A DNA stretch of 64,000 bases. It comes from Arcobacter suis CECT 7833 (lineage in GTDB: Bacteria > Campylobacterota > Campylobacteria > Campylobacterales > Arcobacteraceae). The DNA is taken from contig NZ_CP032100.1 in assembly GCF_003544815.1 (NCBI RefSeq), positions 1,922,001-1,986,000 of the forward strand, in the 5' to 3' direction. The notes below the pieces were generated by a model that searched no databases, was not told the origin of the DNA, and saw nothing but the letters and a program-made list of their open reading frames with translations. Shown here one piece after another: positions 1 to 64,000 of the stretch. How positions within the stretch are numbered: position 1 is the first letter of the stretch; each line of letters starts with the position of its first letter. Position numbers and translations under genes: made by a program.

Positions 1-1239
1 TTGATGAGATATATGTCCAATTGCTTGACCTAGAGAACTAAATTTTGATTGTTCAAGTAATAGAATTTTTGCTTTTTTAAGTTCATTTTGTTCAAAATTA
101 TTTTTTATAGTTATAGAAATAAGCATAGAAATAATATCTATAATATATGATAATGGAGCTAAATATTTTAATTCCTCATGGTAATTAATTATACCCATTA
201 TAGCTAAGCTATTTATTATAACAACTATAAATAAAATTGCATTACCTAATAAATAATATAGAGAACCTTGCTCTCTTTTTAAATACATATAAAAAGCAAG
301 TATAGTTGAATGTATTATTACCATCATTGAATTTAACAATACCAAATAATAGTATTTGTATAAATCATGATTTATAAATTGAGTATAAATTAGAAATAAA
401 AATAAACTAGTAGAAGTTAATAAAAAAAATAATGAAGAATAAAAAAAATTTCTATATCTATTATTTAATTGAAAAAATGTTATTGAAAATAAAGATATAA
501 AAAAAGCCCCTATTGTTGTAGCATCCCAAGCAATTGCTGTAATAAAATTTAAATTTAAATTTAAATTCAAAAAATAAAGAATGCCGTTAAAACTATATTG
601 GTAACTAAATATTGAAAGAGTTATCATACAAATAATAAGATATTCGATTTTTTTGTATGTAAAATATTGTAAAACATTAAATATTAGAAAAAGTATTAAC
701 ATACCACCAAATATTCCAAATAAAAAAATAATCTTAAATTCTTCATTTGTGAATTTTTCTATACTTGAAACTTCCCAATTTAAATTATTTACAAGATAAT
801 TATCTAATTTTGATATTATTGTTATCTCTTCATTAGGTTCAAATTTTAAAATGAAACTTGAATACCTGTTAATCAATTCCCTTAAATTTTGTTCTCTTAA
901 ATCACCTAAAAGTAAAATCTTATCAAGTTTATTATTTTTGATTATATAAACATCGATTTTATTCATCCCTGATAAATTGTTATATATCACTAATTCTTTA
1001 AAATCATTTGTATCATTTTTTATTATTAATTTTGTCCAATAAGTTTTATTAGAATTTTTTAAATTCTTTTTTTCTAATGAAAAAATATCTTTTTTATCTA
1101 TGATATCTTGATAAGTATAATTTTCATCAGTAATATAAGATATATAATCTACGGACTGGTTAGTTTCAATATTAGAAATATTCAATGTTTCTGAATATGT
1201 AAAGCTTATAAAAAATATTATATATAAAAATATTCTCAT
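1..1239 (-). CDS. 7TM-DISM sensor histidine kinase (3' part outside window)
   Basis: Membrane sensor kinase, running off the left edge; 413 codons are visible. Reading from the ATG at 1239, there is a signal peptide (about residues 1-17), a periplasmic region of about 150 residues resembling the 7TMR-DISM extracellular domain, then about seven hydrophobic segments (residues 180-370) and a short linker into an H-box reading SLGQAIGHISHQ, whose final His is the expected phosphoacceptor. The window ends inside this motif, so the ATPase domain is not seen. The response regulator gene ends 2 bp upstream of this start on the same strand, so the two form an operon and a likely cognate pair. The ligand cannot be inferred. 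Confidence 0.85.
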   Translation of the reverse strand, partial: MRIFLYIIFFISFTYSETLNISNIETNQSVDYISYITDENYTYQDIIDKKDIFSLEKKNLKNSNKTYWTKLIIKNDTNDFKELVIYNNLSGMNKIDVYIIKNNKLDKILLLGDLREQNLRELINRYSSFILKFEPNEEITIISKLDNYLVNNLNWEVSSIEKFTNEEFKIIFLFGIFGGMLILFLIFNVLQYFTYKKIEYLIICMITLSIFSYQYSFNGILYFLNLNLNLNFITAIAWDATTIGAFFISLFSITFFQLNNRYRNFFYSSLFFLLTSTSLFLFLIYTQFINHDLYKYYYLVLLNSMMVIIHSTILAFYMYLKREQGSLYYLLGNAILFIVVIINSLAIMGIINYHEELKYLAPLSYIIDIISMLISITIKNNFEQNELKKAKILLLEQSKFSSLGQAIGHISHQ

Positions 1240-1241
1240 TA

Positions 1242-1940
1242 TTAAATTTCTTTCCTAAAAGAATAACCTAAACTTTGTATATTTTGTATATTGTCTTTAC
1301 CTATTTTAAGTCTAAGTCTGTGTATTATATTTTTAATAGCTTGTTCACTTTTTATTTCATTAGGAGATAAATGAGATTGTATTGTTTCTATCGAAATTAT
1401 TGAATTTGGATTATTTAATAACAATTCTAATAGAATAATTTCACTCTTTGATAGTTTATATTGAGTATTCTTTTTATTATTGATAAGTTCTTTTGTTAAA
1501 AAATTATAGTTAATATCATAATTAATCTGGAAATCATTAAGACTTAATTTATCAATTCTTTTTAGCATATTTTTTAAACAATCAATTAATTCGTTATAGC
1601 TAATTGGTTTTAAGAGATAATTAGTTAGTTCTAAATCTATTAATTTTATTAATTTCTCTTTTTCATAATAATTACTTATTATTGTTACTGGTATATTATA
1701 ATTATTTTTTCTAAGATATCTACAAAATTCTTCACCATCCATAATTGGCATAACATAATCACTAATAATCATATCAATTTTATGGGATTTTAATTTTTCT
1801 ATTCCTTCCATACCATTTTTTGCTAAAATTACTTTTTTGAAAAAAATTGATAAAGTTTGATATAAATTATCTTGTAATTCTTCATCATCTTCTATTAATA
1901 GCATGGACATTTTTTTTAATATTTTTAAATTTAAGTACAC
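1242..1940 (-). CDS. OmpR-family response regulator, partner of the 7TM kinase
   Basis: Two-component response regulator of about 232 aa. The N-terminal receiver has the acidic pair in LLIEDDEE, the phosphoacceptor Asp in IISDYVMP and the conserved Lys in LLKPIS; the C-terminal half is a winged-helix DNA-binding domain (about residues 145-230, ending LGYSFRKEI). The longest frame starts with GTG at 1940, preceded by AGAAGAAAAA; an ATG at codon 11 (1910) is an alternative start that removes a Lys-rich leader. It is immediately upstream of the 7TM kinase gene and should be its output. Target genes are unknown. Confidence 0.88.
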   Translation of the reverse strand: MYLNLKILKKMSMLLIEDDEELQDNLYQTLSIFFKKVILAKNGMEGIEKLKSHKIDMIISDYVMPIMDGEEFCRYLRKNNYNIPVTIISNYYEKEKLIKLIDLELTNYLLKPISYNELIDCLKNMLKRIDKLSLNDFQINYDINYNFLTKELINNKKNTQYKLSKSEIILLELLLNNPNSIISIETIQSHLSPNEIKSEQAIKNIIHRLRLKIGKDNIQNIQSLGYSFRKEI

Positions 1941-2037
1941 TTTTTCTTCTTTTATTTTTGTAATTACGATTCAAATGGGATATACAACTATATGATTAAC
2001 TTTAATCTAAGATTTTTGATTTTAGTATTAAGATATT

Positions 2038-2192
2038 TCAAAATAGTTTCATTTCTTTGTTTGTCTCAAATTCATATTCTTTATTATTTTTAATTCTTTC
2101 ACTGATAATTTTCTTACAACCAAAAAATATTTCATATTTATTATTTGATTTATATTTTAAATTATAACTTAATACATATTCTATTTTATTCT
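2038..2192 (-). pseudogene. open coding-like stretch without start, possible gene debris
   Basis: An open frame of about 48 codons on the minus strand with no ATG, GTG or TTG start in a plausible position. It encodes a Lys/Glu/Asn-rich peptide with KYEIFFGCKKIISERIK and stops at TGA 2038-2040. It lies directly behind the frameshifted gene at 2191-2431 and in front of the response regulator. It may be the tail of a decayed gene. AT-rich DNA can leave short open frames by chance, so this is only a possibility. Confidence 0.25.
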
Positions 2193-2431
2193 ATAGTAAA
2201 CTCCTATCTAAAACCAAAACCTTTGCTTCTGCATTATTAAAAAATCTGTTTCTACCTTTTCTAACTGCTTTAATACTAAAAATATCATAATCAACATCAA
2301 AAATCTTAATTGTTGCATCAATAATTGATAAATCTTTATCCAATGACAAAATTAATTGTCTGTAATAGATTATATCGCCACAAAGTTCGGCTTTTTTTAA
2401 CCAATGCAGAAATAACATGAGTGTCAGCCAT
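2191..2431 (-). pseudogene. frameshifted small gene
   Basis: Two overlapping minus-strand frames together look like one small protein. From the ATG at 2431 the first frame gives MADTHVISALVKK, then goes out of frame at a run of seven A; the second frame continues as AELCGDIIYYRQLILSLDKD and on through TIKIFDVDYD, KAVRKGRNRFF and KVLVLD to a stop at 2191. Joining the frames at the A-run gives a coherent protein resembling small proteins found beside recombinases in many bacteria (recalled from experience, not searched). The long single-frame reading from an upstream ATG near 2490 would replace the sensible N-terminus by an unrelated one and is rejected. No recombinase gene remains nearby. Confidence 0.6.
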
Positions 2432-2593
2432 AATAAATATCCTTTAAATTTGAGAAAAGAGAAAGGAATTTTAGATACTTTTTTGTGCAAGTGCTAAATA
2501 ATATCGAAAAAATTAATTTATATCAAACACTAAACAGCCACTTTAAATTTATAGAATCTTTTTTAAAATTATTATTCAAAATAGGAAAAGTAA

Positions 2594-3700
2594 ATGCAAT
2601 TTAATCAAGTATTAGAGAATGTTACAACTTATGAAGCTGGAAAACCAATAGAGTTAGTTGTTAGAGAATTTGGAGTAAATCCAAAAGATGTTATAAAATT
2701 AGCTTCAAATGAAAATCCTTATGGAACTAGCCCAAAAGTTGTTGAAAAAATCAAAGGTTTAGTTCAAAATATGTTCATTTATCCTGATGATTCAATGTTT
2801 GAATTAAAAGAAGCTCTTGCAAATAAATTTGATTTAACAAGTAAACATGTAATTATTGGTTCGGGAAGTGATCAAATTTTAGAATATTGTGTTCATGCAA
2901 AATGTGAAAAAGGTTCAAAAATCCTAATGGCAAAAACAACATTTGCTATGTATGAAATTTATGGAAAACAAACTGGTGCAACAATTATTAAAACTCAAGA
3001 TGATCAACATAATCTTGAACAATTTTCAAAATTATATAAAGAACATGGTGCTGATGTAATATTTTTGTGTTTACCAAATAATCCATTAGGTGAATGTTTA
3101 GATAAAGATGATGTTTATGCATTTTTAGAAACTATTGATAAAGAAACTTTGGTTGTAGTTGATGGAGCTTATCAAGAATACGCAGCATTTAAAGATGAGA
3201 AAAAAAGAATAGTTCCAAAAGATTTAATTGCAAATTTCCCAAATGCTATTTATTTAGGAACTTTTTCAAAAGCTTATGCCCTTGGTGGAATGAGAGTTGG
3301 ATATGGTATTGCTCAACCTGAAATTATAAATGCCTTTTATAAATTAAGAGCTCCTTTTAATATTACAACTTTAACACTAGCAGCTGCAATTGAAGCACTA
3401 AAAGATGAAGAGTTTGTTAATGCTTGTATTGCAAAAAACTTTGAAGAGATGACAAGATATGAAGATTATGTAACTTCAAGAGGATTTGAATATATACCTT
3501 CGTATACAAATTTTATAACAATTAAATTTGGTGATAAATTTGTATCAAAAACAGTTGCACAAAAACTTCTTGAAAGAGGAGTGATTGTGAGAGATTTAAC
3601 TGGATATGGACAAAATGCAATAAGAATTACAATAGGAAGAAATGAGCAAAATACAAAAGTATTTGAACAGTTAGACGAAGTATTAGAAAAATTAAAATAA
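2594..3700 (+). CDS. hisC: histidinol-phosphate aminotransferase
   Basis: PLP-dependent fold type I aminotransferase of 368 aa, the normal HisC length. It transfers an amino group from glutamate to imidazole acetol phosphate in histidine synthesis. Visible signatures are ASNENPYG near residue 40, the PLP-binding Asp/Tyr region [10 protein letters not shown], the Schiff-base lysine in [15 protein letters not shown] (about residue 228) and the C-terminal RITIG arginine region. The ATG at 2594 follows AGGAAAAG at suitable spacing. It stands alone; no other his genes are in the window. HisC can share activity with aromatic aminotransferases, but this length and motif set fit HisC best. Confidence 0.92.
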
Positions 3701-3747
3701 AGAGGATGGATTTTTCATTTCATTATCTTTTGGAATAATACTGTCAT

Positions 3748-3774
3748 TAATCATCAGTTCAAAATGATGGATTA
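3748..3774 (+). terminator. possible terminator of hisC
   Basis: Imperfect hairpin with arms TAATCATCA and TGATGGATTA (one bulged base) and an 8-base loop, followed by TTTTAT, 48 bp after the hisC stop. Stability looks modest. Confidence 0.4.
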
Positions 3775-3830
3775 TTTTATAGATAATGCAAGTGAAATGG
3801 TTTTTCTAAAATTAAATCTAAATTTTTAGT

Positions 3831-3864
3831 TTACCACTAAAAGGACACTATGAATTTATATAAT
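3831..3864 (+). promoter_or_regulatory. promoter-like element shared with ccoN and the 222-aa gene
   Basis: Reads TTACCACTAAAAGGACAC, then 10 bp, then TATAAT (3859-3864). The same arrangement is found before ccoN and before the gene at 10295-10963, each time pointing at the downstream gene. ACTAAA sits where a -35 would lie, 17 bp from the -10. It is a candidate activator site plus -10 for the SUMT gene. Confidence 0.5.
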
Positions 3865-3882
3865 TCTTTATGTTGAAAAAAT

Positions 3883-3966
3883 ATGGTTAAATATATTCAT
3901 CCTAATATTAAACTTTTATCTTTTCAATTACTCCCTACTTGTTTTATAGACATTTGTCTATGTTAA
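3883..3966 (+). CDS. candidate Cys-containing leader peptide
   Basis: A 27-codon ATG frame in the leader of the SUMT gene. Its last eight residues are CFIDICLC, with three Cys codons just before the stop, and the stop codon overlaps the left arm of a long inverted repeat. Such a layout is typical of leader-peptide attenuators, and cysteine would be a sensible signal for siroheme/sulfite reduction. The weak point is that there is no good Shine-Dalgarno sequence before the ATG. It may be a chance frame. Confidence 0.3.
   Translation: MVKYIHPNIKLLSFQLLPTCFIDICLC
3946..3961. promoter_or_regulatory. palindrome, possible operator
   Basis: ATAGACATTTGTCTAT: two 7-bp arms around TT. It lies inside the 3' end of the candidate leader frame, about 145 bp before the SUMT start. 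It could be a protein-binding site or simply part of the leader RNA structure. Confidence 0.35.
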
Positions 3967-4030
3967 AGATTTCTTATTGTATTTTCTTAAAAATATTATT
4001 ATTTCTCAATACATAAGAAATCTTTTTCTA
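3965..4030 (+). terminator. long inverted repeat, attenuator-like
   Basis: Left arm AAAGATTTCTTATTGTATT (3965-3983) and right arm AATACATAAGAAATCTTT (4008-4025) pair almost perfectly with one bulged base and a 24-base loop. The right arm runs into TTCTATT. It could act as an intrinsic terminator or attenuator in the SUMT leader, 80 bp before the start codon. Confidence 0.45.
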
Positions 4031-4105
4031 TTCAAAATATTTAAGTTAATTCATATTTAATAAATTTTTATAGAACAATATCTAAATTTAAAGTGAGATA
4101 ATAAT

Positions 4106-4837
4106 ATGCCCAAAGTATACCTAACAGGCGCAGGACCTGGAGATGTAGAACTTCTAACATTAAAAGCAGTTCGAGTAATACAAAATGCAGATGTTCTAAT
4201 CTATGATAGATTAGTAAATCCAGAAATTTTAGAATTAGCAAAAGAATCATGTGATTTAATTTATGTTGGAAAAGAAGATAAAAAACATACTCTTCCTCAA
4301 GAAGCGATAAATGAATTAATTTATCAAGCTTCTTTAAAATATGAAAATGTAGTAAGACTAAAAGGTGGTGATCCTTTTGTTTTTGGTCGTGGTGGAGAAG
4401 AAGCTCTTTATCTTTATGAACGAAATATTAAATTTGAAATAATCCCGGGAATCACTTCAGCAATTGCAGTTCCAGCATACGCAGGAATTCCAGTAACCCA
4501 TAGAGGAATAACAACATCTTTTAGAGTTGTAACTGGTCATGAAAATCCAAAAAAGAAAATTTCTCAAATTGAATGGGAAACATTTTTAAATGATGAAACA
4601 ATTGTTTTTTTAATGGGTTATCACAATATTGAGTTAATTTCTTCAAAATTAATAGCTTTAGGCAAAAGAAAAGATTATCCATGTGCAGTTATTTCAAAAG
4701 GAACAACAAAAGAACAAGAAGTAGTAGTTGGAACTTTAGAAGATATAACAAACAAATCAAAAAATCTTCCAACACCAGCTATGATAATAATTGGTGAAGT
4801 TGTGACATTAAGAGAACAAATTAGGTGGTTTGATTAG
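4106..4837 (+). CDS. cobA: uroporphyrinogen-III C-methyltransferase (SUMT)
   Basis: SAM-dependent methyltransferase of 243 aa that converts uroporphyrinogen III to precorrin-2, the first step to siroheme (and cobalamin). The family signature VYLTGAGPGDVELLTLKA is at residues 4-21, followed by DVLIYDRLV and the second signature GGDPFVFGRGGEE near residue 90. It is the stand-alone form; the CysG dehydrogenase/ferrochelatase domain is absent and must be elsewhere. It converges with the siroheme-dependent reductase at 4879-6453, which needs its product. The symbol cobA is the usual one for the stand-alone enzyme. Confidence 0.93.
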   Translation: MPKVYLTGAGPGDVELLTLKAVRVIQNADVLIYDRLVNPEILELAKESCDLIYVGKEDKKHTLPQEAINELIYQASLKYENVVRLKGGDPFVFGRGGEEALYLYERNIKFEIIPGITSAIAVPAYAGIPVTHRGITTSFRVVTGHENPKKKISQIEWETFLNDETIVFLMGYHNIELISSKLIALGKRKDYPCAVISKGTTKEQEVVVGTLEDITNKSKNLPTPAMIIIGEVVTLREQIRWFD

Positions 4838-4857
4838 ATTTAACTTTTTACTATAAC

Positions 4858-4884
4858 AAATAAGAAGAATTTTTCTTCTTATTT
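4858..4884. terminator. bidirectional terminator between SUMT and reductase genes
   Basis: Near-perfect hairpin: AAATAAGAAGAA, a 3-base loop, TTCTTCTTATTT, with A- and T-rich flanks on both sides. It sits between two convergent genes and overlaps the last codons of the minus-strand gene. Confidence 0.75.
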
Positions 4885-6453
4885 ATTTAACTCTACAACA
4901 TTTAAATATTCTTTAAATGTATTTTGTTTTAAATTATCTGTTTCATAAGAGCTAATTAGTTCGCTAACAAAATTTACTAACTTATCTGCTTGGATTTTTA
5001 CATCTGTTTTATGTGCAAATCTACTTCCTTCTACACCATGAAGTTGTCCACCTAAAATAACATCATAACCGTCAACTCTATTTCCTTCTTCATCTCTAAC
5101 TTTTGTTCCAACAAAACCAATATCAGAAATTTGAGGATGAGAACAAGCATTCCCACATCCTGAAATTGCCATAGTAATATTTTCTTTAAAATCAGGAAAT
5201 TTTTCTTCTAGTTGCGTTACCACAACTTTTGCAAACTCTTTAGTTTCAGTAATTCCAAATTTACAGAATTCTTTACCTGTACATGATTGAAGTCTTGCTC
5301 TAAAAGGAGTTGGTTTATATGGATAACCTAATGCTTCAAATTCATCTGCTAAAGCTTGAGCATCTTCATCATTTACACCATATACTATAAAATTCTGAGT
5401 TGGAGTAAGTGAGATTCCCTCTACCTTATATTTTTTACAAATATCACTAATTTTTTGAAAATCTTCACCCGCAACTCGTCCTGAATTTGTTGCAAATCCA
5501 ATAAAAGATTTTCCTTCTTGTTTTGCTTTATGAATTCCGAAATGATTTCTCTTTTCAAAAGGAGTAATTTTAGGTTCAATAGTTCCAATTAGAAGTTTAT
5601 ATCCTAATCTTGTTTCCATTTCATCCACAAATTTTTCTAATCCCCACTCATTTATTAAGTGTCTTACTCTTGCTTTATTTCTATTACCTCTATTTCCATA
5701 ATCTCTAAAAATTTCAGCACAAACTACTGCTACTTCAACTACTTGCTCAGGTTTTACATATCTACTTGCTCTATAAGCAATTTGTTTAGATTTTGACAAA
5801 CCTCCACCAAGAGTTAAATCAAATAATATTTCGCCATTTTCATATTTAAAAGCCGTAAAAGCCACATCTTGTATCTCATGAGCAGCTGTATGTCTTTCAC
5901 AACCAGAGATTCCAACTTTATATTTTCTTGGAAAATTACAAAATCTATCATCATTTTTATCAAAATATGAATTTAAATCTTTAACCAAATATGAAGTATC
6001 AAGTATCTCTTGGGGGTCAATACCAGCTACTGGAGATATCATAATCGGTCTTGGACCATCACCTGAAGCCATTCTTGAAGTTAATCCAACTGATTGTAAT
6101 AATTCAAAAATTGCAGGCATATCTTTTATCTCAATATAATGAAATTGAATATTTTGTCTATTTGTAATATCAACTAAACCTTGAGCATATTTTAAACCTA
6201 TTTGTGCCAGAACTTCTAATTGTGTCAAATTAATTTTTGCATCAATTATTTTAATTCTTTTCATAAAATATTTTTTATCTTCTAAACCTTGAGAATTAAT
6301 ATGTGGATACATTCCATACCACTTTAACAAGCCTATATAATCATCAGTCAAGGGAATTCCCTCAACTGCTTCCTTATAAATATCTTCTATTACTCTTAAT
6401 GGATTTCTAGATGCTTTTAATATTTCTAAAGGAGATAATTCTTTTTCTATCAT
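4879..6453 (-). CDS. ferredoxin-type siroheme nitrite/sulfite reductase
   Basis: Six-electron reductase of 524 aa with siroheme and a [4Fe-4S] cluster. Two half-domain repeats are visible; GDGPRP and SGCERHTAAHEIQ mark the first. The cluster ligands are in CTGKEFC (near residue 405) and SGCGNACSHPQ (near residue 445), the C-X5-C plus C-X3-C pattern. It could reduce nitrite or sulfite to ammonia or sulfide; motifs do not decide this. It starts 11 bp after the small membrane gene at 6465-6557 and follows ccoNOQP on the same strand, so it may be read from the oxidase promoter. Siroheme would come from the convergent SUMT gene. Confidence 0.85.
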   Translation of the reverse strand: MIEKELSPLEILKASRNPLRVIEDIYKEAVEGIPLTDDYIGLLKWYGMYPHINSQGLEDKKYFMKRIKIIDAKINLTQLEVLAQIGLKYAQGLVDITNRQNIQFHYIEIKDMPAIFELLQSVGLTSRMASGDGPRPIMISPVAGIDPQEILDTSYLVKDLNSYFDKNDDRFCNFPRKYKVGISGCERHTAAHEIQDVAFTAFKYENGEILFDLTLGGGLSKSKQIAYRASRYVKPEQVVEVAVVCAEIFRDYGNRGNRNKARVRHLINEWGLEKFVDEMETRLGYKLLIGTIEPKITPFEKRNHFGIHKAKQEGKSFIGFATNSGRVAGEDFQKISDICKKYKVEGISLTPTQNFIVYGVNDEDAQALADEFEALGYPYKPTPFRARLQSCTGKEFCKFGITETKEFAKVVVTQLEEKFPDFKENITMAISGCGNACSHPQISDIGFVGTKVRDEEGNRVDGYDVILGGQLHGVEGSRFAHKTDVKIQADKLVNFVSELISSYETDNLKQNTFKEYLNVVELNK

Positions 6454-6464
6454 ATTTTTTCCAT

Positions 6465-6557
6465 TTAACCAACGAATACTCTAGCAGAGTCAAAAAATGC
6501 ATAATAAGCTGTCATAACAGCCGACATTATAAGCAAAAACCAAATTGTGTAATACAT
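6465..6557 (-). CDS. 30-aa single-span membrane microprotein
   Basis: ATG at 6557 is preceded by AAGGGGTAAGAT, a good ribosome binding site, and the frame runs 30 codons to TAA. The peptide starts MYYTIWFLLIMSAVMTAYY and ends FFDSARVFVG, giving one hydrophobic span of about 18 residues. It lies between the DUF4006 gene (10 bp upstream) and the siroheme reductase (11 bp downstream), in the same operon. It does not match the CcoS pattern as I know it. It may be a small oxidase subunit or assembly factor; function unknown. The ribosome binding site and tight spacing are the evidence that it is real. Confidence 0.6.
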   Translation of the reverse strand: MYYTIWFLLIMSAVMTAYYAFFDSARVFVG

Positions 6558-6567
6558 ATCTTACCCC

Positions 6568-6810
6568 TTATTTACCAGTACCAACAAGTTGATACTGTTT
6601 ATAATTATCTGAGCTATTCATTTTTAATCCATTTAAATCTTGATTAATTTTATAAAAATTACTAGCTTCATTTTGTTGAACTTTCAAACCATTAAAAGTT
6701 AAAATACCTAATATTGATAATAGTAATACAACTGCTACTAACATACCTGTAATACCATTTAATTTAAAGATTCCTCTTTCATTTTCGTTCATTTGTGTAT
6801 TTCCAGCCAT
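6568..6810 (-). CDS. DUF4006 family membrane protein
   Basis: Small protein of 80 aa with one membrane span (about residues 20-42, GITGMLVAVVLLLSILGI) between a short cytoplasmic N-terminus with ENERGIFKLNG and a polar C-terminal region of about 35 residues. It fits the DUF4006 family, known from Campylobacterota directly downstream of ccoP. The gene starts 1 bp after the ccoP stop, so it is cotranscribed with the cbb3 oxidase. A role in oxidase assembly or stability is inferred from this constant neighbourhood only. Confidence 0.75.
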   Translation of the reverse strand: MAGNTQMNENERGIFKLNGITGMLVAVVLLLSILGILTFNGLKVQQNEASNFYKINQDLNGLKMNSSDNYKQYQLVGTGK

Positions 6811-6811
6811 G

Positions 6812-7702
6812 TTACTCTCCTAAACTTCTTAAGTATGTTGCTAATGCTTTTTCTTGAGTTTCATTAAGTCTTCCATTGAAGCTAGGCATTGCTCCAATAG
6901 CACCTTTTTTACCATCTTTTAAAACAGCCATTACTAAAGCATCATCATAAGCTCTGATATTTGGAGCAACTGCTTCCATACCTTTTCCATCTTCACCATG
7001 ACAAGAAGAACAAGTAGCAAATGATGCAGGTTGTTCACCTTTGAATCCACCAGCAACATATTCAGCAACTGCATTAATATCTGCATCTTCTGTTAACATC
7101 ATTGGAGGCATTCCAGCTGGATATGTAGAAGTTAAGTTATTTGCACCATTTTTAATAACATAAACAACTTGCTCTTTAGAAACTCTTTTTGTTAAGTTTT
7201 GAGCTTTCCCATCTATTCCTTCAGCATCTACACCATGACAAGGTGCACATTGTACTAAGAAAGTAGATTGTCCCATAGCTTTTAAAGTTTCATCTGATGG
7301 ATTTTCCCATTTTTTCTCAAATTTCGCATTATATTCTAATGTCTCTTCATTCCATTGACCAATTTGTGAAAATCCATTAATTGGGTAACCAACTGTAAAA
7401 TACCAAAACATCCAAATAATAGCACCTGTAAATGCTAAAGCCCAACCAGTTGGAACATGATTTTTATATTCACCAATTCCATCCCATTTTTCTTCAGCTA
7501 AATCACCGCTTGCTGTATCATTTTTCATTTGATTAACATATTTCAATGCAACGAATACAGTAATTGTAATAATAGCTACTGCACCTAACATTGTTAAGCT
7601 GTTAATATAATCATCACCATTAAAAGCATCACCTGCTGCAAAGTAAGTTCCTGCTAATAAAGCGATGATAAGAATTATTCCACCTATAACCATAGACTTC
7701 AT
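6812..7702 (-). CDS. ccoP: cbb3-type cytochrome c oxidase subunit III (di-heme CcoP)
   Basis: Membrane-anchored di-heme cytochrome c of 296 aa that feeds electrons to the CcoN active site. Two spans near the N-terminus (residues 3-22 and 36-54) and another near 85-105 (WALAFTGAIIWMFWYFTVGY) precede two periplasmic cytochrome c modules with CAPCHG (about residue 150) and CSSCHG (about residue 230), each followed by a Met ligand candidate (PAGMPPM, GAMPSF). The extra N-terminal span makes it slightly longer at that end than the proteobacterial form, as is common in Campylobacterota. It lies between ccoQ and the DUF4006 gene. Confidence 0.93.
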   Translation of the reverse strand: MKSMVIGGIILIIALLAGTYFAAGDAFNGDDYINSLTMLGAVAIITITVFVALKYVNQMKNDTASGDLAEEKWDGIGEYKNHVPTGWALAFTGAIIWMFWYFTVGYPINGFSQIGQWNEETLEYNAKFEKKWENPSDETLKAMGQSTFLVQCAPCHGVDAEGIDGKAQNLTKRVSKEQVVYVIKNGANNLTSTYPAGMPPMMLTEDADINAVAEYVAGGFKGEQPASFATCSSCHGEDGKGMEAVAPNIRAYDDALVMAVLKDGKKGAIGAMPSFNGRLNETQEKALATYLRSLGE

Positions 7703-7703
7703 C

Positions 7704-7928
7704 TTATTTCTCCTTATTATCTATATCTTTATCATTTTTTCTTTCTTCAAGAGGAGCTGAAACACTTGAATCATCATGTACAAGTTTTGAATATTTTTCA
7801 AAATCTCTCTCCCCTGATTTATCCCTTTTATAAATAGAATAAGCATAAGAGTAAAATATGATAAACACTGCTAAAACCAAAAAGAATTTAGCATATCCTT
7901 GCACTGTTAAAAGTGTTTCATAATCCAT
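7704..7928 (-). CDS. ccoQ: cbb3-type oxidase small subunit CcoQ
   Basis: Small protein of 74 aa with one membrane span (about residues 13-32, KFFLVLAVFIIFYSYAYSIY) and a charged cytoplasmic tail rich in Lys/Asp/Glu. Its position between ccoO (8 bp upstream) and ccoP (1 bp downstream) and its size identify it as CcoQ, which helps stabilise the oxidase and its link with CcoP. The tail is longer and more charged than many CcoQ proteins. Confidence 0.85.
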   Translation of the reverse strand: MDYETLLTVQGYAKFFLVLAVFIIFYSYAYSIYKRDKSGERDFEKYSKLVHDDSSVSAPLEERKNDKDIDNKEK

Positions 7929-7936
7929 AACAACCT

Positions 7937-8620
7937 CTATTTTAAAGAATTTAAATATGCAATTAATGCAACTATTTCAGGAATTTGACCTTTTTCAACA
8001 TCAGCTTTAATAGCTTCATTTTTCATTCCAGCAGCAATTGCTTTTGCATCTTCTTTTGCTTTTGCAATTGCAGTTTCATAATCACCAAGTTCTACATCAA
8101 TTTTTCCATCACCATCTAAATCTTGATCATATGGTGTAGCAAATACTGTTTTAACTGTATAAGCTTCTGCATATGCTGTATCTAAATCAGCTTTGTTAGT
8201 AAATTGGTGTTTATATGCTGGCATAATACTTCCAGGAACAACCGCTGAAGGTTCATACATATGGTTTTCATGCCAATCTGTAGTTCTATAATTTCCAACT
8301 CTCATTAAGTCTGGTCCAGTTCTTTTTGATCCCCATAAGAATGGTCTATCATAAGCAAATTCTCCAGATAATGAATACATACCATATCTATCAGTTTCAG
8401 CTTTAAACGGTCTAATTAATTGAGAGTGACAAGCATTACAAGAATCTTTTATATAAACTTGTCTTCCTGCTAATTCTAAAACACTATATGGTTTTGTACC
8501 AACGCTTGGTCTACTTTGTTTTGCAAAATCTGGAATAACTTCAACGATACCTGCAAATGCAATAAATATAAATACTAGTACCGCAAAGAAAAACGGTCTT
8601 TGTTCAAACCAATGAAACAT
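7937..8620 (-). CDS. ccoO: cbb3-type cytochrome c oxidase subunit II (mono-heme CcoO)
   Basis: Mono-heme membrane cytochrome c of 227 aa. One N-terminal span (residues 9-29) is followed by the heme site CNACHSQLIRPF (about residue 62) and the conserved segment with YSLSGEFAYDRPFLWGSKR. GSIMPAY provides the likely Met ligand. It passes electrons from CcoP towards the catalytic subunit. It starts 14 bp after ccoN in the operon order N-O-Q-P. Confidence 0.94.
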   Translation of the reverse strand: MFHWFEQRPFFFAVLVFIFIAFAGIVEVIPDFAKQSRPSVGTKPYSVLELAGRQVYIKDSCNACHSQLIRPFKAETDRYGMYSLSGEFAYDRPFLWGSKRTGPDLMRVGNYRTTDWHENHMYEPSAVVPGSIMPAYKHQFTNKADLDTAYAEAYTVKTVFATPYDQDLDGDGKIDVELGDYETAIAKAKEDAKAIAAGMKNEAIKADVEKGQIPEIVALIAYLNSLK

Positions 8621-8634
8621 AATTTCTCCTTTTC

Positions 8635-10104
8635 TTACGCAGCTACTGGTGTAGCATTTACTGGTTCTTTATCAAGTACTCTTCCACATCTAATAGTTTT
8701 ATAAATATTATATGCGAACATAAAGAATCCAATTAGGTATAATAACCCACCAACTGCTCTAATTGTATAGTATGGATGTAATACAGTTACTGTATCAATA
8801 AATGAATATACTAAAGAACCATATTCATCATATGCTCTCCACATCATACCTTGTGTAATACCTGCAATCCACATAGAAGTAAAGTATAAAACGATACCTG
8901 TAGTTTGTAACCAGAATTGTGTATCCATTAATGATTTAGAGTAAATTTCTCTTTTATACATTCTTGGAACCATATGGAACAATGCAGCCATAATCATAAA
9001 TACAACCCATCCTAAAACACCATCATGTACGTGTCCTGGAATCCAGTCAGTAAAGTGTGCGATAGCATTTACAGATTTAATAGCTTGAATTGGTCCTTCA
9101 ATTGTTGATAACATATAGAAAGTTGAAGCTAATACCATAAATTTGATTAGTGTATTTGTTTGTAATTGTTGCCACTCGCCCTTCATTGTTAAAAGCATAT
9201 TAATAGCTGATCCCCATGATGGTAAAATTAAAACAACTGACATTACAGAACCCATAGTTTGCATCCAATCTGGAACAGTTGCATAAATAAGATGGTGTCC
9301 ACCAGCCCATAAATAAACAAACAATAATCCCCAGAATGCTAAAATAGAAAGTTTATAAGAATAAACATTCTGTCCTGACTCTTTTGGTAAGAAATAATAA
9401 ATCATAGCAATAATTGGTACAGTAAATACAAAGGCAACAGCATTGTGTCCATACCACCATTGAACTAGTGCATCATTTGTACCTGAATACATAGAAACAG
9501 AGTGAATCCATGAACCATAACCAGATACTAAAGCTGTTGGAACTTCCATATTATTGAATAAATATAACATTGCAACTGCGATAAATGTAGCAATGAAATA
9601 CCATAATGAAATATAAAGAGTTCTTTCTCTTCTAATTCCAATTAATCCAAAAATTGAAATACCCCATAAAACCCACCATACAACAACTAAAATGTCTAAT
9701 GGCCACTCTAACTCAGCATACTCTTTTGAAGTTGTAATACCCATAAAAAGTGTAACAACAGCTAAAAGAATTGTAATAAAATATAAAACAAAATGTATCT
9801 TAGCAATTGCCATTAAAAAAGGTGACTCTTTTAATGAAACTTTTAATACTCTTTGCGAAATATAATACCACGCTGCAAATACTCCACTTAGTGTAAAACC
9901 AAATGTAACACCATTTGTATGAATTGGTCTTAATCTACTAAATGTACCATATTCTCCAGCTAAATGATTTAACTGTGGAAACGCCAATTGAAACGCAAGT
10001 ACAACACCGATAGTCATACCTATGATACCAAACAAAATTGCGACAATACTAAAAGCTTTTGCAACTGAGTAATCGTACTCAATTTGTGCACCGTTTTGCA
10101 TCAA
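8635..10104 (-). CDS. ccoN: cbb3-type cytochrome c oxidase catalytic subunit I
   Basis: Heme-copper oxidase catalytic subunit of 489 aa with about twelve membrane spans. His ligands are visible in IHTNGVTFGF (helix II), WWYGHNAVAF (helix VI, heme b3/CuB region), GGHHLIYATVPDW (CuB pair) and PGHVHDGVLGW (late helices). This is the oxygen-reducing, proton-pumping subunit of the microaerobic terminal oxidase. It is the first gene of a seven-gene minus-strand run (N, O, Q, P, DUF4006, microprotein, siroheme reductase). The ATG at 10104 has AGAGGAG a few bases upstream. A promoter-like element shared with two other genes lies about 115 bp upstream. Confidence 0.96.
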   Translation of the reverse strand: MMQNGAQIEYDYSVAKAFSIVAILFGIIGMTIGVVLAFQLAFPQLNHLAGEYGTFSRLRPIHTNGVTFGFTLSGVFAAWYYISQRVLKVSLKESPFLMAIAKIHFVLYFITILLAVVTLFMGITTSKEYAELEWPLDILVVVWWVLWGISIFGLIGIRRERTLYISLWYFIATFIAVAMLYLFNNMEVPTALVSGYGSWIHSVSMYSGTNDALVQWWYGHNAVAFVFTVPIIAMIYYFLPKESGQNVYSYKLSILAFWGLLFVYLWAGGHHLIYATVPDWMQTMGSVMSVVLILPSWGSAINMLLTMKGEWQQLQTNTLIKFMVLASTFYMLSTIEGPIQAIKSVNAIAHFTDWIPGHVHDGVLGWVVFMIMAALFHMVPRMYKREIYSKSLMDTQFWLQTTGIVLYFTSMWIAGITQGMMWRAYDEYGSLVYSFIDTVTVLHPYYTIRAVGGLLYLIGFFMFAYNIYKTIRCGRVLDKEPVNATPVAA

Positions 10105-10200
10105 TTTTCTCCTCTTAATTATATATAAGTATAATTGTAAAATTGCATTTACATTCTTGTTAGATGCAAATTAATTCAAACAATTCTTTACTTATGGTTT

Positions 10201-10233
10201 AGTTTATATGATTTTGGTGTTCATTTAGTGGTA
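10201..10233 (-). promoter_or_regulatory. promoter-like element upstream of ccoN
   Basis: Reading towards ccoN: TACCACTAAATGAACACC, then a -10-like TAAACT placed 10 bp after GAACAC. The element matches those before the SUMT gene (3831) and the 222-aa gene (11050) in sequence, spacing and direction. Exact ends are uncertain by a few bases. Confidence 0.5.
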
Positions 10234-10294
10234 CATTAAATCTTTAATAAATATTAAAATCATCATCTATAAATCAAAAAAATTAACAGAAAGG

Positions 10295-10963
10295 TTACAC
10301 TTTATTCTGCTTATTAATATATTTTGCTTCTGCTAACACATTAGTTAAATATAATGATAGGTGTTGCATCTTACTTATAGTTGTTTGATTCATTAAAGGA
10401 GTATTTATTTTAATATCATTCATTTTTTTTATCTGAAGATTAATTTTATTATATATTTCAATTAAATTTAAGAAATCAAATTCTTCAATAAATCTAAAAT
10501 CTTTAAAACTGTAACCTTTTTCTTTCATATCAATAATTAAATATAATGCTAACATTTCTGGTATATAATAATTTTTACCATTATCAGAAAATAAATTCAT
10601 TTTACTAATAAATCTTTTAACTATTACATCATAAAAATATAGTCTAGGTTCCATAACTATTGCTTTAATTATACTTTCTTTTGAACTTTTATCAATTATG
10701 ATTTTATATATTTCTTCTATCGTAAATATATGCTTTAATAAAGAACTCTCGAGTTCTTTTAACTTTGTATATATTAAATTTTGTTCTTCATTTGTCATAT
10801 AACAACTATATCCGAAATCTATTTTATTATCTTCACTTTGAATATATTCACGAATAAGCTTTAAACAAAATATTAGTATAACTTCTACTTTTAAGTCTTT
10901 TAATGTTTTTCCTGTTGTCATTAAATAAAATTGTAAATTACTTTTAATATTATTTATTCTCAT
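10295..10963 (-). CDS. hypothetical protein, paralogue of the 36586-37197 protein
   Basis: Not recognised. It has 222 residues, mostly predicted helical, no signal peptide and no membrane span. It resembles the 203-aa protein at 36586-37197 along most of its length: LKDLKVEVILIFCLK against LRDIKTEALLVFIRT, then PRLYFYDVIVK against PLMVYYDTLIK, YYIPEMLAL against FWIPELVVI, and FDFLNLIEIYN against IDYIDLINRYD. The other copy sits directly before a CheA-like gene in a chemoreceptor/c-di-GMP operon, so a signalling role is possible here too. This copy stands alone between ccoN and another unknown gene, with its own promoter-like element. Confidence 0.65.
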   Translation of the reverse strand: MRINNIKSNLQFYLMTTGKTLKDLKVEVILIFCLKLIREYIQSEDNKIDFGYSCYMTNEEQNLIYTKLKELESSLLKHIFTIEEIYKIIIDKSSKESIIKAIVMEPRLYFYDVIVKRFISKMNLFSDNGKNYYIPEMLALYLIIDMKEKGYSFKDFRFIEEFDFLNLIEIYNKINLQIKKMNDIKINTPLMNQTTISKMQHLSLYLTNVLAEAKYINKQNKV

Positions 10964-11015
10964 TTTATCTTCCTTAATAAAATATATAATATTGCACGCT
11001 AACTAAAAATTTAGA

Positions 11016-11050
11016 TATTTTATTTACAATTGGTGTTCTTATAGTGGCTT
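11016..11050 (-). promoter_or_regulatory. promoter-like element upstream of the 222-aa gene
   Basis: Reading towards the gene: AGCCACTATAAGAACACC, followed 10 bp after GAACAC by TAAAAT. This is the third copy of the element seen before the SUMT gene and ccoN, in the same orientation relative to the gene it precedes. ACTAAAAATTTAGAT next to it (about 11003-11017) also occurs next to the first copy, on the opposite side. Confidence 0.45.
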
Positions 11051-11223
11051 ATTCATTTTCTTGAAGATTTAATATTTAATTTAGCATCATTTTGAGTTTC
11101 TTGATGTTGTTGTACTGATTTTTATAATTTTTCTATAGGTTTAATTAGATGTATAATAAATGAGCATTTAATACTATCAATTATGTAGGTCTTAGAACAA
11201 CTTTTGACCGTGCATATAAAATA

Positions 11224-11574
11224 TTAGTTAACATAATCTGAACAGTAATAAACACTGAAAAACAAGCCTTCTTTTTTATTTATAAAAGCATTTTCATTTT
11301 TATTGTATATATAATTCAACTCTTTTGAAACTAATCTATCTTTACAAACTACAAGTTTTCCATCAAAAAAATCTTTTATTACTATTTCATTATTTTTCTT
11401 TATCCAAAATATTAATCCTATACACAATAAAATAACAGACAAAAAAACTATAAAAAAGTTGTTTTTACTACTTTTTTTTTCTTTTTTTGAATTAGTATTT
11501 TTATTTATTGATTTATTATTTCTTTTTTTATTTGGTATTATATTTGAATCAATTTGAAAAGATTTATTTTCCAA
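11224..11574 (-). CDS. hypothetical single-span membrane protein
   Basis: Not recognised. 116 aa: a Lys/Asn-rich N-terminal stretch of about 38 residues (NKKRNNKSINKNTNSKKEKK), one membrane span at about 41-58 (FFIVFLSVILLCIGLIFW), then an outer domain of about 55 residues containing two Cys (VVCKDRLV and YYCSDYVN) that could form a disulfide. The charge pattern puts the N-terminus in the cytoplasm. It starts after a TCTCC-type ribosome binding site (GGAGAAAA on the coding strand). It stands alone between two unrelated genes. Confidence 0.6.
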   Translation of the reverse strand: MENKSFQIDSNIIPNKKRNNKSINKNTNSKKEKKSSKNNFFIVFLSVILLCIGLIFWIKKNNEIVIKDFFDGKLVVCKDRLVSKELNYIYNKNENAFINKKEGLFFSVYYCSDYVN

Positions 11575-11605
11575 TTTTTCTCCTGAAAAAATAAAAGTAA
11601 GTTAA

Positions 11606-11622
11606 AATATTCCCAGAATATT
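11606..11622. promoter_or_regulatory. short palindrome, possible operator
   Basis: AATATTC, 3 bases, GAATATT: perfect 7-bp arms, 32 bp upstream of the 116-aa gene and 125 bp upstream of the divergent DUF1003 gene. Position suggests an operator; such short AT-rich palindromes also occur by chance. Confidence 0.3.
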
Positions 11623-11746
11623 AGGTTTTTAATTATAATAACTTTATTAAAACAAAAGATATTTTTCACATTTAAATATCTATCTCTATTTTTTGTAAAC
11701 CTTAGTTATGATACAAATTGTAAAAAATGAATAAAAAAGGATAACT

Positions 11747-12445
11747 TTGGAAAAATTACATAAGTGCTCAGTTTGTCATAAAAATTTCAAAAGTAATGAG
11801 ATTATTCATTCTGATATTATTCGAGAAGGAATTTCTAAACTAATACAAAAAGATATTACAGATTGGAATGAATCATCAGAAATTTGTAGAGATGATTTGC
11901 ATTTTTATCAAAATAAATATGTTCATATGTTACTTGAATCAGAAAAAGGTGAATTAAGTACTCTTGAACATCAAGTATTAGAAACTATGCAACAGCACGA
12001 ACTTATTTCGATAACTTCAGCTGATACAGCATCAGATCATGAATGGACATTAGGAGAGAGAGTTGCTGATAAAATTGCAACATTTGGTGGAAGTTGGGCA
12101 TTTATGGGATTTTTTGCTGGATTCTTAGTTGTTTGGATAACTATTAATTCTGTGGCTGTATATTGGAAACCTGCCGATCCATATCCATTTATTTTATTAA
12201 ATTTATTACTTTCTTGTCTTGCTGCAATTCAAGCACCAATAATTATGATGAGTCAAAATAGACAAGAAGCAAAAGATAGATTAAGGTCACAATACGATTA
12301 TCAAGTTAATTTGAAAGCAGAACTTGAGATTAGACAACTTCATGAAAAAATGGATCATCTTCTTTCACATCAATGGGAAAGATTAGCTCAAATTCAAGGA
12401 ATTCAAATTGACCTTTTAGAAGAGTTACGACGAAAAACAAAATAA
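11747..12445 (+). CDS. DUF1003 domain membrane protein
   Basis: 232 aa. The N-terminal part has a small Cys pair (KCSVCHKNF), possibly a metal site; the central DUF1003 domain starts with LGERVADKIATFGGSWAFM and has two membrane spans (about residues 110-130 and 143-165). The C-terminal 60 residues are a charged helical region with MMSQNRQEAKDRLRSQYDY, which is characteristic of the family. The molecular function of the family is unknown. Translation starts at TTG 11747, supported by AAAAAGGATAAC just upstream; there is no ATG nearby in this frame. It converges with kup and shares a terminator with it. Confidence 0.85.
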   Translation: MEKLHKCSVCHKNFKSNEIIHSDIIREGISKLIQKDITDWNESSEICRDDLHFYQNKYVHMLLESEKGELSTLEHQVLETMQQHELISITSADTASDHEWTLGERVADKIATFGGSWAFMGFFAGFLVVWITINSVAVYWKPADPYPFILLNLLLSCLAAIQAPIIMMSQNRQEAKDRLRSQYDYQVNLKAELEIRQLHEKMDHLLSHQWERLAQIQGIQIDLLEELRRKTK

Positions 12446-12466
12446 TTTAACTCTACATCTGCATTA

Positions 12467-12498
12467 GTTGAGTTATAAATTTATATTTATAACTCAAC
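12467..12498. terminator. bidirectional terminator between DUF1003 gene and kup
   Basis: Perfect 14-bp arms, GTTGAGTTATAAAT and ATTTATAACTCAAC, around a 4-base loop. It lies between convergent genes; the right arm also encodes the last residues and stop of Kup. Confidence 0.7.
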
Positions 12499-14274
12499 TC
12501 TTCTAGTAACACCAAGTAATCTATCATGTGGAAATTTATAAAAACTTACAAATGATGGTGCAAGATTCTTCATACTGGCAAAAAATATCCAGATTGGATT
12601 TGTTGCAATAATTTCTTCTTGTCCATAAAATATAGTTTTTGCATCAATATTTTTACTTGCTAAAACATCTTCAACATCAAGCATTTCCATATATCCAACT
12701 TTTATATTTAACAGTTCTATTCCTTCTTGAATTACTTCTAATTCTGAACTAATACCATGTGGTTCGTTCATTGTTTTAACTGTCGCAATAATATTACGCT
12801 CATATATAATATTATTTTCAAACATTGTTTTTGCTATATATGTTGGTATTGTGTCTTGTCTTCTTGCAAAAAACATCCCTACTCCTGAGATAGGATTTGT
12901 TTGTTTATAAGTTTTTTTAAATTGTTCTAAAAATTCATCTTTTGATACAATTTTTAAAGCTTGATATAATTTCTCTTGTCCTTTTGTATATATTAAAACT
13001 ATTGTCAAAGGAACCATACTCATAATTAATGACCAATATCCACCATGTGGGATTTTAAGCGTACAAGATATAAAAAATATACCACTTACAATAAGTGATA
13101 ATATGGCAAAAGCTGTTTTAATATAATTTTCTTGTTTTAGAAAAATAATAATCATTAAAAGAGCAGTAAGTGTCATTGCTCCAGAAACTGCAAGACCATA
13201 AGCTGATGCAAGTTTTGATGATTCTCTAAAAAGAAACAATGCACAAAGTACACACAATAATAAAGTCCAATTTACAACACCAATATATATTTGAGAACGA
13301 AGTTCATTTGAAGTATAGTTTACTTTCAAATGAGGAAAAATTTTTGTTGTCATTGCTTGATATAAAACTGAAAAGATACCACTAATCATGGCTTGAGATG
13401 CAATAATTGTTGCTAATATTGCTAATATTACAAAACCTACATATATGTTTGGAGATACTGATTTTATCATCTCAAACAATGGACTTGTTGCAGAAGCTGA
13501 ATTTGCTATAACAAAAGCACCTTGTCCAAAATAACAAAGAGCTAAAGCAATAAAAACAAATAACCAACCTTTTAGTATAGGAAGCCTACCTAAATGTCCC
13601 ATATCTGCATATAATGCCTCACCACCTGTTGCAACAAGTATTACATCTGCTAAAACAAGAAATGTTAAAAAAGGATTTTCAATTATAAAATTAATTGCAT
13701 AAGTTGGAAAAAGAGCAAGAAGTACACTAGGATTTTGAATAGTGAAATATAAACCTACTCCACCTATTGTCAAAAACCAAATAATCATTATTGGACCAAA
13801 TGCACTTGCTACTTTTTCTACACCTTTTTTTTGAACAATAAATAAACAAATTGCTATTAACGAAGCTATAATTAAAAGTACTTCCCGAGATGTTCCTTCA
13901 AAACCTGGAATCAAAGCTATTCCTTCAACAGCACTTAGAATACTAATTGCAGGAGTAATTACCGCATCACCAATCATCAAAGAAAAACCAATAAAACTTA
14001 AAATTGTTATTATGGCTATTTGTTTTGCATTTTTTATTTTACTAAGTATTATTTGTAATAAAACTATCGTACCACCTTCTCCTCTTTTTGAAAGACTTGT
14101 AGCTAACCAAGCATATTGAATCGTTACAAGAATCGTAAGTGTCCATATAAAAAGTGACAATAATCCAAAAATATTTTCAACAGTTGGCATTGCAACCAAA
14201 AAAACTACAGCAAATGTATATATTGGACTTGTTCCAATATCTCCATATACAACACCTAGTGCTTTGATAACCAT
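12487..14274 (-). CDS. kup: Kup-family potassium uptake transporter
   Basis: Potassium/proton symporter of the KUP/HAK/KT family, 595 aa. It begins with the family signature ALGVVYGDIGTSPIYTF at residues 5-21, has twelve or so membrane spans up to about residue 430, and a cytoplasmic C-terminal domain of about 160 residues. SKRGEGGTIVL near residue 65 matches the conserved GEGG(T/I) region. The ATG at 14274 is preceded by AAGAG. The N-terminus is a little shorter than in many homologues but retains the first helix. Role: low-pressure K+ import at the inner membrane. Confidence 0.93.
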   Translation of the reverse strand: MVIKALGVVYGDIGTSPIYTFAVVFLVAMPTVENIFGLLSLFIWTLTILVTIQYAWLATSLSKRGEGGTIVLLQIILSKIKNAKQIAIITILSFIGFSLMIGDAVITPAISILSAVEGIALIPGFEGTSREVLLIIASLIAICLFIVQKKGVEKVASAFGPIMIIWFLTIGGVGLYFTIQNPSVLLALFPTYAINFIIENPFLTFLVLADVILVATGGEALYADMGHLGRLPILKGWLFVFIALALCYFGQGAFVIANSASATSPLFEMIKSVSPNIYVGFVILAILATIIASQAMISGIFSVLYQAMTTKIFPHLKVNYTSNELRSQIYIGVVNWTLLLCVLCALFLFRESSKLASAYGLAVSGAMTLTALLMIIIFLKQENYIKTAFAILSLIVSGIFFISCTLKIPHGGYWSLIMSMVPLTIVLIYTKGQEKLYQALKIVSKDEFLEQFKKTYKQTNPISGVGMFFARRQDTIPTYIAKTMFENNIIYERNIIATVKTMNEPHGISSELEVIQEGIELLNIKVGYMEMLDVEDVLASKNIDAKTIFYGQEEIIATNPIWIFFASMKNLAPSFVSFYKFPHDRLLGVTRRVEL

Positions 14275-14465
14275 AAACTCTTTTTTTTAAAATTCAATAA
14301 ATGAATTGGTTTTATTCATAAAAATAACCTTCGTTTTGAAATAATATTACGAGTATATATTGTTTGGCATAGGTAAAATATAAATAAAGATTGATATATA
14401 TAAAGATTTTATAAAGAGATTATTTCAAATTCGAGAATTTACTAAGCATCTAGAGTTGAAGGTGC

Positions 14466-14471
14466 TATAAT
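14466..14471 (+). promoter_or_regulatory. extended -10 of the yaeQ promoter
   Basis: GGTGCTATAAT, an extended -10 (TGN-TATAAT), lies 26 bp before the yaeQ start codon, predicting a leader of about 20 nt. Confidence 0.5.
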
Positions 14472-14497
14472 TCACCAACAATAAAACAAGGAATCAA

Positions 14498-15028
14498 ATG
14501 GCTACGAAAGCAACAATACACAAAGCACTTTTAAACATAGCAAATATGGATACAAACTACTACAATGAACATAATTTAACCCTTGCACTACATCCATCTG
14601 AGACAGAGCTACGATTAATGGCACGAGTTGTTGCATTTATTTTAAATGCTAATGAGGATTTAGTTTTTTGTAAAGGAATATCAGAAGATGATGAACCTGA
14701 TTTATGGGAAAAAGATTTAGATGGAAGTATCAAATTATGGATTGATTTAGGGCAACCAGATGAAAAACGAATTAAAAAAGCTTGTGGGCGTTCAGATAAA
14801 GTTATTATTTATACCTACCAAGAAAATATGGCTTCACCTTGGTTTAAACAATTAGAAAATAGTATTAACCGATTTAAAAATCTATCAGTAATTCATCTTG
14901 ATTTTGAAGATGATATAGAAGAGTTAGTAAAAAGAAGTATGGTTTTACAATGCAATATTAGCGATGAAGAACTTACTTTAATTAAAGATGACAAAAGTGT
15001 GATAATTAGCCAAAAAATATGGAAATAA
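14498..15028 (+). CDS. yaeQ: YaeQ family protein
   Basis: 176 aa, the usual length of YaeQ proteins. The start MATKATIHKALLNIANMD, the LALHPSETELRLMARVVAF segment and DLGQPDEKRIKKACG match the family, which has a PD-(D/E)XK nuclease-like fold; the acidic/Gln residues of WIDLGQPD sit where such folds place their active site. The biological role is not established. It begins with ATG after AAACAAGGAATCAA and ends at a hairpin shared with the convergent dlt operon. Confidence 0.88.
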   Translation: MATKATIHKALLNIANMDTNYYNEHNLTLALHPSETELRLMARVVAFILNANEDLVFCKGISEDDEPDLWEKDLDGSIKLWIDLGQPDEKRIKKACGRSDKVIIYTYQENMASPWFKQLENSINRFKNLSVIHLDFEDDIEELVKRSMVLQCNISDEELTLIKDDKSVIISQKIWK

Positions 15029-15045
15029 GATAATTTATCTTATTT
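15023..15045. terminator. bidirectional terminator between yaeQ and dlt operon
   Basis: AAATAAGATAA and TTATCTTATTT form a perfect 11-bp inverted repeat with a minimal loop, followed on the plus strand by CTATTTT. It overlaps the yaeQ stop and ends just before the stop of the 119-aa minus-strand gene. Confidence 0.65.
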
Positions 15046-15405
15046 CTATTTTATAAATCTTTTTTCTATTTCTTCATTGCTTAGTTCAAGATTATTTTCA
15101 TTTAAAAAACCATAAAAATAACTTTCATTACCAATTAATATCTCAATTACTAAAATATTTTTATCTGGATAATTTTCAACAAATTTTTCAACTGCTTCAC
15201 TAGCAGAAGTTTTCCAGTATTTTTCAAGTTCATCATTATTTCCAACATCACAAAATAAACAATCTTCACATAATGAAAACAGGTACTTTCCAGCACCTTC
15301 ATATATCTCAAAAGAGTTATCTTCATTGTCTAATTTTTCATTTGTAAAAGGACAATATAAACTGAATTTTCTCATTTCTTTTGGTTTTATTACAACTTTA
15401 TTCAC
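15046..15405 (-). CDS. hypothetical Cys-rich protein at the end of the dlt operon
   Basis: Not recognised. 119 aa, acidic, no signal peptide or membrane span. Cys residues occur as YCPFTNEKL (about residue 18) and CEDCLFCDV (about 46-52), so a small metal-binding fold is possible. It follows dltA with a 13-bp gap and starts with GTG at 15405 behind AAGGATAAATA. Being last in the dlt transcription unit suggests it is coexpressed with D-alanylation genes, but it is not a known Dlt component. Confidence 0.6.
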   Translation of the reverse strand: MNKVVIKPKEMRKFSLYCPFTNEKLDNEDNSFEIYEGAGKYLFSLCEDCLFCDVGNNDELEKYWKTSASEAVEKFVENYPDKNILVIEILIGNESYFYGFLNENNLELSNEEIEKRFIK

Positions 15406-15418
15406 TATTTATCCTTTT

Positions 15419-16855
15419 TTATAAACTTTTATATATATTAATTAATTCATTTTTATCAATTTTATGATTCGAATTATATGGGAATTTTTCTAGAACTACT
15501 ATATCAGAAGGTACCATATAATAAGGAAGTACAACTGATATTTCTTCTTTTAAATCATTGATATTAATATTTTTGTTAGAAATTATAAAAGTGATTAATT
15601 TTACAACTTCAGAACCTCTTTTTAAAGGAATAGTTATAGCTTCATTTACTTCTTTGTTGTTAGTAAACTCTTTATCTATTTCACCTAATTCAATTCTAAA
15701 GCCATGAAGTTTTATTAATTCATCTTTTCTATTTGCAAAAAACAACATATTATCTTCAAAATATCCGAAATCGCCAGTTCTAAAACTTCTTTTTTCATAT
15801 TTTGATTCAAACTTTTGTTTGTTTAATTCTTCATTTTTAAAATATCCAATAGAAACATTATCTCCAACAATTTCTATTTCTCCAACATTTTCGCTATCAA
15901 TATCTAACAGATTTATTGTTGTATTCTCTTTTACATACCCAACTGGTAAACTTTTAGAATACTTCTCAACTATTTCAGGAGTAATTTCTATTAATGTTGT
16001 AGCAACAGTAGCTTCTGTGGGACCATAAGTATTAAGAACCTTAGAATCTGGGAAGTTATTTTTAATTCTTTTTACAGTCATTGCAGGTAATACTTCTCCA
16101 CAGAAAAGAAAAGTATTTAAACTTTTTATTTCATTGCTTACAAACTCACCTGAAAGTAAATATTTACTAATAAAAGATGGAGTTGAAACCCAAATATTAC
16201 AAGCATATTTTTTTAATCTTTCAAAATATTCAATATGATTTTCTAAAAGCTCTCTACTATTTAAAACTATTGTTCCACCAAATAATAAAAATCCAACCAA
16301 TTCATATACAGATAAATCAAAACTAAAAGGTGCTTGATTCATAAAAATATTTTCATTTGAGAATTTAAAATCTGATTCTAACCACTCTTTAAAGTCTAAT
16401 ATAGAATCTCTAGTAATTTGAACACCTTTTGGTTCTCCGGTACTTCCAGAAGTAAATATTATATAAATAATCGGGTCATCTAAATGATAATTTGTATTTA
16501 AATTATTTGTATTTATCTCTATTTTATCTTCAATAGTAGAAATCACAACTGCTGAACCCACAATATTTACTATTTTATTAAGTCTTTCTTTTGGATAAAT
16601 AGTATCAACTGGAATATATGGTAAACCTAAACTCATACAAGCTGTCATACTAACTATAAATTTAGCTTCTTTATGTCCGTAAATAACTACGGGATGCCCT
16701 TTTGGAAGGTTATATTGAGAAAGTTCAATTTTCAGTTTTTCAACTTCAATTTTAAATTCATTCCAAGTTAAATCTTTATCACTAGCACTAATAGCCAGTT
16801 TTTCAGAATCTTTGTCACACTCAACAAAATCTAATAATTGTAAATCAAATCTCAT
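15419..16855 (-). CDS. dltA: D-alanine--carrier protein ligase DltA
   Basis: Cytoplasmic adenylating enzyme of 478 aa (DltA is usually about 500). It activates D-alanine with ATP and loads it onto the phosphopantetheine of DltC. The P-loop-like core motif IFTSGSTGEPKGVQ is near residue 135, NTYGPTEATV near 275, RTGDFG near 350 and the hinge LHGFRIELGEID near 385; the catalytic C-terminal Lys is in HKIDKNEL. Its start overlaps the dltB stop by 4 bp (ATGA type). Amino acid adenylation domains are a large family; the assignment to DltA rests on length and the surrounding dltB, dltC, dltD genes. Confidence 0.9.
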   Translation of the reverse strand: MRFDLQLLDFVECDKDSEKLAISASDKDLTWNEFKIEVEKLKIELSQYNLPKGHPVVIYGHKEAKFIVSMTACMSLGLPYIPVDTIYPKERLNKIVNIVGSAVVISTIEDKIEINTNNLNTNYHLDDPIIYIIFTSGSTGEPKGVQITRDSILDFKEWLESDFKFSNENIFMNQAPFSFDLSVYELVGFLLFGGTIVLNSRELLENHIEYFERLKKYACNIWVSTPSFISKYLLSGEFVSNEIKSLNTFLFCGEVLPAMTVKRIKNNFPDSKVLNTYGPTEATVATTLIEITPEIVEKYSKSLPVGYVKENTTINLLDIDSENVGEIEIVGDNVSIGYFKNEELNKQKFESKYEKRSFRTGDFGYFEDNMLFFANRKDELIKLHGFRIELGEIDKEFTNNKEVNEAITIPLKRGSEVVKLITFIISNKNININDLKEEISVVLPYYMVPSDIVVLEKFPYNSNHKIDKNELINIYKSL

Positions 16856-17988
16856 ATTGGAACTCTCCCACTAAAAAAATAAAGTGCTAATACTGCACCA
16901 TTTAACATCAAAAATCGTTTTAAATTCAAAGCTATAATATTGGGAAAAATTGTAAAATAATCATATCCACCTTTTTTAACATATACAACATAAATATTGT
17001 GAATAGCTGAAAAAATTCCAAATAAAAATCCACTAAAAATAAAATACCACGTAAAACCATTCCACATTCCCATAAGTAAAAATGTAGCTATGATTGCAAG
17101 ATTTTGAATTAATAATCTTCTTCCTTTTAAAATATTAAAATTATGTAAATATTTATATAAAGGTTTGAAGAAATAATCTGTCAACCAAGAACCTAAAGTA
17201 ATATGAAATCTTCTCCAAAAGTCTTGTGGATTAGCAGCTAAATAAGGATGATTAAAGTTCATAGGAACAAATATTCCCATCATAATACTCAAACCAACAG
17301 CCATCGCACTATATCCAGCAAAATCAAAAAACAGATATGTAGTATAAGCATAAGCACTATTTACCATATCTAAAATCACTATACTATTTTCATCAATAGT
17401 TGAAAGCCAAAATTTATTTACAAATTCTGCAAAAATAAATTTAAATAAAACTCCAACGATTAAAATATCCCAGCCTTTTCCAATATTACTTAAAGTTAAA
17501 TTTTCATAACCTTTTTGTAAATCTTCTTGAAATCGGTATGATCTATCAATTGGACCTGCTAATAATGTTGTTGGAAATAATAAAAATGAAGTAAACTCTA
17601 TAAAAGATAATTTTCCATAATTATGACTATCTACTATTGCTTGAATAGTTCTAAATGTGATGTATGAAATACCAATAACTTTAAATATTGGGTCTATATC
17701 AAATTTATGTAATATCATAGGTAAAGCAATAATAATCATAGGAAAAAGTGTTTCTTGGTATTTATTTGAGACATAAATCCAATATACAACATAAACATAA
17801 ATAAGAAAAAATAGAATTTTTTGCGCATGTGGTATAAAAAAAGATATATATAAAATAATTGATACAAATAATATCATTTTATAAGAGATAACTGTTTTTA
17901 AAATATTTTTAAAAACATGTAAAAATAAAATAAAGCCAAAAATCAAAATAAAAAAATCAAGTCCAGAAAAAGGTAACATATTTCCCAT
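16852..17988 (-). CDS. dltB: MBOAT-family D-alanyl transfer protein DltB
   Basis: Polytopic membrane protein of 378 aa with about ten or more spans, the MBOAT that moves D-alanine from DltC across the membrane. The conserved block FWRRFHITLGSWLTDYFF is near residue 255. In the usual second motif G-X-W-H-G the His is replaced: this protein reads GMWNGFTWYF, with an AAT codon at 17059-17061. The best start is ATG 17988, which overlaps the stop of dltX (TGATG); a TTG one codon upstream is less likely. In characterised DltB and AlgI proteins that His is essential, so activity or mechanism may differ here. Confidence 0.88.
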   Translation of the reverse strand: MGNMLPFSGLDFFILIFGFILFLHVFKNILKTVISYKMILFVSIILYISFFIPHAQKILFFLIYVYVVYWIYVSNKYQETLFPMIIIALPMILHKFDIDPIFKVIGISYITFRTIQAIVDSHNYGKLSFIEFTSFLLFPTTLLAGPIDRSYRFQEDLQKGYENLTLSNIGKGWDILIVGVLFKFIFAEFVNKFWLSTIDENSIVILDMVNSAYAYTTYLFFDFAGYSAMAVGLSIMMGIFVPMNFNHPYLAANPQDFWRRFHITLGSWLTDYFFKPLYKYLHNFNILKGRRLLIQNLAIIATFLLMGMWNGFTWYFIFSGFLFGIFSAIHNIYVVYVKKGGYDYFTIFPNIIALNLKRFLMLNGAVLALYFFSGRVPI

Positions 17989-18128
17989 CAAAAAGCCTCA
18001 TATACAAATTCTACAGTTGATTCAACCTCTTGTCCACTTAAATCATCTATGTTTTGATCAATTATAATAAATGAAAATCCAATAATCAATAACAAATATA
18101 TTAAAAAAGTTCTAAAAAAATATTTCAT
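17988..18128 (-). CDS. dltX: DltX-like microprotein
   Basis: 46-residue protein: a single membrane span near the N-terminus (FRTFLIYLLLIIGFSFIII, residues 5-23), an acidic outer segment, and the C-terminal end EFVYEAF. The final FVYEAF fits the FxYxxF pattern of DltX, whose C-terminal Tyr is proposed to carry D-alanine between DltB and DltD. The gene lies between dltD (1 bp) and dltB, and its TGA overlaps the dltB ATG, implying translational coupling. Start ATG 18128 follows AAGGAAATTAAA. DltX has mainly been described from Gram-positive dlt operons. Confidence 0.8.
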   Translation of the reverse strand: MKYFFRTFLIYLLLIIGFSFIIIDQNIDDLSGQEVESTVEFVYEAF

Positions 18129-18129
18129 T

Positions 18130-19269
18130 TTAATTTCCTTCTTTAGGCATAAAATGTTCAATAATTTTTTGATTAATTTTAACCCAACCTAATTCACCAG
18201 AATGAACAATATCAGTTAAAGTTCCTATTTCATAATCTTCTTTTTTATACGTCCACATATCTAAATATCCATAACTATTCTCTTGTATTTTAGATTTTAT
18301 TGTTGTTATAATTGCTGTCATTTCATCCCTATTTTTTGCAAATACATAAGGATGTAAATCTTGCATTACAAAAAGTGGTTTAATTTTATAACTTTTTAAT
18401 AATTCAAGTAATACTAATAAATCTTGATACTCTTGGTTTTTATCAAGTTCTGAAGGAACAATTATAGTGTAAGGAAAATCTCCTTTTGTAATTGAAGGTT
18501 CGATATGTTTTGTAAAATATTCATTACCAATTCCAAAACTATTATTTGTTGAAGGAGTTGCAATTTTATTTGCTTCTATTTTCAAACTTGCATAATCAAG
18601 CATTGGATTTTTATAAGTAACTATTGGAGGATTAATATCTCTATTGTCAAAACTTTTAATTAAAAACTTTTTTACTTCGTTATTCAAATAATCTTCTTCT
18701 AATTCATTAAAAGAGTATTCATAAATAAAATTTGGATTTTTAATATAAGTTATATTTTTTTTAACATAATTGTTAATCAGGATTTTATAACTATCATCTA
18801 TTTCACTTTGAAAATAGAGTTTGTTCATCATTCCAGGATACATAAATTCTAAAAATTTAGGTATTGTTGTTCCATTATTATAACTTCCAGTAAACCAACT
18901 AGGAGATAAAAGAATCACAACTTTTCCATTTTCTTTTATAAGCTCACCATGATAAGCAGCTAATTGAGACATAATTGCAAAGGTTTGTTGACCTTCATTT
19001 CCTTGAATTCTTAATGGTAATTTTAAATCATTATTAAAATAATTTTGAGGTAAAAATTTTTGATTAGGATTTATTACTAATTCAGAAGAGCCAAATACTA
19101 CTATTTTGCCACTTTCTAAATCATTTTGCAAACTAATAGTTTTTTGTAATGAATCTTGTAAAGGTTTAGCATAATAGTTTAAAATTTCATTTTTACTAAC
19201 ATAAAGTAGTGATATAACCACTACTAATGCAAAAACAAAAGAGAGAATGTTTATAAAAAGTTTATTCAC
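18130..19269 (-). CDS. dltD: DltD-type extracytoplasmic D-alanyl transferase
   Basis: 379 aa with one N-terminal membrane anchor (residues 6-26) and an SGNH-hydrolase-like outer domain. The family motif VVFGSSELVINP with the catalytic Ser is near residue 60, and the catalytic Asp/His pair is in DIVHSGELGW near residue 355. DltD passes D-alanine from the membrane intermediate to the final acceptor. Its start overlaps the end of dltC by 8 bp. The acceptor in a cell without teichoic acids is unknown. Confidence 0.88.
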   Translation of the reverse strand: MNKLFINILSFVFALVVVISLLYVSKNEILNYYAKPLQDSLQKTISLQNDLESGKIVVFGSSELVINPNQKFLPQNYFNNDLKLPLRIQGNEGQQTFAIMSQLAAYHGELIKENGKVVILLSPSWFTGSYNNGTTIPKFLEFMYPGMMNKLYFQSEIDDSYKILINNYVKKNITYIKNPNFIYEYSFNELEEDYLNNEVKKFLIKSFDNRDINPPIVTYKNPMLDYASLKIEANKIATPSTNNSFGIGNEYFTKHIEPSITKGDFPYTIIVPSELDKNQEYQDLLVLLELLKSYKIKPLFVMQDLHPYVFAKNRDEMTAIITTIKSKIQENSYGYLDMWTYKKEDYEIGTLTDIVHSGELGWVKINQKIIEHFMPKEGN

Positions 19270-19495
19270 TTACCCTACTTTTTATATAAGCAGCTAACTT
19301 ATTTATACTATCAAAATTGCTTTCAATAATATCTCTAACATCAATTTTTATATTAAATTCTTCTTCTAACATCATTGCTAAATCAACTGTTCCCATACTA
19401 TCAATCAAATTTGAAGTATATAAAGGTTCGTCATTTCCAACTTCTTTAAATATTATTTCTTCTACTAGTGGTTTTATTCTTTCAATTATATCCAT
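19262..19495 (-). CDS. dltC: D-alanyl carrier protein DltC
   Basis: Acyl-carrier-like protein of 77 aa, the standard DltC length. The phosphopantetheine Ser is in LIDSMGTVDLAMMLEEEF near residue 34. The protein is acidic, as expected. It is the first gene of the transcription unit dltC-dltD-dltX-dltB-dltA-119aa, a different order from the Gram-positive dltXABCD. Start ATG 19495 follows GGGAAAAACA. Confidence 0.88.
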   Translation of the reverse strand: MDIIERIKPLVEEIIFKEVGNDEPLYTSNLIDSMGTVDLAMMLEEEFNIKIDVRDIIESNFDSINKLAAYIKSRVSE

Positions 19496-19535
19496 TGTTT
19501 TTCCCTATTATTTTTTAAGTTTAGCATATAAAATC

Positions 19536-19703
19536 TTAATCTTCTGTTGCTTCATGAATAGCTTTTTTAGTTGAGTCGTAGGCTTTACCTGACGTATCTT
19601 TTGTAACTTCCCATGCATCTTTGCTATCTTTTTTAATTCCAGTCCAAGTTGCACACCCTTGAAATAAAATTATAAGAATAATTAATAAAGTAAATTTTAT
19701 CAT
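19536..19703 (-). CDS. 55-aa lipoprotein
   Basis: Short lipoprotein precursor: hydrophobic signal (MIKFTLLIILIILFQGCA) with the lipobox LFQGC and lipidation Cys at residue 17, followed by a 38-residue polar, mainly helical tail rich in Lys, Asp and Thr (KKDSKDAWEV, SGKAYDSTKKA). The ATG at 19703 follows TAGGAGTATTAAGTA on the coding strand. It lies 40 bp upstream of dltC on the same strand and could be cotranscribed, though this is not certain. The tail with spaced Ala/Tyr/Ser resembles small entericidin-like lipoproteins only in general character. Function unknown. Confidence 0.7.
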   Translation of the reverse strand: MIKFTLLIILIILFQGCATWTGIKKDSKDAWEVTKDTSGKAYDSTKKAIHEATED

Positions 19704-19823
19704 TACTTAATACTCCTAAAAAATTAAATTGCAAGTGAAGTTATAGCATAAATTTCATTAAGTATTTTGGAGATTCTATTAATATGATTTTAGATACAAT
19801 TCCAAAAAAAATTTAGGACAAGT

Positions 19824-20975
19824 ATGAGTGAACAAATAGAGACATCTTTATGCCATATTTCAAAATTTGCACCTTTTGATGATATCACGGGTGCTTCACA
19901 TTTTCCAATATATAATACTGGAACTTTTGATTTAAAAAAACAAACTGGCGATAAGATTTATGATTACACAAGAAGTGACAATCCAACAAGAGAAGTTTTA
20001 GAAAATCTTTTCACTCATGTTGAAAATGGAGCTGGTTGTGTTTGTACACATACAGGAATTGCTTGTGTATCACTTTTATTTGAAACTGTTTTAAAAGCAA
20101 ACTCTCACATACTTGTAGAAGCTGATTGTTACGGTGGAACATTTAGACTTTTAAAAATTTTTAAAGAAAAATACAATATTACTGTTCATTTTGCAAATTT
20201 TTTAGATTTTGAAATGTTAGAACATATTTTGACAATAAATCAAATTGATTTAGTTTTATGTGAAAGCCCAACAAATCCTGGACTTAAAATAATTGATTTA
20301 GAAGCTGTTGCAAATCTTTCTCACAAATATAATGCTTTATTTGCTGTTGATAATTCACTTGCTACTTTTATTTCTCAAAAACCGTTAGATTTAGGGGCTG
20401 ATTTTTCTTTATTTTCAACTACTAAATATATTTCAGGTCATGGAAGTGTTGTGGCTGGTGCAATTGTTGCCGCAACAAAAGAGTTATCACAACAAATTCA
20501 TTATTATGCAAATGCCCACGGAAGAAGTCAAAATCCAATGGATGTATTTTTAATAAGTCTTGGAATTCCAACTTTAAAAATTAGAATGATTGAACATGAA
20601 AAAAACTCTATTTTTATCGCAAAATATTTAGAAAAACAATCTTACATAAAAAGTGTAACTCATCCAGCATTAGAATCTCATCCTCAATATGAGTTAGCTA
20701 AAAAACAGATGAAATATATTCCTGGTGTTTTTTGTGTTGATTTTACAAGCGTTGAATTAGCTGAAAAATTTATAGAAAATACAAAAATATTTGGTGAAAA
20801 ATGCTCTTTTGGAAGTCCTGATAGTAGAGTTGAAATTCCAGCAAAAATATCTCACGCATCTTTTTCAAAAGAAGAATTAGCTGCAATTGGAATAAGTGAT
20901 AGTACAGTTAGATTTTCTATAGGATTAGAAAGTGTAGAAGATTTAATAAAAGATATAGAACAAGCTGTAAAGTAG
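19824..20975 (+). CDS. Cys/Met metabolism PLP-dependent enzyme (cystathionine gamma-synthase type)
   Basis: PLP-dependent trans-sulfuration family enzyme of 383 aa, the usual length. It has YDYTRSDNPTREVLE (substrate/cofactor Tyr and Arg, about residue 45-60), the DNSLAT segment and the Schiff-base Lys in FSTTKYISGHG near residue 200, then a C-terminal RFSIGLE. The family covers cystathionine gamma-synthase, cystathionine beta/gamma-lyase and O-acetylhomoserine sulfhydrylase; sequence alone does not separate them, but the presence of a longer partner enzyme 10 bp downstream suggests that the two genes split successive steps of transsulfuration. Confidence 0.85.
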   Translation: MSEQIETSLCHISKFAPFDDITGASHFPIYNTGTFDLKKQTGDKIYDYTRSDNPTREVLENLFTHVENGAGCVCTHTGIACVSLLFETVLKANSHILVEADCYGGTFRLLKIFKEKYNITVHFANFLDFEMLEHILTINQIDLVLCESPTNPGLKIIDLEAVANLSHKYNALFAVDNSLATFISQKPLDLGADFSLFSTTKYISGHGSVVAGAIVAATKELSQQIHYYANAHGRSQNPMDVFLISLGIPTLKIRMIEHEKNSIFIAKYLEKQSYIKSVTHPALESHPQYELAKKQMKYIPGVFCVDFTSVELAEKFIENTKIFGEKCSFGSPDSRVEIPAKISHASFSKEELAAIGISDSTVRFSIGLESVEDLIKDIEQAVK

Positions 20976-20985
20976 AAAACAAAAA

Positions 20986-22479
20986 ATGAAAGAAAGTATT
21001 TTTAATTTTATTCCTTGTGGTCAAACGCTACCTTTAAATAATATACACGCCGTTTCTGTATCAATGCCTTTTTTACAAGATGTGATAGATTATGAAGAAC
21101 AAACACCACAAATTTTAGAAAAAATAAAAAGTGCATATCCAAGGTTTGTTATGCATCCATATTTGAAACTTCTTTCAATTCATATAAAAGAAAAATACAA
21201 GATAAGTGATGCTTATGAAGTAGTTTTATTAAGCTCACAAAAAGCTGTTGAAGTTGTAAGTAATAAATATTTTATTCATAATAAAATAGAAATAAATGAA
21301 CCTTTTGGAGTTATTTTAGTTCAAAATGGAACCACGCAACTAAATAAAGTTTTAAAATTTATTCAACATGTTGGATATAACTTATCTTCAAGATTAGCAG
21401 AAGATTATTTATTTGAAGTAGGAATTTTAAAAGAAAAACATAAAGAAGAACTCGAAGATAAAACTCTTGCAAAAGAGATTTTAATTTCAAATTTAGCAAT
21501 TGCTTATAATCAACCAACAAAAAACATCTGTTTAACTCCATCTGGAATGAATGCTGTTTATTGTGCCTTAAGAGGTTTAAAAACTATTCAAAATCAAAAT
21601 GGAAAAAATAAATTAATCCAACTTGGTTGGTTATATCTTGATACTATGAATATAGTTGAACACTATTTTGAAGAAAATAAAATCTTTTATGATATAACTG
21701 ATTTGGATTTACTTGAAGATTATCTAAAAATCAATGGTCATACTATTTCAGCTATTGTTACAGAAATCCCAACAAATCCCCTACTCCAAACTGTAGATTT
21801 ACCTAGATTAAAAAATCTTTGTTTAAAATATAATATTGTTTTAGTAATAGATGCAACTTTTGCAACACCATTTAATCTAGACTTAAAACCTTACGCAGAT
21901 ATTTATGTGGAATCTTTAACAAAATTTGCTTGTGGTAATGCTGATATTTTGATGGGAACAATTATTTTAAATGAAAACTCTAAAATATCTATGATTTCCC
22001 AAGAATTCTTCAAACACGCAGATGAGCCATATATAAAAGATATTCAAAGATTAGCTTTCCAGATAAAAAACTATAAAAATAGAATAAAAACCATCTCAAA
22101 AAATACAAAAGCTTTAGTTGAATATTTCCAAAAAGCTTCATTTATTGATGAAATTTTTTATTGTTTAAGTTCTAAATATGCTTCAAATTATAAAAAACTA
22201 ATGATTGATGAAAATTCTTTAACTGGAATAATCTCCGTTACTTTTAAAAAAGATTTCAAAGAAGTTTATGACAAACTAAATTTTGCAAAAGGACCAAGTC
22301 TTGGAACTGAATTTACACTTTTAATGCCATATACTTATTTAGCTCATTATGATTTAGTAACTTCAAAAGATGGAAATGATTTTTTAAAAAAGATTGGACT
22401 TCCAATAAATCTTCTTCGTATTTCTGTGGGAGTTGAAAATATAGAAGATATTATAAAAGAGTTTGAAAGATTAAATTAG
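20986..22479 (+). CDS. long-form PLP-dependent trans-sulfuration enzyme
   Basis: 497 aa, about 110 residues longer than its neighbour because of an N-terminal extension before the PLP fold. The fold begins near residue 180 (LTPSGMNAVYCALRG), with EIPTNPLLQTVDL, VIDATFATPFN and the Schiff-base Lys in ESLTKFACGNADILMG near residue 315; the end reads LRISVGVENIEDI, as in Cys/Met metabolism enzymes. The long N-terminal region recalls long-form cystathionine gamma-synthases of fungal Str2 type, which is recalled knowledge and not verified. It is cotranscribed with the gene at 19824-20975 (10 bp gap). Exact reaction not determined. Confidence 0.75.
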   Translation: MKESIFNFIPCGQTLPLNNIHAVSVSMPFLQDVIDYEEQTPQILEKIKSAYPRFVMHPYLKLLSIHIKEKYKISDAYEVVLLSSQKAVEVVSNKYFIHNKIEINEPFGVILVQNGTTQLNKVLKFIQHVGYNLSSRLAEDYLFEVGILKEKHKEELEDKTLAKEILISNLAIAYNQPTKNICLTPSGMNAVYCALRGLKTIQNQNGKNKLIQLGWLYLDTMNIVEHYFEENKIFYDITDLDLLEDYLKINGHTISAIVTEIPTNPLLQTVDLPRLKNLCLKYNIVLVIDATFATPFNLDLKPYADIYVESLTKFACGNADILMGTIILNENSKISMISQEFFKHADEPYIKDIQRLAFQIKNYKNRIKTISKNTKALVEYFQKASFIDEIFYCLSSKYASNYKKLMIDENSLTGIISVTFKKDFKEVYDKLNFAKGPSLGTEFTLLMPYTYLAHYDLVTSKDGNDFLKKIGLPINLLRISVGVENIEDIIKEFERLN

Positions 22480-22493
22480 CTTTAATATTTTAA

Positions 22494-23156
22494 TTAAAAA
22501 ATTAATTTATATCCTAAACCATATTCAGTAATCAAATATTTAGGATTCGCGCCTGTATCACCAATTTTTATTCTAATATTTTTGATGTGATAATCTAAAC
22601 TTCTATCACTTTGAATAATAGATGATAAACATTTTAGTAAATCATCTCTTTTTATTACTCTGTTTTTATTTTCCATTAAATACTTCAAAATCTCAAATTC
22701 TGTTTTTGTTAATTTTAATATTTTATTTTCAAATGTAATTTCATTATTTGATAACTCAAAAATATTTTTATTTATTTTATCTGTAAATGCTGAAAAATTT
22801 TTTAGTTGAACCCAAATTCTAGCTTCAAGTTCTTCTGGATCAATTGGTTTTACCATATAATCATTTGCTCCAAGTTTAAAAGCTTGAAGTTTTGAGTTTT
22901 TGTCAGAATAAGCACTTATTACAATAACTGGAATATTTATTTTGTTTTTATTTAAAAATTTTAATACTTCAAAACCATTAAAATCAGGAAGATTTATATC
23001 AAGAAGAATCAAAGAATATTTTTCAAATTTTATATTAGATATTGCTGTAGTTACCGTATTTGCAATATTAATCTTAAAATCATACTCTTCCAAAAAATCT
23101 TTTATTAAAAATGCACTATTTTCATCGTCTTCAATTAATAAAATATTATATTCCAT
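22494..23156 (-). CDS. OmpR-family response regulator
   Basis: 220 aa. The receiver domain is intact: acidic pair in LLIEDDEN, phosphoacceptor Asp in LILLDINLPDFNGFEVL near residue 54, Lys in YMVKPIDPEEL near 105. The C-terminal winged helix (about residues 130-220) ends LITEYGLGYKL. It is divergent from the sensor kinase at 23285-26176 across 128 bp, so the two likely form a pair. The intergenic region carries four direct repeats in 9-11-11 bp spacing, the kind of site used by OmpR/PhoB-type regulators; the same array precedes two chemoreceptor genes. Regulation of those genes by this protein is inference. Confidence 0.88.
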   Translation of the reverse strand: MEYNILLIEDDENSAFLIKDFLEEYDFKINIANTVTTAISNIKFEKYSLILLDINLPDFNGFEVLKFLNKNKINIPVIVISAYSDKNSKLQAFKLGANDYMVKPIDPEELEARIWVQLKNFSAFTDKINKNIFELSNNEITFENKILKLTKTEFEILKYLMENKNRVIKRDDLLKCLSSIIQSDRSLDYHIKNIRIKIGDTGANPKYLITEYGLGYKLIF

Positions 23157-23179
23157 TATTATAGGTTCCTTGTATTTTA

Positions 23180-23231
23180 CTCAGATTGCTCAGATTTTAC
23201 TCTTATTTCCCTTATATTTATATTGTATTAT
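23180..23231 (+). promoter_or_regulatory. four-repeat promoter array A (kinase gene)
   Basis: Half-sites start at 23180 (CTCAGATT), 23189 (CTCAGATT), 23200 (CTCTTATT) and 23211 (CTTATATT), spaced 9, 11 and 11 bp. A -10-like TATTAT begins exactly 15 bp after the fourth start (23226-23231). It faces the kinase gene 23285-26176. The last two half-sites are degenerate compared with arrays B and C. Confidence 0.65.
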
Positions 23232-23284
23232 TATAGACAATTTATAAGCTAAAGATATTTATATGTAAAATTATATATAGTATT

Positions 23285-26176
23285 ATGATAAATAAATTAA
23301 CATTATTTTCAAGGTTAAAAATGCGACAACTTTTATTTATTTTTATTATTTCTACTTTTTTATTTTCAAATGATTTAAAAACTGTATCAATACAATTAAA
23401 ATGGAAACATCAATTTCAATTTGCTGGATTTTATATGGCAAAAGAGTTAGGTTTTTATAAAGATATTGGCTTAGATGTAGAACTTAAAGAATTTGATAAA
23501 AATATGCATATTGTAAATGAAGTAACTGAACTTAAAAGTGATTTTGGGATAGATGATTCCTCTTTAATTTATCATAAATTAAATGGAGCAAATGTAGTTG
23601 CACTTTTCCCTATATTTCAAACTTCTCCAATTACTTTGATTACCCAAGAAAAGTTTTCAACTATAGAATCTTTACAAAATAAAAATATAGAATTTTCAAC
23701 AAATGAACTAGTAAATATTTCAATAAAAGCTATTTTTCAAGCACATAATATAGCCATTAAACCAATAACCCATTCTTTTTTTGTGGATAAATTTATTTCA
23801 AAAAAATCAGATGGAATGGTAGGATATATCTCAAATCAACCTTATTATTTGGACTTAAAAAATATAAAATATAATATATTTAATCCTAAAGAATTTGGTT
23901 TTGATTTTTATGGAGATATTATTTTTACTTCAAAAGAATTTGCAAAAAATAATCCAAAAATTGTGAGTGATTTTATAAAAGCAACTAAAAAAGGTTGGGA
24001 ATATGCCTTTTCTAATATTCCAGAAACTGTAAATTTAATCTCTCAAAAGTATAACACTCAAAATAAAACAAAAGAATCTCTAATTTATGAAGCAAATATG
24101 CTAAAAGAACTGAGTGGTTTTGGAACAAATTTTGGGAAAATAGAAAAAGAAAGAATAAATGAAATTGAAAATATCATAGCTTTATTATTTCCACAAAAAT
24201 ATAAAAGTTCAAATTTAGATGATTTTATCTGGAATGAAAAAGAAGAATTAATAAATTATTACAAAAACAATTATCTAAAAAATCAAAAAGAATTTACAGT
24301 TTGTGTTCATGATAATCTTTTCCCAATAGATGGAATAAATCAAGGGAAATTAACAGGTATTTCTGGCAATATTTTAAATGATATTGCAAAACAATTTGAC
24401 ATAAAATTAAAACCTATTCAAGAAAAAGATTTTAATAGTACTTTCAAAAACATAATAGCTGGAAAATGTGATATTTTAACAATTACTGCCGAAGAATCTT
24501 ACAAACAATATAAAGTTTTAAATAAAAGTGAGTTTTATTTAGATTCAAATCTAGTTATTATTACCAAAATTGACAAACCTTTTATGGAAGATAATCATTT
24601 TTTAGAAAATAAAAGATTTATTACTAGATATGATATATTTGAAAAATATCTACTAAATTTATATCCAAATATTGATATTAATGTTGATAACAATATAGAA
24701 AATGCTATTACAAAACTAGAAAATAATGCTGTTGATGGATATATTCTAGATAATATTACAGCTGATAATATTATTCAAAAGTTTGGTTATGGAAAATTTA
24801 AAATATCTGGTTTTTTAGGAAGCGAAAAACCAATTAGTGGTTCATTTGGTGTTATAAATACAAAACCTGAACTTTTAGAAATCATTAATTTAGGAATTAA
24901 TTCTTTTAGCAAAAAAGAGTTAGATCAAATAAAAGAAAACTGGAAAGTTACAAGATATAGCACTATTATTGATAATAGTTTAGTTTGGAGAATTATTACT
25001 ATTTTTATTATAGTTTTGATTTTTATTGTCTCTTTTACAATAGTTTTAAGACAACATAACAAAGAGTTAAATGAATGGCTAAATTCTACAATTGAAGGAA
25101 TTGCAATTTTTGAAAATGGAAAACTAATTAAAGCAAATAAACAGTTTTTAGCTATTTTGAATTATGAAAGTTTTGATGAAATTTATGAAAAAACCCATTA
25201 TGATTTTGTAGTTCCATGGGAACATCGTATTATAAAAAATAAATTAATTTCAAATCAAGAACCTTATGAAATAACTCTTATAAAAAAAGATGGTGAAAAA
25301 TTTGATGCTTTAGTAAAAGGTCATAAAATAGAAGGTAAAAATATAAGAATAAGTACAATCATTGACATAAGTGAATTAAAAAATACCCAAAGAAAATTAA
25401 AAAAACTAAATGTAAATCTAGAACATAGAATCCATGAAGAGATAGAAAAAAATAAAAATCAACAAACTATGATGTTTCAACAATCAAAACTTGCAGAAAT
25501 GGGATTAATTTTAAATATGATTGCCCACCAATGGAGACAACCTTTGAATAATATCTCTTTAATTGTAAATACAATCATTTTAAAACAAAAAAGAGAACGA
25601 TTACTGCTTGAAGATTTAAATAAATTAAAAACTGATTTTCAAAAACAAATAACTTATCTTTCAAATACTATTGATGATTTTCAAAATTTCTTTAAACCTA
25701 AAAAAGACAAAGAACTTTTTAAAATAAAAGATATGGTAACAACAACCTATTCTTTAATACAACCTCTTTTTGATAAAAATCAAATCAAATTTAATATTGA
25801 CATAGATTTAGAAACTATCTATTTTGGATATAAAAATGAGTTATCTCAAGTATTATTAAATATTTTAAATAATGCAAAAGATGCCTTACTCGAAAATAAT
25901 ATTACAAATAAGTTTATAAATATTTCTTTATCACAAGATGAAAATAATCTTATACTGAGTATAAAAGATAATGCAAATGGAGTAGATGAATCTATTCTTG
26001 GAAAGATTTTTGACCCATATTTTTCTACAAAAAGTAGCAAAAATGGTACAGGTCTAGGTTTATACATGGCAAAAATAATTATTACTGAACATTTTAACGG
26101 TGAAATAAATGCAAATAATATAAATGATGGGTTAGAAATAATTATACAACTTCCTAAAAAAACGGATATGGTTTAA
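23285..26176 (+). CDS. hybrid-input sensor histidine kinase with NMT1/THI5 and SBP domains
   Basis: Inner membrane sensor kinase of 963 aa. After a signal peptide (ending near residue 30) comes an NMT1/THI5-like solute-binding domain (about 35-300, VSIQLKWKHQFQFAGFYMA) and a second, SBP family 3-like domain (about 335-560, starting FTVCVHDNLFPIDG). One membrane span at about 567-590 leads to a PAS domain (600-705) and the kinase core: H-box LAEMGLILNMIAHQWRQPL near 740, N-box NILNNAKDAL, G1 DNANGVDE and G2 GTGLGLYMAK. Two different binding-protein modules in one sensor suggest sensing of small nutrients. The partner is likely the divergent regulator at 22494-23156. Confidence 0.85.
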   Translation: MINKLTLFSRLKMRQLLFIFIISTFLFSNDLKTVSIQLKWKHQFQFAGFYMAKELGFYKDIGLDVELKEFDKNMHIVNEVTELKSDFGIDDSSLIYHKLNGANVVALFPIFQTSPITLITQEKFSTIESLQNKNIEFSTNELVNISIKAIFQAHNIAIKPITHSFFVDKFISKKSDGMVGYISNQPYYLDLKNIKYNIFNPKEFGFDFYGDIIFTSKEFAKNNPKIVSDFIKATKKGWEYAFSNIPETVNLISQKYNTQNKTKESLIYEANMLKELSGFGTNFGKIEKERINEIENIIALLFPQKYKSSNLDDFIWNEKEELINYYKNNYLKNQKEFTVCVHDNLFPIDGINQGKLTGISGNILNDIAKQFDIKLKPIQEKDFNSTFKNIIAGKCDILTITAEESYKQYKVLNKSEFYLDSNLVIITKIDKPFMEDNHFLENKRFITRYDIFEKYLLNLYPNIDINVDNNIENAITKLENNAVDGYILDNITADNIIQKFGYGKFKISGFLGSEKPISGSFGVINTKPELLEIINLGINSFSKKELDQIKENWKVTRYSTIIDNSLVWRIITIFIIVLIFIVSFTIVLRQHNKELNEWLNSTIEGIAIFENGKLIKANKQFLAILNYESFDEIYEKTHYDFVVPWEHRIIKNKLISNQEPYEITLIKKDGEKFDALVKGHKIEGKNIRISTIIDISELKNTQRKLKKLNVNLEHRIHEEIEKNKNQQTMMFQQSKLAEMGLILNMIAHQWRQPLNNISLIVNTIILKQKRERLLLEDLNKLKTDFQKQITYLSNTIDDFQNFFKPKKDKELFKIKDMVTTTYSLIQPLFDKNQIKFNIDIDLETIYFGYKNELSQVLLNILNNAKDALLENNITNKFINISLSQDENNLILSIKDNANGVDESILGKIFDPYFSTKSSKNGTGLGLYMAKIIITEHFNGEINANNINDGLEIIIQLPKKTDMV

Positions 26177-26302
26177 TAAAATAATATTATTCTTGGAATT
26201 TGATTATTATTTAAACATAATAATATAAATTTATACACTTAATGGAGAGATTCTTGCATATAATATACAATAATGTAAGAAAGATATTAAGGGAAAAGTA
26301 TA

Positions 26303-27709
26303 ATGAAAATATTAGAACAATTAAAAACTAAAAATAAGCTATTGATACTTACATTAATAGCACAAGTTGGTTTTATTAGCATCGGAATTGCAGGAATACA
26401 TACACAAAATACTATGCTAATTATTATTTTAAATATTGTTTTTGGTTTTTTAATGGCTATATTAGGTCTTTTATTTAGCCAATCAATTGTAAATGGTTTA
26501 ATAAATTTTACTAACTCATTTGATGAGTTTTTAAAATTTTTATCTTTGAAAAACAATAAATATGTACCTATTCTTGTAACGGGAAATGATGAAATCTCAG
26601 AGCTTCATAAAAAATTAAATAGTGTTTCTATTGGATTTGATGACACTTTAAAAGCTGATATGAAAGTTTTAGGAGAAATAGTTATTACAATGGATAGAGT
26701 TGAACAAGGAATTTATAGTTGTAGAATAAAATCAAAAACTACAAATCCAATGATTATGACTTTAAGAAACACAATAAACAAAATGCTTGACGAAGTTAAT
26801 GAAGATATGACAAATCTTGTAAATTTACTAGAATCTTATTCAAAAGATGATTTTAAAAATCAAATAACAATCCACAAAAATATAAAAGGTGAAATGTTAA
26901 AAGTATTAACAAGCATTAATTCTTTGGGAAAAACTCTTTCAAGTAATGCTCAAAAAGATTTAAACAATGGACAAATTCTTGCTCAAAACTCTATTACAAT
27001 GGCTCAATCTGTAAACTCACTTGCTATAAAAGCAAACGAACAAGCAGCTTCCTTAGAACAAACAGCTGCTGCATTGGAGCAAATTACAAGTATTACAAGA
27101 AATACTGCTCAAAATGCTCAAAAAATGTCACAACTTGGAAATATCGTAAAAGGTGCTGTAAGTGGTGGACAAAAATTAGCAAATCAAACTGCAACTTCTA
27201 TGGATGATATAAATCAAGAGGTAACTTCTATAAATGAAGCAATTACAATAATTGACCAAATTGCTTTTCAAACAAATATTTTATCTTTAAATGCAGCCGT
27301 TGAAGCAGCAACTGCTGGAGAAGCGGGAAAGGGATTTGCAGTAGTTGCAGCAGAAGTGCGAAATCTTGCAAATAGAAGTGCAGATGCAGCACGAGAAATT
27401 AAAAATATAGTTTTAAAAGCAACACAAAAAGCAAATGAAGGAAAAAATATTAGTGATATGATGATTAAAGGTTATGAAGAACTTAACACTAATATAACTC
27501 AAACTATTGAAATTATTCAAGATGTTAGTATTTCAAGTAATGAACAAATGCAAGGAATTGAACAAATAAATGCAATGGTTACATTACTTGACCAAGTAAC
27601 TCAAGAAAATGCAATTCAAGTAAATAATGTAGCAACTATTTCTACACAAACTCAAAAAATGGCTGAAGAACTTGTAAATAAAGCCAAAACTAAAAATTTT
27701 AATTACTAA
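26303..27709 (+). CDS. CetA-like methyl-accepting chemotaxis protein without ligand domain
   Basis: 468 aa. Two closely spaced membrane spans (about residues 14-34 and 38-58) with only a few residues outside the membrane, then a HAMP-like/linker region and a complete MCP signalling domain; the hairpin tip is in [19 protein letters not shown] near residue 325. With no periplasmic sensor it cannot bind an external ligand in the usual way. The next gene (9 bp gap) encodes a PAS protein, as in the Campylobacter jejuni CetA/CetB energy-taxis pair, where the PAS protein supplies the sensor. The array of repeats found before the next two receptors is absent here; its own upstream region has TTCTTGCA and TACAAT. 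Confidence 0.8.
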
Positions 27710-27718
27710 GGCAAGACA

Positions 27719-28111
27719 ATGGGAAAAGAAACTATTTTAGATGAATATGCCTTTTTAGTGAGTGAAACTGATGAAAAAGGAATAATAAAATTTGCAAATA
27801 ATGACTTTTGTAAAATTGCAGAATACTCATTAGATGAATTAATGGGAAAACCACATAATATGGTAAGACATAAAGATATGCCAAAAATTGCCTTTAAAGA
27901 TTTGTGGGATACAGTTAAAAAAGGTGATATTTGGACAGGTTATGTAAAAAATGCAACAAAAAATGGTGGATATTATTGGGTTTATGCAACAGTTTATCCT
28001 TTTGAAAGTTGCGATGGTTCAATGGGTTATTTATCATGTAGAAAAAAAGCTTCAGAGCAAGAAATTGAAGTTTATGAAAAACTTTATAAAGAATTAATAG
28101 CCAAAGAATAA
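27719..28111 (+). CDS. CetB/Aer-type PAS protein
   Basis: Cytoplasmic single PAS domain protein of 130 aa. The motif KPHNMVRHKDMPKIAF followed by FKDLW and TKNGGYYWVYATV is the Aer/CetB type PAS, which binds FAD in characterised members and reports redox state. It is translated just after the receptor at 26303-27709 and is expected to signal through it, making a bipartite energy-taxis receptor. The same PAS subtype occurs as the first PAS of the HD-GYP protein at 34350-36545. FAD binding is inferred from family membership. Confidence 0.82.
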   Translation: MGKETILDEYAFLVSETDEKGIIKFANNDFCKIAEYSLDELMGKPHNMVRHKDMPKIAFKDLWDTVKKGDIWTGYVKNATKNGGYYWVYATVYPFESCDGSMGYLSCRKKASEQEIEVYEKLYKELIAKE

Positions 28112-28164
28112 AAACAATAAATCTATATACAATTAATCTTTAATAAATTAGTTGTATATAATAT

Positions 28165-28216
28165 CTCAGAATACTCAGATTTAACTCACATATCACTCAG
28201 ATTTATATAGTATAAT
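28165..28216 (+). promoter_or_regulatory. four-repeat promoter array B (chemoreceptor gene)
   Basis: Half-sites start at 28165 (CTCAGAAT), 28174 (CTCAGATT), 28185 (CTCACATA) and 28196 (CTCAGATT): spacing 9, 11, 11 bp. TATAAT begins 15 bp after the fourth start (28211-28216), 35 bp before the chemoreceptor ATG. No good -35 hexamer is present at the normal distance, which suggests an activator-dependent promoter. Confidence 0.7.
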
Positions 28217-28250
28217 TTTTAATAGAAATATCCAAAGAAGGAATAAAAGA

Positions 28251-30257
28251 ATGTTGAAAAATATAAGTGTAAAAAAACAGTTAACAATTCTTATAAGTAT
28301 TGCCATTTTAGGTTTTATTAGTATTGTTGGATTCAGTGTTGTACAAACAAATAAAATTTACGATGCTGCAAATTTTGGAAATGTAAATTCAGTTCCATCT
28401 ATTGTATTAATGACTCATATAGAGGAATCAGTGAGTACTATAAGAATTTTATCTCTTAATCATATTTTAGAAACTGATGAAAAAAGAATGCAAAGTATAG
28501 AAGAGAATCTAAAAAAGAATCTTACAGATATAGAAAAAGAGTTTGAAGAATATAGAAAACTTTTAACAGATAAAACTGATGAAGATATGCTAAAAGAAGA
28601 TATAGCTGCTTTTAATGATTATAATTCAAAAAGAGAAAAAGCTCTTAATTTTTCAAGGGAAAATAAAAATACTGAAGCAAGAGATGCTATTTTAGCAATC
28701 AGTCCTCTAACTGAACGATTAACTACTGCTTTAAATAAACACATGGATTATAATATTAAATTAAGTGATGAAGGTGCAAAAAATGCCCAAGAGATAAAAT
28801 CAACTTCTATGATGATTCAAACGGTAATTTCTATTGGAGCTATTCTTTTAGTTTTAGTTCTGGGAATTACTATTGTAAAATCAATATTAACTTCATTGTC
28901 AGTTTTTAAAGAAGGATTATTTAGTTTTTTTGCATACTTAAATAGAGAATCTTCAAAAGTTGAACTAATAAAAATAGATTCAAAAGATGAATTTGGAGAG
29001 ATGGCAAATGTAGTAAATGAGAATATAGAAAAAACACAAAAAGGCATAGAAGAAGATAGAAGATTAATAGATGAGACAATTAGTGTTTTAGGAGAGTTTG
29101 AGCAAGGTGATTTATGTCAAAGATTGAATTTAAATGTTTCTAATCCTGCTTTAATGCAATTAAAAACTGTATTAAATCAAATGGCAAATAACCTTGAAAA
29201 CAATATTGATAATGTTTTAAATATATTAGAAAAATACTCAAATTATAACTATTTAGAAAAAGTTCCAACTTCTAATGTAAAAGAACATCTTTTAAAACTT
29301 GCAGGTGGTGTAAATACTCTTGGTGAATCAATCACTCAAATGTTAATTGATAATAAATCAAATGGACTGACTTTAGATGAAAGCTCAAATATATTACTTT
29401 CAAATGTAGACAAACTAAATATTAGTTCAAATGAAGCAGCTACAAGCCTTGAAGAAACAGCAGCAGCTTTAGAAGAAATTACAAGTAATATTAGAAATAA
29501 CACAGAAAATATTGCAAAAATGTCTAAACTTTCAAGTGAAGTAACAGCTTCTGCAACACATGGTGAAAAACTAGCAAATCAAACAACAGTTTCAATGGAT
29601 GAAATAAATACACAAGTAAATGCAATAAATGAAGCAATAAGTGTAATAGATCAAATAGCATTCCAAACAAATATTCTTTCTTTAAATGCAGCCGTAGAAG
29701 CAGCAACAGCAGGAGAAGCAGGAAAAGGATTTGCAGTAGTTGCAGCAGAAGTAAGAAACCTAGCATCTCGTTCAGCAGAAGCAGCTAAAGAGATAAAATC
29801 TATTGTTGAAAATGCTACAAAAAAAGCAAATGAAGGAAAAGATATAGCTAATAATATGATTGTTGGTTATAAAGAACTAAATCAAAATATCTCTTTAACT
29901 ATAAATTTAATTCAAGATATAGAGATGTCAAGTAAAGAGCAATTAACTGGAATAGAACAAATAAATGATGCAGTAACTCAATTAGACCAACAAACTCAAC
30001 AAAATGCAGCAGTTGCTTCACAAACTCATGATGTTGCAGTTTTAACTGATGAAATTGCGAAATTAATAGTAAATAATGCTGATGAAAAAGAGTTTGAAGG
30101 AAAACATGAAGTAAAAGGGAAAAGTGTAAATAATAAAAATATTACAAAAAACATTGTTCCCCACATAGTTAAAAAAAGTTCAACAATATCATCAAAAACT
30201 ACTCCTAAAAAAATAGAAGCTACAAAAGCCTCTAGTGAAGAGTGGGAAAGTTTTTAA
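28251..30257 (+). CDS. methyl-accepting chemotaxis protein with 4-helix-bundle type sensor
   Basis: Chemoreceptor of 668 aa. First membrane span at about residues 12-30, a periplasmic helical region of about 150 residues (Glu/Lys-rich, like a 4HB_MCP domain), second span near 188-210, HAMP/linker, and an MCP signalling domain with the tip [14 protein letters not shown] near residue 475. The protein ends EEWESF, a WExF-type C-terminal tether like that used by CheR/CheB in other bacteria. It has its own promoter (array B) and a GC-rich terminator. Start ATG 28251 follows AAAGAAGGAATAAAAGA. Confidence 0.88.
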
Positions 30258-30259
30258 AT

Positions 30260-30281
30260 AATACCGACCTTGGTCGGTATT
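30260..30281 (+). terminator. intrinsic terminator after the 668-aa chemoreceptor
   Basis: ATACCGACC, 2 bases, GGTCGGTAT: a GC-rich perfect hairpin just behind the stop codon, with TTTC after it. It is the most GC-rich hairpin in the window and separates this gene from the following operon. Confidence 0.8.
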
Positions 30282-30307
30282 TCTCAAAATAAAATTTTAT
30301 CCTTTCC

Positions 30308-30359
30308 TCAGATTACTCACATTTAACTCTTAAAGCACTCAGATTCGTATGATACAATT
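30308..30359 (+). promoter_or_regulatory. four-repeat promoter array C (chemoreceptor/c-di-GMP operon)
   Basis: Half-sites start at 30308 (CTCAGATT), 30317 (CTCACATT), 30328 (CTCTTAAA) and 30339 (CTCAGATT), again 9, 11, 11 bp apart. TACAAT begins 15 bp after the fourth start (30354-30359). It precedes the chemoreceptor gene at 30441 and so the whole operon down to 38280. Confidence 0.7.
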
Positions 30360-30440
30360 TTTATAAGTATCTCTTAAAATATAAATTTATTTCAAGATAT
30401 AAAAATGCTAATTAAATAATAATAAAAAAGAGGGAAAAAA

Positions 30441-32567
30441 ATGAGGGTAAAAGTTAAATTAAGTCTAATTCTAGGAATGGTATTTATAAGTCTTGTGGGA
30501 TTTGTTATTACATTAAATATAGTCATTTCAGAATTAAAAGACTTTTCAAAAATGCAATTGTTAGATAAAAATTTAGATTCAAATTTGTTGGAATTAAGAA
30601 AAAATGAAAAAGATTTTATGCTTAGATTAGAGACTAAATATGTTGACAATTTTAATAAAACTACAGAACAAATTTTTCAAGATTTTAAAGAATTAAATGA
30701 ATTATTGGAAGATTATAATATTAAAATAAGTTCAATTGAGAATTATAAAGAATCAATAACTAAATACAAAAATTATTTTGAAATTTATACAAAAAAACAA
30801 ATACAAATAGGATTAACAGAAGATGAAGGTTTATATGGAAATTTGAGAAAAAGTGTACATGCAGTAGAAGATTATGCTAAAAAATCTCAAGAACAAAAAC
30901 TTTTATTATCAGTTTATAATTTAAGAAAACAAGAAAAAGATTTTATGTTAAGAAGAAATTTAAAATATGTTGATAATTTTAAAGTAATCATTGATGAAAC
31001 TTTATTAAGTTTAGATAATAATCCTAATAAAGAATCTTTAATTAAATATAAAGAATCTTTCTTAAACTTAGTAGAAACAGAAATTGAAATAGGATTAACT
31101 CCAAATGATGGTTTAAAATTAAAAATGAGAGAAATTGTTAAAGAAGCTGAATCATTTAATGAATCTTTCCAAAAAGAGTTATTTTCTACAGTTGAAGAAA
31201 TAATTTCTCTTTTAAATAAGATTATATTAACTTCAATTATATTGTTCGCAATTATCATTTTATCAATAATATATTTTACTTCTAAACAAATTTCTAATTC
31301 TTTACATACTTTTAAAGAAGGATTATTGTCATTTTTTTCATATTTAAATAAAGAATCATCAACCATAACTTTGCTTAATGAAAAAGTAAAAGATGAATTC
31401 GGAGAAATGGCACTGTTTGTAAATGAAAATATAAAACAAATAGAAAATACATTAAACCAAGATGTAGCCTTAATCGAAGATGCAAAAGTAGTAATGACAA
31501 GAGTAAATAATGGATGGTATGGACAATTTATAGAAAAGTCAACTTCAAATGCTTCTTTAGAAGAGTTTAAAAATAATGTAAATCAAATGATAAAAAGTAC
31601 AAGAGATAGATTTGCAGAAGTTGATGATATTTTAGAACAATATGCAAGACTTAACTATTTAGAAACTTTAAATATGCACCCAAATGATGAAAGAGGTGGA
31701 TTGTTTGAGAAATTAGTAACAGGTATTAATACTTTGCAAAACTCAATTACTCAAATGTTAGTTGAAAATAAAACAAATGGATTGACTTTAGATGAAAGCT
31801 CAAATATCCTTCTTGTAAATGTAGATAAATTAAATCAAAGCTCAAATGAAGCAGCAGCTTCTTTAGAAGAAACAGCAGCAGCTATTGAAGAGATAACTTC
31901 TAATATTAGAAATAATACAGAGAATATTTCAAAAATGGCAAGCCTTTCAAATGAAGTAACAGCTTCTGCAACACATGGTGAAAAACTAGCAAATCAAACA
32001 ACAGTTTCAATGGATGAAATAAATACACAAGTAAATGCAATAAATGAAGCAATAAGTGTAATAGATCAAATAGCATTCCAAACAAATATTCTTTCTTTAA
32101 ATGCAGCCGTAGAAGCAGCAACCGCAGGAGAAGCTGGAAAAGGATTTGCAGTAGTTGCAGCAGAAGTAAGAAATCTTGCATCACGAAGTGCAGAAGCAGC
32201 TAAAGAAATTAAGTCTATAGTTGAAAACGCAACAACAAAAGCAAATCAAGGTAAACAAATAGCTGGGAATATGATAGAAGGATATAAACAGTTAAATCAA
32301 AATATTACTCATACAATAAATCTAATCCAAGATATACAAAATGCTTCAAAAGAACAGTTACTAGGAATTGAACAAATAAATGATGCAGTAAATCAATTAG
32401 ATCAACAAACACAACAAAATGCTATGGTAGCAAGCCAAACACATGATGTAGCAGTATTAACAGACCAAATAGCGAAATTAGTTGTATCAAATGCTGATGA
32501 AAAAGAATTCAAAGGTAAAAACGAGGTTAAGGCTAAGAGCGTAAAAATAAAAAAGTCTAAAAGTTAA
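30441..32567 (+). CDS. methyl-accepting chemotaxis protein with HBM-like duplicated sensor
   Basis: Chemoreceptor of 708 aa, first gene of an operon reaching 38280. Two membrane spans (about residues 8-28 and 265-285) enclose a periplasmic helical domain made of two similar halves: [11 protein letters not shown] with KYVDNF, later [11 protein letters not shown] with KYVDNF, and [11 protein letters not shown] later [11 protein letters not shown]. This duplicated pattern fits the helical bimodular (HBM) sensor family, known to bind organic acids in Pseudomonas. The signalling domain tip is near residue 545. The C-terminus (KKSKS) lacks the WExF tether of the neighbouring receptor. The gene at 32571 starts 3 bp after its stop. 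Confidence 0.87.
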
Positions 32568-32570
32568 AAA

Positions 32571-34328
32571 ATGTTCATAAATCGTATATTAACTAAGAAT
32601 GATGGGCAAAAAATGAAAATACAAATTGGTGCCGAAATTTCAAAACAAAAAGAGTTAGAAAATCAAATCCTAAAAGAAAAAGATGATTTTATAAACTCTT
32701 TTAAAATATTAATTGATTCGATTTTAGAAGGAATTATCATCTATGATGAGAATACATATTGTATTAGAGTAAATGCCGTTGCACCTAAATTATTAGGATA
32801 TACAAGCCAAGAAATGATAGGAAAACATGCTTTAGATTTTGTAGCTCCTACATTTAAAGATGTAGTCAAAAAAGTAATACAAAATCACAATCAAGAACAA
32901 TATGAAGCGGAACTAATTCGAAAAGATAGTTCTATTTTGCCTGTTATATTAAGAAGTAGAGATTTAGTTTTATTGGGGAAAAAAATAAGAGTTACTGCAA
33001 TTATTGATATGAGTGAAATTAAGAAAAAAGAAAAAAAGATTTTAGAATTAGCTTATTATGACAGTTTGACAACTCTTCCTAATCGTTTATTGTTAAAAGA
33101 TCTTTTAGCTGTAATGATAAAAAGAGTAGAAAGAAATAATCATTATGGAGCATTATTATTTATAGATTTAGATAATTTCAAAATGGTAAATGACACAAAA
33201 GGTCATGATATAGGAGATTTTGTTTTAATTGAAACTGCAAAAAGATTACAAAATACGATAAGAGAAACAGATCTTATTTCAAGATTAGGTGGAGATGAAT
33301 TTATAATTGTTTTAGAAATACCTGAATCAAATAAAGAAGTTGCCATTAATAACATAAATATCGCTGCAAAAAAAATACTCGAAGAAATTAAAAAACCTTA
33401 TTTAATATCAAATTTTGATTTTAGATTAACAGTTAGTATTGGAATTGCTTTATTTGAAAATAATGAATTTTCAATAGATGAACTAATGAAATTTGCAGAT
33501 ACAGCTATGTATTCTTCAAAAGCCAATGGAAGAAATAGATTTACTTATTTTGACCCAATTTTACAACAAATGGTAGAACAAAAAGCTCATTTATTTGAAA
33601 GATTAGACAAAGCTATAGAAAAAGAATCAATGATTTTATACTATCAACCTCAAATAAAAATAAAAAACAATCAACCTCTAATAGTAGGAATGGAAGCTTT
33701 AATTCGTTGGAATGACGAAAAAATAATTCCTCCAAATGATTTTATTCCTTTAGCTGAAGAAACAGGACTTATTATTCCATTAGGAAAATGGATTTTAATA
33801 CAAGTAATGGAACAAATAAAAATTTGGGAAAATGATTTTATAAAAAAAGATTGGCAAGTATCTGTAAATATTAGTTATAAACAGTTTGAGAAAAATGAAT
33901 TTTTAGATTTAATAAAATCTTTAATAGAAGAATATCAAATTAATCCAGCTAAATTAAAATTAGAATTAACAGAGAGTTTATTGATTAAAAATACCCAAGA
34001 AAATTTAAATAAAATCAAAGAAATCAACAAACTAGGAGTTTCATTATCAATAGATGATTTTGGTACAGGATATTCTTCTTTAGCATATTTAAAACAATTG
34101 TCAATTAGTGAACTAAAAATCGATCAATCTTTTATTAAAGATTTAGTAATTGATTCTAATGATTTTATCATTGTAGAAACCATACTTTCAATTGGAGATA
34201 AATTTAATTTAGAAGTGGTAGCAGAAGGAGTTGAAACAAAAGAACAATATGAAAAACTATTATTAATGGGCTGTTCTTATTTTCAAGGGTATTTATTTGG
34301 AAAACCAAATAATCCAAATTTACTTTAA
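32571..34328 (+). CDS. PAS-GGDEF-EAL c-di-GMP enzyme
   Basis: Cytoplasmic protein of 585 aa with a PAS domain (about residues 45-155), a GGDEF domain with the active motif RLGGDEFII and an I-site RETD five residues before it (about 235-245), and an EAL domain (from about 335) with EALIRW, the DDFGTGYSS loop and KIDQSFI. Both halves keep the catalytic residues, so it could make or break c-di-GMP. It starts 3 bp after the chemoreceptor gene. An ATG at codon 15 (32613), behind GATGGGCAAAA, is an alternative start with a better ribosome binding site. No membrane spans. Confidence 0.88.
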   Translation: MFINRILTKNDGQKMKIQIGAEISKQKELENQILKEKDDFINSFKILIDSILEGIIIYDENTYCIRVNAVAPKLLGYTSQEMIGKHALDFVAPTFKDVVKKVIQNHNQEQYEAELIRKDSSILPVILRSRDLVLLGKKIRVTAIIDMSEIKKKEKKILELAYYDSLTTLPNRLLLKDLLAVMIKRVERNNHYGALLFIDLDNFKMVNDTKGHDIGDFVLIETAKRLQNTIRETDLISRLGGDEFIIVLEIPESNKEVAINNINIAAKKILEEIKKPYLISNFDFRLTVSIGIALFENNEFSIDELMKFADTAMYSSKANGRNRFTYFDPILQQMVEQKAHLFERLDKAIEKESMILYYQPQIKIKNNQPLIVGMEALIRWNDEKIIPPNDFIPLAEETGLIIPLGKWILIQVMEQIKIWENDFIKKDWQVSVNISYKQFEKNEFLDLIKSLIEEYQINPAKLKLELTESLLIKNTQENLNKIKEINKLGVSLSIDDFGTGYSSLAYLKQLSISELKIDQSFIKDLVIDSNDFIIVETILSIGDKFNLEVVAEGVETKEQYEKLLLMGCSYFQGYLFGKPNNPNLL

Positions 34329-34349
34329 AAAATAAAAGGATAATTTAAT

Positions 34350-36545
34350 ATGAAAATTCTTGCATATAATCCTCTTGTTGAATTTAGGGCAAAAGATTTT
34401 AATATTTTAATTATTGAAGATTCTTCTTCTATGATTAAAATTATTGATACTATTTTCAAAGATAAAGGATTTAACACTTTTTTATCAACTACTCTAAAAG
34501 ATGCAAGAGAAAAAATAAATTCAATCAAAATAGACTATGTTATTTTAGATATAAATCTCCCTGATGGAAATGGTTATGAACTAATAAAAGAACTAAGTTC
34601 TTCGTTAGTAAAAATAATAGTTCTTACTTCACAAACTGATTCTCAATTGAGGGAAATTTCTTATCAAAAAGGAATAATTGATTTTATAAATAAAGATAAA
34701 AATTTTATATACAAAATCTTTGAAATCCCTAATCTAATAAAACAACTAGAAAAAAATAGAACAAAAACAATTTTAATAATAGATGATTCTTTTGTTGTAA
34801 AAGAACAACTAAAAGATATATTTGAAAATAGAAATTATAGTGTTTTAATTGCTTCTAATACAACTGAGGCTTTAAATTTAATTAACACAAATAAAATTCA
34901 TTTGATGTTATTAGATTTGGAATTAGAAAAAGAAAATGGTTTTGATTTTTTATTAAAAAATAGAAAAGTGATTTTGGATGAATTAAAAATCAAAGTTATG
35001 ATTATAACTGGAAATATTTCATCAACTATACTAAGAGATGCTTTTAGATTAGGGGTTAGAGATATAATCAAAAAACCTTATGTAATAGAAGAATTGATTT
35101 TAAAAACAGATATGTTTATAAATGATAAAGACAATGAAAATGAAAGTGAAGCAAAAACACAACTTTTAAAACAATATAAAAATGCAGTTGATAGAAGTTT
35201 TATTGTTTCTAAAACAGATGATAATGGAATTATAACTTATATAAATGAAGCATTTTGTAAAATTTCTGGTTATAAAGAAGAAGAACTTTTAGGAAAATCC
35301 CACAATATTGTAAGACATAAAGATATGCCCTCTTCTACTTTTAAAGATATGTGGAAAACAATAAAAGAGTTAAAAAAACCATGGATGGGAACAATAAAAA
35401 ATAGAAAAAAAGATGGAAGTGATTATTGGGTTCAAACTATAATAAATCCAATATTAGATGAAAATAATAATGTAATAGAATACATTGGAATTAGAACCGA
35501 TATAACTGAAATAGAAAAAGCAAAACAGCAATTAAAAGAACAATATAATATCTCTCAAAACAACTTTCAAGAAATTATGAATTTATCAAAACTTTATGAA
35601 AATGCAATGGATGAAAGTAATATCATTTTAAGAGTAAATCAACTTGGAAATATAACTTATGTAAATGAGAAATTTTATACAATTAGTGGATATACCCAAG
35701 AAGAACTAATTGGGAAACCCTATGATAATATCGAAAGAGTTTTCCCTCCAAGCCAAGATGATAATAAAATAAGTAAACATCTAAAAAGTGGAAAAATCTG
35801 GAATGGTCAAATACATAATATTTTTAAAGATGGGAAAATTCATTATTTTCTAGCAACCGTAGTTCCAATAATAAATCTTCAAGGTGAAACTTTAGAATAT
35901 ATGAGTATTAGAAAAGAAATAACAGAAGTAGTTGAATTACATAAAGAAATAGAAGAAACCCAAAGAGAAGTTATTTATAAAATGGGAGAAATAGGAGAAA
36001 GCAGAAGTAATGAAACTGGAAATCATGTAAAAAGAGTTGCTGAATACTCAAAACTTTTGGCAAAATTATATGGTTTAAGTGAAAAAGAGTGCGAAATTCT
36101 TTTTACTGCTAGTCCAATGCATGATATAGGAAAAGTTGGAATTCCTGATTCTATTTTAAATAAACCTGGAAAACTAACTCCTGAAGAATGGGAAATTATG
36201 AGAAAACATTCGATGGTTGGTTATAACATTTTAAAAAACTCAAAAAGAGAAATTCTAAAAGCAGCAGCAATAGTTGCAAGAGATCACCATGAAAAATGGG
36301 ATGGAAATGGTTATCCAAGAAAAACAAAAGCTGAAGAAACTCATATTTATGGAAGGATTACTGCAGTTGCTGATGTATTTGATGCGTTAGGAAGTTCAAG
36401 ATGTTATAAAAAAGCTTGGAAAGATGAAGATATTTTCAAACTGTTAGAAGAAGAAAAAGGCAAACAATTTGAACCTAAATTAATAGATTTATTTTTTAAA
36501 AATATTGACAAATTTAAAGAAATTAGAGATAAATATAAAGATTAA
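34350..36545 (+). CDS. REC-REC-PAS-PAS-HD-GYP response regulator
   Basis: 731 aa. Two receiver domains (Asp in YVILDINLPDGNGYEL near residue 65 and LMLLDLELEKENGF near 190), two PAS domains (about 275-390 and 415-540) and an HD-GYP phosphodiesterase domain with HDIGKVGIPD near 590, HHEKWDGNGYP near 650 and the late ITAVADVFDAL. HD-GYP domains hydrolyse c-di-GMP. The first PAS carries SHNIVRHKDMP, the same subtype as the CetB-like protein, suggesting redox input. The first receiver lacks a clear Lys at the usual place (FINKDKNF is the nearest). It lies 21 bp after the GGDEF-EAL gene with AAAAGGATAA as ribosome binding site. Confidence 0.88.
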   Translation: MKILAYNPLVEFRAKDFNILIIEDSSSMIKIIDTIFKDKGFNTFLSTTLKDAREKINSIKIDYVILDINLPDGNGYELIKELSSSLVKIIVLTSQTDSQLREISYQKGIIDFINKDKNFIYKIFEIPNLIKQLEKNRTKTILIIDDSFVVKEQLKDIFENRNYSVLIASNTTEALNLINTNKIHLMLLDLELEKENGFDFLLKNRKVILDELKIKVMIITGNISSTILRDAFRLGVRDIIKKPYVIEELILKTDMFINDKDNENESEAKTQLLKQYKNAVDRSFIVSKTDDNGIITYINEAFCKISGYKEEELLGKSHNIVRHKDMPSSTFKDMWKTIKELKKPWMGTIKNRKKDGSDYWVQTIINPILDENNNVIEYIGIRTDITEIEKAKQQLKEQYNISQNNFQEIMNLSKLYENAMDESNIILRVNQLGNITYVNEKFYTISGYTQEELIGKPYDNIERVFPPSQDDNKISKHLKSGKIWNGQIHNIFKDGKIHYFLATVVPIINLQGETLEYMSIRKEITEVVELHKEIEETQREVIYKMGEIGESRSNETGNHVKRVAEYSKLLAKLYGLSEKECEILFTASPMHDIGKVGIPDSILNKPGKLTPEEWEIMRKHSMVGYNILKNSKREILKAAAIVARDHHEKWDGNGYPRKTKAEETHIYGRITAVADVFDALGSSRCYKKAWKDEDIFKLLEEEKGKQFEPKLIDLFFKNIDKFKEIRDKYKD

Positions 36546-36548
36546 AAA

Positions 36549-36588
36549 AGGAGGAAAAGAGAGTTTCTAACTTTCTTATATAAACATG
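36549..36588 (+). promoter_or_regulatory. Shine-Dalgarno separated from start by a hairpin
   Basis: A strong AGGAGG (36549-36554) lies 31 nt before the only usable ATG (36586), too far for normal initiation. Between them GAGAGTT (36559-36565) and AACTTTC (36569-36575) can pair in RNA with one G-U. Folding would shorten the effective spacing to about 14 nt. An in-frame stop at 36568-36570 excludes an earlier start. Confidence 0.4.
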
Positions 36589-37197
36589 ACTTGTAAAAAT
36601 AGAGTAAAACCAAAACTTCTTAGAGATATAAAAACAGAAGCTCTTTTAGTGTTTATAAGAACAACTTTAGAACAATGTTTTCATCAAATTGATAATGTAG
36701 GTTATAATTTTAGATTAGGGAATGATGAAGATAATGAAATTGTTTATTCTTCTTTAAAAAAATTATTAGAACAACTTCAAGATACAGTTATAAACTCAAC
36801 TTATTTAAGAAGTTTAATTGAAAATGCCCATAAAAATGCAACTTTAAAAATACTTGCAAAAAAAGAAGAACCTTTAATGGTTTATTACGATACTTTAATA
36901 AAAACCATTGAAGTTTGTCTTCCAAATGGAAGTTTCTGGATACCTGAATTGGTTGTTATTTCACTTTTAAGTGAATGGATAATAGAAGAAGAAAAAACTG
37001 CTTATTTTTATCCATATTTAAAAGATATTGATTATATAGATTTGATAAATAGATACGATAATTCAAAAAAAGAATTAGATAATGAAAAAAAAGAGATTAT
37101 AATGAGTATGTACAAAATCTCTTCAAAGTTAATTGAGAAGTTAAAAAAAGTAGAATATAAAATAAATACAACTAGAAAAAAAACTAAAAGGAAATAA
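36586..37197 (+). CDS. hypothetical protein of the two-member family, signalling operon
   Basis: Not recognised. 203 aa, helical, soluble, with a Lys-rich C-terminus (NTTRKKTKRK). It is a paralogue of the protein at 10295-10963 (see there for matching segments; FWIPELVVI and YYDTLIK are the best conserved). The stop codon is directly followed by the ATG of the CheA-like gene, so the two are translationally coupled and may act together. The segment IENAHKNATLKIL has a His in a helix, but the paralogue has no His there, so it is not a convincing HPt site. Confidence 0.7.
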   Translation: MTCKNRVKPKLLRDIKTEALLVFIRTTLEQCFHQIDNVGYNFRLGNDEDNEIVYSSLKKLLEQLQDTVINSTYLRSLIENAHKNATLKILAKKEEPLMVYYDTLIKTIEVCLPNGSFWIPELVVISLLSEWIIEEEKTAYFYPYLKDIDYIDLINRYDNSKKELDNEKKEIIMSMYKISSKLIEKLKKVEYKINTTRKKTKRK

Positions 37198-38280
37198 ATG
37201 ATTAGTTCAAATGTAACAATAGATTTACAAAAACTAGAAAAACTTTTAAATAAAGTTGGAGATTTAGTAATAACAAACTCAATGATGGCTCAAAGTGTTG
37301 ATAATTTACCAGCTAGTGAAGAAAAAAAGAATTTAGTTGAAAAAATCACTCTTTTTCAAAGACATATAGTTGAACTTCAAGATTATGCAACAGATATAAG
37401 AATGATTAAGTTTGAAAGTATGTACACAATTTATAACAATATTATTCAAGAAATATTACCAGCAAATAAATCAATTAAATTACAAATAGTTGGTGGAGAA
37501 ACTAAAGTAGATAAATCTTTGGTTGAACATTTAGATTTATCTATTAAAACTTTGATTACAAATAGTGTTCTTTATGGAATAGAAACAAAAGAAGAAAGAA
37601 CAGCAAAAGATAAAAATCCAGAAGCTACTATAAAAATAATCGCTCAACAACTAAATGGACAAATGTCATTTTGTATAGAAGATGATGGAATAGGATTTGA
37701 TAAAGATGAACTGGATTTTGAAGAAGAGTTTCCTAAAATCAAAGAAGATAATCAACTAAAAAATGTTTATAAAATTAAAGAAAATGTAGAAAAATTAAAT
37801 GGAAATATAGAAATAAAAAGTGATTTAGAAGAAGGTTTTTCTTTTACAATAACAGTTCCTTTAACTCACTCTATTTTAGATGGTTTAAATATAAAAATTG
37901 GAGATAATATTTTTATTTTACCAACTTCATCAATAGTTGAATCAATTCAACCTACAAAGGAGATGATAAAACTAGTAGGTGATGGAAGTTCAGCTTTACT
38001 TATGTTAAGAGATGAATTTATACCAATAATAAGATTATATGAATTTTTACATATTGTTCCAAAAACACAAGATTTAAGCCAAGGTATTTTAATAATCGTA
38101 AAATCAGGAACACAAAAAGCAGCCTTTTTTATAGATGAATTTTTACAACAGCAACAAGTAGTTTTAAAAGCAATAGAAACTAACTTTAAAAAAGTTGATA
38201 GTGTTGCAGGAGCAACGGTAAGAGGTGATGGAAGTATTGGAATTATAATTGATGTTAAAAGTATTATTGAAAATTCATAA
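37198..38280 (+). CDS. CheA-like protein without HPt domain and with degenerate ATP site
   Basis: 360 aa. Residues 1-70 resemble the CheA dimerisation domain (DLQKLEKLLNKVGDLVITNS), 95-225 the ATPase domain and 225-360 the CheW-like domain (ILPTSSIVESIQP, then FIDEFLQQQQVVLKAIE and VAGATVRGDGSIGIIIDV). The P1 phosphotransfer and P2 domains are missing. In the ATPase part the N-box (LITNSVLYGIE) keeps its Asn but has Tyr for the usual His; the G1 box EDDGIGFD is present; the GRGVGMD-type G2 box is absent, with QLKNVYK in its place, and the later GxGT reads EEGF. It probably couples receptors without being an active kinase. It is the last gene of the operon. Confidence 0.82.
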   Translation: MISSNVTIDLQKLEKLLNKVGDLVITNSMMAQSVDNLPASEEKKNLVEKITLFQRHIVELQDYATDIRMIKFESMYTIYNNIIQEILPANKSIKLQIVGGETKVDKSLVEHLDLSIKTLITNSVLYGIETKEERTAKDKNPEATIKIIAQQLNGQMSFCIEDDGIGFDKDELDFEEEFPKIKEDNQLKNVYKIKENVEKLNGNIEIKSDLEEGFSFTITVPLTHSILDGLNIKIGDNIFILPTSSIVESIQPTKEMIKLVGDGSSALLMLRDEFIPIIRLYEFLHIVPKTQDLSQGILIIVKSGTQKAAFFIDEFLQQQQVVLKAIETNFKKVDSVAGATVRGDGSIGIIIDVKSIIENS

Positions 38281-38328
38281 ACTTTGAATATCAAACACTA
38301 AATTAACAATTTAATTCTAATATTGCAT

Positions 38329-38436
38329 AAATGGTCATAAAAAGTTAAACAATATATCACAATTTTATATTTACAAACAGTCTTCCTACTAATTTTCTGA
38401 ATGTAAGTTTTATGTTTAACTAGAATTTGACCATTT
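38329..38436. repeat. 108-bp element with imperfect 23-bp inverted ends
   Basis: The left end (38329-38351) begins AAATGGTCA and ends GTTAAACA; the right end (38413-38436), read on the other strand, also begins AAATGGTCA and ends GTTAAACA, with 6-7 unmatched bases between. The 61-bp interior shows no coding potential. It lies between convergent genes. It could be a miniature transposable element remnant, a large RNA hairpin or an unusual terminator. Confidence 0.4.
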
Positions 38437-38439
38437 TTA

Positions 38440-39306
38440 TCAATATAAACTTTTATTTGTAAAATAGCAATTATCCAGAAATGCTCCATTTAAAAGATAA
38501 ACTATCGTTAAAATCATTACTACTAAAATAAAAACTCCTAAAATATATCCATTTTTTGAAAAACTTCTAAAAATATTTCTATCTTTAAATTTTTTTGTTA
38601 TTAGTGATGTTTTATTAAACTTTAGCATTACACTCTCACAAGCACTTTCACAAAGTCCACATTGAACGCATCTTATATCAAAACCAGCTTTTATATCAAG
38701 TTCATCAATTGGGCAAACTTTTACACATTTATCACAGTCTATACAACTATTTTTATCAAAGAACTCAAAAGTTTGTTTCTCTTCTTGAGGCAAAATAGCA
38801 CTTATAAAAAAATAAGGGCATAAAATTGAACAATACCAACCCCTAAAAACTAAAAAAATACTTGTAAATAAAGTAGTTAAAATTCCAACAAAAATCGAAG
38901 ACATATCAAATTTCATAAAATTTAAAAATAAATCAATTGCTGAAGTAAAATATGAAATAGTTGAAAATGCTAAAATAAAAGCAAAAAATAAAATTGCAAA
39001 AAAAAGAATAAAAGGATTTTTGAGTTGTGAAGTAATAAAAGTTGCAAGGGATGAAGGACAGAAATATCCACAAAAAAACCTTGAAATAGTAAAATTCAAT
39101 CCTAATAATAATCCAATAAACAAAGTAATTACAATATAAATAAGTTGATGAGTAGAAGCTTCAAAAGCCATAAATAAAAACTCAAATCTATGAAACTCAA
39201 AATTAAACATCAATAAATGAATATTATTAAAACTCATCCAAGGAAATAAAACATATAAAAAAAATGTTATAAGTAAAGTTGGTGCTAAAACCTGTTTTTT
39301 TGCCAT
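38440..39306 (-). CDS. CcoG/NapH-like membrane 4Fe-4S protein
   Basis: 288 aa. About five membrane spans with a CcoG/NapH-type Cys motif FFCGYFCPSS between them, a second CSILCPYFF, then a soluble part with two [4Fe-4S] motifs: CIDCDKCVKVCPIDE (about residue 190) and CVQCGLCESACES (about 218), and a C-terminal span. It is shorter than CcoG. Such proteins pass electrons from the quinone pool or deliver copper/redox assistance to oxidases. It overlaps the end of the thioredoxin-like gene (39285-39306) and is last in the cytochrome operon. Confidence 0.78.
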   Translation of the reverse strand: MAKKQVLAPTLLITFFLYVLFPWMSFNNIHLLMFNFEFHRFEFLFMAFEASTHQLIYIVITLFIGLLLGLNFTISRFFCGYFCPSSLATFITSQLKNPFILFFAILFFAFILAFSTISYFTSAIDLFLNFMKFDMSSIFVGILTTLFTSIFLVFRGWYCSILCPYFFISAILPQEEKQTFEFFDKNSCIDCDKCVKVCPIDELDIKAGFDIRCVQCGLCESACESVMLKFNKTSLITKKFKDRNIFRSFSKNGYILGVFILVVMILTIVYLLNGAFLDNCYFTNKSLY

Positions 39307-39761
39307 AAATCTATCCTTTGTTCAGGTGGTAATGTACCATTTTCATATAAACCATTTCTCAAATTGGTAATTAAATTACTAAGTAAGTCCTTATTAAAAG
39401 AGTTATATTTTTTTACAACTTTTAACTCTTTATCAAAAACCAAAATATAAGGAACACTTTGATTTACTCCAAACTCTTTTGCACTGTTTTGAGTAATTGA
39501 AATTAACTCTAGATTGCTATTTTTAGAGATTGTTGAAGGAATTTCTTCATCAACAAAAAGTAATGTAATAAAAACTCCATTATTCTTTTGAGCCAAAGAG
39601 AGTAAATAATCATTTGTTTTTTGACATACAGGACACCAAGAAGTTACAAAAGCAACAACATTTATTTTATTTTTATCTAAATTCTCAATTAAAAAAGGAG
39701 CAGCATTTGCCACTCCTTTTAAAAATAGAATTAAAAATAAAAGTCTAAAAACTTTTATCAT
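39285..39761 (-). CDS. exported thioredoxin-like protein
   Basis: 158 aa with a signal peptide (about residues 1-19, FRLLFLILFLKGVANA) and a thioredoxin fold. The active site reads SWCPVCQKT (about 42-50), a C-P-V-C dithiol, and the cis-Pro region is SVPYILVFDKEL. It should act in the periplasm on cytochrome or ligand thiols. It overlaps both neighbours by a few bases (ATGA-type with the gene at 39758-41083), so it is made together with the membrane cytochromes and may serve their heme attachment or copper handling. Confidence 0.82.
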   Translation of the reverse strand: MIKVFRLLFLILFLKGVANAAPFLIENLDKNKINVVAFVTSWCPVCQKTNDYLLSLAQKNNGVFITLLFVDEEIPSTISKNSNLELISITQNSAKEFGVNQSVPYILVFDKELKVVKKYNSFNKDLLSNLITNLRNGLYENGTLPPEQRIDLWQKNRF

Positions 39762-41083
39762 TTAACCTCTTTCATTTGTAAAATCCAAGAAACTAATTTT
39801 TTAGCTTCATCTGGTGATACATCTTGTGCTGGCATTGGAATAACATCATATTTATTCTCACTTCCATTCATAATACTTTTTATTAAAGTAGCTTCATCAC
39901 TGCCTTTTAAAGCAACCTCTTTATATGAAGGACCTACAAGTTTTACATCAATACTGTGACAAGATAAACAACCTTTCGATTCAGCTAAAGTAACGGGGTC
40001 ATTTAAATCAAGTGCTGGTTTATTTGCTAACTCTTCTTTATGTTTTTTATATTCAGCAATAGAAGCATTCATAAATTCAGATGTAGCTTCTGCTTGAAGA
40101 GCAAGTGGTTCTGCAAATGATACAACTCTAACACCTTCTCTTGTTGTCGCCATTAAAAAAATTGATAACAAGACAAGCGCTATAACTCTAAAAGCTGATT
40201 GAGGAGTTACAACCTCATCTTTGAATTTACTTAATACAAATAAAAATGCAATAATCAATAATATTGAAGAAATAAATGGTAAATAAATAAATCCTGTATG
40301 CATCAATGCTTCACTTATTCTTGCAGTAAACACAAATGGCAATAAAGGTAACACAACAATATTTAGAGGAGTTGCAAGTAAAAACCATTTTTTACCTTGG
40401 CTAATTGCAATTTTTCCTATTTCAGTATCACCTCTTTTTACCCATCTAGCTCCAATAAATATCATAACAACACCTGTTGCCATAAATGCTGTTAAAAAGA
40501 AATTTAAAAGTCTAAACCCAGTAACAGGAGTAAACATAATGTCCCAAATATTATTTATACTTGCAAATAATTCTGGTTGCATATATAAATTTGTCATTGA
40601 CATAAATACAAATGGCAATGTAAAAAATGCTAATACCGCAGATATTCCAATTGTTATATGAAAACCTTTATGATTTTCTAAAGCATGCCAAGAAAATTTA
40701 TAAGCATAAGAAAGTAAGAACGCAATTATATTTCCATAAATAATATGTAAAATATGTGGACTAACTTTTAAAATTGCTGTATAAAAAAATCCAGTAAAAA
40801 GTACAGAAATCACAAGTAATGGAGCAACTCCCCATAAAGCACCCATATTTTCTGAAACTGTTGTGTAGTTTGTCATTCTATAGGCAAACTTGTCATAATT
40901 TGAATCTTTTTTAAATACTCCCATAATATTATAAATAACAGAAGCAGTTGAAGCTCCAATTAACATATAAATAAAACAGATATGAACAACAAAAACTATA
41001 ATTCCTAAAATACTAAAAAACTCTAAAGGTAATCCTAAAGTTGGTGTAATTAATGGAATATCAAATGGTAATTTCCAATTCAT
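39758..41083 (-). CDS. polytopic membrane protein with C-terminal cytochrome c domain
   Basis: 441 aa. About nine membrane spans (residues 15-335) are followed by a periplasmic cytochrome c domain with GCLSCHSID near residue 372 and Met ligand candidates in VIPMPAQDV. Helices carry several His, for example VVHICFIYML near 33 and YKFSWHALENH near 130, that could bind heme b. The organisation parallels its operon partner at 41080-42474; together they resemble a two-subunit quinol- or cytochrome-linked oxidase of the cytochrome bd superfamily with added cytochrome c, but this is inferred from layout and short motifs. It starts within the last codon of the partner gene. Confidence 0.6.
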   Translation of the reverse strand: MNWKLPFDIPLITPTLGLPLEFFSILGIIVFVVHICFIYMLIGASTASVIYNIMGVFKKDSNYDKFAYRMTNYTTVSENMGALWGVAPLLVISVLFTGFFYTAILKVSPHILHIIYGNIIAFLLSYAYKFSWHALENHKGFHITIGISAVLAFFTLPFVFMSMTNLYMQPELFASINNIWDIMFTPVTGFRLLNFFLTAFMATGVVMIFIGARWVKRGDTEIGKIAISQGKKWFLLATPLNIVVLPLLPFVFTARISEALMHTGFIYLPFISSILLIIAFLFVLSKFKDEVVTPQSAFRVIALVLLSIFLMATTREGVRVVSFAEPLALQAEATSEFMNASIAEYKKHKEELANKPALDLNDPVTLAESKGCLSCHSIDVKLVGPSYKEVALKGSDEATLIKSIMNGSENKYDVIPMPAQDVSPDEAKKLVSWILQMKEVK

Positions 41084-42474
41084 TTTATAACTCCTTTAGT
41101 ATTTAAAGATTTAAGATAAGCTGCAAGGGCATCTTTTTCAGCATCAGTTCCAACAAATGGAGGCATATATGGAGTTCCACCACCTGGAAGATTATTTAAT
41201 CTATTTCTAATTGCATCATGCGACCAACCTGTTGTTAAACCTTTTAGTCCATTGATACCATTTTCAGTGTGACAGATTCTACACTCAATTTGATAAATAG
41301 ATTTTCCAACTTCTAAAATATTTGATTTATCTTCATTTACTACTTTTTTATTTTCATCTAAGAAAACTGCATGTTTTAAGATTCCCACTTTATTTAAATA
41401 TGGAACATCTGTTGTTCTAATTCCATTTGAATACATATAGTTATAAATTAAGAATGGTTTTCGTATAAACTCTCTTACTCTTTCTTCATATCCCCAAAGA
41501 ATTAAAAATCCTGCAACCATTAAACTAGCTGCTAAATAAGGCATTCTTTTTGGTGAAAAATAGGCAATAATAGTTGTTACAACTATTGAGCCACCAACTC
41601 CAATAGCCAGTAGATACATTAAATCAAATCTATCTTCAAAAGCTCTTGTCATTACAGCTGTTGGAATCATAGCAAGCGCAGCTGCTGGGATTTCTGTGTA
41701 ATACCAATAACCAAAAACTGCACTTAAAGGAACAGTTATCATCATGATTCCTGCTAAAAACTTAACAAGTCTAGCTTTTGCTTCTTTATCTTCTTCATTT
41801 TTTGAAAAAGTTGCAATTATCCAAGTCCACATAATTGCAAGAGCTGCTGCAAATGCAATAGATGTAAATGTTCTAAATGCAAGAGAAGGCCACCAAGTTG
41901 GATTAAATAAAGCGTTGTTGTAGTTTACGTTCCCAGGATAAACTTCAGGGGCAACCCAAGGTTGTCCATCAAAATTTGGAGTAAGCATAAATGCTAAAAT
42001 AGCCGTAATAATAGCCATTGTTAACCAAGAAGAAATGGCATAATAAACACCGATTCTTACAGTTTTTGCTCTTCCTTCAACACTTGTTTGATTTTTCTTC
42101 CAACTCATAAATAGTAAAAGTAAAAGTACAACTTCAAAGTTAAATACAATCCACTCTATAAACCATTTCCAGAAAAACACTCTAATTAATCCACCAATTG
42201 CATTTGGACTTAAAATATTCGCATGTATCCACATACCAACACCTGTTAATGCTCCAACTGAAGTAGAAATAATAAAGAAAACCATAACAACTTTAAACGT
42301 TAAGTTATACGCAGCCATATCGTTCTTTTTATTTGCCCACCAAGCCATTGCAGCAAGTACAACAGATCCTCCAACAGCACCTCCATGAGACACAAAGACA
42401 TGAATAATTGCATTAATTGCCATTAACATTCTTTGCCCTATAAAAGGCATTTCAAATATGGGGTAATCAAACAT
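41080..42474 (-). CDS. CydA-like membrane protein with C-terminal cytochrome c domain
   Basis: 464 aa. About nine membrane spans (to about residue 335), then a cytochrome c domain with CRICHTENG near 390 and TPYMPPFVG as Met ligand region. The N-terminal helix INAIIHVFVSHGG and the block GALTGVGMWIHANILSPNAI followed by FNFEVVLLLLLF recall the first helices of CydA (His ligand, GVATG/FQFG and LEGLxAFFLE regions), with changed residues. This fits a bd-type oxidase-like subunit I carrying a heme c domain. It overlaps the next gene by 4 bp and follows a degenerate response regulator by 86 bp. AGGGAGGATAGGGT precedes the ATG. Confidence 0.6.
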   Translation of the reverse strand: MFDYPIFEMPFIGQRMLMAINAIIHVFVSHGGAVGGSVVLAAMAWWANKKNDMAAYNLTFKVVMVFFIISTSVGALTGVGMWIHANILSPNAIGGLIRVFFWKWFIEWIVFNFEVVLLLLLFMSWKKNQTSVEGRAKTVRIGVYYAISSWLTMAIITAILAFMLTPNFDGQPWVAPEVYPGNVNYNNALFNPTWWPSLAFRTFTSIAFAAALAIMWTWIIATFSKNEEDKEAKARLVKFLAGIMMITVPLSAVFGYWYYTEIPAAALAMIPTAVMTRAFEDRFDLMYLLAIGVGGSIVVTTIIAYFSPKRMPYLAASLMVAGFLILWGYEERVREFIRKPFLIYNYMYSNGIRTTDVPYLNKVGILKHAVFLDENKKVVNEDKSNILEVGKSIYQIECRICHTENGINGLKGLTTGWSHDAIRNRLNNLPGGGTPYMPPFVGTDAEKDALAAYLKSLNTKGVIK

Positions 42475-42560
42475 ACCCTATCCTCCCTATGTATTTATTT
42501 TGCTTTATGCAGAAGCTATTTTAATGCTACTAATGTTAATTGTGCGTTTGTATAAGAGTC

Positions 42561-43238
42561 TTATTTGACATTTATTTTGTAGCCATTTACTCTACTTGAG
42601 CTTATAATATCGTTACCGAGGAGTTGTCTAATTTTATGTATATGAAAACGTATTACTCCCATTTTAGAGTTACTATTTGCAGGATATGCTCCTTTTTCTA
42701 AATTCTCAGTTGAGACATAATATCCCCTAAATTTTAATAAATAATCTAATATTAATAAAGCTTTATCCCCTAGGATTATTTCATCTTTATTTTTTAATAC
42801 TTTTTTATTAAAAATTTCATATTTTGTATTTTCTTTTAGAATTATAGAGTCTGTATAAACTTTATATTGTCTTCGTATAAGAGCTTTTATTCTTAAAAGT
42901 ATCTCTTGTTCATCAATATTTCTAATTACACATTCATCACAGCCAGATAAAAAAGAGGGTTTGATAATATTTGGAATTGAAGCAATTACCATTTTCATAG
43001 TAACATCTTTATATTCATTTAATAACTGTATTAGTTGAAACCTTGGAAGTGATTTTTCATTGATATTTATTAAATACAAATCATATAAATTATTATAAAT
43101 GCACTCTAGAAATTCGTTATTATTAGAACATATATCAACATAAAAACCATTATTCCTTAAGATTTCAATAATTTGAGAAATTGAACTGTCACTACTTTCT
43201 AAAACTATAATTTTTACTGCTTTCAATGTTTTCTCCAA
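42561..43238 (-). CDS. atypical OmpR-family regulator lacking phosphorylation residues
   Basis: 225 aa. The receiver fold is recognisable but the acidic pair reads VLESSDS in place of LLVEDD, the phosphoacceptor position is Asn (LYLININEK where LLDIN is usual), and the Lys before Pro is replaced (CVIRNIDEQE). The winged helix (about 135-225, with VIRFHIHKIRQLL and SRVNGYKI) looks complete. It should act without phosphorylation, like other orphan regulators known in Campylobacterota and Chlamydia. It is directly upstream of the membrane cytochrome operon on the same strand, which it may control. No kinase is adjacent. Confidence 0.82.
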   Translation of the reverse strand: MEKTLKAVKIIVLESSDSSISQIIEILRNNGFYVDICSNNNEFLECIYNNLYDLYLININEKSLPRFQLIQLLNEYKDVTMKMVIASIPNIIKPSFLSGCDECVIRNIDEQEILLRIKALIRRQYKVYTDSIILKENTKYEIFNKKVLKNKDEIILGDKALLILDYLLKFRGYYVSTENLEKGAYPANSNSKMGVIRFHIHKIRQLLGNDIISSSRVNGYKINVK

Positions 43239-43326
43239 TTTTACAATTAAAGTATTTTAGAGAAAATCTATTAATTATCTGTTAGTTAAACAAGATATAA
43301 TTCCTAAATTTAATTAAAGAATCAAA

Positions 43327-43881
43327 ATGATAAAACAAGCACAAAAAAATAATATAACAAATATTTCAACTCTGATTTTAGATGCAATTCATCATATTGC
43401 AAATACTCTAACAGGAGAAAATGAGAAATCAGAAATCTTAGAAACTTTGGATAAATATATAACTATGGATACAAATAGATTAAGTTATAAAAATATCTGG
43501 ATTTATGAAAAAGAAAATCAAACAGTAGGATTAATTCTTGCTTATAATTCAAATGATGTAGAAAAACTAGATACTCCAATTTTAGAACATTTAAAATCTA
43601 AAAATATTTTCTTAGATTCTTTTGATAAAGAGTGTTTTGAAGATGAGTTTTATATAGATACAGTTAGTGTTAATGAGAATTTCCAAGGAAAAGGAATAGC
43701 AAAAGAACTTTTTACTTTTATTGAAAAAAAAGCCAAAGAATTAGAATTTGATAAAGTTTCTCTTTTGGTGGATTTAGAAAATCCAAAAGCATTAGCTTTA
43801 TATGAAAAAATAGGATTTAAGAAAAACAGGATTTTAGAAGTATCAAACCACAGTTATCATCACATGATAAAAATGGTTTGA
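43327..43881 (+). CDS. GNAT-family N-acetyltransferase
   Basis: 184 aa. Acetyl-CoA dependent acetyltransferase fold; the CoA-binding motif A is VNENFQGKGIAKELFTFIE near residue 120-138, followed by ENPKALALYEKIGFKKNR, typical of motif B. The N-terminal 100 residues form the substrate side and are not informative about the substrate. It stands alone with start ATG 43327 after AAAGAATCAAA, diverging from the atypical regulator gene and converging with the NicO transporter gene (7 bp apart). Confidence 0.85.
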   Translation: MIKQAQKNNITNISTLILDAIHHIANTLTGENEKSEILETLDKYITMDTNRLSYKNIWIYEKENQTVGLILAYNSNDVEKLDTPILEHLKSKNIFLDSFDKECFEDEFYIDTVSVNENFQGKGIAKELFTFIEKKAKELEFDKVSLLVDLENPKALALYEKIGFKKNRILEVSNHSYHHMIKMV

Positions 43882-43888
43882 TAAAAAA

Positions 43889-45337
43889 TTAAACTTTATT
43901 AGCATTTAAAAGAAGTAATAATCCCAAAATAAACATAAAAATTGGTGAAACTATTTCTAAAATATTTATTAGTTTTGCTGATTTTTGAGTTGTTTTATTT
44001 AAAGAAACTCCTAAAAATGAAGAAACAAAAAGAACAAAAGCCATACCTAAACTAATACTAATACTTGCAAGAAATACAGCAAAATAAGTTTTTAAGAAAA
44101 AAGCATAAACAAAAAGTAAAACAGTTCCAGGACAAGGAATAATTCCAGCTGTTAAAACAAAAATTAAATCTTGTTTTTTACTTCTTTTTTTACTTATTAT
44201 AGGTTTATTTAAAGTTGTTTTTACAAAATTTATATTAGTTGGAATTGTACTAAAAGTAGTAGTTTGTAGTTTAACATTACAAGAACAAGATTTTTTACTT
44301 AATTTTCTATACAAAATATATAAAGCTAAAAACATAATAATTACGGCTGAAAAACTTGTGATATACGAAATAGAATCTTCCATAAATCTATTCATCACAC
44401 TTTGTAAAATAAAAACTGAAAATAATACTATAAACAAAGCTCCAAGAATATGAATAAAAGCTGTAACTAAAGAGATAATAAATGCTTCAAAATATGAGCT
44501 TTTTTGAGCGCTAAAATATGAAAATGCCAAAGCTTTTCCATGTCCCGGTCCAAAAGCATGAATAACTCCATAAATAAAAGATGCCATAAGTAAAAAAGCT
44601 AAAGCAACATTATCACCTTTTTGAATATCTATTAAATATTTTTTTATATTATTGGTAAATTTTTCTAAAATAGTTTGTGAATTTTCGACAATCTTTTCTT
44701 CTTTATTTTCTATTTTTTTTTCAACTTTTTTTACATCTAAAGAAGTTTTTTCTTCATTAAAGTTATCTTCATTTGAAAGCAAAGTTGGTGCATCTATTAA
44801 AAAACTAACATCATTCATATTTGAAGTTTTTGAGATTTTATAAGGAATATACATTAATTGTTTTTTATCTTCAAATACAATATCAAAATAATTTTCATCA
44901 TCTATTATTTTTATATATAAAATATTTTTATCATAAATTTTATAGTTTAAATCAATATTATATTCAAAACTCAAAGTTGAGTTTTTGTAACTCATTTTGT
45001 AATCTTTTATTTCAAAAGCATTTGATTCTTCATTTATTTGTTTATCATAAGAGATAGAAGTTATAAAATTTTTAGGTTTTAAATAATCAATTAAAGCAGT
45101 TTGAATAAGAACTAACTCTTTTTCATCAAAAGATGAATCTAAGTTTTTATCATAAATTTGCAATAACTCTTTTGTAAATTCATTTGCAAATACCCAATTT
45201 ACTTTTAAAGTTTTTATATATTCTTTATCAGCTTTTATTTGGGTTGAGACATGAGTTCTTGGTGTATAAATAGAACACAAAGAGCATCCAAAAAGGATAC
45301 TCTTTAAAAGAATAAATATTAAAAAATATCTTATCAT
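43889..45337 (-). CDS. NicO-family metal transporter with N-terminal DUF1007-like domain
   Basis: 482 aa. Signal peptide/lipobox-like start (LLKSILFGCSLCSIY), a periplasmic domain of about 180 residues resembling DUF1007 (an EF-hand-like DKNLDSSFDEKEL is inside), a charged linker (about 190-240) and a six-span NicO/RcnA-like transporter domain with HAFGPGHGKALAF near residue 265 and GIIPCPGTVLLF near 390. It should move a divalent metal such as nickel, cobalt or zinc. It overlaps the end of the ZnuA-like gene by 4 bp, and no ABC permease or ATPase is present in the window. Confidence 0.8.
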   Translation of the reverse strand: MIRYFLIFILLKSILFGCSLCSIYTPRTHVSTQIKADKEYIKTLKVNWVFANEFTKELLQIYDKNLDSSFDEKELVLIQTALIDYLKPKNFITSISYDKQINEESNAFEIKDYKMSYKNSTLSFEYNIDLNYKIYDKNILYIKIIDDENYFDIVFEDKKQLMYIPYKISKTSNMNDVSFLIDAPTLLSNEDNFNEEKTSLDVKKVEKKIENKEEKIVENSQTILEKFTNNIKKYLIDIQKGDNVALAFLLMASFIYGVIHAFGPGHGKALAFSYFSAQKSSYFEAFIISLVTAFIHILGALFIVLFSVFILQSVMNRFMEDSISYITSFSAVIIMFLALYILYRKLSKKSCSCNVKLQTTTFSTIPTNINFVKTTLNKPIISKKRSKKQDLIFVLTAGIIPCPGTVLLFVYAFFLKTYFAVFLASISISLGMAFVLFVSSFLGVSLNKTTQKSAKLINILEIVSPIFMFILGLLLLLNANKV

Positions 45338-46245
45338 TTATAGCTATTTGCTATTTGATTAGCTGTATTTAACATACTTTCTTTCCAATTATCAGACAAA
45401 GGATCAATTTCTACAACATTTGCATTGATATTTTTCGAGATTGTTTTAGCACTTTTTTGTGAAAATTGTGGAGCTACAAAAACAATTTTTATATCATGTT
45501 TTTTTGCTTCTGCAATTAACTCAATTAGCTCATTTGGTTTTGGTTCTTTTCCTTCAATTTCAATTGAAATTTGTTCTAAATCATATCTTTTAGCAAAATA
45601 TCCCCAAGATGGATGAAACACCATAAACGCTTTATCTTGATATGGTTTTAATATTGTTTTAATATTTTCATCTAAAGCATCTAACTCTTTTATAAACTCT
45701 TCATAGTTTGTTTTATAAAAATCACTATTTTGTGAATCAATTTCAACCATAGCTTCATAAATATTTTTTGCTTGAGTTTTAACTAAAACAGGATCTAACC
45801 AAACATGTGGATCTAAACCTGAATGGTCATGGTCATGATGTTTTTCACTTGCATGTTTTTCATGGTCATGTTCCTCATGTTTCGCATCTACAGTATCTTC
45901 ATCATGATGGTCATATTCTTCCATTTCTATTTTTTCAATTCCTTTTGTAGTATCTACAAATAAAGTATTTTTTGCATTTTGTTTAAATTTTTCCATCCAA
46001 GCTTGTTCAAAAGGATCTCCAACAAGAAAATAAACTTTTGAATTAACTAAAGATTTCATTTGCGATGGTTTTGGCTCATAATTATGAGGTGAACTTCCTG
46101 GTTTTACCATAACATTTATTTCAAATTTATCTTTTACTATTTTTTCTACAAAATATTTCTGCGGTAAAATATTAACTGTTATTTCAGGTTTTGAAGCATT
46201 TAAAAGTGTAAAAAATGCAATACATATAAACAATATTTTTTTCAA
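45334..46245 (-). CDS. ZnuA-like metal-binding periplasmic protein
   Basis: 303 aa, cluster A-I solute-binding protein with a signal peptide (1-17). Metal ligand positions are visible: SSPHNYEPKPSQ near residue 55, FHPSWGYFAK near 215, and IDPLSDNW near 283. A His/Asp-rich loop (about 114-145: EEYDHHDEDTVDAKHEEHD and later KHHDHDH) is the type found in zinc-binding members. Translation starts at TTG 46245, six bases after AGGAG. It is cotranscribed with the NicO-type transporter. The promoter region contains two GCAACT-type palindromes shared with the divergent Fur-family gene. Confidence 0.85.
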   Translation of the reverse strand: MKKILFICIAFFTLLNASKPEITVNILPQKYFVEKIVKDKFEINVMVKPGSSPHNYEPKPSQMKSLVNSKVYFLVGDPFEQAWMEKFKQNAKNTLFVDTTKGIEKIEMEEYDHHDEDTVDAKHEEHDHEKHASEKHHDHDHSGLDPHVWLDPVLVKTQAKNIYEAMVEIDSQNSDFYKTNYEEFIKELDALDENIKTILKPYQDKAFMVFHPSWGYFAKRYDLEQISIEIEGKEPKPNELIELIAEAKKHDIKIVFVAPQFSQKSAKTISKNINANVVEIDPLSDNWKESMLNTANQIANSYK

Positions 46246-46267
46246 AATTAACTCCTATTTTATTTCT

Positions 46268-46280
46268 GCAACTTAGTTGC
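46268..46280. promoter_or_regulatory. palindrome 1, likely Zur/Fur-type operator
   Basis: GCAACTTAGTTGC: perfect 6-bp arms around one base, 23 bp upstream of the ZnuA-like start codon, overlapping the expected promoter or leader of that gene. Confidence 0.6.
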
Positions 46281-46313
46281 GATTTGAGAATTCTAATTAA
46301 TTTATTCTTTAAT

Positions 46314-46326
46314 GCAACTTAGTTGT
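46314..46326. promoter_or_regulatory. palindrome 2, likely Zur/Fur-type operator
   Basis: GCAACTTAGTTGT: the same palindrome with one change, 46 bp from the first, just before the -35 region of the Fur-family gene. The two copies suggest that the regulator controls both divergent units, including its own gene. Confidence 0.6.
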
Positions 46327-46351
46327 AAAACTGATTTTAAATATAAATTGC

Positions 46352-46365
46352 TATAATAAGTACTA
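46352..46365 (+). promoter_or_regulatory. -10 element implying a leaderless regulator mRNA
   Basis: TGCTATAAT with TATAAT at 46352-46357 is 7 bp before the ATG at 46365. Transcription would start at about the A of the start codon, and there is no Shine-Dalgarno sequence. Confidence 0.5.
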
Positions 46366-46745
46366 TGGATAAAATAAATAACTTAACAGACATTACAAAT
46401 ATCAAGCTAACAACAGCTAGAAAATCAATTCTAGAAATCATGATTAATTCAAATAAACCTTTATCATACGAAGATATGAAAGATTTAATTTCTATGGATA
46501 AAGCTACTTTTTATAGAAATATCACGATTTTTGAAGAAGAAAATATTATTAGTTCTTTTGAGTCAAATGATAAAAAAAGATACTTTGAAATCAAAAAAAC
46601 TCAACATTCACACTTCATTTGTTCAAGTTGTTCAAAAATCGAGTGTATTCATGAAAAGTTAAATTTTCATTTGCCTGAATATAAAATTGAAAATATCATA
46701 ATCAAAGGTATTTGTAAAACTTGTTTAAATAAGGAGAATATATGA
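46365..46745 (+). CDS. Fur-family metal-responsive repressor (probably Zur-like)
   Basis: 126 aa. N-terminal winged helix with LTTARKSILEIMI and DKATFYRNITIFEEENII (recognition helix region near residues 45-60), followed by the metal-binding domain with HSHFICSSCSKIEC (structural CxxC, about 84-95) and CKTCLNKEN at the end. The divergent ZnuA-like/NicO operon and the shared palindromes make a zinc (or nickel) uptake repressor likely. It is somewhat short for Fur. Its TGA overlaps the nhaA ATG by 4 bp. Confidence 0.83.
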   Translation: MDKINNLTDITNIKLTTARKSILEIMINSNKPLSYEDMKDLISMDKATFYRNITIFEEENIISSFESNDKKRYFEIKKTQHSHFICSSCSKIECIHEKLNFHLPEYKIENIIIKGICKTCLNKENI

Positions 46746-48025
46746 TAAAAAAATTCATTATAATTAAAGATTTTATATCAAAAGAAGCGTTAAGCGGTAT
46801 CATCTTATTTATTGCAACTATTGCTGCAGTTGTTACTGCTAACTCATCTTTGGGAGCAGAATATTATAATTTATGGCATATGCCATTGGGTGTTACGTTA
46901 GGAGATAAAACTATTTCTATGACTTTAACCTATTGGATTAATGATGGTCTTATGGCTTTATTTTTCTTAATGGTTGGACTTGAAATAAAAAGAGAAATGG
47001 TAATTGGGGAACTTTCATCAGTTTCAAAAGCTTCTTTTCCAATAGTTGCAGCTCTTGGAGGAATGATTATTCCAGCACTTATTTATGTGGCATTTAATCC
47101 AAACAATTTTATAGGTTTTGGTATTCCAATGGCAACTGATATTGCATTTGCTTTGGGAATTTTGATGCTTTTAGGAACAAAAGTAAATCCAGCATTAAAA
47201 CTGTTTTTAATGGCTTTAGCAGTTGTTGATGACTTAGGAGCTGTTTTAGTAGTTGCTACTGTTTATACAAGTGAAATCAAAGTTGAATATTTTTTACATG
47301 CTGGAATTACTTATGCTTTAATTTGGTTTTTAAATTATAGTGGTGTAAAAAAAATATTGCCTTATTTGATTTTAGGAGTTTTTTTATGGGTGTTTATCCA
47401 TGAAATTGGAATTCATGCCACAATCGCTGGAGTTTTATTAGCTTTCTCAATTCCTATTAGTTCTAAAATTGATGAACAAAAATTTATTCAAAAAACAAAA
47501 GAATCTATTGATGATTTTGAGAAAAATATTGATGAAATCCCTATTTTAAATCACCATCAAATAGACGCACTTGAGAGTATTGCCCATGGTTATGACAAGG
47601 TACAAAATCCACTGGTAAGACTTGAACACAATCTTCATGGAATATCTGCATTTTTTATTATGCCTTTATTTGCTTTTTCAAATGCAGGTGTTTTAATAGA
47701 TTTTTCAACTGTTTCAGCAAACTTAATGATAGTTTTAGGGGTTGTTTTTGGTCTGATTTTAGGAAAACCAATTGGTATTTTTGGATTTACTTACCTTTTA
47801 ACAAAACTAAAAATAATCAAAAAACCAGAAAATATATCTTGGTTTGAAGTTCTTGCCGTTGGATTTTTAGGTGGAATTGGATTTACAATGTCAATATTTA
47901 TCACTCACTTAGCTTTTAATGATGAGGGAATTATTGCAGCAGTTAAACTTGGAATTTTTGCAGCATCATTTATTGCTGCAATTATTGGAGTAATTTTTAT
48001 TTTAATGATGAAGAAAAAAGCATAA
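46742..48025 (+). CDS. nhaA: Na+/H+ antiporter NhaA
   Basis: 427 aa inner membrane antiporter that exchanges sodium for protons. Conserved segments are visible: INDGLMALFFLMVGLEIKRE near residue 65, ATDIAFALGIL near 130 and MALAVVDDLGAVLVVA near 157-172 with the adjacent Asp pair that binds sodium and protons. About twelve spans are predicted; a hydrophilic loop of about 55 residues (240-295) lies in the middle. It overlaps the Fur-family gene by 4 bp and ends in a terminator, so sodium transport and metal control are coexpressed. Confidence 0.94.
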   Translation: MIKKFIIIKDFISKEALSGIILFIATIAAVVTANSSLGAEYYNLWHMPLGVTLGDKTISMTLTYWINDGLMALFFLMVGLEIKREMVIGELSSVSKASFPIVAALGGMIIPALIYVAFNPNNFIGFGIPMATDIAFALGILMLLGTKVNPALKLFLMALAVVDDLGAVLVVATVYTSEIKVEYFLHAGITYALIWFLNYSGVKKILPYLILGVFLWVFIHEIGIHATIAGVLLAFSIPISSKIDEQKFIQKTKESIDDFEKNIDEIPILNHHQIDALESIAHGYDKVQNPLVRLEHNLHGISAFFIMPLFAFSNAGVLIDFSTVSANLMIVLGVVFGLILGKPIGIFGFTYLLTKLKIIKKPENISWFEVLAVGFLGGIGFTMSIFITHLAFNDEGIIAAVKLGIFAASFIAAIIGVIFILMMKKKA

Positions 48026-48037
48026 AACTGCTTTTTT
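48014..48037 (+). terminator. intrinsic terminator after nhaA
   Basis: AAAAAAGCA and TGCTTTTTT pair around a 6-base loop; the stem overlaps the nhaA stop and the T-run is part of the right arm, followed by CTC. Confidence 0.7.
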
Positions 48038-48055
48038 CTCAAACTACTTATTTGA

Positions 48056-48061
48056 TATAAT
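48056..48061 (+). promoter_or_regulatory. -10 element close to the AraC start codon
   Basis: TATAAT ends 5 bp before the ATG at 48067 and no ribosome binding site precedes that ATG, so the mRNA may be leaderless, as proposed for the Fur-family gene. Confidence 0.4.
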
Positions 48062-48066
48062 TTCCC

Positions 48067-48858
48067 ATGACAAAATTACTAAAAAATACTCTTTTTGAAA
48101 ATATTAAAGATTTAAGTGAAAACTTCTCAAAACATTATCATGATACTTATACAATTGGAATCACATATAATGGAGTAATAAAAACCTATAACTCAAATAG
48201 AAGTTTTGATTTTTATAAATATTCAATTCGTGTAAACAATCCAAATGAAGTTCATAGTGGAGTTTCACAAGATTGGACTCATTCAAATTTTTACCCAACA
48301 TTGGAACTTTTATGTGATTTATATGAACAAATATTTTTTGAAAAAAAAGTTCCATATTTTGAAAACTATATTATAAATGACAAATTTATATTTTTAAAGT
48401 TTCATAACTTCTTTGAATCATTTTTTAGAAAAGATGATGATATTATCATTGAATCAAATTTAATTGATGCTTTATCATATTTAATAATAAACTTCACTTC
48501 CCACACTAAAACTTATGACAAAATGTTTGATAATAAAATCGTTCTAAAAAAATCATTAGAACTGATAAATGATTGTATTGATGAAAATATCAGTCTTGAT
48601 AAATTAGCAAATAATTGTAATCTTAGTAAATACCATTTTTTAAGAGTTTTCAAAAAAGAAATGGGATTAACTCCACACTTATTTATAATAAATGAGCGAT
48701 TAAATCGTGCAAATAATTTGATCAAAAATGGAAAAACGATTAGTGAAGCAAGTCTGTTAGTTGGATTTAACGACCAGTCACACTTTAGCCGAAATTTCAA
48801 AAAATACTTTGGATACACCCCTACTTTACTTCAAAAAAATAGCAATATTGTTCTATAA
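48067..48858 (+). CDS. AraC-family transcriptional regulator
   Basis: 263 aa. N-terminal effector/dimerisation domain of the AraC cupin type (about 1-150; HYHDTYTIGITYNG and VNNPNEVHSG resemble metal-free cupin strands) and a C-terminal double helix-turn-helix (about 165-260; SLDKLANNCNLSKYHFLRVFK and LVGFNDQSHFSRNFKKYFG). Such regulators often control a neighbouring exporter; the EamA-type gene follows 54 bp downstream in the same direction. The effector is unknown, possibly an amino acid. Confidence 0.87.
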   Translation: MTKLLKNTLFENIKDLSENFSKHYHDTYTIGITYNGVIKTYNSNRSFDFYKYSIRVNNPNEVHSGVSQDWTHSNFYPTLELLCDLYEQIFFEKKVPYFENYIINDKFIFLKFHNFFESFFRKDDDIIIESNLIDALSYLIINFTSHTKTYDKMFDNKIVLKKSLELINDCIDENISLDKLANNCNLSKYHFLRVFKKEMGLTPHLFIINERLNRANNLIKNGKTISEASLLVGFNDQSHFSRNFKKYFGYTPTLLQKNSNIVL

Positions 48859-48875
48859 ATAATTAGCTATTTTTT
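48834..48875 (+). terminator. possible terminator after the AraC gene
   Basis: AAAAAATAGC and GCTATTTTTT are perfect 10-bp arms separated by 22 bases that include the AraC stop. The large loop lowers confidence. Confidence 0.4.
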
Positions 48876-48912
48876 ATACAATTCCCTCATAAAAAGTACA
48901 AAAAGATTTTAA

Positions 48913-49806
48913 ATGACACAAACAAACAAAAATATATTTTATTTTATGATGGTTTTAGCAATGGCTGGATGGGGAGCATCTTGGGTAAATGCTAAAGTAT
49001 TAAGCGCTTATATCGATGAATATCAAATGATGTTTTTGCGAAACTTCTTTACAATTATCACCCTTGCACCTATTTTAGTAATCACTAGAAAGTTTTTTTA
49101 CACAAATATAAAAAGTCTTATTTTGGCATTTATTGCAGCTATTGTGATGATTGCTTATTTGAAATTCTATTTTTTAGGGGTGAAATTTGGAACAGCAAGT
49201 CTTGGAGGAGCACTGGTTACAACAATGATTCCAATAAATACTTTTATTTTAATGGCATTACTTTTTGGAAAAGAAATGCTTAAAAAAGATATTTTTGCTC
49301 TAATTTTAGGAGTTGTTGGAGTTTTAACTATTTTAAATATTTGGTCTTTTTCATTTGAGCAAATATTTACAAAACATAATTCATATTTTTTATTTGCCTC
49401 AGTTTTATGGCCGATATTCACAATAATTAGTTCAAAATCAACAAAAACTTCTCCTTTAGTTTTTTCATTTTATATGTATGTTTTTATGACTATTTTACTT
49501 TTAATCTTTTTTGTAGAACCCACAAAAATGCCTTATGCAAGTTTTGATTGGATTTTTTGGGCAAATGTTTTATGTGTGGCTGTTGTTTCAACAACCTTCG
49601 CAACATCGATTTATTTTATTGGAATTGAAAAATTAGGAACAAATGAAGTTAGTTCTTTTATATTTTTAGTACCTTTTTTTGCAATAAGCTTGAGTATAAT
49701 TTTTCTAAAAGAAGAGGTGAATATTTCTATTATAATTGGAACTATTATGACTTTAATTGCAGTTAAAATTCTAAATAATATTAAAATATTCAGAAATTCG
49801 AAATAG
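48913..49806 (+). CDS. EamA-family (DMT) transporter
   Basis: 297 aa with ten predicted membrane spans in two EamA repeats (about 7-140 and 155-290). The start MAGWGASWVNAKVL and the later EKLGTNEVSSFIFLVPFFAI are typical of drug/metabolite transporter family exporters such as those for amino acids or metabolites. It is probably controlled by the AraC-type regulator just upstream. The substrate cannot be told from sequence. ATG 48913 follows AAAAAGATTTTAA. Confidence 0.87.
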   Translation: MTQTNKNIFYFMMVLAMAGWGASWVNAKVLSAYIDEYQMMFLRNFFTIITLAPILVITRKFFYTNIKSLILAFIAAIVMIAYLKFYFLGVKFGTASLGGALVTTMIPINTFILMALLFGKEMLKKDIFALILGVVGVLTILNIWSFSFEQIFTKHNSYFLFASVLWPIFTIISSKSTKTSPLVFSFYMYVFMTILLLIFFVEPTKMPYASFDWIFWANVLCVAVVSTTFATSIYFIGIEKLGTNEVSSFIFLVPFFAISLSIIFLKEEVNISIIIGTIMTLIAVKILNNIKIFRNSK

Positions 49807-49828
49807 TAGAAATCTCTACTATTTCGAA
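49797..49828. terminator. bidirectional terminator between EamA and DAACS genes
   Basis: Perfect 14-bp arms, TTCGAAATAGTAGA and TCTACTATTTCGAA, around a 4-base loop, between convergent genes and overlapping the EamA stop. Confidence 0.75.
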
Positions 49829-49830
49829 AA

Positions 49831-51078
49831 CTATACTAATCTTTTCATAACCAAATTTGCAGTTAAATCTCCCGTTACATTTACAGTAGTTCTACACATA
49901 TCAAGTATTCTATCAACACCTAATATTAAAGCAATTCCTTCTATTGGAACTCCTATACTTTGTAAAATCGTAGCAAGAACTACAATACCAACTCCTGGAG
50001 TGCTTGGTGTTCCAATTGATGCTCCAACAGTTGTAATAGCCAAAATAAATAGTTCAAAAAAACTTAACTCTATTGCAAAAACTTGAGCCAAAAAAATTGC
50101 TGCACAAGCTTGATAAATTGCAGTTCCATCCATATTTATTGTAGATCCCAACGGTATAACAAATTTTGAAATAGAAGGTGGAATATTTAGTTTTTCTTCT
50201 GCTGTTTTTATAGATAAAGGCATAACAGCAGCTGAAGAAGATGTTGAAAATGCCATAAGTTGTACTTCTTTGATTTTTTCTAAAAATTCCATTGGTTTCA
50301 TTTTTGAAACTAAATATACAATACTTAAATAAAAACATAAAACTAAAAAAAGTCCAAAAAGAACAGTAAATACATACATAAACATAGAAGAAATAGCATC
50401 AAATCCAATCTTTATCGTAATACTACAAATCAATCCAAATACAGCATAAGGAGCTAATTTCATCGCCCATTCTACGATTTTCATAGAAAAGGCTTGTAAG
50501 GATTTCGCTAAATCTATCAAAGGTTTTGATTCTTCATCTTTTAAGTTTAATAAAGCAACTCCCGCAAAAATAGCCAAAATTACAAAAGCTAAAATATTTC
50601 CCGAAAGTTCAGCTTTTGCAATACTTACAGGAATCAAATCAACTATTAAATCAGGAATAGAAATATTTTGAGTTTCTTTTTCAACTTGTATATTCGCAAC
50701 AGTTATTTGGTTTATAATATCTTTGGAAACATAAGAACCAGGATTTATAAAATTTGTAATTATAATTCCCAAAGTAACAGCAAATAGTGTTGAAGAAATA
50801 TAATATGGAACAATAATTAAACCCATTTTTCTTAATGCTTCAACACTTTTTGCACTTGTAATTCCCAAAATAATTGAACTCAAAACCAAAGGAATTACAA
50901 TCATTTTTATCAAAGCTAAAAAAATATTTCCAATAAGTGCTATCCAAGGTGCAATTTTAAAAGCTGTTGCACTATCAACTAAAGCAAAAGCTGAAGGAGA
51001 AAGTAATAATCCAAAACAAACTCCCAATATCATTCCAAGTATTACTTGAAACCAAAGCTTTTTTACTACTCTTTTCAT
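49831..51078 (-). CDS. dicarboxylate/amino acid:cation symporter (DAACS family)
   Basis: 415 aa from the ATG at 51078. About eight spans plus two re-entrant loops; the family's serine-rich motif reads AFSTSSSAAVMPLS near residue 270, followed by PLGSTINMDGTAIYQ near 300 and SIGTPSTPGVGIV near 350, with RILDMCRTTVNVTGD near the end for substrate and cation binding. Substrates of the family are glutamate, aspartate, C4-dicarboxylates or, in SstT types, serine. A longer frame begins at 51099 but would overlap the SDR gene; the start 2 bp after the SDR stop is more natural. Operon with the SDR gene. Confidence 0.9.
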   Translation of the reverse strand: MKRVVKKLWFQVILGMILGVCFGLLLSPSAFALVDSATAFKIAPWIALIGNIFLALIKMIVIPLVLSSIILGITSAKSVEALRKMGLIIVPYYISSTLFAVTLGIIITNFINPGSYVSKDIINQITVANIQVEKETQNISIPDLIVDLIPVSIAKAELSGNILAFVILAIFAGVALLNLKDEESKPLIDLAKSLQAFSMKIVEWAMKLAPYAVFGLICSITIKIGFDAISSMFMYVFTVLFGLFLVLCFYLSIVYLVSKMKPMEFLEKIKEVQLMAFSTSSSAAVMPLSIKTAEEKLNIPPSISKFVIPLGSTINMDGTAIYQACAAIFLAQVFAIELSFFELFILAITTVGASIGTPSTPGVGIVVLATILQSIGVPIEGIALILGVDRILDMCRTTVNVTGDLTANLVMKRLV

Positions 51079-51080
51079 TA

Positions 51081-51785
51081 TTATCTTGGATATGAACAAT
51101 TATTTATATCTAAACAAATCCCATTTATATACTCTGGGCAATCTGTTGCTAACCATACTATTGCTTTTGCAACTTCTTCAGGTGTTGCAAATCTTCCAGT
51201 TGCCACTGTTTTTTTGAATTCTGCTTTTCTTTCTTCTGAATTGTCTTTTTGCATATCAGTTTCAGTTGGACTTGGAGCAACACAATTTACAGTGATTCCG
51301 TAAGCCCCTAACATTTTTCCATAAATTTTTGTAGCATTTATAAGCCCTGCTTTTGCTATTCCATACCAAACATCTGGATGACCTATTTGTCCTGCAATTG
51401 AAGCTGTATTTACGATTCTTCCATATTTTTGTTTTTTCATATGTTCACAAAAAATATTCATTAACTCAACTGGCGTATATAAATCTACATTCATAATATG
51501 CTCTTTAGCCTCTTTTGGATAGTTGTTATAAGTATATTTTGGTTGCATATAACCAGCATTATTAATTAAAATATCAATATTACCAACCTCTTTTGCTAAA
51601 TCTTTTAAACCATCGACATCTGATAAATCATATTCAATTGCTGTTACATTTGCAACCCCAACTAAAGGACAAGTATCAAAATCTCGTGCAACAATTATAA
51701 CTTCATATCCAAATTCTAACATAGCTCTTGAAACTGCTATTCCTATGCCTTTATTCCCACCTGTTATTAATACTCTTTTTGACAT
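51081..51785 (-). CDS. short-chain dehydrogenase/reductase (FabG-like)
   Basis: 234 aa classical SDR. The NAD(P)-binding motif ITGGNKGIGIAVS is at residues 6-18, NNAGYMQP near 78, the catalytic Ser in NTASIAGQIG near 126, and the catalytic Tyr-X3-Lys in WYGIAKAG near 140. Substrate unknown; it may be a 3-oxoacyl-ACP reductase-like enzyme or act on a sugar or hydroxy acid imported by the downstream DAACS transporter. The C-terminus ends DINNCSYPR and is slightly short. Confidence 0.87.
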   Translation of the reverse strand: MSKRVLITGGNKGIGIAVSRAMLEFGYEVIIVARDFDTCPLVGVANVTAIEYDLSDVDGLKDLAKEVGNIDILINNAGYMQPKYTYNNYPKEAKEHIMNVDLYTPVELMNIFCEHMKKQKYGRIVNTASIAGQIGHPDVWYGIAKAGLINATKIYGKMLGAYGITVNCVAPSPTETDMQKDNSEERKAEFKKTVATGRFATPEEVAKAIVWLATDCPEYINGICLDINNCSYPR

Positions 51786-51892
51786 TATTTTTCTCCATCT
51801 TTTAATAGTTTATTATATAAACTCCTTGATTTCAATCATCTTAATAAAATTTACTTTATGATAAAATGTCGCACCCAAAAATTAGGAACTAA

Positions 51893-53800
51893 ATGATTTA
51901 TAAAAATGAAAATCAATTAATAAATATTATTAAATATACTCCACCCATATTTATTATTACTATTTCAATTATTATTACTTTCTTTTTATCTTTAGATAAA
52001 CAAAGTGAACTTGAAAAAGAAAAAATTACAATTAAAAATGAATTTATTAAAACAAATAAAGAACTTGTAGAAATAGATGTTGAAAATTTACATGATTTTA
52101 TTATCAAAACTCAAGAATCTACTGAAAAAAGACTCAAAGAGAATATTAAAAGTAGAGTTTATGAAGCAAAAAGTATTGCTATGAAAATTTATAATGAAAA
52201 TAAAACTACAAAAACAAAAAACGAAATACAAAAGATGATAAAAGATGCTTTAACAGATATAAGATTCAATGAAGGACGGGGATATTTTTTCATCTACTCT
52301 TTTGATTATGAATGTATTTTATTACCTATTTCTAAACATTTAGAAGGAAGTAGTTTTTACAACTTTAAAGATTACAAAGGAACTTATTTAACAAGAGAAA
52401 TAATAAAACAGATAAAAGAAGAAAAAGAAGGTTTTTTAACTTGGTATTATCCAAAACCAAATGACTTAACAAAAGGATATGAAAAAATAGGATTCAATGT
52501 TTATTTTGAACCTTATGATTGGTTTATAGGAACAGGAGAATATTTTGTAGATTTTGAAAATAGTGTAAAAAAAGAGGTTTTAGAATATATTTCAAAATTA
52601 GTACCAAATAAAACAAACTATTTTTTTATTCTTGATTATGATAAAAAAACTTTATTTCATGTAATTGATGATTTAATAAATCAACCTGCACAAAATGTTA
52701 AAAATCTAGAAAATACTAAAGTTTTTGATGATATGCTTTTTATGGCAAAAAAAGGAAGCGGTTTTATCACTTACAATCATAAACCATTCAATGAGTTTCG
52801 AACAAAAACAAGTTATGTAAAAGGTTTAGAAAACTGGGGTTGGATTTTAGGAAAAGGCTTTTATCACGATGATATAAATCAAATTATAAAAGATAAAACC
52901 GATGAATTAAATACAAAATTTCATACAAAAGTTATAAATATAATCTCTATTGCACTACTTTTAACTATTATTTTATTGTTAGTTTCATTTTATATGTCAA
53001 AATTAATTGAAAAAAAATTCTCAAATTATAAAAAAGAGATTAATAAATATCTTGAACAAAACAATAAACAACAACACATATTGTCTCAAAAATCAAAAAT
53101 GGCAGCAATGGGAGAAATGTTGGGAAATATTGCTCATCAATGGAGACAACCACTTTCTGTTATAACAACGGTTGCAACAGGAATGAAATTACAAAAAGAG
53201 TTTGATACTCTTGATGATAAAACTTTTGATGAATCAATACAAAATATTACAAATTCTGCTTTATATTTATCAGATACAATAGATGATTTTAGGAACTTTT
53301 TTAGAACTGATAAAAATAAAAATACTTTCAAAATAGAAAATACACTTGAAAAAATTTTCAAGTTAACACTTACTCAATTTAAAAATAATGAAATTATTTT
53401 TGTTAAAAATATAGATGATTATGAATTATTTAATTTTGAAAATGAGTTTATTCAGGCGTTAATAAACATATTAAACAATGCAAAAGATGCTTTAGAAAGT
53501 AAAAATAATCCTAAAGTAATTTTCATCTCTACATATAAAAAAGAAAATAAAGGTGTAATTAAAATAACAGATAATGCAGGTGGAATTGATGAAAAAATCA
53601 TTGATAAGGTTTGTGAACCCTACTTTACAACTAAACATCAAGCAAAAGGTACAGGAATTGGACTTTATATGACAGAAGAGATTGTTGTAAAACACTTAGA
53701 AGGAAGTTTTCTAATCAAAAATGTAGATGTAACTTATGAAAATAAAAGTTATAAAGGAACAGAAATTACCATTGAATTAGATATTAATCAAACTAAGTAA
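51893..53800 (+). CDS. Cache-domain sensor histidine kinase
   Basis: 635 aa. Span 1 at about residues 16-36, a periplasmic sensor region of about 310 residues with two Cache-type modules (GRGYFFIYSFDYECILLP near 125 with FVDF at the end of the first, and NYFFILDYDKKTLFHVID near 250 followed by GWILGKGFY), span 2 near 350-370, then the kinase core: KMAAMGEMLGNIAHQWRQPL near 402-421, N-box NILNNAKDAL, G1 DNAGGIDE and G2 GTGIGLYMTEEI. Cache domains bind small organic acids or amino acids. No response regulator lies next to it. It is divergent from the SDR/DAACS unit. Confidence 0.87.
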   Translation: MIYKNENQLINIIKYTPPIFIITISIIITFFLSLDKQSELEKEKITIKNEFIKTNKELVEIDVENLHDFIIKTQESTEKRLKENIKSRVYEAKSIAMKIYNENKTTKTKNEIQKMIKDALTDIRFNEGRGYFFIYSFDYECILLPISKHLEGSSFYNFKDYKGTYLTREIIKQIKEEKEGFLTWYYPKPNDLTKGYEKIGFNVYFEPYDWFIGTGEYFVDFENSVKKEVLEYISKLVPNKTNYFFILDYDKKTLFHVIDDLINQPAQNVKNLENTKVFDDMLFMAKKGSGFITYNHKPFNEFRTKTSYVKGLENWGWILGKGFYHDDINQIIKDKTDELNTKFHTKVINIISIALLLTIILLLVSFYMSKLIEKKFSNYKKEINKYLEQNNKQQHILSQKSKMAAMGEMLGNIAHQWRQPLSVITTVATGMKLQKEFDTLDDKTFDESIQNITNSALYLSDTIDDFRNFFRTDKNKNTFKIENTLEKIFKLTLTQFKNNEIIFVKNIDDYELFNFENEFIQALINILNNAKDALESKNNPKVIFISTYKKENKGVIKITDNAGGIDEKIIDKVCEPYFTTKHQAKGTGIGLYMTEEIVVKHLEGSFLIKNVDVTYENKSYKGTEITIELDINQTK

Positions 53801-53817
53801 TCAAAGATTATTTAGTT
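53791..53817. terminator. bidirectional terminator between kinase and GGDEF-EAL genes
   Basis: AACTAAGTAATC and GATTATTTAGTT form a 12-bp hairpin with one G-U pair and a 3-base loop between convergent genes. Confidence 0.6.
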
Positions 53818-55437
53818 TATCATTTGTGGTTTTCCAGTATAAAACCCTTGTGAAAAATCTACGCCAATTTCTTTTATAATTGAAAAGATTCTTTCATCAG
53901 ATACAAATTCAGCAACTGTTTTTGAATCAGTTTTTTTAGCAAAATCTACTATTGTTTCTACAATAATTCTATGTTTTTTATCTTTTTGAATATTTTTAAT
54001 TAAAGAACCATCAATTTTTATGTAATCAATATTTAATCTCAAAATATGTTCAAAGTTAGAATAACCTGTTCCAAAATCATCAATAGCTATTTTTGCTCCA
54101 AGGGATTTTACTTGTACAATAAAGTTTGCAACTTCATCATAATTTTCAATACCTTCTGATTCTAATATTTCAAAAACAATTCGTGAAGCGGTATTTGTTT
54201 TTATAATTGTATTTATAATTTCTTGAACAGTATTTGGATCTTTTATGTCATCTATTGATAAATTTACAGAAAAACTCTCTTTTCTATTTTTAAACATATT
54301 ACAAGATTGATGTACAACTTCTTTTGTAATATGAGAATAAAGTTTTGTTTTTTTTGCTATCTTTAAAAAATCTAAAGGAGGAATTATTTTATTGTTTTTA
54401 TCAATCATTCTAACCAAAGTTTCATATTTGGCAATTTTACTTGTTTCAATATCTATAATTGGCTGATAATGACAAATAATTCTATTATCAAGTAATGCTT
54501 CTCTTATTGAAGTTGCAATTGCAATATTGTGTTTATATTTTTCTTCAATATTTGCATTTTCTTCATATACTGAAACTTTTATTTTTTGTTCCCTTGCATA
54601 ATTAATTGCAATATCAGCTTTTGTAAGAAGTTTATCTTTTACTTTTGCAATTCCAGCAGATAACTGAATATGTATAGTTTCATCTTCTATATGAAATAAC
54701 TCTTCTTCAAATAAAGATAAAAGATTTTCAATATTGTGTTTTATATTTTCAATAGGAATATCTTCATAATATAAAATCGCAAATTCATCTCCATCTATTC
54801 TATAAGTTTCAAAATCCAATCTTAAAAACCATTTTGAAATATCTTGTAAAATCTTATCTCCACTTTCCATACCAAAAAAATCATTTATTACTTTAAATTC
54901 ATCAATATTGAATATAACACAGGCTGTTGGATTTTTTAAACTAATATCTAAAAGTATTTTTTGTCTATTTGGTAGAAGAGTTAATTGATCATAAAAAGCT
55001 AATTTTTCATTCTTTTTTTCTAATAAAACCTGAGAAGTTATATCTCTTCCACTTCCAATAGTTCCTATTAATTTACCATTTACATCTTGTAGAGGCGCTT
55101 TGTTTACTTCTAAATATACAAGTTCACCTTTAATATTTCCATACTCTTCAAAAATCATAGGTTTCATTTCATCAAGAACTAACGTATCAGAATTAAAACA
55201 CAACTCTCCAAAGGTATGCCATTGTTTATTCTCTGGATGTTTAGCTCTTTCTCTTTGGGCGAAAAAAACATCGTTTTTTCCTATAACTTCTTGAGGTGTT
55301 GCCATTAACAACTTATTACAAATAGCATCATTGGCATATAAATATCGACCATCTAAATCTTTTGCCCATAACATATCAGGTAAATGTTTTGAAATTAGCT
55401 TTAAAAAATCGTCAGGTTGAATAAGAGTTGAATCCAT
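53812..55437 (-). CDS. PAS-GGDEF-EAL protein with altered GGDEF motif
   Basis: 541 aa, soluble. A PAS domain (about 10-130; LPDMLWAKDLDGRYLYANDA), a GGDEF-like domain (about 145-290) whose signature reads RIDGDEFAI, so the first Gly is Asp, and an EAL domain (about 300-541). The EAL motif reads YETLVRM, but the other catalytic positions are kept: VNLSI, FEILESE, AIDDFGTGYSN, YIKIDGS, TVAEFVSDE and FSQGFYTGKP. It is most likely a c-di-GMP phosphodiesterase whose GGDEF half has a regulatory role, though DGDEF-type domains are not always inactive. Confidence 0.83.
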   Translation of the reverse strand: MDSTLIQPDDFLKLISKHLPDMLWAKDLDGRYLYANDAICNKLLMATPQEVIGKNDVFFAQRERAKHPENKQWHTFGELCFNSDTLVLDEMKPMIFEEYGNIKGELVYLEVNKAPLQDVNGKLIGTIGSGRDITSQVLLEKKNEKLAFYDQLTLLPNRQKILLDISLKNPTACVIFNIDEFKVINDFFGMESGDKILQDISKWFLRLDFETYRIDGDEFAILYYEDIPIENIKHNIENLLSLFEEELFHIEDETIHIQLSAGIAKVKDKLLTKADIAINYAREQKIKVSVYEENANIEEKYKHNIAIATSIREALLDNRIICHYQPIIDIETSKIAKYETLVRMIDKNNKIIPPLDFLKIAKKTKLYSHITKEVVHQSCNMFKNRKESFSVNLSIDDIKDPNTVQEIINTIIKTNTASRIVFEILESEGIENYDEVANFIVQVKSLGAKIAIDDFGTGYSNFEHILRLNIDYIKIDGSLIKNIQKDKKHRIIVETIVDFAKKTDSKTVAEFVSDERIFSIIKEIGVDFSQGFYTGKPQMIN

Positions 55438-55487
55438 AGAATTTTCCTTAAAAAAATTATAAAATATTCTTTTTTAATATTCTAGCA

Positions 55488-55523
55488 AATTATTTTATTT
55501 TTTCTCTTAACAATAAAATAATT
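55488..55523. repeat. AT-rich inverted repeat upstream of the GGDEF-EAL gene
   Basis: AATTATTTTATT and AATAAAATAATT are perfect 12-bp arms separated by 12 bases, 50 bp upstream of the minus-strand gene 53812-55437. It could be an operator or RNA structure; the arms are pure A/T, so chance is also possible. Confidence 0.3.
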
Positions 55524-55696
55524 ATTATTTACTTAGAATATTTATTATTTTCCCTTTAAATAAAGGTTTTTTCAATTATTATTTTTGCAAACATAAGAAA
55601 AATGATTTATTTTTTAGTTATATTTTCTAATATTATTACTATTAAATACAACAAATTTAATTTAAGATGGTATTTTATATTTAAATATCTAAAGTA

Positions 55697-55729
55697 ATAA
55701 TGGGTTTAACCTTTGATTAAACTCATTAT
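55697..55729 (-). terminator. terminator of the 100-aa gene
   Basis: On the minus strand ATAATGAGTTTAA and TTAAACCCATTAT pair (one G-U) around a 7-base loop; the stop codon of the 100-aa gene is inside the hairpin and TACTTT follows. Confidence 0.5.
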
Positions 55730-56008
55730 CCTTTTTCTTTCATCTGCTTTACAATTTATAATATCTCTTTTACTTCGTGAGCTTATAAAACAGTTTAAAG
55801 TTTTATCTAATAATAAAACCCGATCTTCTAAGTTTTCTTCTTTTGCTATATCAATTCGTTCATAATATTTATTTATTAATCCGTTTTTTTCTTTTTCTAA
55901 ATCAAATATATTTACTTCATTTGCAAATAAATTTGAAGTAATAAAAAATAATATTATTTTATTTGTCAATAAAAGCCTTTTTTTCGCGTATTCTATCAAA
56001 GTTTTCAT
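55706..56008 (-). CDS. hypothetical small exported protein
   Basis: Not recognised. 100 aa with a signal peptide (charged start MKTLIEYAKKRLLL, hydrophobic LTNKIILFFITSNLFA, likely cleavage after FA near residue 29) and a mature part of about 70 residues, highly charged and probably helical, with two Cys (LNCFISS and INCKADE) 15 residues apart that could form a disulfide. It ends in its own terminator. The frame is simple and uninterrupted, but there is no neighbour to suggest a role. Confidence 0.55.
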   Translation of the reverse strand: MKTLIEYAKKRLLLTNKIILFFITSNLFANEVNIFDLEKEKNGLINKYYERIDIAKEENLEDRVLLLDKTLNCFISSRSKRDIINCKADERKRIMSLIKG

Positions 56009-56185
56009 AATATAATATTAAAAAATAATTCTTTTATGTCTTATTTTTCTAATAAATTCACATATTTTTATATGATTAAAATCAATTATATTTTCAGTTC
56101 TAAGTATAAATTTGCTCACTATTTTAATATTCAATACTTTTAGTTATTCTGTTTTCAGGCAATCCTTGTTTAGATATAAATGTGC

Positions 56186-56191
56186 TATAAT
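56186..56191 (+). promoter_or_regulatory. extended -10 of the AI-2E transporter promoter
   Basis: TGTGCTATAAT gives an extended -10 with TATAAT at 56186-56191, 54 bp before the start codon; the -35 region is weak. Confidence 0.45.
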
Positions 56192-56245
56192 GAATTTTAA
56201 GCAGAAATAACACTCTTTTTAATTAAATATCTAAAGGTAAATACC

Positions 56246-57316
56246 ATGAAAAAAGACTATTTTTTACGCTGGATTGGATTTGGAGTTTTTGCTCTTATAA
56301 TTTGGTTATTTTTACCTTTCTTAAAAAGTTTTTTTGTAGCATCACTAATGGTAATGGCTACTTTCCCCATATACTATTTCATAGAAACAAAACTAAAACG
56401 ATATAAAAAACTAAAAATTTTTGCACCTATAATTTCTGCTGGTTTTGTTACCTTGGTAGTTTCGTTAATTGTTTTTATGCCAATTACACTGTTTTTATTT
56501 AATTTTCTTAGTCATCCAACAGAGAGCATGGCTATAATTCTATCTTTTTGGGATAAGATTGATGCCTTAAATCAGCACCTTCCTTCTTATCTAGAGTGGA
56601 TTAGAATTCCCCTTGATACAATTATTCCGATGGTAGTAACACGAAAAGAAGAGATTACTTCATTTCTAGCAGCCTTGCTTGGAAATGGATTAAAAGACTT
56701 TATGCTGATGTTAGTCGATATGTCAATGATTGTTATATTTTTCTTCTTTTTGACTTTATACAGTCGAAGGCTAATTTTCTTTTTTATCCCTATTATTCCA
56801 CTATCACGTTCAATAAAAAGAGATTTTTTTAAAGAAATGACGATTATGGTATCTGTTGTTTTTTATACTTTAGTGGGAGTAATGATCGCGCAAGGATTAG
56901 CATTTGGGATTTTTATTGCTTTTTTTGATGGATATAACCCTTTATTACTTGGTTTTTTAGTTGCAATTATGTCAATTCTTCCCATTTTAGGAACAGGGTT
57001 AGTTTGGGTTCCAATTGCAGTAAACGAATATCTTCAAGGCAATATCTTTAATGCACTCATTATCTCTATTTATTCATATGCCATGATGGCATTTTTCATT
57101 GATAATATTCTAAAACTTGTCATTTTAAATTTTGTAAATAAAAAAGTAAGCAAAAATAAACATCGTATCAATGAGTTTATTATATTCTTTGCCATTGTAG
57201 GAGGGTTATCGACTTTTGGATTCTGGGGATTTATCTTAGGACCTGCAATTATTGCACTTGCAATTACGACTCTTGTGAGTTTGCGCAAAGCCAATCGATT
57301 AAGTCAATCGATTTAA
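56246..57316 (+). CDS. AI-2E (PerM/TqsA) family transporter
   Basis: 356 aa with about eight spans. The pattern of two N-terminal spans, a long amphipathic region (about 80-145), a central group of spans with LTLYSRRLIFF, and the C-terminal signature PILGTGLVWVPIAV near 240 and GGLSTFGFWGFILGPAI near 318 fit the AI-2E exporter family. Members export autoinducer-2 or act in ion/osmotic stress; the substrate here is unknown. Codon use (CGC, GCG, CGA more often) is less AT-rich than that of its neighbours, which may mean recent transfer from a related organism. It converges with the gene at 57349-57987. Confidence 0.85.
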   Translation: MKKDYFLRWIGFGVFALIIWLFLPFLKSFFVASLMVMATFPIYYFIETKLKRYKKLKIFAPIISAGFVTLVVSLIVFMPITLFLFNFLSHPTESMAIILSFWDKIDALNQHLPSYLEWIRIPLDTIIPMVVTRKEEITSFLAALLGNGLKDFMLMLVDMSMIVIFFFFLTLYSRRLIFFFIPIIPLSRSIKRDFFKEMTIMVSVVFYTLVGVMIAQGLAFGIFIAFFDGYNPLLLGFLVAIMSILPILGTGLVWVPIAVNEYLQGNIFNALIISIYSYAMMAFFIDNILKLVILNFVNKKVSKNKHRINEFIIFFAIVGGLSTFGFWGFILGPAIIALAITTLVSLRKANRLSQSI

Positions 57317-57348
57317 ACCTTACGCATAAAAAATTCACCTAGATAAAA

Positions 57349-57987
57349 TTAACTTTTTATACTAAGTGATTCTATCTCTCTTTGAAGTTTATCAAGTTTT
57401 TTAACGAGGTGTTTAATTTCGTTTTCTTTGATTCCATCAACAATTCCACCATTTAAAAATTCCTGAGCTGTAGATTGAAATACTTTCATTAATTCTGCAA
57501 GCTTATCTTTTGCTTTAGTAACTAATTCTCCATAATCATCAATAAGAGTTTCCTCAAGATCGCTAATTTTGTTTGAGATTTCATCTTTATTTTTGAAAAC
57601 ATAATATGCACTAACACCCGTGATAGCTGCACCGACTGCAAAACTGAATAGATTACTTTTGTTCATGTTGTCCTCTTTTATTTCTGGATTTTTATTAAAA
57701 AACTGAGAAAATGCCTTAAACGTGAGAGAGGCATTGGTTAGTTTAACGATGCCATTAGTTAAGAGTTGACTTTCATTTCCTACTTTTTCTATCAAATCAC
57801 TACTCTCTTGAGTGATTACAGAAATATTACTTGAAAGAATAGAAAGTTTATCTTGCCCAAGGGAAATAAAGGCATTTACTTTATTTATAGTTTTACTATG
57901 CTGAATAATAGTAAAAATAATTATCCCTGTGATAATTACCATACATATTGCAATAATCCCTAAAAATATAAGCTGTTGATCAATCAT
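57349..57987 (-). CDS. DUF948/YtxH-like membrane protein, apparent fusion
   Basis: 212 aa. N-terminal span (about 8-27) followed by a coiled-coil-like region (30-95), as in DUF948 proteins, then a second hydrophobic segment with Gly/Ala spacing (LFSFAVGAAITGVSAYYVF, about 112-130) and a helical tail (NKISDLEETL onward), as in YtxH-type proteins. At the junction GAGGACAAC precedes an in-frame ATG (57666), so the YtxH-like half could also be made separately. Such proteins are linked to stress and envelope functions in other bacteria, without a known reaction. Confidence 0.6.
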   Translation of the reverse strand: MIDQQLIFLGIIAICMVIITGIIIFTIIQHSKTINKVNAFISLGQDKLSILSSNISVITQESSDLIEKVGNESQLLTNGIVKLTNASLTFKAFSQFFNKNPEIKEDNMNKSNLFSFAVGAAITGVSAYYVFKNKDEISNKISDLEETLIDDYGELVTKAKDKLAELMKVFQSTAQEFLNGGIVDGIKENEIKHLVKKLDKLQREIESLSIKS

Positions 57988-58085
57988 TTTGCACCCCTTT
58001 CATCATCATGATTATTTCAGTGTACTCTTATTATTGAATTCACAGCTTAATATTTTTTAAACAAAAAAGAACAACTCTTTAGTTC

Positions 58086-59213
58086 CTATTTTTCCAACAA
58101 ATACTCATATTTTTTGTCAGTTAAAAGTTTCATAAATGCAACTAATGCTTCTACTTTTCTATCAGTTAAAGCATTTGCTTTTAACTCTTTTAGAGCAATT
58201 GTTTCTTTTACTTCTGCATCATCCCAAGGTTTGTTAGTTTCAGGATTTATATTTCTATCTTTATTGTTGTATTTATCATAAAACTCAATAACTGTTTTTA
58301 AGTCTTTAAATACACCATTGTGCATATAAGGAGCTGTAACTGCAACATTTCGGAGTGTCGGAACTTTATGTTTTCCATTTTGTGCAACATCTTTTACATT
58401 TGGATTTGCCAATAATCCTTTATCAATATCTTTTACACCATTTTTTGCTCTTAAAGTTTTATTTGCAGGTGTTCCAATATTATGATATTCATAATTTGTA
58501 AAAGTTTCCCCTGCTTTATCTTCACCTTTTAACACGTGACAAGTTGCGCAAGAGTTATTGTTGTTTGAAAAGAATATTGATTTACCTAAATCTTCAAGTG
58601 GTGTTAAATCATATTCACCTTTTAAGTATCTATCATATTTTGAATCAAATGGTGAAAATTCATTACTTCTTTCAAAAGTTGCAATCACATTTGTCATTGC
58701 ATCATAAGCTTTTTCATCATCTTTAAAAATATCTTCACCAAATAGTTCTTTAAATGTTTGAACATAATAAGTATTTTCTTTGATTCTCTCAATTATTTCT
58801 TTTTTATTTCCCATTCCCATTTCAACTGGATTTAATGGAGGACCACCTGCTTGTTCTTCTAAAGTTTTAGCTCTTCCATCCCAAAATTGTCCACCAATAT
58901 ATTTTTGTTTTTTCTCATCAAAATGAAAATCAGGAGAAAATTTAGCATAAGAAGCAGTTGGCGCTTGTCTATCACCTAAAGATTTATTATCATCTCCTAA
59001 TGAAGCCATTCTTTTTATACCATTTTCTCTATCATCTGCAAATCCTGCATTTGGATTGTGGCATGTTGCACATGATTGTGTTCTATTTTTTGATAAATTT
59101 TTATCAGAAAATAGCACCTGACCTAAAGTCTCTTTTTGTGAAATTTCATTTGCACTTAAACAAATAGAACCTATACACAAAATTCCCATAGAAACTAATT
59201 TTAATTTATTCAT
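58086..59213 (-). CDS. di-heme cytochrome c peroxidase (MauG/CcpA family)
   Basis: 375 aa with a signal peptide (about 1-21). Two heme sites, SCATCHNPNAGF near residue 50 and SCATCHVLKG near 218, with the N-terminal peroxidatic domain and the C-terminal electron-transfer domain (TLRNVAVTAPYMHNGVF, providing the Met ligand). It reduces H2O2 to water in the periplasm using cytochrome c electrons. It starts 1 bp after the end of the hydroxylase gene and is last in the imelysin operon, so peroxide defence is coupled to iron uptake or handling. Confidence 0.9.
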   Translation of the reverse strand: MNKLKLVSMGILCIGSICLSANEISQKETLGQVLFSDKNLSKNRTQSCATCHNPNAGFADDRENGIKRMASLGDDNKSLGDRQAPTASYAKFSPDFHFDEKKQKYIGGQFWDGRAKTLEEQAGGPPLNPVEMGMGNKKEIIERIKENTYYVQTFKELFGEDIFKDDEKAYDAMTNVIATFERSNEFSPFDSKYDRYLKGEYDLTPLEDLGKSIFFSNNNNSCATCHVLKGEDKAGETFTNYEYHNIGTPANKTLRAKNGVKDIDKGLLANPNVKDVAQNGKHKVPTLRNVAVTAPYMHNGVFKDLKTVIEFYDKYNNKDRNINPETNKPWDDAEVKETIALKELKANALTDRKVEALVAFMKLLTDKKYEYLLEK

Positions 59214-59214
59214 T

Positions 59215-60120
59215 TTAATTTTTCCTTTTTATTAAAAGATTTATAAAAGGTCTAAATATTAGACTTTTTAACGAAGTATAATCACCCATTTGATTTTTTC
59301 TTAAACCAAATTTTAAAACGGGTACCTCATTTGAAAGTTGTAAACTTCCAAACATTCTGTCCCAAATAGAAACAAATCCACCATAGTTTTTATCAAAATG
59401 TTTTCTACTATGATGAATTTGATGTTGTTTTGGAGACATCAACCATTTTTCTATAAAAGCAAAATATGAAAAAGGCACATGTGTGTGTCTTAAGTTTGCT
59501 CCGAAAATTGAAAATACAAATAAAAAAACATTCACACCTACTACTGTATAAATATCAATCATTGCACCAAAAAAATATATAAAAATACCAGTTACAAAAC
59601 CAATACTCAAAGAATATCTCAGTCCAAAAAGAAAATTTTCAACTGGATGAACCCGATAAAAAGTAATTGGTGTTAAAACTTTTGCACTATGATGAACTTT
59701 GTGAAACTCCCATAAAAAAGGAATTGTATGCAAAAATCTATGTAACCAATATCTTGTAAAATCACTTACTAAAAATAAAGCCAATGTATACATAAAAATA
59801 ACTGTTTCATAAGAGAAAAAAGTATTTTCAAAATAATCAAATTGTAAAAACAAGAGTTTATTAATAGAATAAGCAATAGTTTTTGCACTTACAATAAAAG
59901 GAACCAATAAAAATATATTTATAAAATATGACAAAAAAAAGTAGTAATAATCAAGCTTTGCACTTGGATGTAACCAAAGTTTCGAAGATAGAATAACTCT
60001 TGTATTTTTTTTATTAATATAAAAATATACTATTGCTAACAATATTGAAGATATTATATAAATCCAAAAAAGCCTTTTATTTGGATCTGTTAAATACTCT
60101 AGTGCAAAAAAATCGTTCAA
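59215..60120 (-). CDS. sterol desaturase/fatty acid hydroxylase family protein
   Basis: 301 aa with four to six spans and the His-box motifs of the family: HRFLHTIPFLWEFHKVHH (HxxxH and HxxHH, about residues 125-142), and HQIHHSRKHFDKNYGG near 230-245, plus an intervening RHTHVPF. These bind a di-iron centre and hydroxylate a lipid. The lipid substrate is unknown. It lies between an imelysin gene (3 bp) and the cytochrome peroxidase gene. An iron enzyme in an apparently iron-regulated operon is consistent with a role in iron-dependent membrane modification. Confidence 0.85.
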   Translation of the reverse strand: MNDFFALEYLTDPNKRLFWIYIISSILLAIVYFYINKKNTRVILSSKLWLHPSAKLDYYYFFLSYFINIFLLVPFIVSAKTIAYSINKLLFLQFDYFENTFFSYETVIFMYTLALFLVSDFTRYWLHRFLHTIPFLWEFHKVHHSAKVLTPITFYRVHPVENFLFGLRYSLSIGFVTGIFIYFFGAMIDIYTVVGVNVFLFVFSIFGANLRHTHVPFSYFAFIEKWLMSPKQHQIHHSRKHFDKNYGGFVSIWDRMFGSLQLSNEVPVLKFGLRKNQMGDYTSLKSLIFRPFINLLIKRKN

Positions 60121-60123
60121 TTT

Positions 60124-61068
60124 TTAATCTCCATCCGCATCTAAAATTTTTCCAGTTACACTTAACTGTCCAATTAAAGATAAATAATATGCGTTATGTA
60201 AATCTTTTGCACTATTAAATAATGCACTTGCATTTACAAAATCATCTTTTTTAAGTTTTTTTAATGCTTCTTGTGTTTCTTTTATTTTCTCAATTACCAT
60301 TAAAAGTTCAATCGAAGCACCTTTATCCATAGCATATGATGCAAAATCATAATATTTATTTTTTTCAACTATTTGTTTATGCGCTTCCAAAATAGCATCT
60401 ATTGCTTCAAAAGAGTTTTGACTTAAAAAATACTCTGCTCTTTCATTTTTTGGATCATTTTTAAATTTACCAGCATTTCCACTTGAATTCCCAATTCTCC
60501 ACTCTTTTAGTCTATAAGAACTTGCAATCAAAGTATTTATAACCAAAGAATTTTCCCATTTTTCATCTTTTGTAGGTGCAGCTAAATAAGTTTCATAAAC
60601 TTTTTTTATATTTTCTAAGTGAGAAATTATTGAGTCTAAAATAACAACATTTAACTCTTTTTCTCTTTTTGAAATATCTTTATCATTAAACAAAACATAC
60701 TCTAAAGCATTTATTGTTTTAAAAGAATTTTTAAATAAAGCAACTTTTGCATCATCTTTTGATTCAACAACCCTTTTCATTTGAGAACCTAAATCTTCTT
60801 TTAAATTATTGAAAATATCAATATATCTTGGAGTATCAGCATAATTTTCATCAATATCACCTGCAAAATACAAAGCTTCAACTTTTTTCCACGACTTCAA
60901 GAAATTTGTAAAATTCTGAGCATTTGCATCTTTTTGTAGAATTTTTGCATTATCAATTGCAGTTTGTACATTTGGAATTGATACATTTTTTATTATGTTA
61001 ACAAGTACTCTTTCATTGGCAAAAACCATACTAGAAAGTAATACAACTAAAAACAACACTTTTCTCAT
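60124..61068 (-). CDS. imelysin-family protein, shorter copy
   Basis: 314 aa with a signal peptide (1-17). Helical periplasmic protein; the region INALEYVLFNDKDISKREKEL (about 115-135) aligns with the GxHxxE site of imelysins but has A for the His, keeping only the Glu. Imelysins (EfeO-like M75 family) bind iron or act in iron uptake. This copy shares its operon with a full imelysin (62431-63783) and a di-heme protein. Because the metal motif is incomplete it may be a structural partner. Confidence 0.8.
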   Translation of the reverse strand: MRKVLFLVVLLSSMVFANERVLVNIIKNVSIPNVQTAIDNAKILQKDANAQNFTNFLKSWKKVEALYFAGDIDENYADTPRYIDIFNNLKEDLGSQMKRVVESKDDAKVALFKNSFKTINALEYVLFNDKDISKREKELNVVILDSIISHLENIKKVYETYLAAPTKDEKWENSLVINTLIASSYRLKEWRIGNSSGNAGKFKNDPKNERAEYFLSQNSFEAIDAILEAHKQIVEKNKYYDFASYAMDKGASIELLMVIEKIKETQEALKKLKKDDFVNASALFNSAKDLHNAYYLSLIGQLSVTGKILDADGD

Positions 61069-62465
61069 TATAACTCCTCTAAAAATTTAAGTAATTTTTC
61101 TCTTTTATCTTTCGGTAAATTCATATAATTTTCCTTACTGCCTTGTGCTTCTCCACCATGCCACAAAATAGCTTCTTGAAAACTTCTAGCACGTCCGTCA
61201 TGTAAAAGTCTAGGTTTTTCTTTATTTATTTTTTCATGAAGTGCTAATCCCCACAAAGGTGCTGTTCTCCACTCATTTGGCATTGCTTTAAATTCAACTT
61301 TTCCATCTGCTAAATCTTCACCCATATCATGAAGTAAAAAATCAGAATAAGGAAAAACTTTAAATCCTTTTTTTGTTTCAAAACTACTAATATGACACTT
61401 TGAACATGAAATTTGTTCAAATATTTCTAAACCTTCTTCATACTCTTTAGTGATTTTAGGAGTATATGCTTTTACATGCTTCAAATAATAAGTTATAGCA
61501 TCAAGTCTCTCATCTGGTAAATCAATTTTATCTTTGGCTTTTGAGGCCTCATTACATGCTTTTTGAAAAGAAGTACAGTTTTCATATGAAAAAAGTGTAG
61601 TTGTTAATCCCATATCATTATTTGCAGCACCGGCAACTTGCTCTTTTAATGAATAAACACTAGCTTTCCAAGTATATCGTCCTAATTCTTCTTTTTTTGT
61701 AAGATTAGAATAAACCCAATTTGCTCGACCAGATATTCCATCTGCATTTTTATCATCAGCATCAACATTTTTTAAAATATCTTCATTTGAAATTAATTCT
61801 ATTAAACCCATACCATTTAGTGTTGGAGCTAATCTATATGAAACTATAGTATCTTTTCCTAAATCACCATAATTCAAATTTTCTAACGAATAATTTGGTT
61901 TTAATAAAACCTGTTTTTCTCCATCTGGAAATAAAATTTCTATCTCTTTAAAATCTATTTTTATTTTACCTTCAAAATCTATTCCGTGGATACCATTTAT
62001 AGATATTTGATTTCCATAAACACTATCTGGAACAAAACCTTTGAATTTTAAAAACTCTTTATGTTCTGAAGATTCATTTGGTTTTACTGATAATCTTGCA
62101 ACTAAAGATCTAGATTCCAAACCATCTTTATTAAATAAAGTTCCTCTTCCATTTGCAGGATGACAACTAACACAGGTATTTGCATTAAAAAGTGGTCCTA
62201 AACCATCTCTTGCAGTTGTAATACTTGGTGCTTCAACCCATGGAATAGTAAAAAAACTTCTACCTAATACGAATTTATCATACTCTTCATCTTTTAAATT
62301 ATCAATTGGTTTCAGAAGTAAGGACTTATTTTTATCATTTGATAAAAATTTACCACTATCATTAACCGCAAAAAGCCCTGTAGCAAAAATTACTACAAGG
62401 CTTTTAGTGATAAAGAGTTTTTTTAATATATTATAGTTTTGTTTCTTCAGGATCTGTAACATCAT
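61068..62465 (-). CDS. di-heme oxidoreductase-like protein (DUF1111/thiol oxidoreductase family)
   Basis: 465 aa. Exported or anchored near the N-terminus (KKLFITKSLVVIFATGLFA, about 14-32). Two heme c sites: CVSCHPANGRG near residue 100 and CSKCHISSF near 362. GISGRANW and the late LWGLALHEKI, LLHDGRARSF match the family found between two imelysin genes in several bacteria. It probably carries electrons for reduction of ferric iron or another substrate at the outer side of the inner membrane. The start at 62465 overlaps the first imelysin by 35 bp. Confidence 0.85.
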   Translation of the reverse strand: MMLQILKKQNYNILKKLFITKSLVVIFATGLFAVNDSGKFLSNDKNKSLLLKPIDNLKDEEYDKFVLGRSFFTIPWVEAPSITTARDGLGPLFNANTCVSCHPANGRGTLFNKDGLESRSLVARLSVKPNESSEHKEFLKFKGFVPDSVYGNQISINGIHGIDFEGKIKIDFKEIEILFPDGEKQVLLKPNYSLENLNYGDLGKDTIVSYRLAPTLNGMGLIELISNEDILKNVDADDKNADGISGRANWVYSNLTKKEELGRYTWKASVYSLKEQVAGAANNDMGLTTTLFSYENCTSFQKACNEASKAKDKIDLPDERLDAITYYLKHVKAYTPKITKEYEEGLEIFEQISCSKCHISSFETKKGFKVFPYSDFLLHDMGEDLADGKVEFKAMPNEWRTAPLWGLALHEKINKEKPRLLHDGRARSFQEAILWHGGEAQGSKENYMNLPKDKREKLLKFLEEL

Positions 62466-63783
62466 CTGTACTTAAACTAATTTTGTTCGCTGCTGCCACA
62501 TTTACCATTTCATCACCTAATTTTCTTAGATCATTTTTAAGTTTTATAATAACTTTTGATTGAGAACTTTCTGGTCTGATTTGATAATCGAAATGTTCTT
62601 TTGTTTTTGCAACTTCATCAATACTATTAATTTTTTCTTCAATTGATTTCATTAATTCTTGAATTCTTGTTTTTGTTTCTGAATCAACAGCATCTAATAA
62701 AGAATCTCCATATTTTTTACCCTTATAAGTAGCAGTTAAAATATTTTTAAATCCTAAATAGTTGTTTACTATATCTCTGTGAGTATTATCAGAGAAACAA
62801 GAGTGCTCATCTTCTTCACTTGGAGTTAAAACAGCAACTGCAATTCTTTCATTTGCTAATTCAGATTTTACAAAAACTCCCATTCCAGCAATGATTTGTT
62901 TTAAAGCTTCAGCTGATTCAATATTTTTTGATGCATTATCACCTGTTAATTGACCTTTTAATGCAGCTTGATATAAACCTTTTGTTCCATTAATATCTTT
63001 TTCCCAAGCAGACGTAATAACTTCTAAATCAGCAACTAATTTTTCACTTGCAGCTTTTAAATAAGCTAATCTTCTTGCTGCATTTTTATCAGTTGTAAAA
63101 TCTTTTAGAGGTCTAAGTCCTGGAGTTAATGCACCATTAGTAATACCATCTTTTAAGAAGTTAGAATAATCTTGATCTTGTCCCCATAATAAAAATTCAA
63201 TAGCATGATAACCAGATGCAACATTTGCATCTCCACCATTTTCATTTAAATCAGTAATTGATTCAACTGTAATTTTAGTAACATCAACTTCTTTTGATTC
63301 TTCTCCACCTGGATTAAAAACTCCAACTGTATCAATGATATTTCCTGAAGTTAATTTTCCATCAGCATCAATTGTATAATCAATCATATTTTCATCAAGT
63401 GGCCAAGCATTAATTTGACCTTCTAAAGCACCATAAGCATCTGCAATCCATCCTTCTTCTGCATCAACAGGACCATTTGCAAGTCTGAAAATTTCAGTTT
63501 GTCCATAAGATTCTCTTGAAAGTAACCAAGCTATTTTTGCTTTATTAAAATTCTCAAAAGTTGGTTTTTTTGCAAATTCATCAATTGTTACTTTTAAAGT
63601 TTTTGCATCTTTTAATGCATCACTATAATTAGCTAATGCAATGTTTGCATAAGCATCTAAAACTGAATTAGCTTTTGTTAATTCCTGTTTTTCGTTTCCA
63701 CTTTGAGAAGGTGTACAACCAGTTAACGCAATAGCAGTAACTACAGACAGAGAAATCACCACTTTTTTACTAAAATTTAACAT
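62431..63783 (-). CDS. imelysin-family lipoprotein
   Basis: 450 aa. Lipoprotein signal with lipobox IALTGC (Cys about residue 23). Two imelysin-like helical halves; the full GxHxxE motif is in GYHAIEFLLWGQD near residue 195 and PGLRPLKDFTTD follows. It is first in the operon imelysin, di-heme protein, imelysin, hydroxylase, cytochrome peroxidase. Upstream is a Fur-box-like palindrome. The role in periplasmic iron handling is family knowledge. ATG 63783 follows AAAAAGGAATTAA. Confidence 0.9.
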   Translation of the reverse strand: MLNFSKKVVISLSVVTAIALTGCTPSQSGNEKQELTKANSVLDAYANIALANYSDALKDAKTLKVTIDEFAKKPTFENFNKAKIAWLLSRESYGQTEIFRLANGPVDAEEGWIADAYGALEGQINAWPLDENMIDYTIDADGKLTSGNIIDTVGVFNPGGEESKEVDVTKITVESITDLNENGGDANVASGYHAIEFLLWGQDQDYSNFLKDGITNGALTPGLRPLKDFTTDKNAARRLAYLKAASEKLVADLEVITSAWEKDINGTKGLYQAALKGQLTGDNASKNIESAEALKQIIAGMGVFVKSELANERIAVAVLTPSEEDEHSCFSDNTHRDIVNNYLGFKNILTATYKGKKYGDSLLDAVDSETKTRIQELMKSIEEKINSIDEVAKTKEHFDYQIRPESSQSKVIIKLKNDLRKLGDEMVNVAAANKISLSTDDVTDPEETKL

Positions 63784-63810
63784 TTAATTCCTTTTTCTTA
63801 ATCTTAATAT

Positions 63811-63826
63811 TAATTATCATTAATGA
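63811..63826. promoter_or_regulatory. second, weaker Fur-like site
   Basis: TAATTATCATTAATGA is 28 bp upstream of the imelysin start, near the expected promoter, and resembles a degenerate Fur box. Confidence 0.35.
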
Positions 63827-63861
63827 ATTAAAGCCAAATAAAACTTTCATTTGTCTTAAAA

Positions 63862-63876
63862 TGATAATAATTATCA
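63862..63876. promoter_or_regulatory. Fur-box-like palindrome upstream of imelysin operon
   Basis: TGATAATAATTATCA: perfect 7-bp arms around one A, the typical 7-1-7 form of Fur operators, 79 bp before the imelysin start. Iron repression of the operon is inferred. Confidence 0.7.
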
Positions 63877-63960
63877 GAACAATATTAAAATTTAAAAATT
63901 CAATGTCTTTTTGTAGATATTAAATATGAAAGAGATTTTTAAGAATGGTTTTTTAAGAGA

Positions 63961-63988
63961 TAAAATAGAGTTTTAAAACTCTATTTTA
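63961..63988. terminator. inverted repeat near the window end
   Basis: TAAAATAGAGTTTT and AAAACTCTATTTTA form a perfect 14-bp inverted repeat without spacer. It is probably the terminator of a gene lying beyond the right edge. Confidence 0.5.
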
Positions 63989-64000
63989 CTATTGATTTTA

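Follow-up and report, generated by a model that had tools for sequence, protein, structure and literature searches.

The gene at positions 37198-38280 (forward strand) of the 64,000-nucleotide stretch of Arcobacter suis DNA analysed here (the window) codes for an apparently catalytically dead paralogue of the chemotaxis kinase CheA, which we refer to as CheL. CheL has lost the phosphate-carrying domain and the ATP lid but has kept the parts that build arrays, and it is therefore probably a structural or tuning component rather than a kinase. We consider it reasonably likely that CheL acts in receptor baseplates through its P3 and P5 domains, altering the composition of the array. The relevant features of the window are:

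26303-28111, +: an MCP gene without a recognised sensor domain and a single-PAS protein gene; the pair lies directly before CheL in four related genomes
28251-32567, +: two chemoreceptor (MCP) genes in the CheL gene cluster
32571-36545, +: genes for a GGDEF-EAL protein and a REC-REC-PAS-PAS-HD-GYP protein (Pfam), between the MCPs and p203
36586-37197, +: p203, a 203-aa helical protein and candidate partner, with no conserved His
36820-38180, no strand: 1361-bp tract identical to a second p203-CheL copy (G000:C1 near 1,497,700-1,499,100)
37198-38280, +: CheL, a 360-aa CheA paralogue lacking P1/P2 and the lid (Pfam, alignment and relatives)
37198-37410, +: P3 dimerisation helices, residues ~1-71 (PF02895; modelled by AF2 as two long helices)
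37420-37863, +: reduced P4 (motif alignment; fold match to CheA P4 in the PDB)
37864-38277, +: P5 CheW-like domain (PF01584, 79 bits; conserved P5 positions)

Domain organization of CheL

The CheL frame starts with an ATG, placed immediately after the stop codon that ends the 203-aa frame. A preliminary description of this DNA had assigned it P3, part of P4 and P5 and neither P1 nor P2, with which the Pfam matches and the relatives agree. H-kinase_dim (PF02895) matches residues 6-64 with 45.4 bits (cut-off 23), HATPase_c matches residues 115-223 with 35.2 bits (cut-off 26.4) and the CheW domain (PF01584) matches residues 229-358 with 79 bits (cut-off 23.5), and the layout is thus P3 (dimerisation), a reduced P4 (ATPase) and P5 (CheW-like). 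No Pfam match to Hpt (P1) or P2 is present in CheL, and its score of 224 bits against the NCBIfam CheA equivalog NF007835 is below the cut-off of 793. Of the hallmarks of a CheA it has P3 and P5, and lacks the Hpt and the complete set of P4 motifs.

A search among solved structures finds CheA proteins only as relatives of CheL. The AF2 model has an overall pLDDT of 54, with a good P4 and a failed P5. CheA structures are the top PDB matches of the modelled P4, which indicates that its fold is still CheA-like; because the model failed in P5, the integrity of that domain is judged from sequence, and it appears to be preserved. A frameshift concealing a P1 domain upstream was considered and rejected, as the upstream ORF represents a conserved separate family and the CheL orthologues share the start site.

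Loss of the ATP-site motifs

Alignment with the full-length CheA of the same genome confirms that GRGVGMD is absent from CheL, but this is not the simple replacement by QLKNVYK that had been proposed; deletion has removed G2 and the F box together with most of the lid, and little is left of the stretch that holds them in CheA. The N-box HIIRNSLDHGIE of CheA corresponds to TLITNSVLYGIE in CheL, in which the N-box Asn stays and the His, Arg and Asp are lost; the G1 core DDGxG (DDGIG) is retained. Each of the 15 CheL sequences in the comparison has other residues in place of the N-box His, Arg and Asp, and none has an F box or an intact GRGVGMD. The N-box Asn and G1 are retained in nearly all members, mostly with DDGxG, and some nucleotide binding by CheL could remain. 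The lid shrinks stepwise among the relatives as the proteins shorten, from 397 aa (L104, in which part of the lid is left and the F box and G2 are gone) through 377 aa (L103) and 357-362 aa to 343-345 aa.

Chemotaxis genes elsewhere in the genome and a second CheL copy

The source genome is a single contig of 2.64 Mb that codes for three H-kinase_dim proteins, these being the full-length CheA, the window CheL and a second CheL. The full-length CheA, whose presence the preliminary description had suggested checking, has 694 aa and is beside cheY, cheR, cheD and cheB (assigned by sequence). Its Hpt is the only one detectable genome-wide, and a separate Hpt protein serving CheL is excluded as far as the sequence goes. 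That CheL is a normal kinase for CheY is very unlikely, as had been concluded earlier, given that the loss of motifs is common to the orthologues and that a full-length CheA elsewhere carries the sole Hpt found. The genome also holds one free CheW, 25 MCPs and a 306-aa frame of CheV size with a CheW domain. Separately, we note a large protein that combines dCache sensor domains with a CheW domain at its C terminus and has no MCP or kinase domain, and a similar second CheW match in a frame with an internal stop (L170:1597-4179; G000:C1:836862-837272).

The second CheL protein is identical to that in the window except for the last residue, and the two loci are 461 kb apart. The 1361-bp tract of identity is flanked on the p203 side by sequence of ~72-85% identity, and the match stops around the CheL stop codon. 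The simplest reading is that this probably reflects recent gene conversion between the loci. In several draft genomes contigs break right at CheL or p203, as they do with repeats.

Distribution of CheL

Orthologues with the same domain loss, for which the preliminary description had proposed a search, are found in 13 other genomes (343-397 aa, one of them degenerate), such that CheL-type genes are present in 14 of the 104 Arcobacteraceae genomes searched. Eleven of these are among the 31 of its own genus, where the distribution is patchy (11 of 31 species), two are in a second genus, of which one copy (G102) lacks P5, and one is in a third. Scanning the genomes of 84,980 species gives seven CheL loci, whose labels are Arcobacter, Aliarcobacter or Epsilonproteobacteria in every case; the scan used two short motifs, which distant CheL forms can escape. 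Because other species have genes of the same architecture, CheL is neither a chance frame nor a sequencing error. Two short frames from other families of this order (G388, G390) were rejected as relatives; they are ordinary CheA genes, with an Hpt, that are cut off at contig ends.

Origin and selection

In a maximum-likelihood tree the 15 near-complete CheL sequences form one clade (support 100/99) that is sister to Arcobacteraceae CheA (joint branch 100/99; Arcobacteraceae CheA clade 81/63) and lies apart from the CheA of E. coli and of the remaining Campylobacterales. The exact point at which CheL and CheA split is uncertain because the CheL branches are long.

Among 36 species pairs, which are phylogenetically non-independent and in some cases touched by gene conversion, the median dN/dS values of CheL are 0.126 for P3, 0.272 for P4 and 0.083 for P5, and those of CheA are 0.022, 0.066 and 0.044. 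In the nine species with both genes, amino-acid identity is 0.89 (P3), 0.70 (P4) and 0.89 (P5) for CheL, and 0.99, 0.95 and 0.95 for CheA. These comparisons indicate that all CheL domains are under purifying selection, which is weakest on P4. Of the positions that at least 95% of CheA sequences share, CheL retains 80% in P5, 51% in P3 and 40% in P4, and 24 of the 31 P5 positions universal in CheA are present in more than 90% of CheL sequences. Together, the dN/dS values and the retained positions show that CheL is maintained, with the kinase domain as its most relaxed part, and the pattern of P3 and P5 conservation fits the scaffold role suggested in the preliminary description.

Gene neighbourhood and p203

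Four arrangements recur at CheL loci. The first is MCP-p203-CheL-MCP; the second is MCP-PAS-CheL at the site of the window copy, with the same genes downstream; in the third CheL adjoins an OmpR-type regulator; and the fourth, in UBA6211, is MCP-CheW-p203-CheY-CheL-CheV-MCP. An MCP gene is in the cluster at 11 of the 17 CheL loci examined, and those with no adjacent MCP gene include the orphan CheL of L104 and the 343-345-aa forms beside the OmpR-type regulator. Seven of the 25 MCP genes are within the two CheL clusters, which make up 0.8% of the genome, a count that points to a link with receptor clusters rather than single receptors because MCP genes cluster anyway. The MCP and single-PAS pair in the window resembles CetA/CetB, a Campylobacter pair that acts in energy taxis. 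A predicted sensor kinase with NMT1-like and SBP_bac_3 binding domains, PAS and HATPase_c is also encoded upstream of these receptor genes (23285-26173).

A regulatory link between CheL and the c-di-GMP enzymes encoded upstream, raised in the preliminary description, draws largely on the window locus and is not supported by most other genomes, in which the neighbours are MCPs, a PAS protein, p203, an OmpR-type regulator, or CheW, CheY and CheV. The OmpR-type regulators (244-250 aa) belong to a single family, with 48-91% identity across nine loci in the vicinity of CheL or p203/MCP (L004:4246-4992, L072, L074-L077, L081, L082 and L090), and have no adjacent kinase.

p203 has no match in Pfam or NCBIfam, and a profile search of the PDB gives none either. 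The family is helical and almost confined to Arcobacteraceae; a different family of the order gives a single clear match (G138). Its genes also follow MCPs where CheL is absent and lie next to SulP permease genes. The latter form a conserved pair, in which p203-family genes overlap or abut the starts of SulP-type sulfate permease genes (L088, L089, L094-L097, L176, L179). A distant p203 relative with 22% identity is coded at window positions 10295-10963 (reverse strand), beside a COX1-family oxidase gene (8635-10104). The possibility that p203 is a separate Hpt was rejected, as it has no conserved His and an hhalign comparison with CheA P1 gives a probability of 0.2%.

Relationship to known systems

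The closest system is the Arcobacteraceae full-length CheA (F7 class, cheYARDB operon), which shares homologous P3 and P5 domains and the P4 fold with CheL and forms its sister clade. CheL and the CheA of its own genome are 55% identical in P5, and in P3 have 35% identity and 67% positives; however, the full-length CheA has an Hpt and an intact ATP site, whereas CheL lacks the Hpt, the F box, G2 and most of the lid. A short form of E. coli CheA, made from an internal cheA start, has no working phosphorylation site and is present in the same arrays, with P4 intact.

A P1-less layout is not new in itself, contrary to the suggestion that no described family has it, because CheA4 of Cereibacter (Rhodobacter) sphaeroides has P3-P4-P5 without P1/P2 and is an active kinase paired with CheA3 (PMC10782961). 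A split CheA of this type has a functional P4 and an Hpt partner in its operon, whereas CheL has lost the catalytic motifs and there is no Hpt partner gene beside it. CheA3 has a degenerate HATPase, its P4 missing helices and ATP/Mg residues (PMC10782961), and is like CheL in that respect, but it retains a working Hpt and CheL has none. Vibrio ParP has no kinase and enters the core unit with a P5/CheW-like (AIF) domain (PMC5706961). CheL would work in a ParP-like way, as a protein without kinase activity that brings a CheA-P5/CheW-like domain into the core unit, a likeness predicted from P5 conservation; ParP, however, lacks P3 and P4 and tethers arrays to ParC, and CheL is outside the ParP family. 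Azospirillum CheA paralogues, whose P3 domains are 59% similar, form mixed arrays (PMC6759762). By analogy with ParP and these mixed arrays, integration of CheL into arrays is possible.

A survey of CheA architecture reports P1, P3, P4 and P5 in all CheA sequences and a P4 without substantial variation in size, and attributes a missing Hpt to assembly errors or to an Hpt encoded in the same operon (PMC10782961). The CheL clade is an exception to this, as it is conserved, has lost the ATP lid and has no neighbouring Hpt. A CheA relative that lacks both Hpt and lid and conserves the assembly domains appears to be undescribed; a literature search of open-licence papers found none on a pseudokinase CheA or CheA-like proteins in Arcobacter, and the available part of a Campylobacterota chemosensory survey makes no mention of a CheL-like protein.

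Proposed role of CheL

The alignment and the tree support a scenario in which one duplication of the Arcobacteraceae chemotaxis kinase gave rise to CheL, which then lost P1/P2 and subsequently the lid of the ATP site and both the F and the G2 box. It would have been kept because P3 and P5 still permit dimerisation and binding to CheW and receptor tips, as their conservation suggests, and it would occupy CheA positions in baseplates as homodimers or CheL/CheA heterodimers. CheL might there lower the kinase density and cooperativity of the array, or provide a kinase-free baseplate unit for the neighbouring receptors that recruits p203 and kinase-less response regulators; phosphate for these would come from the P1 of the full-length CheA, the only one in the genome, or from non-chemotaxis kinases. 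We infer array membership, a lack of ATPase activity and an effect on array output accordingly as parts of one proposal, whose fullest form is tentative: CheL as a pseudo-CheA, a non-catalytic baseplate subunit encoded with particular receptors and homogenised by conversion, which sets the kinase density or links receptors to p203 and kinase-less regulators. Against the baseplate reading speak the N-box Asn and G1 that nearly all members keep, the CheL genes that lack a neighbouring MCP gene and the patchy distribution within the genus.

Several other readings of CheL have been weighed against this. As a split kinase of the CheA4 type it would act in trans on the P1 of the full-length CheA or on another Hpt; the shared P3-P4-P5 layout (PMC10782961), the one P1 in the genome and the retained N-box Asn and G1 accord with this, but it is improbable given the deletions in the ATP site and the loss of the N-box His in every member, the status of P4 as the fastest-evolving domain, the intact P4 that the full-length CheA has of its own and the finding that p203 is not an Hpt. 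CheL may instead be an allosteric regulator that binds nucleotide or the P1/P4 of CheA without catalysis, for example as a heterodimer that inhibits or biases CheA trans-autophosphorylation. The preserved P4 fold, the N-box Asn and the mostly preserved DDGxG fit such a role, as does a P4 dN/dS that at 0.27 is still below 1; the P3 identity of only 35% between CheL and CheA speaks against it, and we consider it unlikely.

There is only a slight chance that CheL acts outside the flagellar baseplate by docking a response regulator or p203, linking a subset of receptors to a non-motility output. The OmpR-type regulator recurring in nine loci and the CheW-p203-CheY-CheL-CheV row of UBA6211 accord with such a module, yet no OmpR-type regulator is beside the window copy, and p203 is also found next to SulP permease genes where CheL is absent. 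Finally, the erosion of P4 and the loss of P5 from the G102 copy could be taken to mean that CheL is a decaying gene or an assembly artefact, which is very improbable in view of the purifying selection on P3 and P5, the open frames in 15 sequences and the two near-identical copies in the source genome.

Should the baseplate role proposed for CheL be true, chemosensory arrays would have a pseudokinase class. Provided that CheL is indeed an array component, it would be a natural test both of what the assembly domains of CheA do in the absence of kinase activity and of the way in which the sensitivity of the array depends on kinase density.
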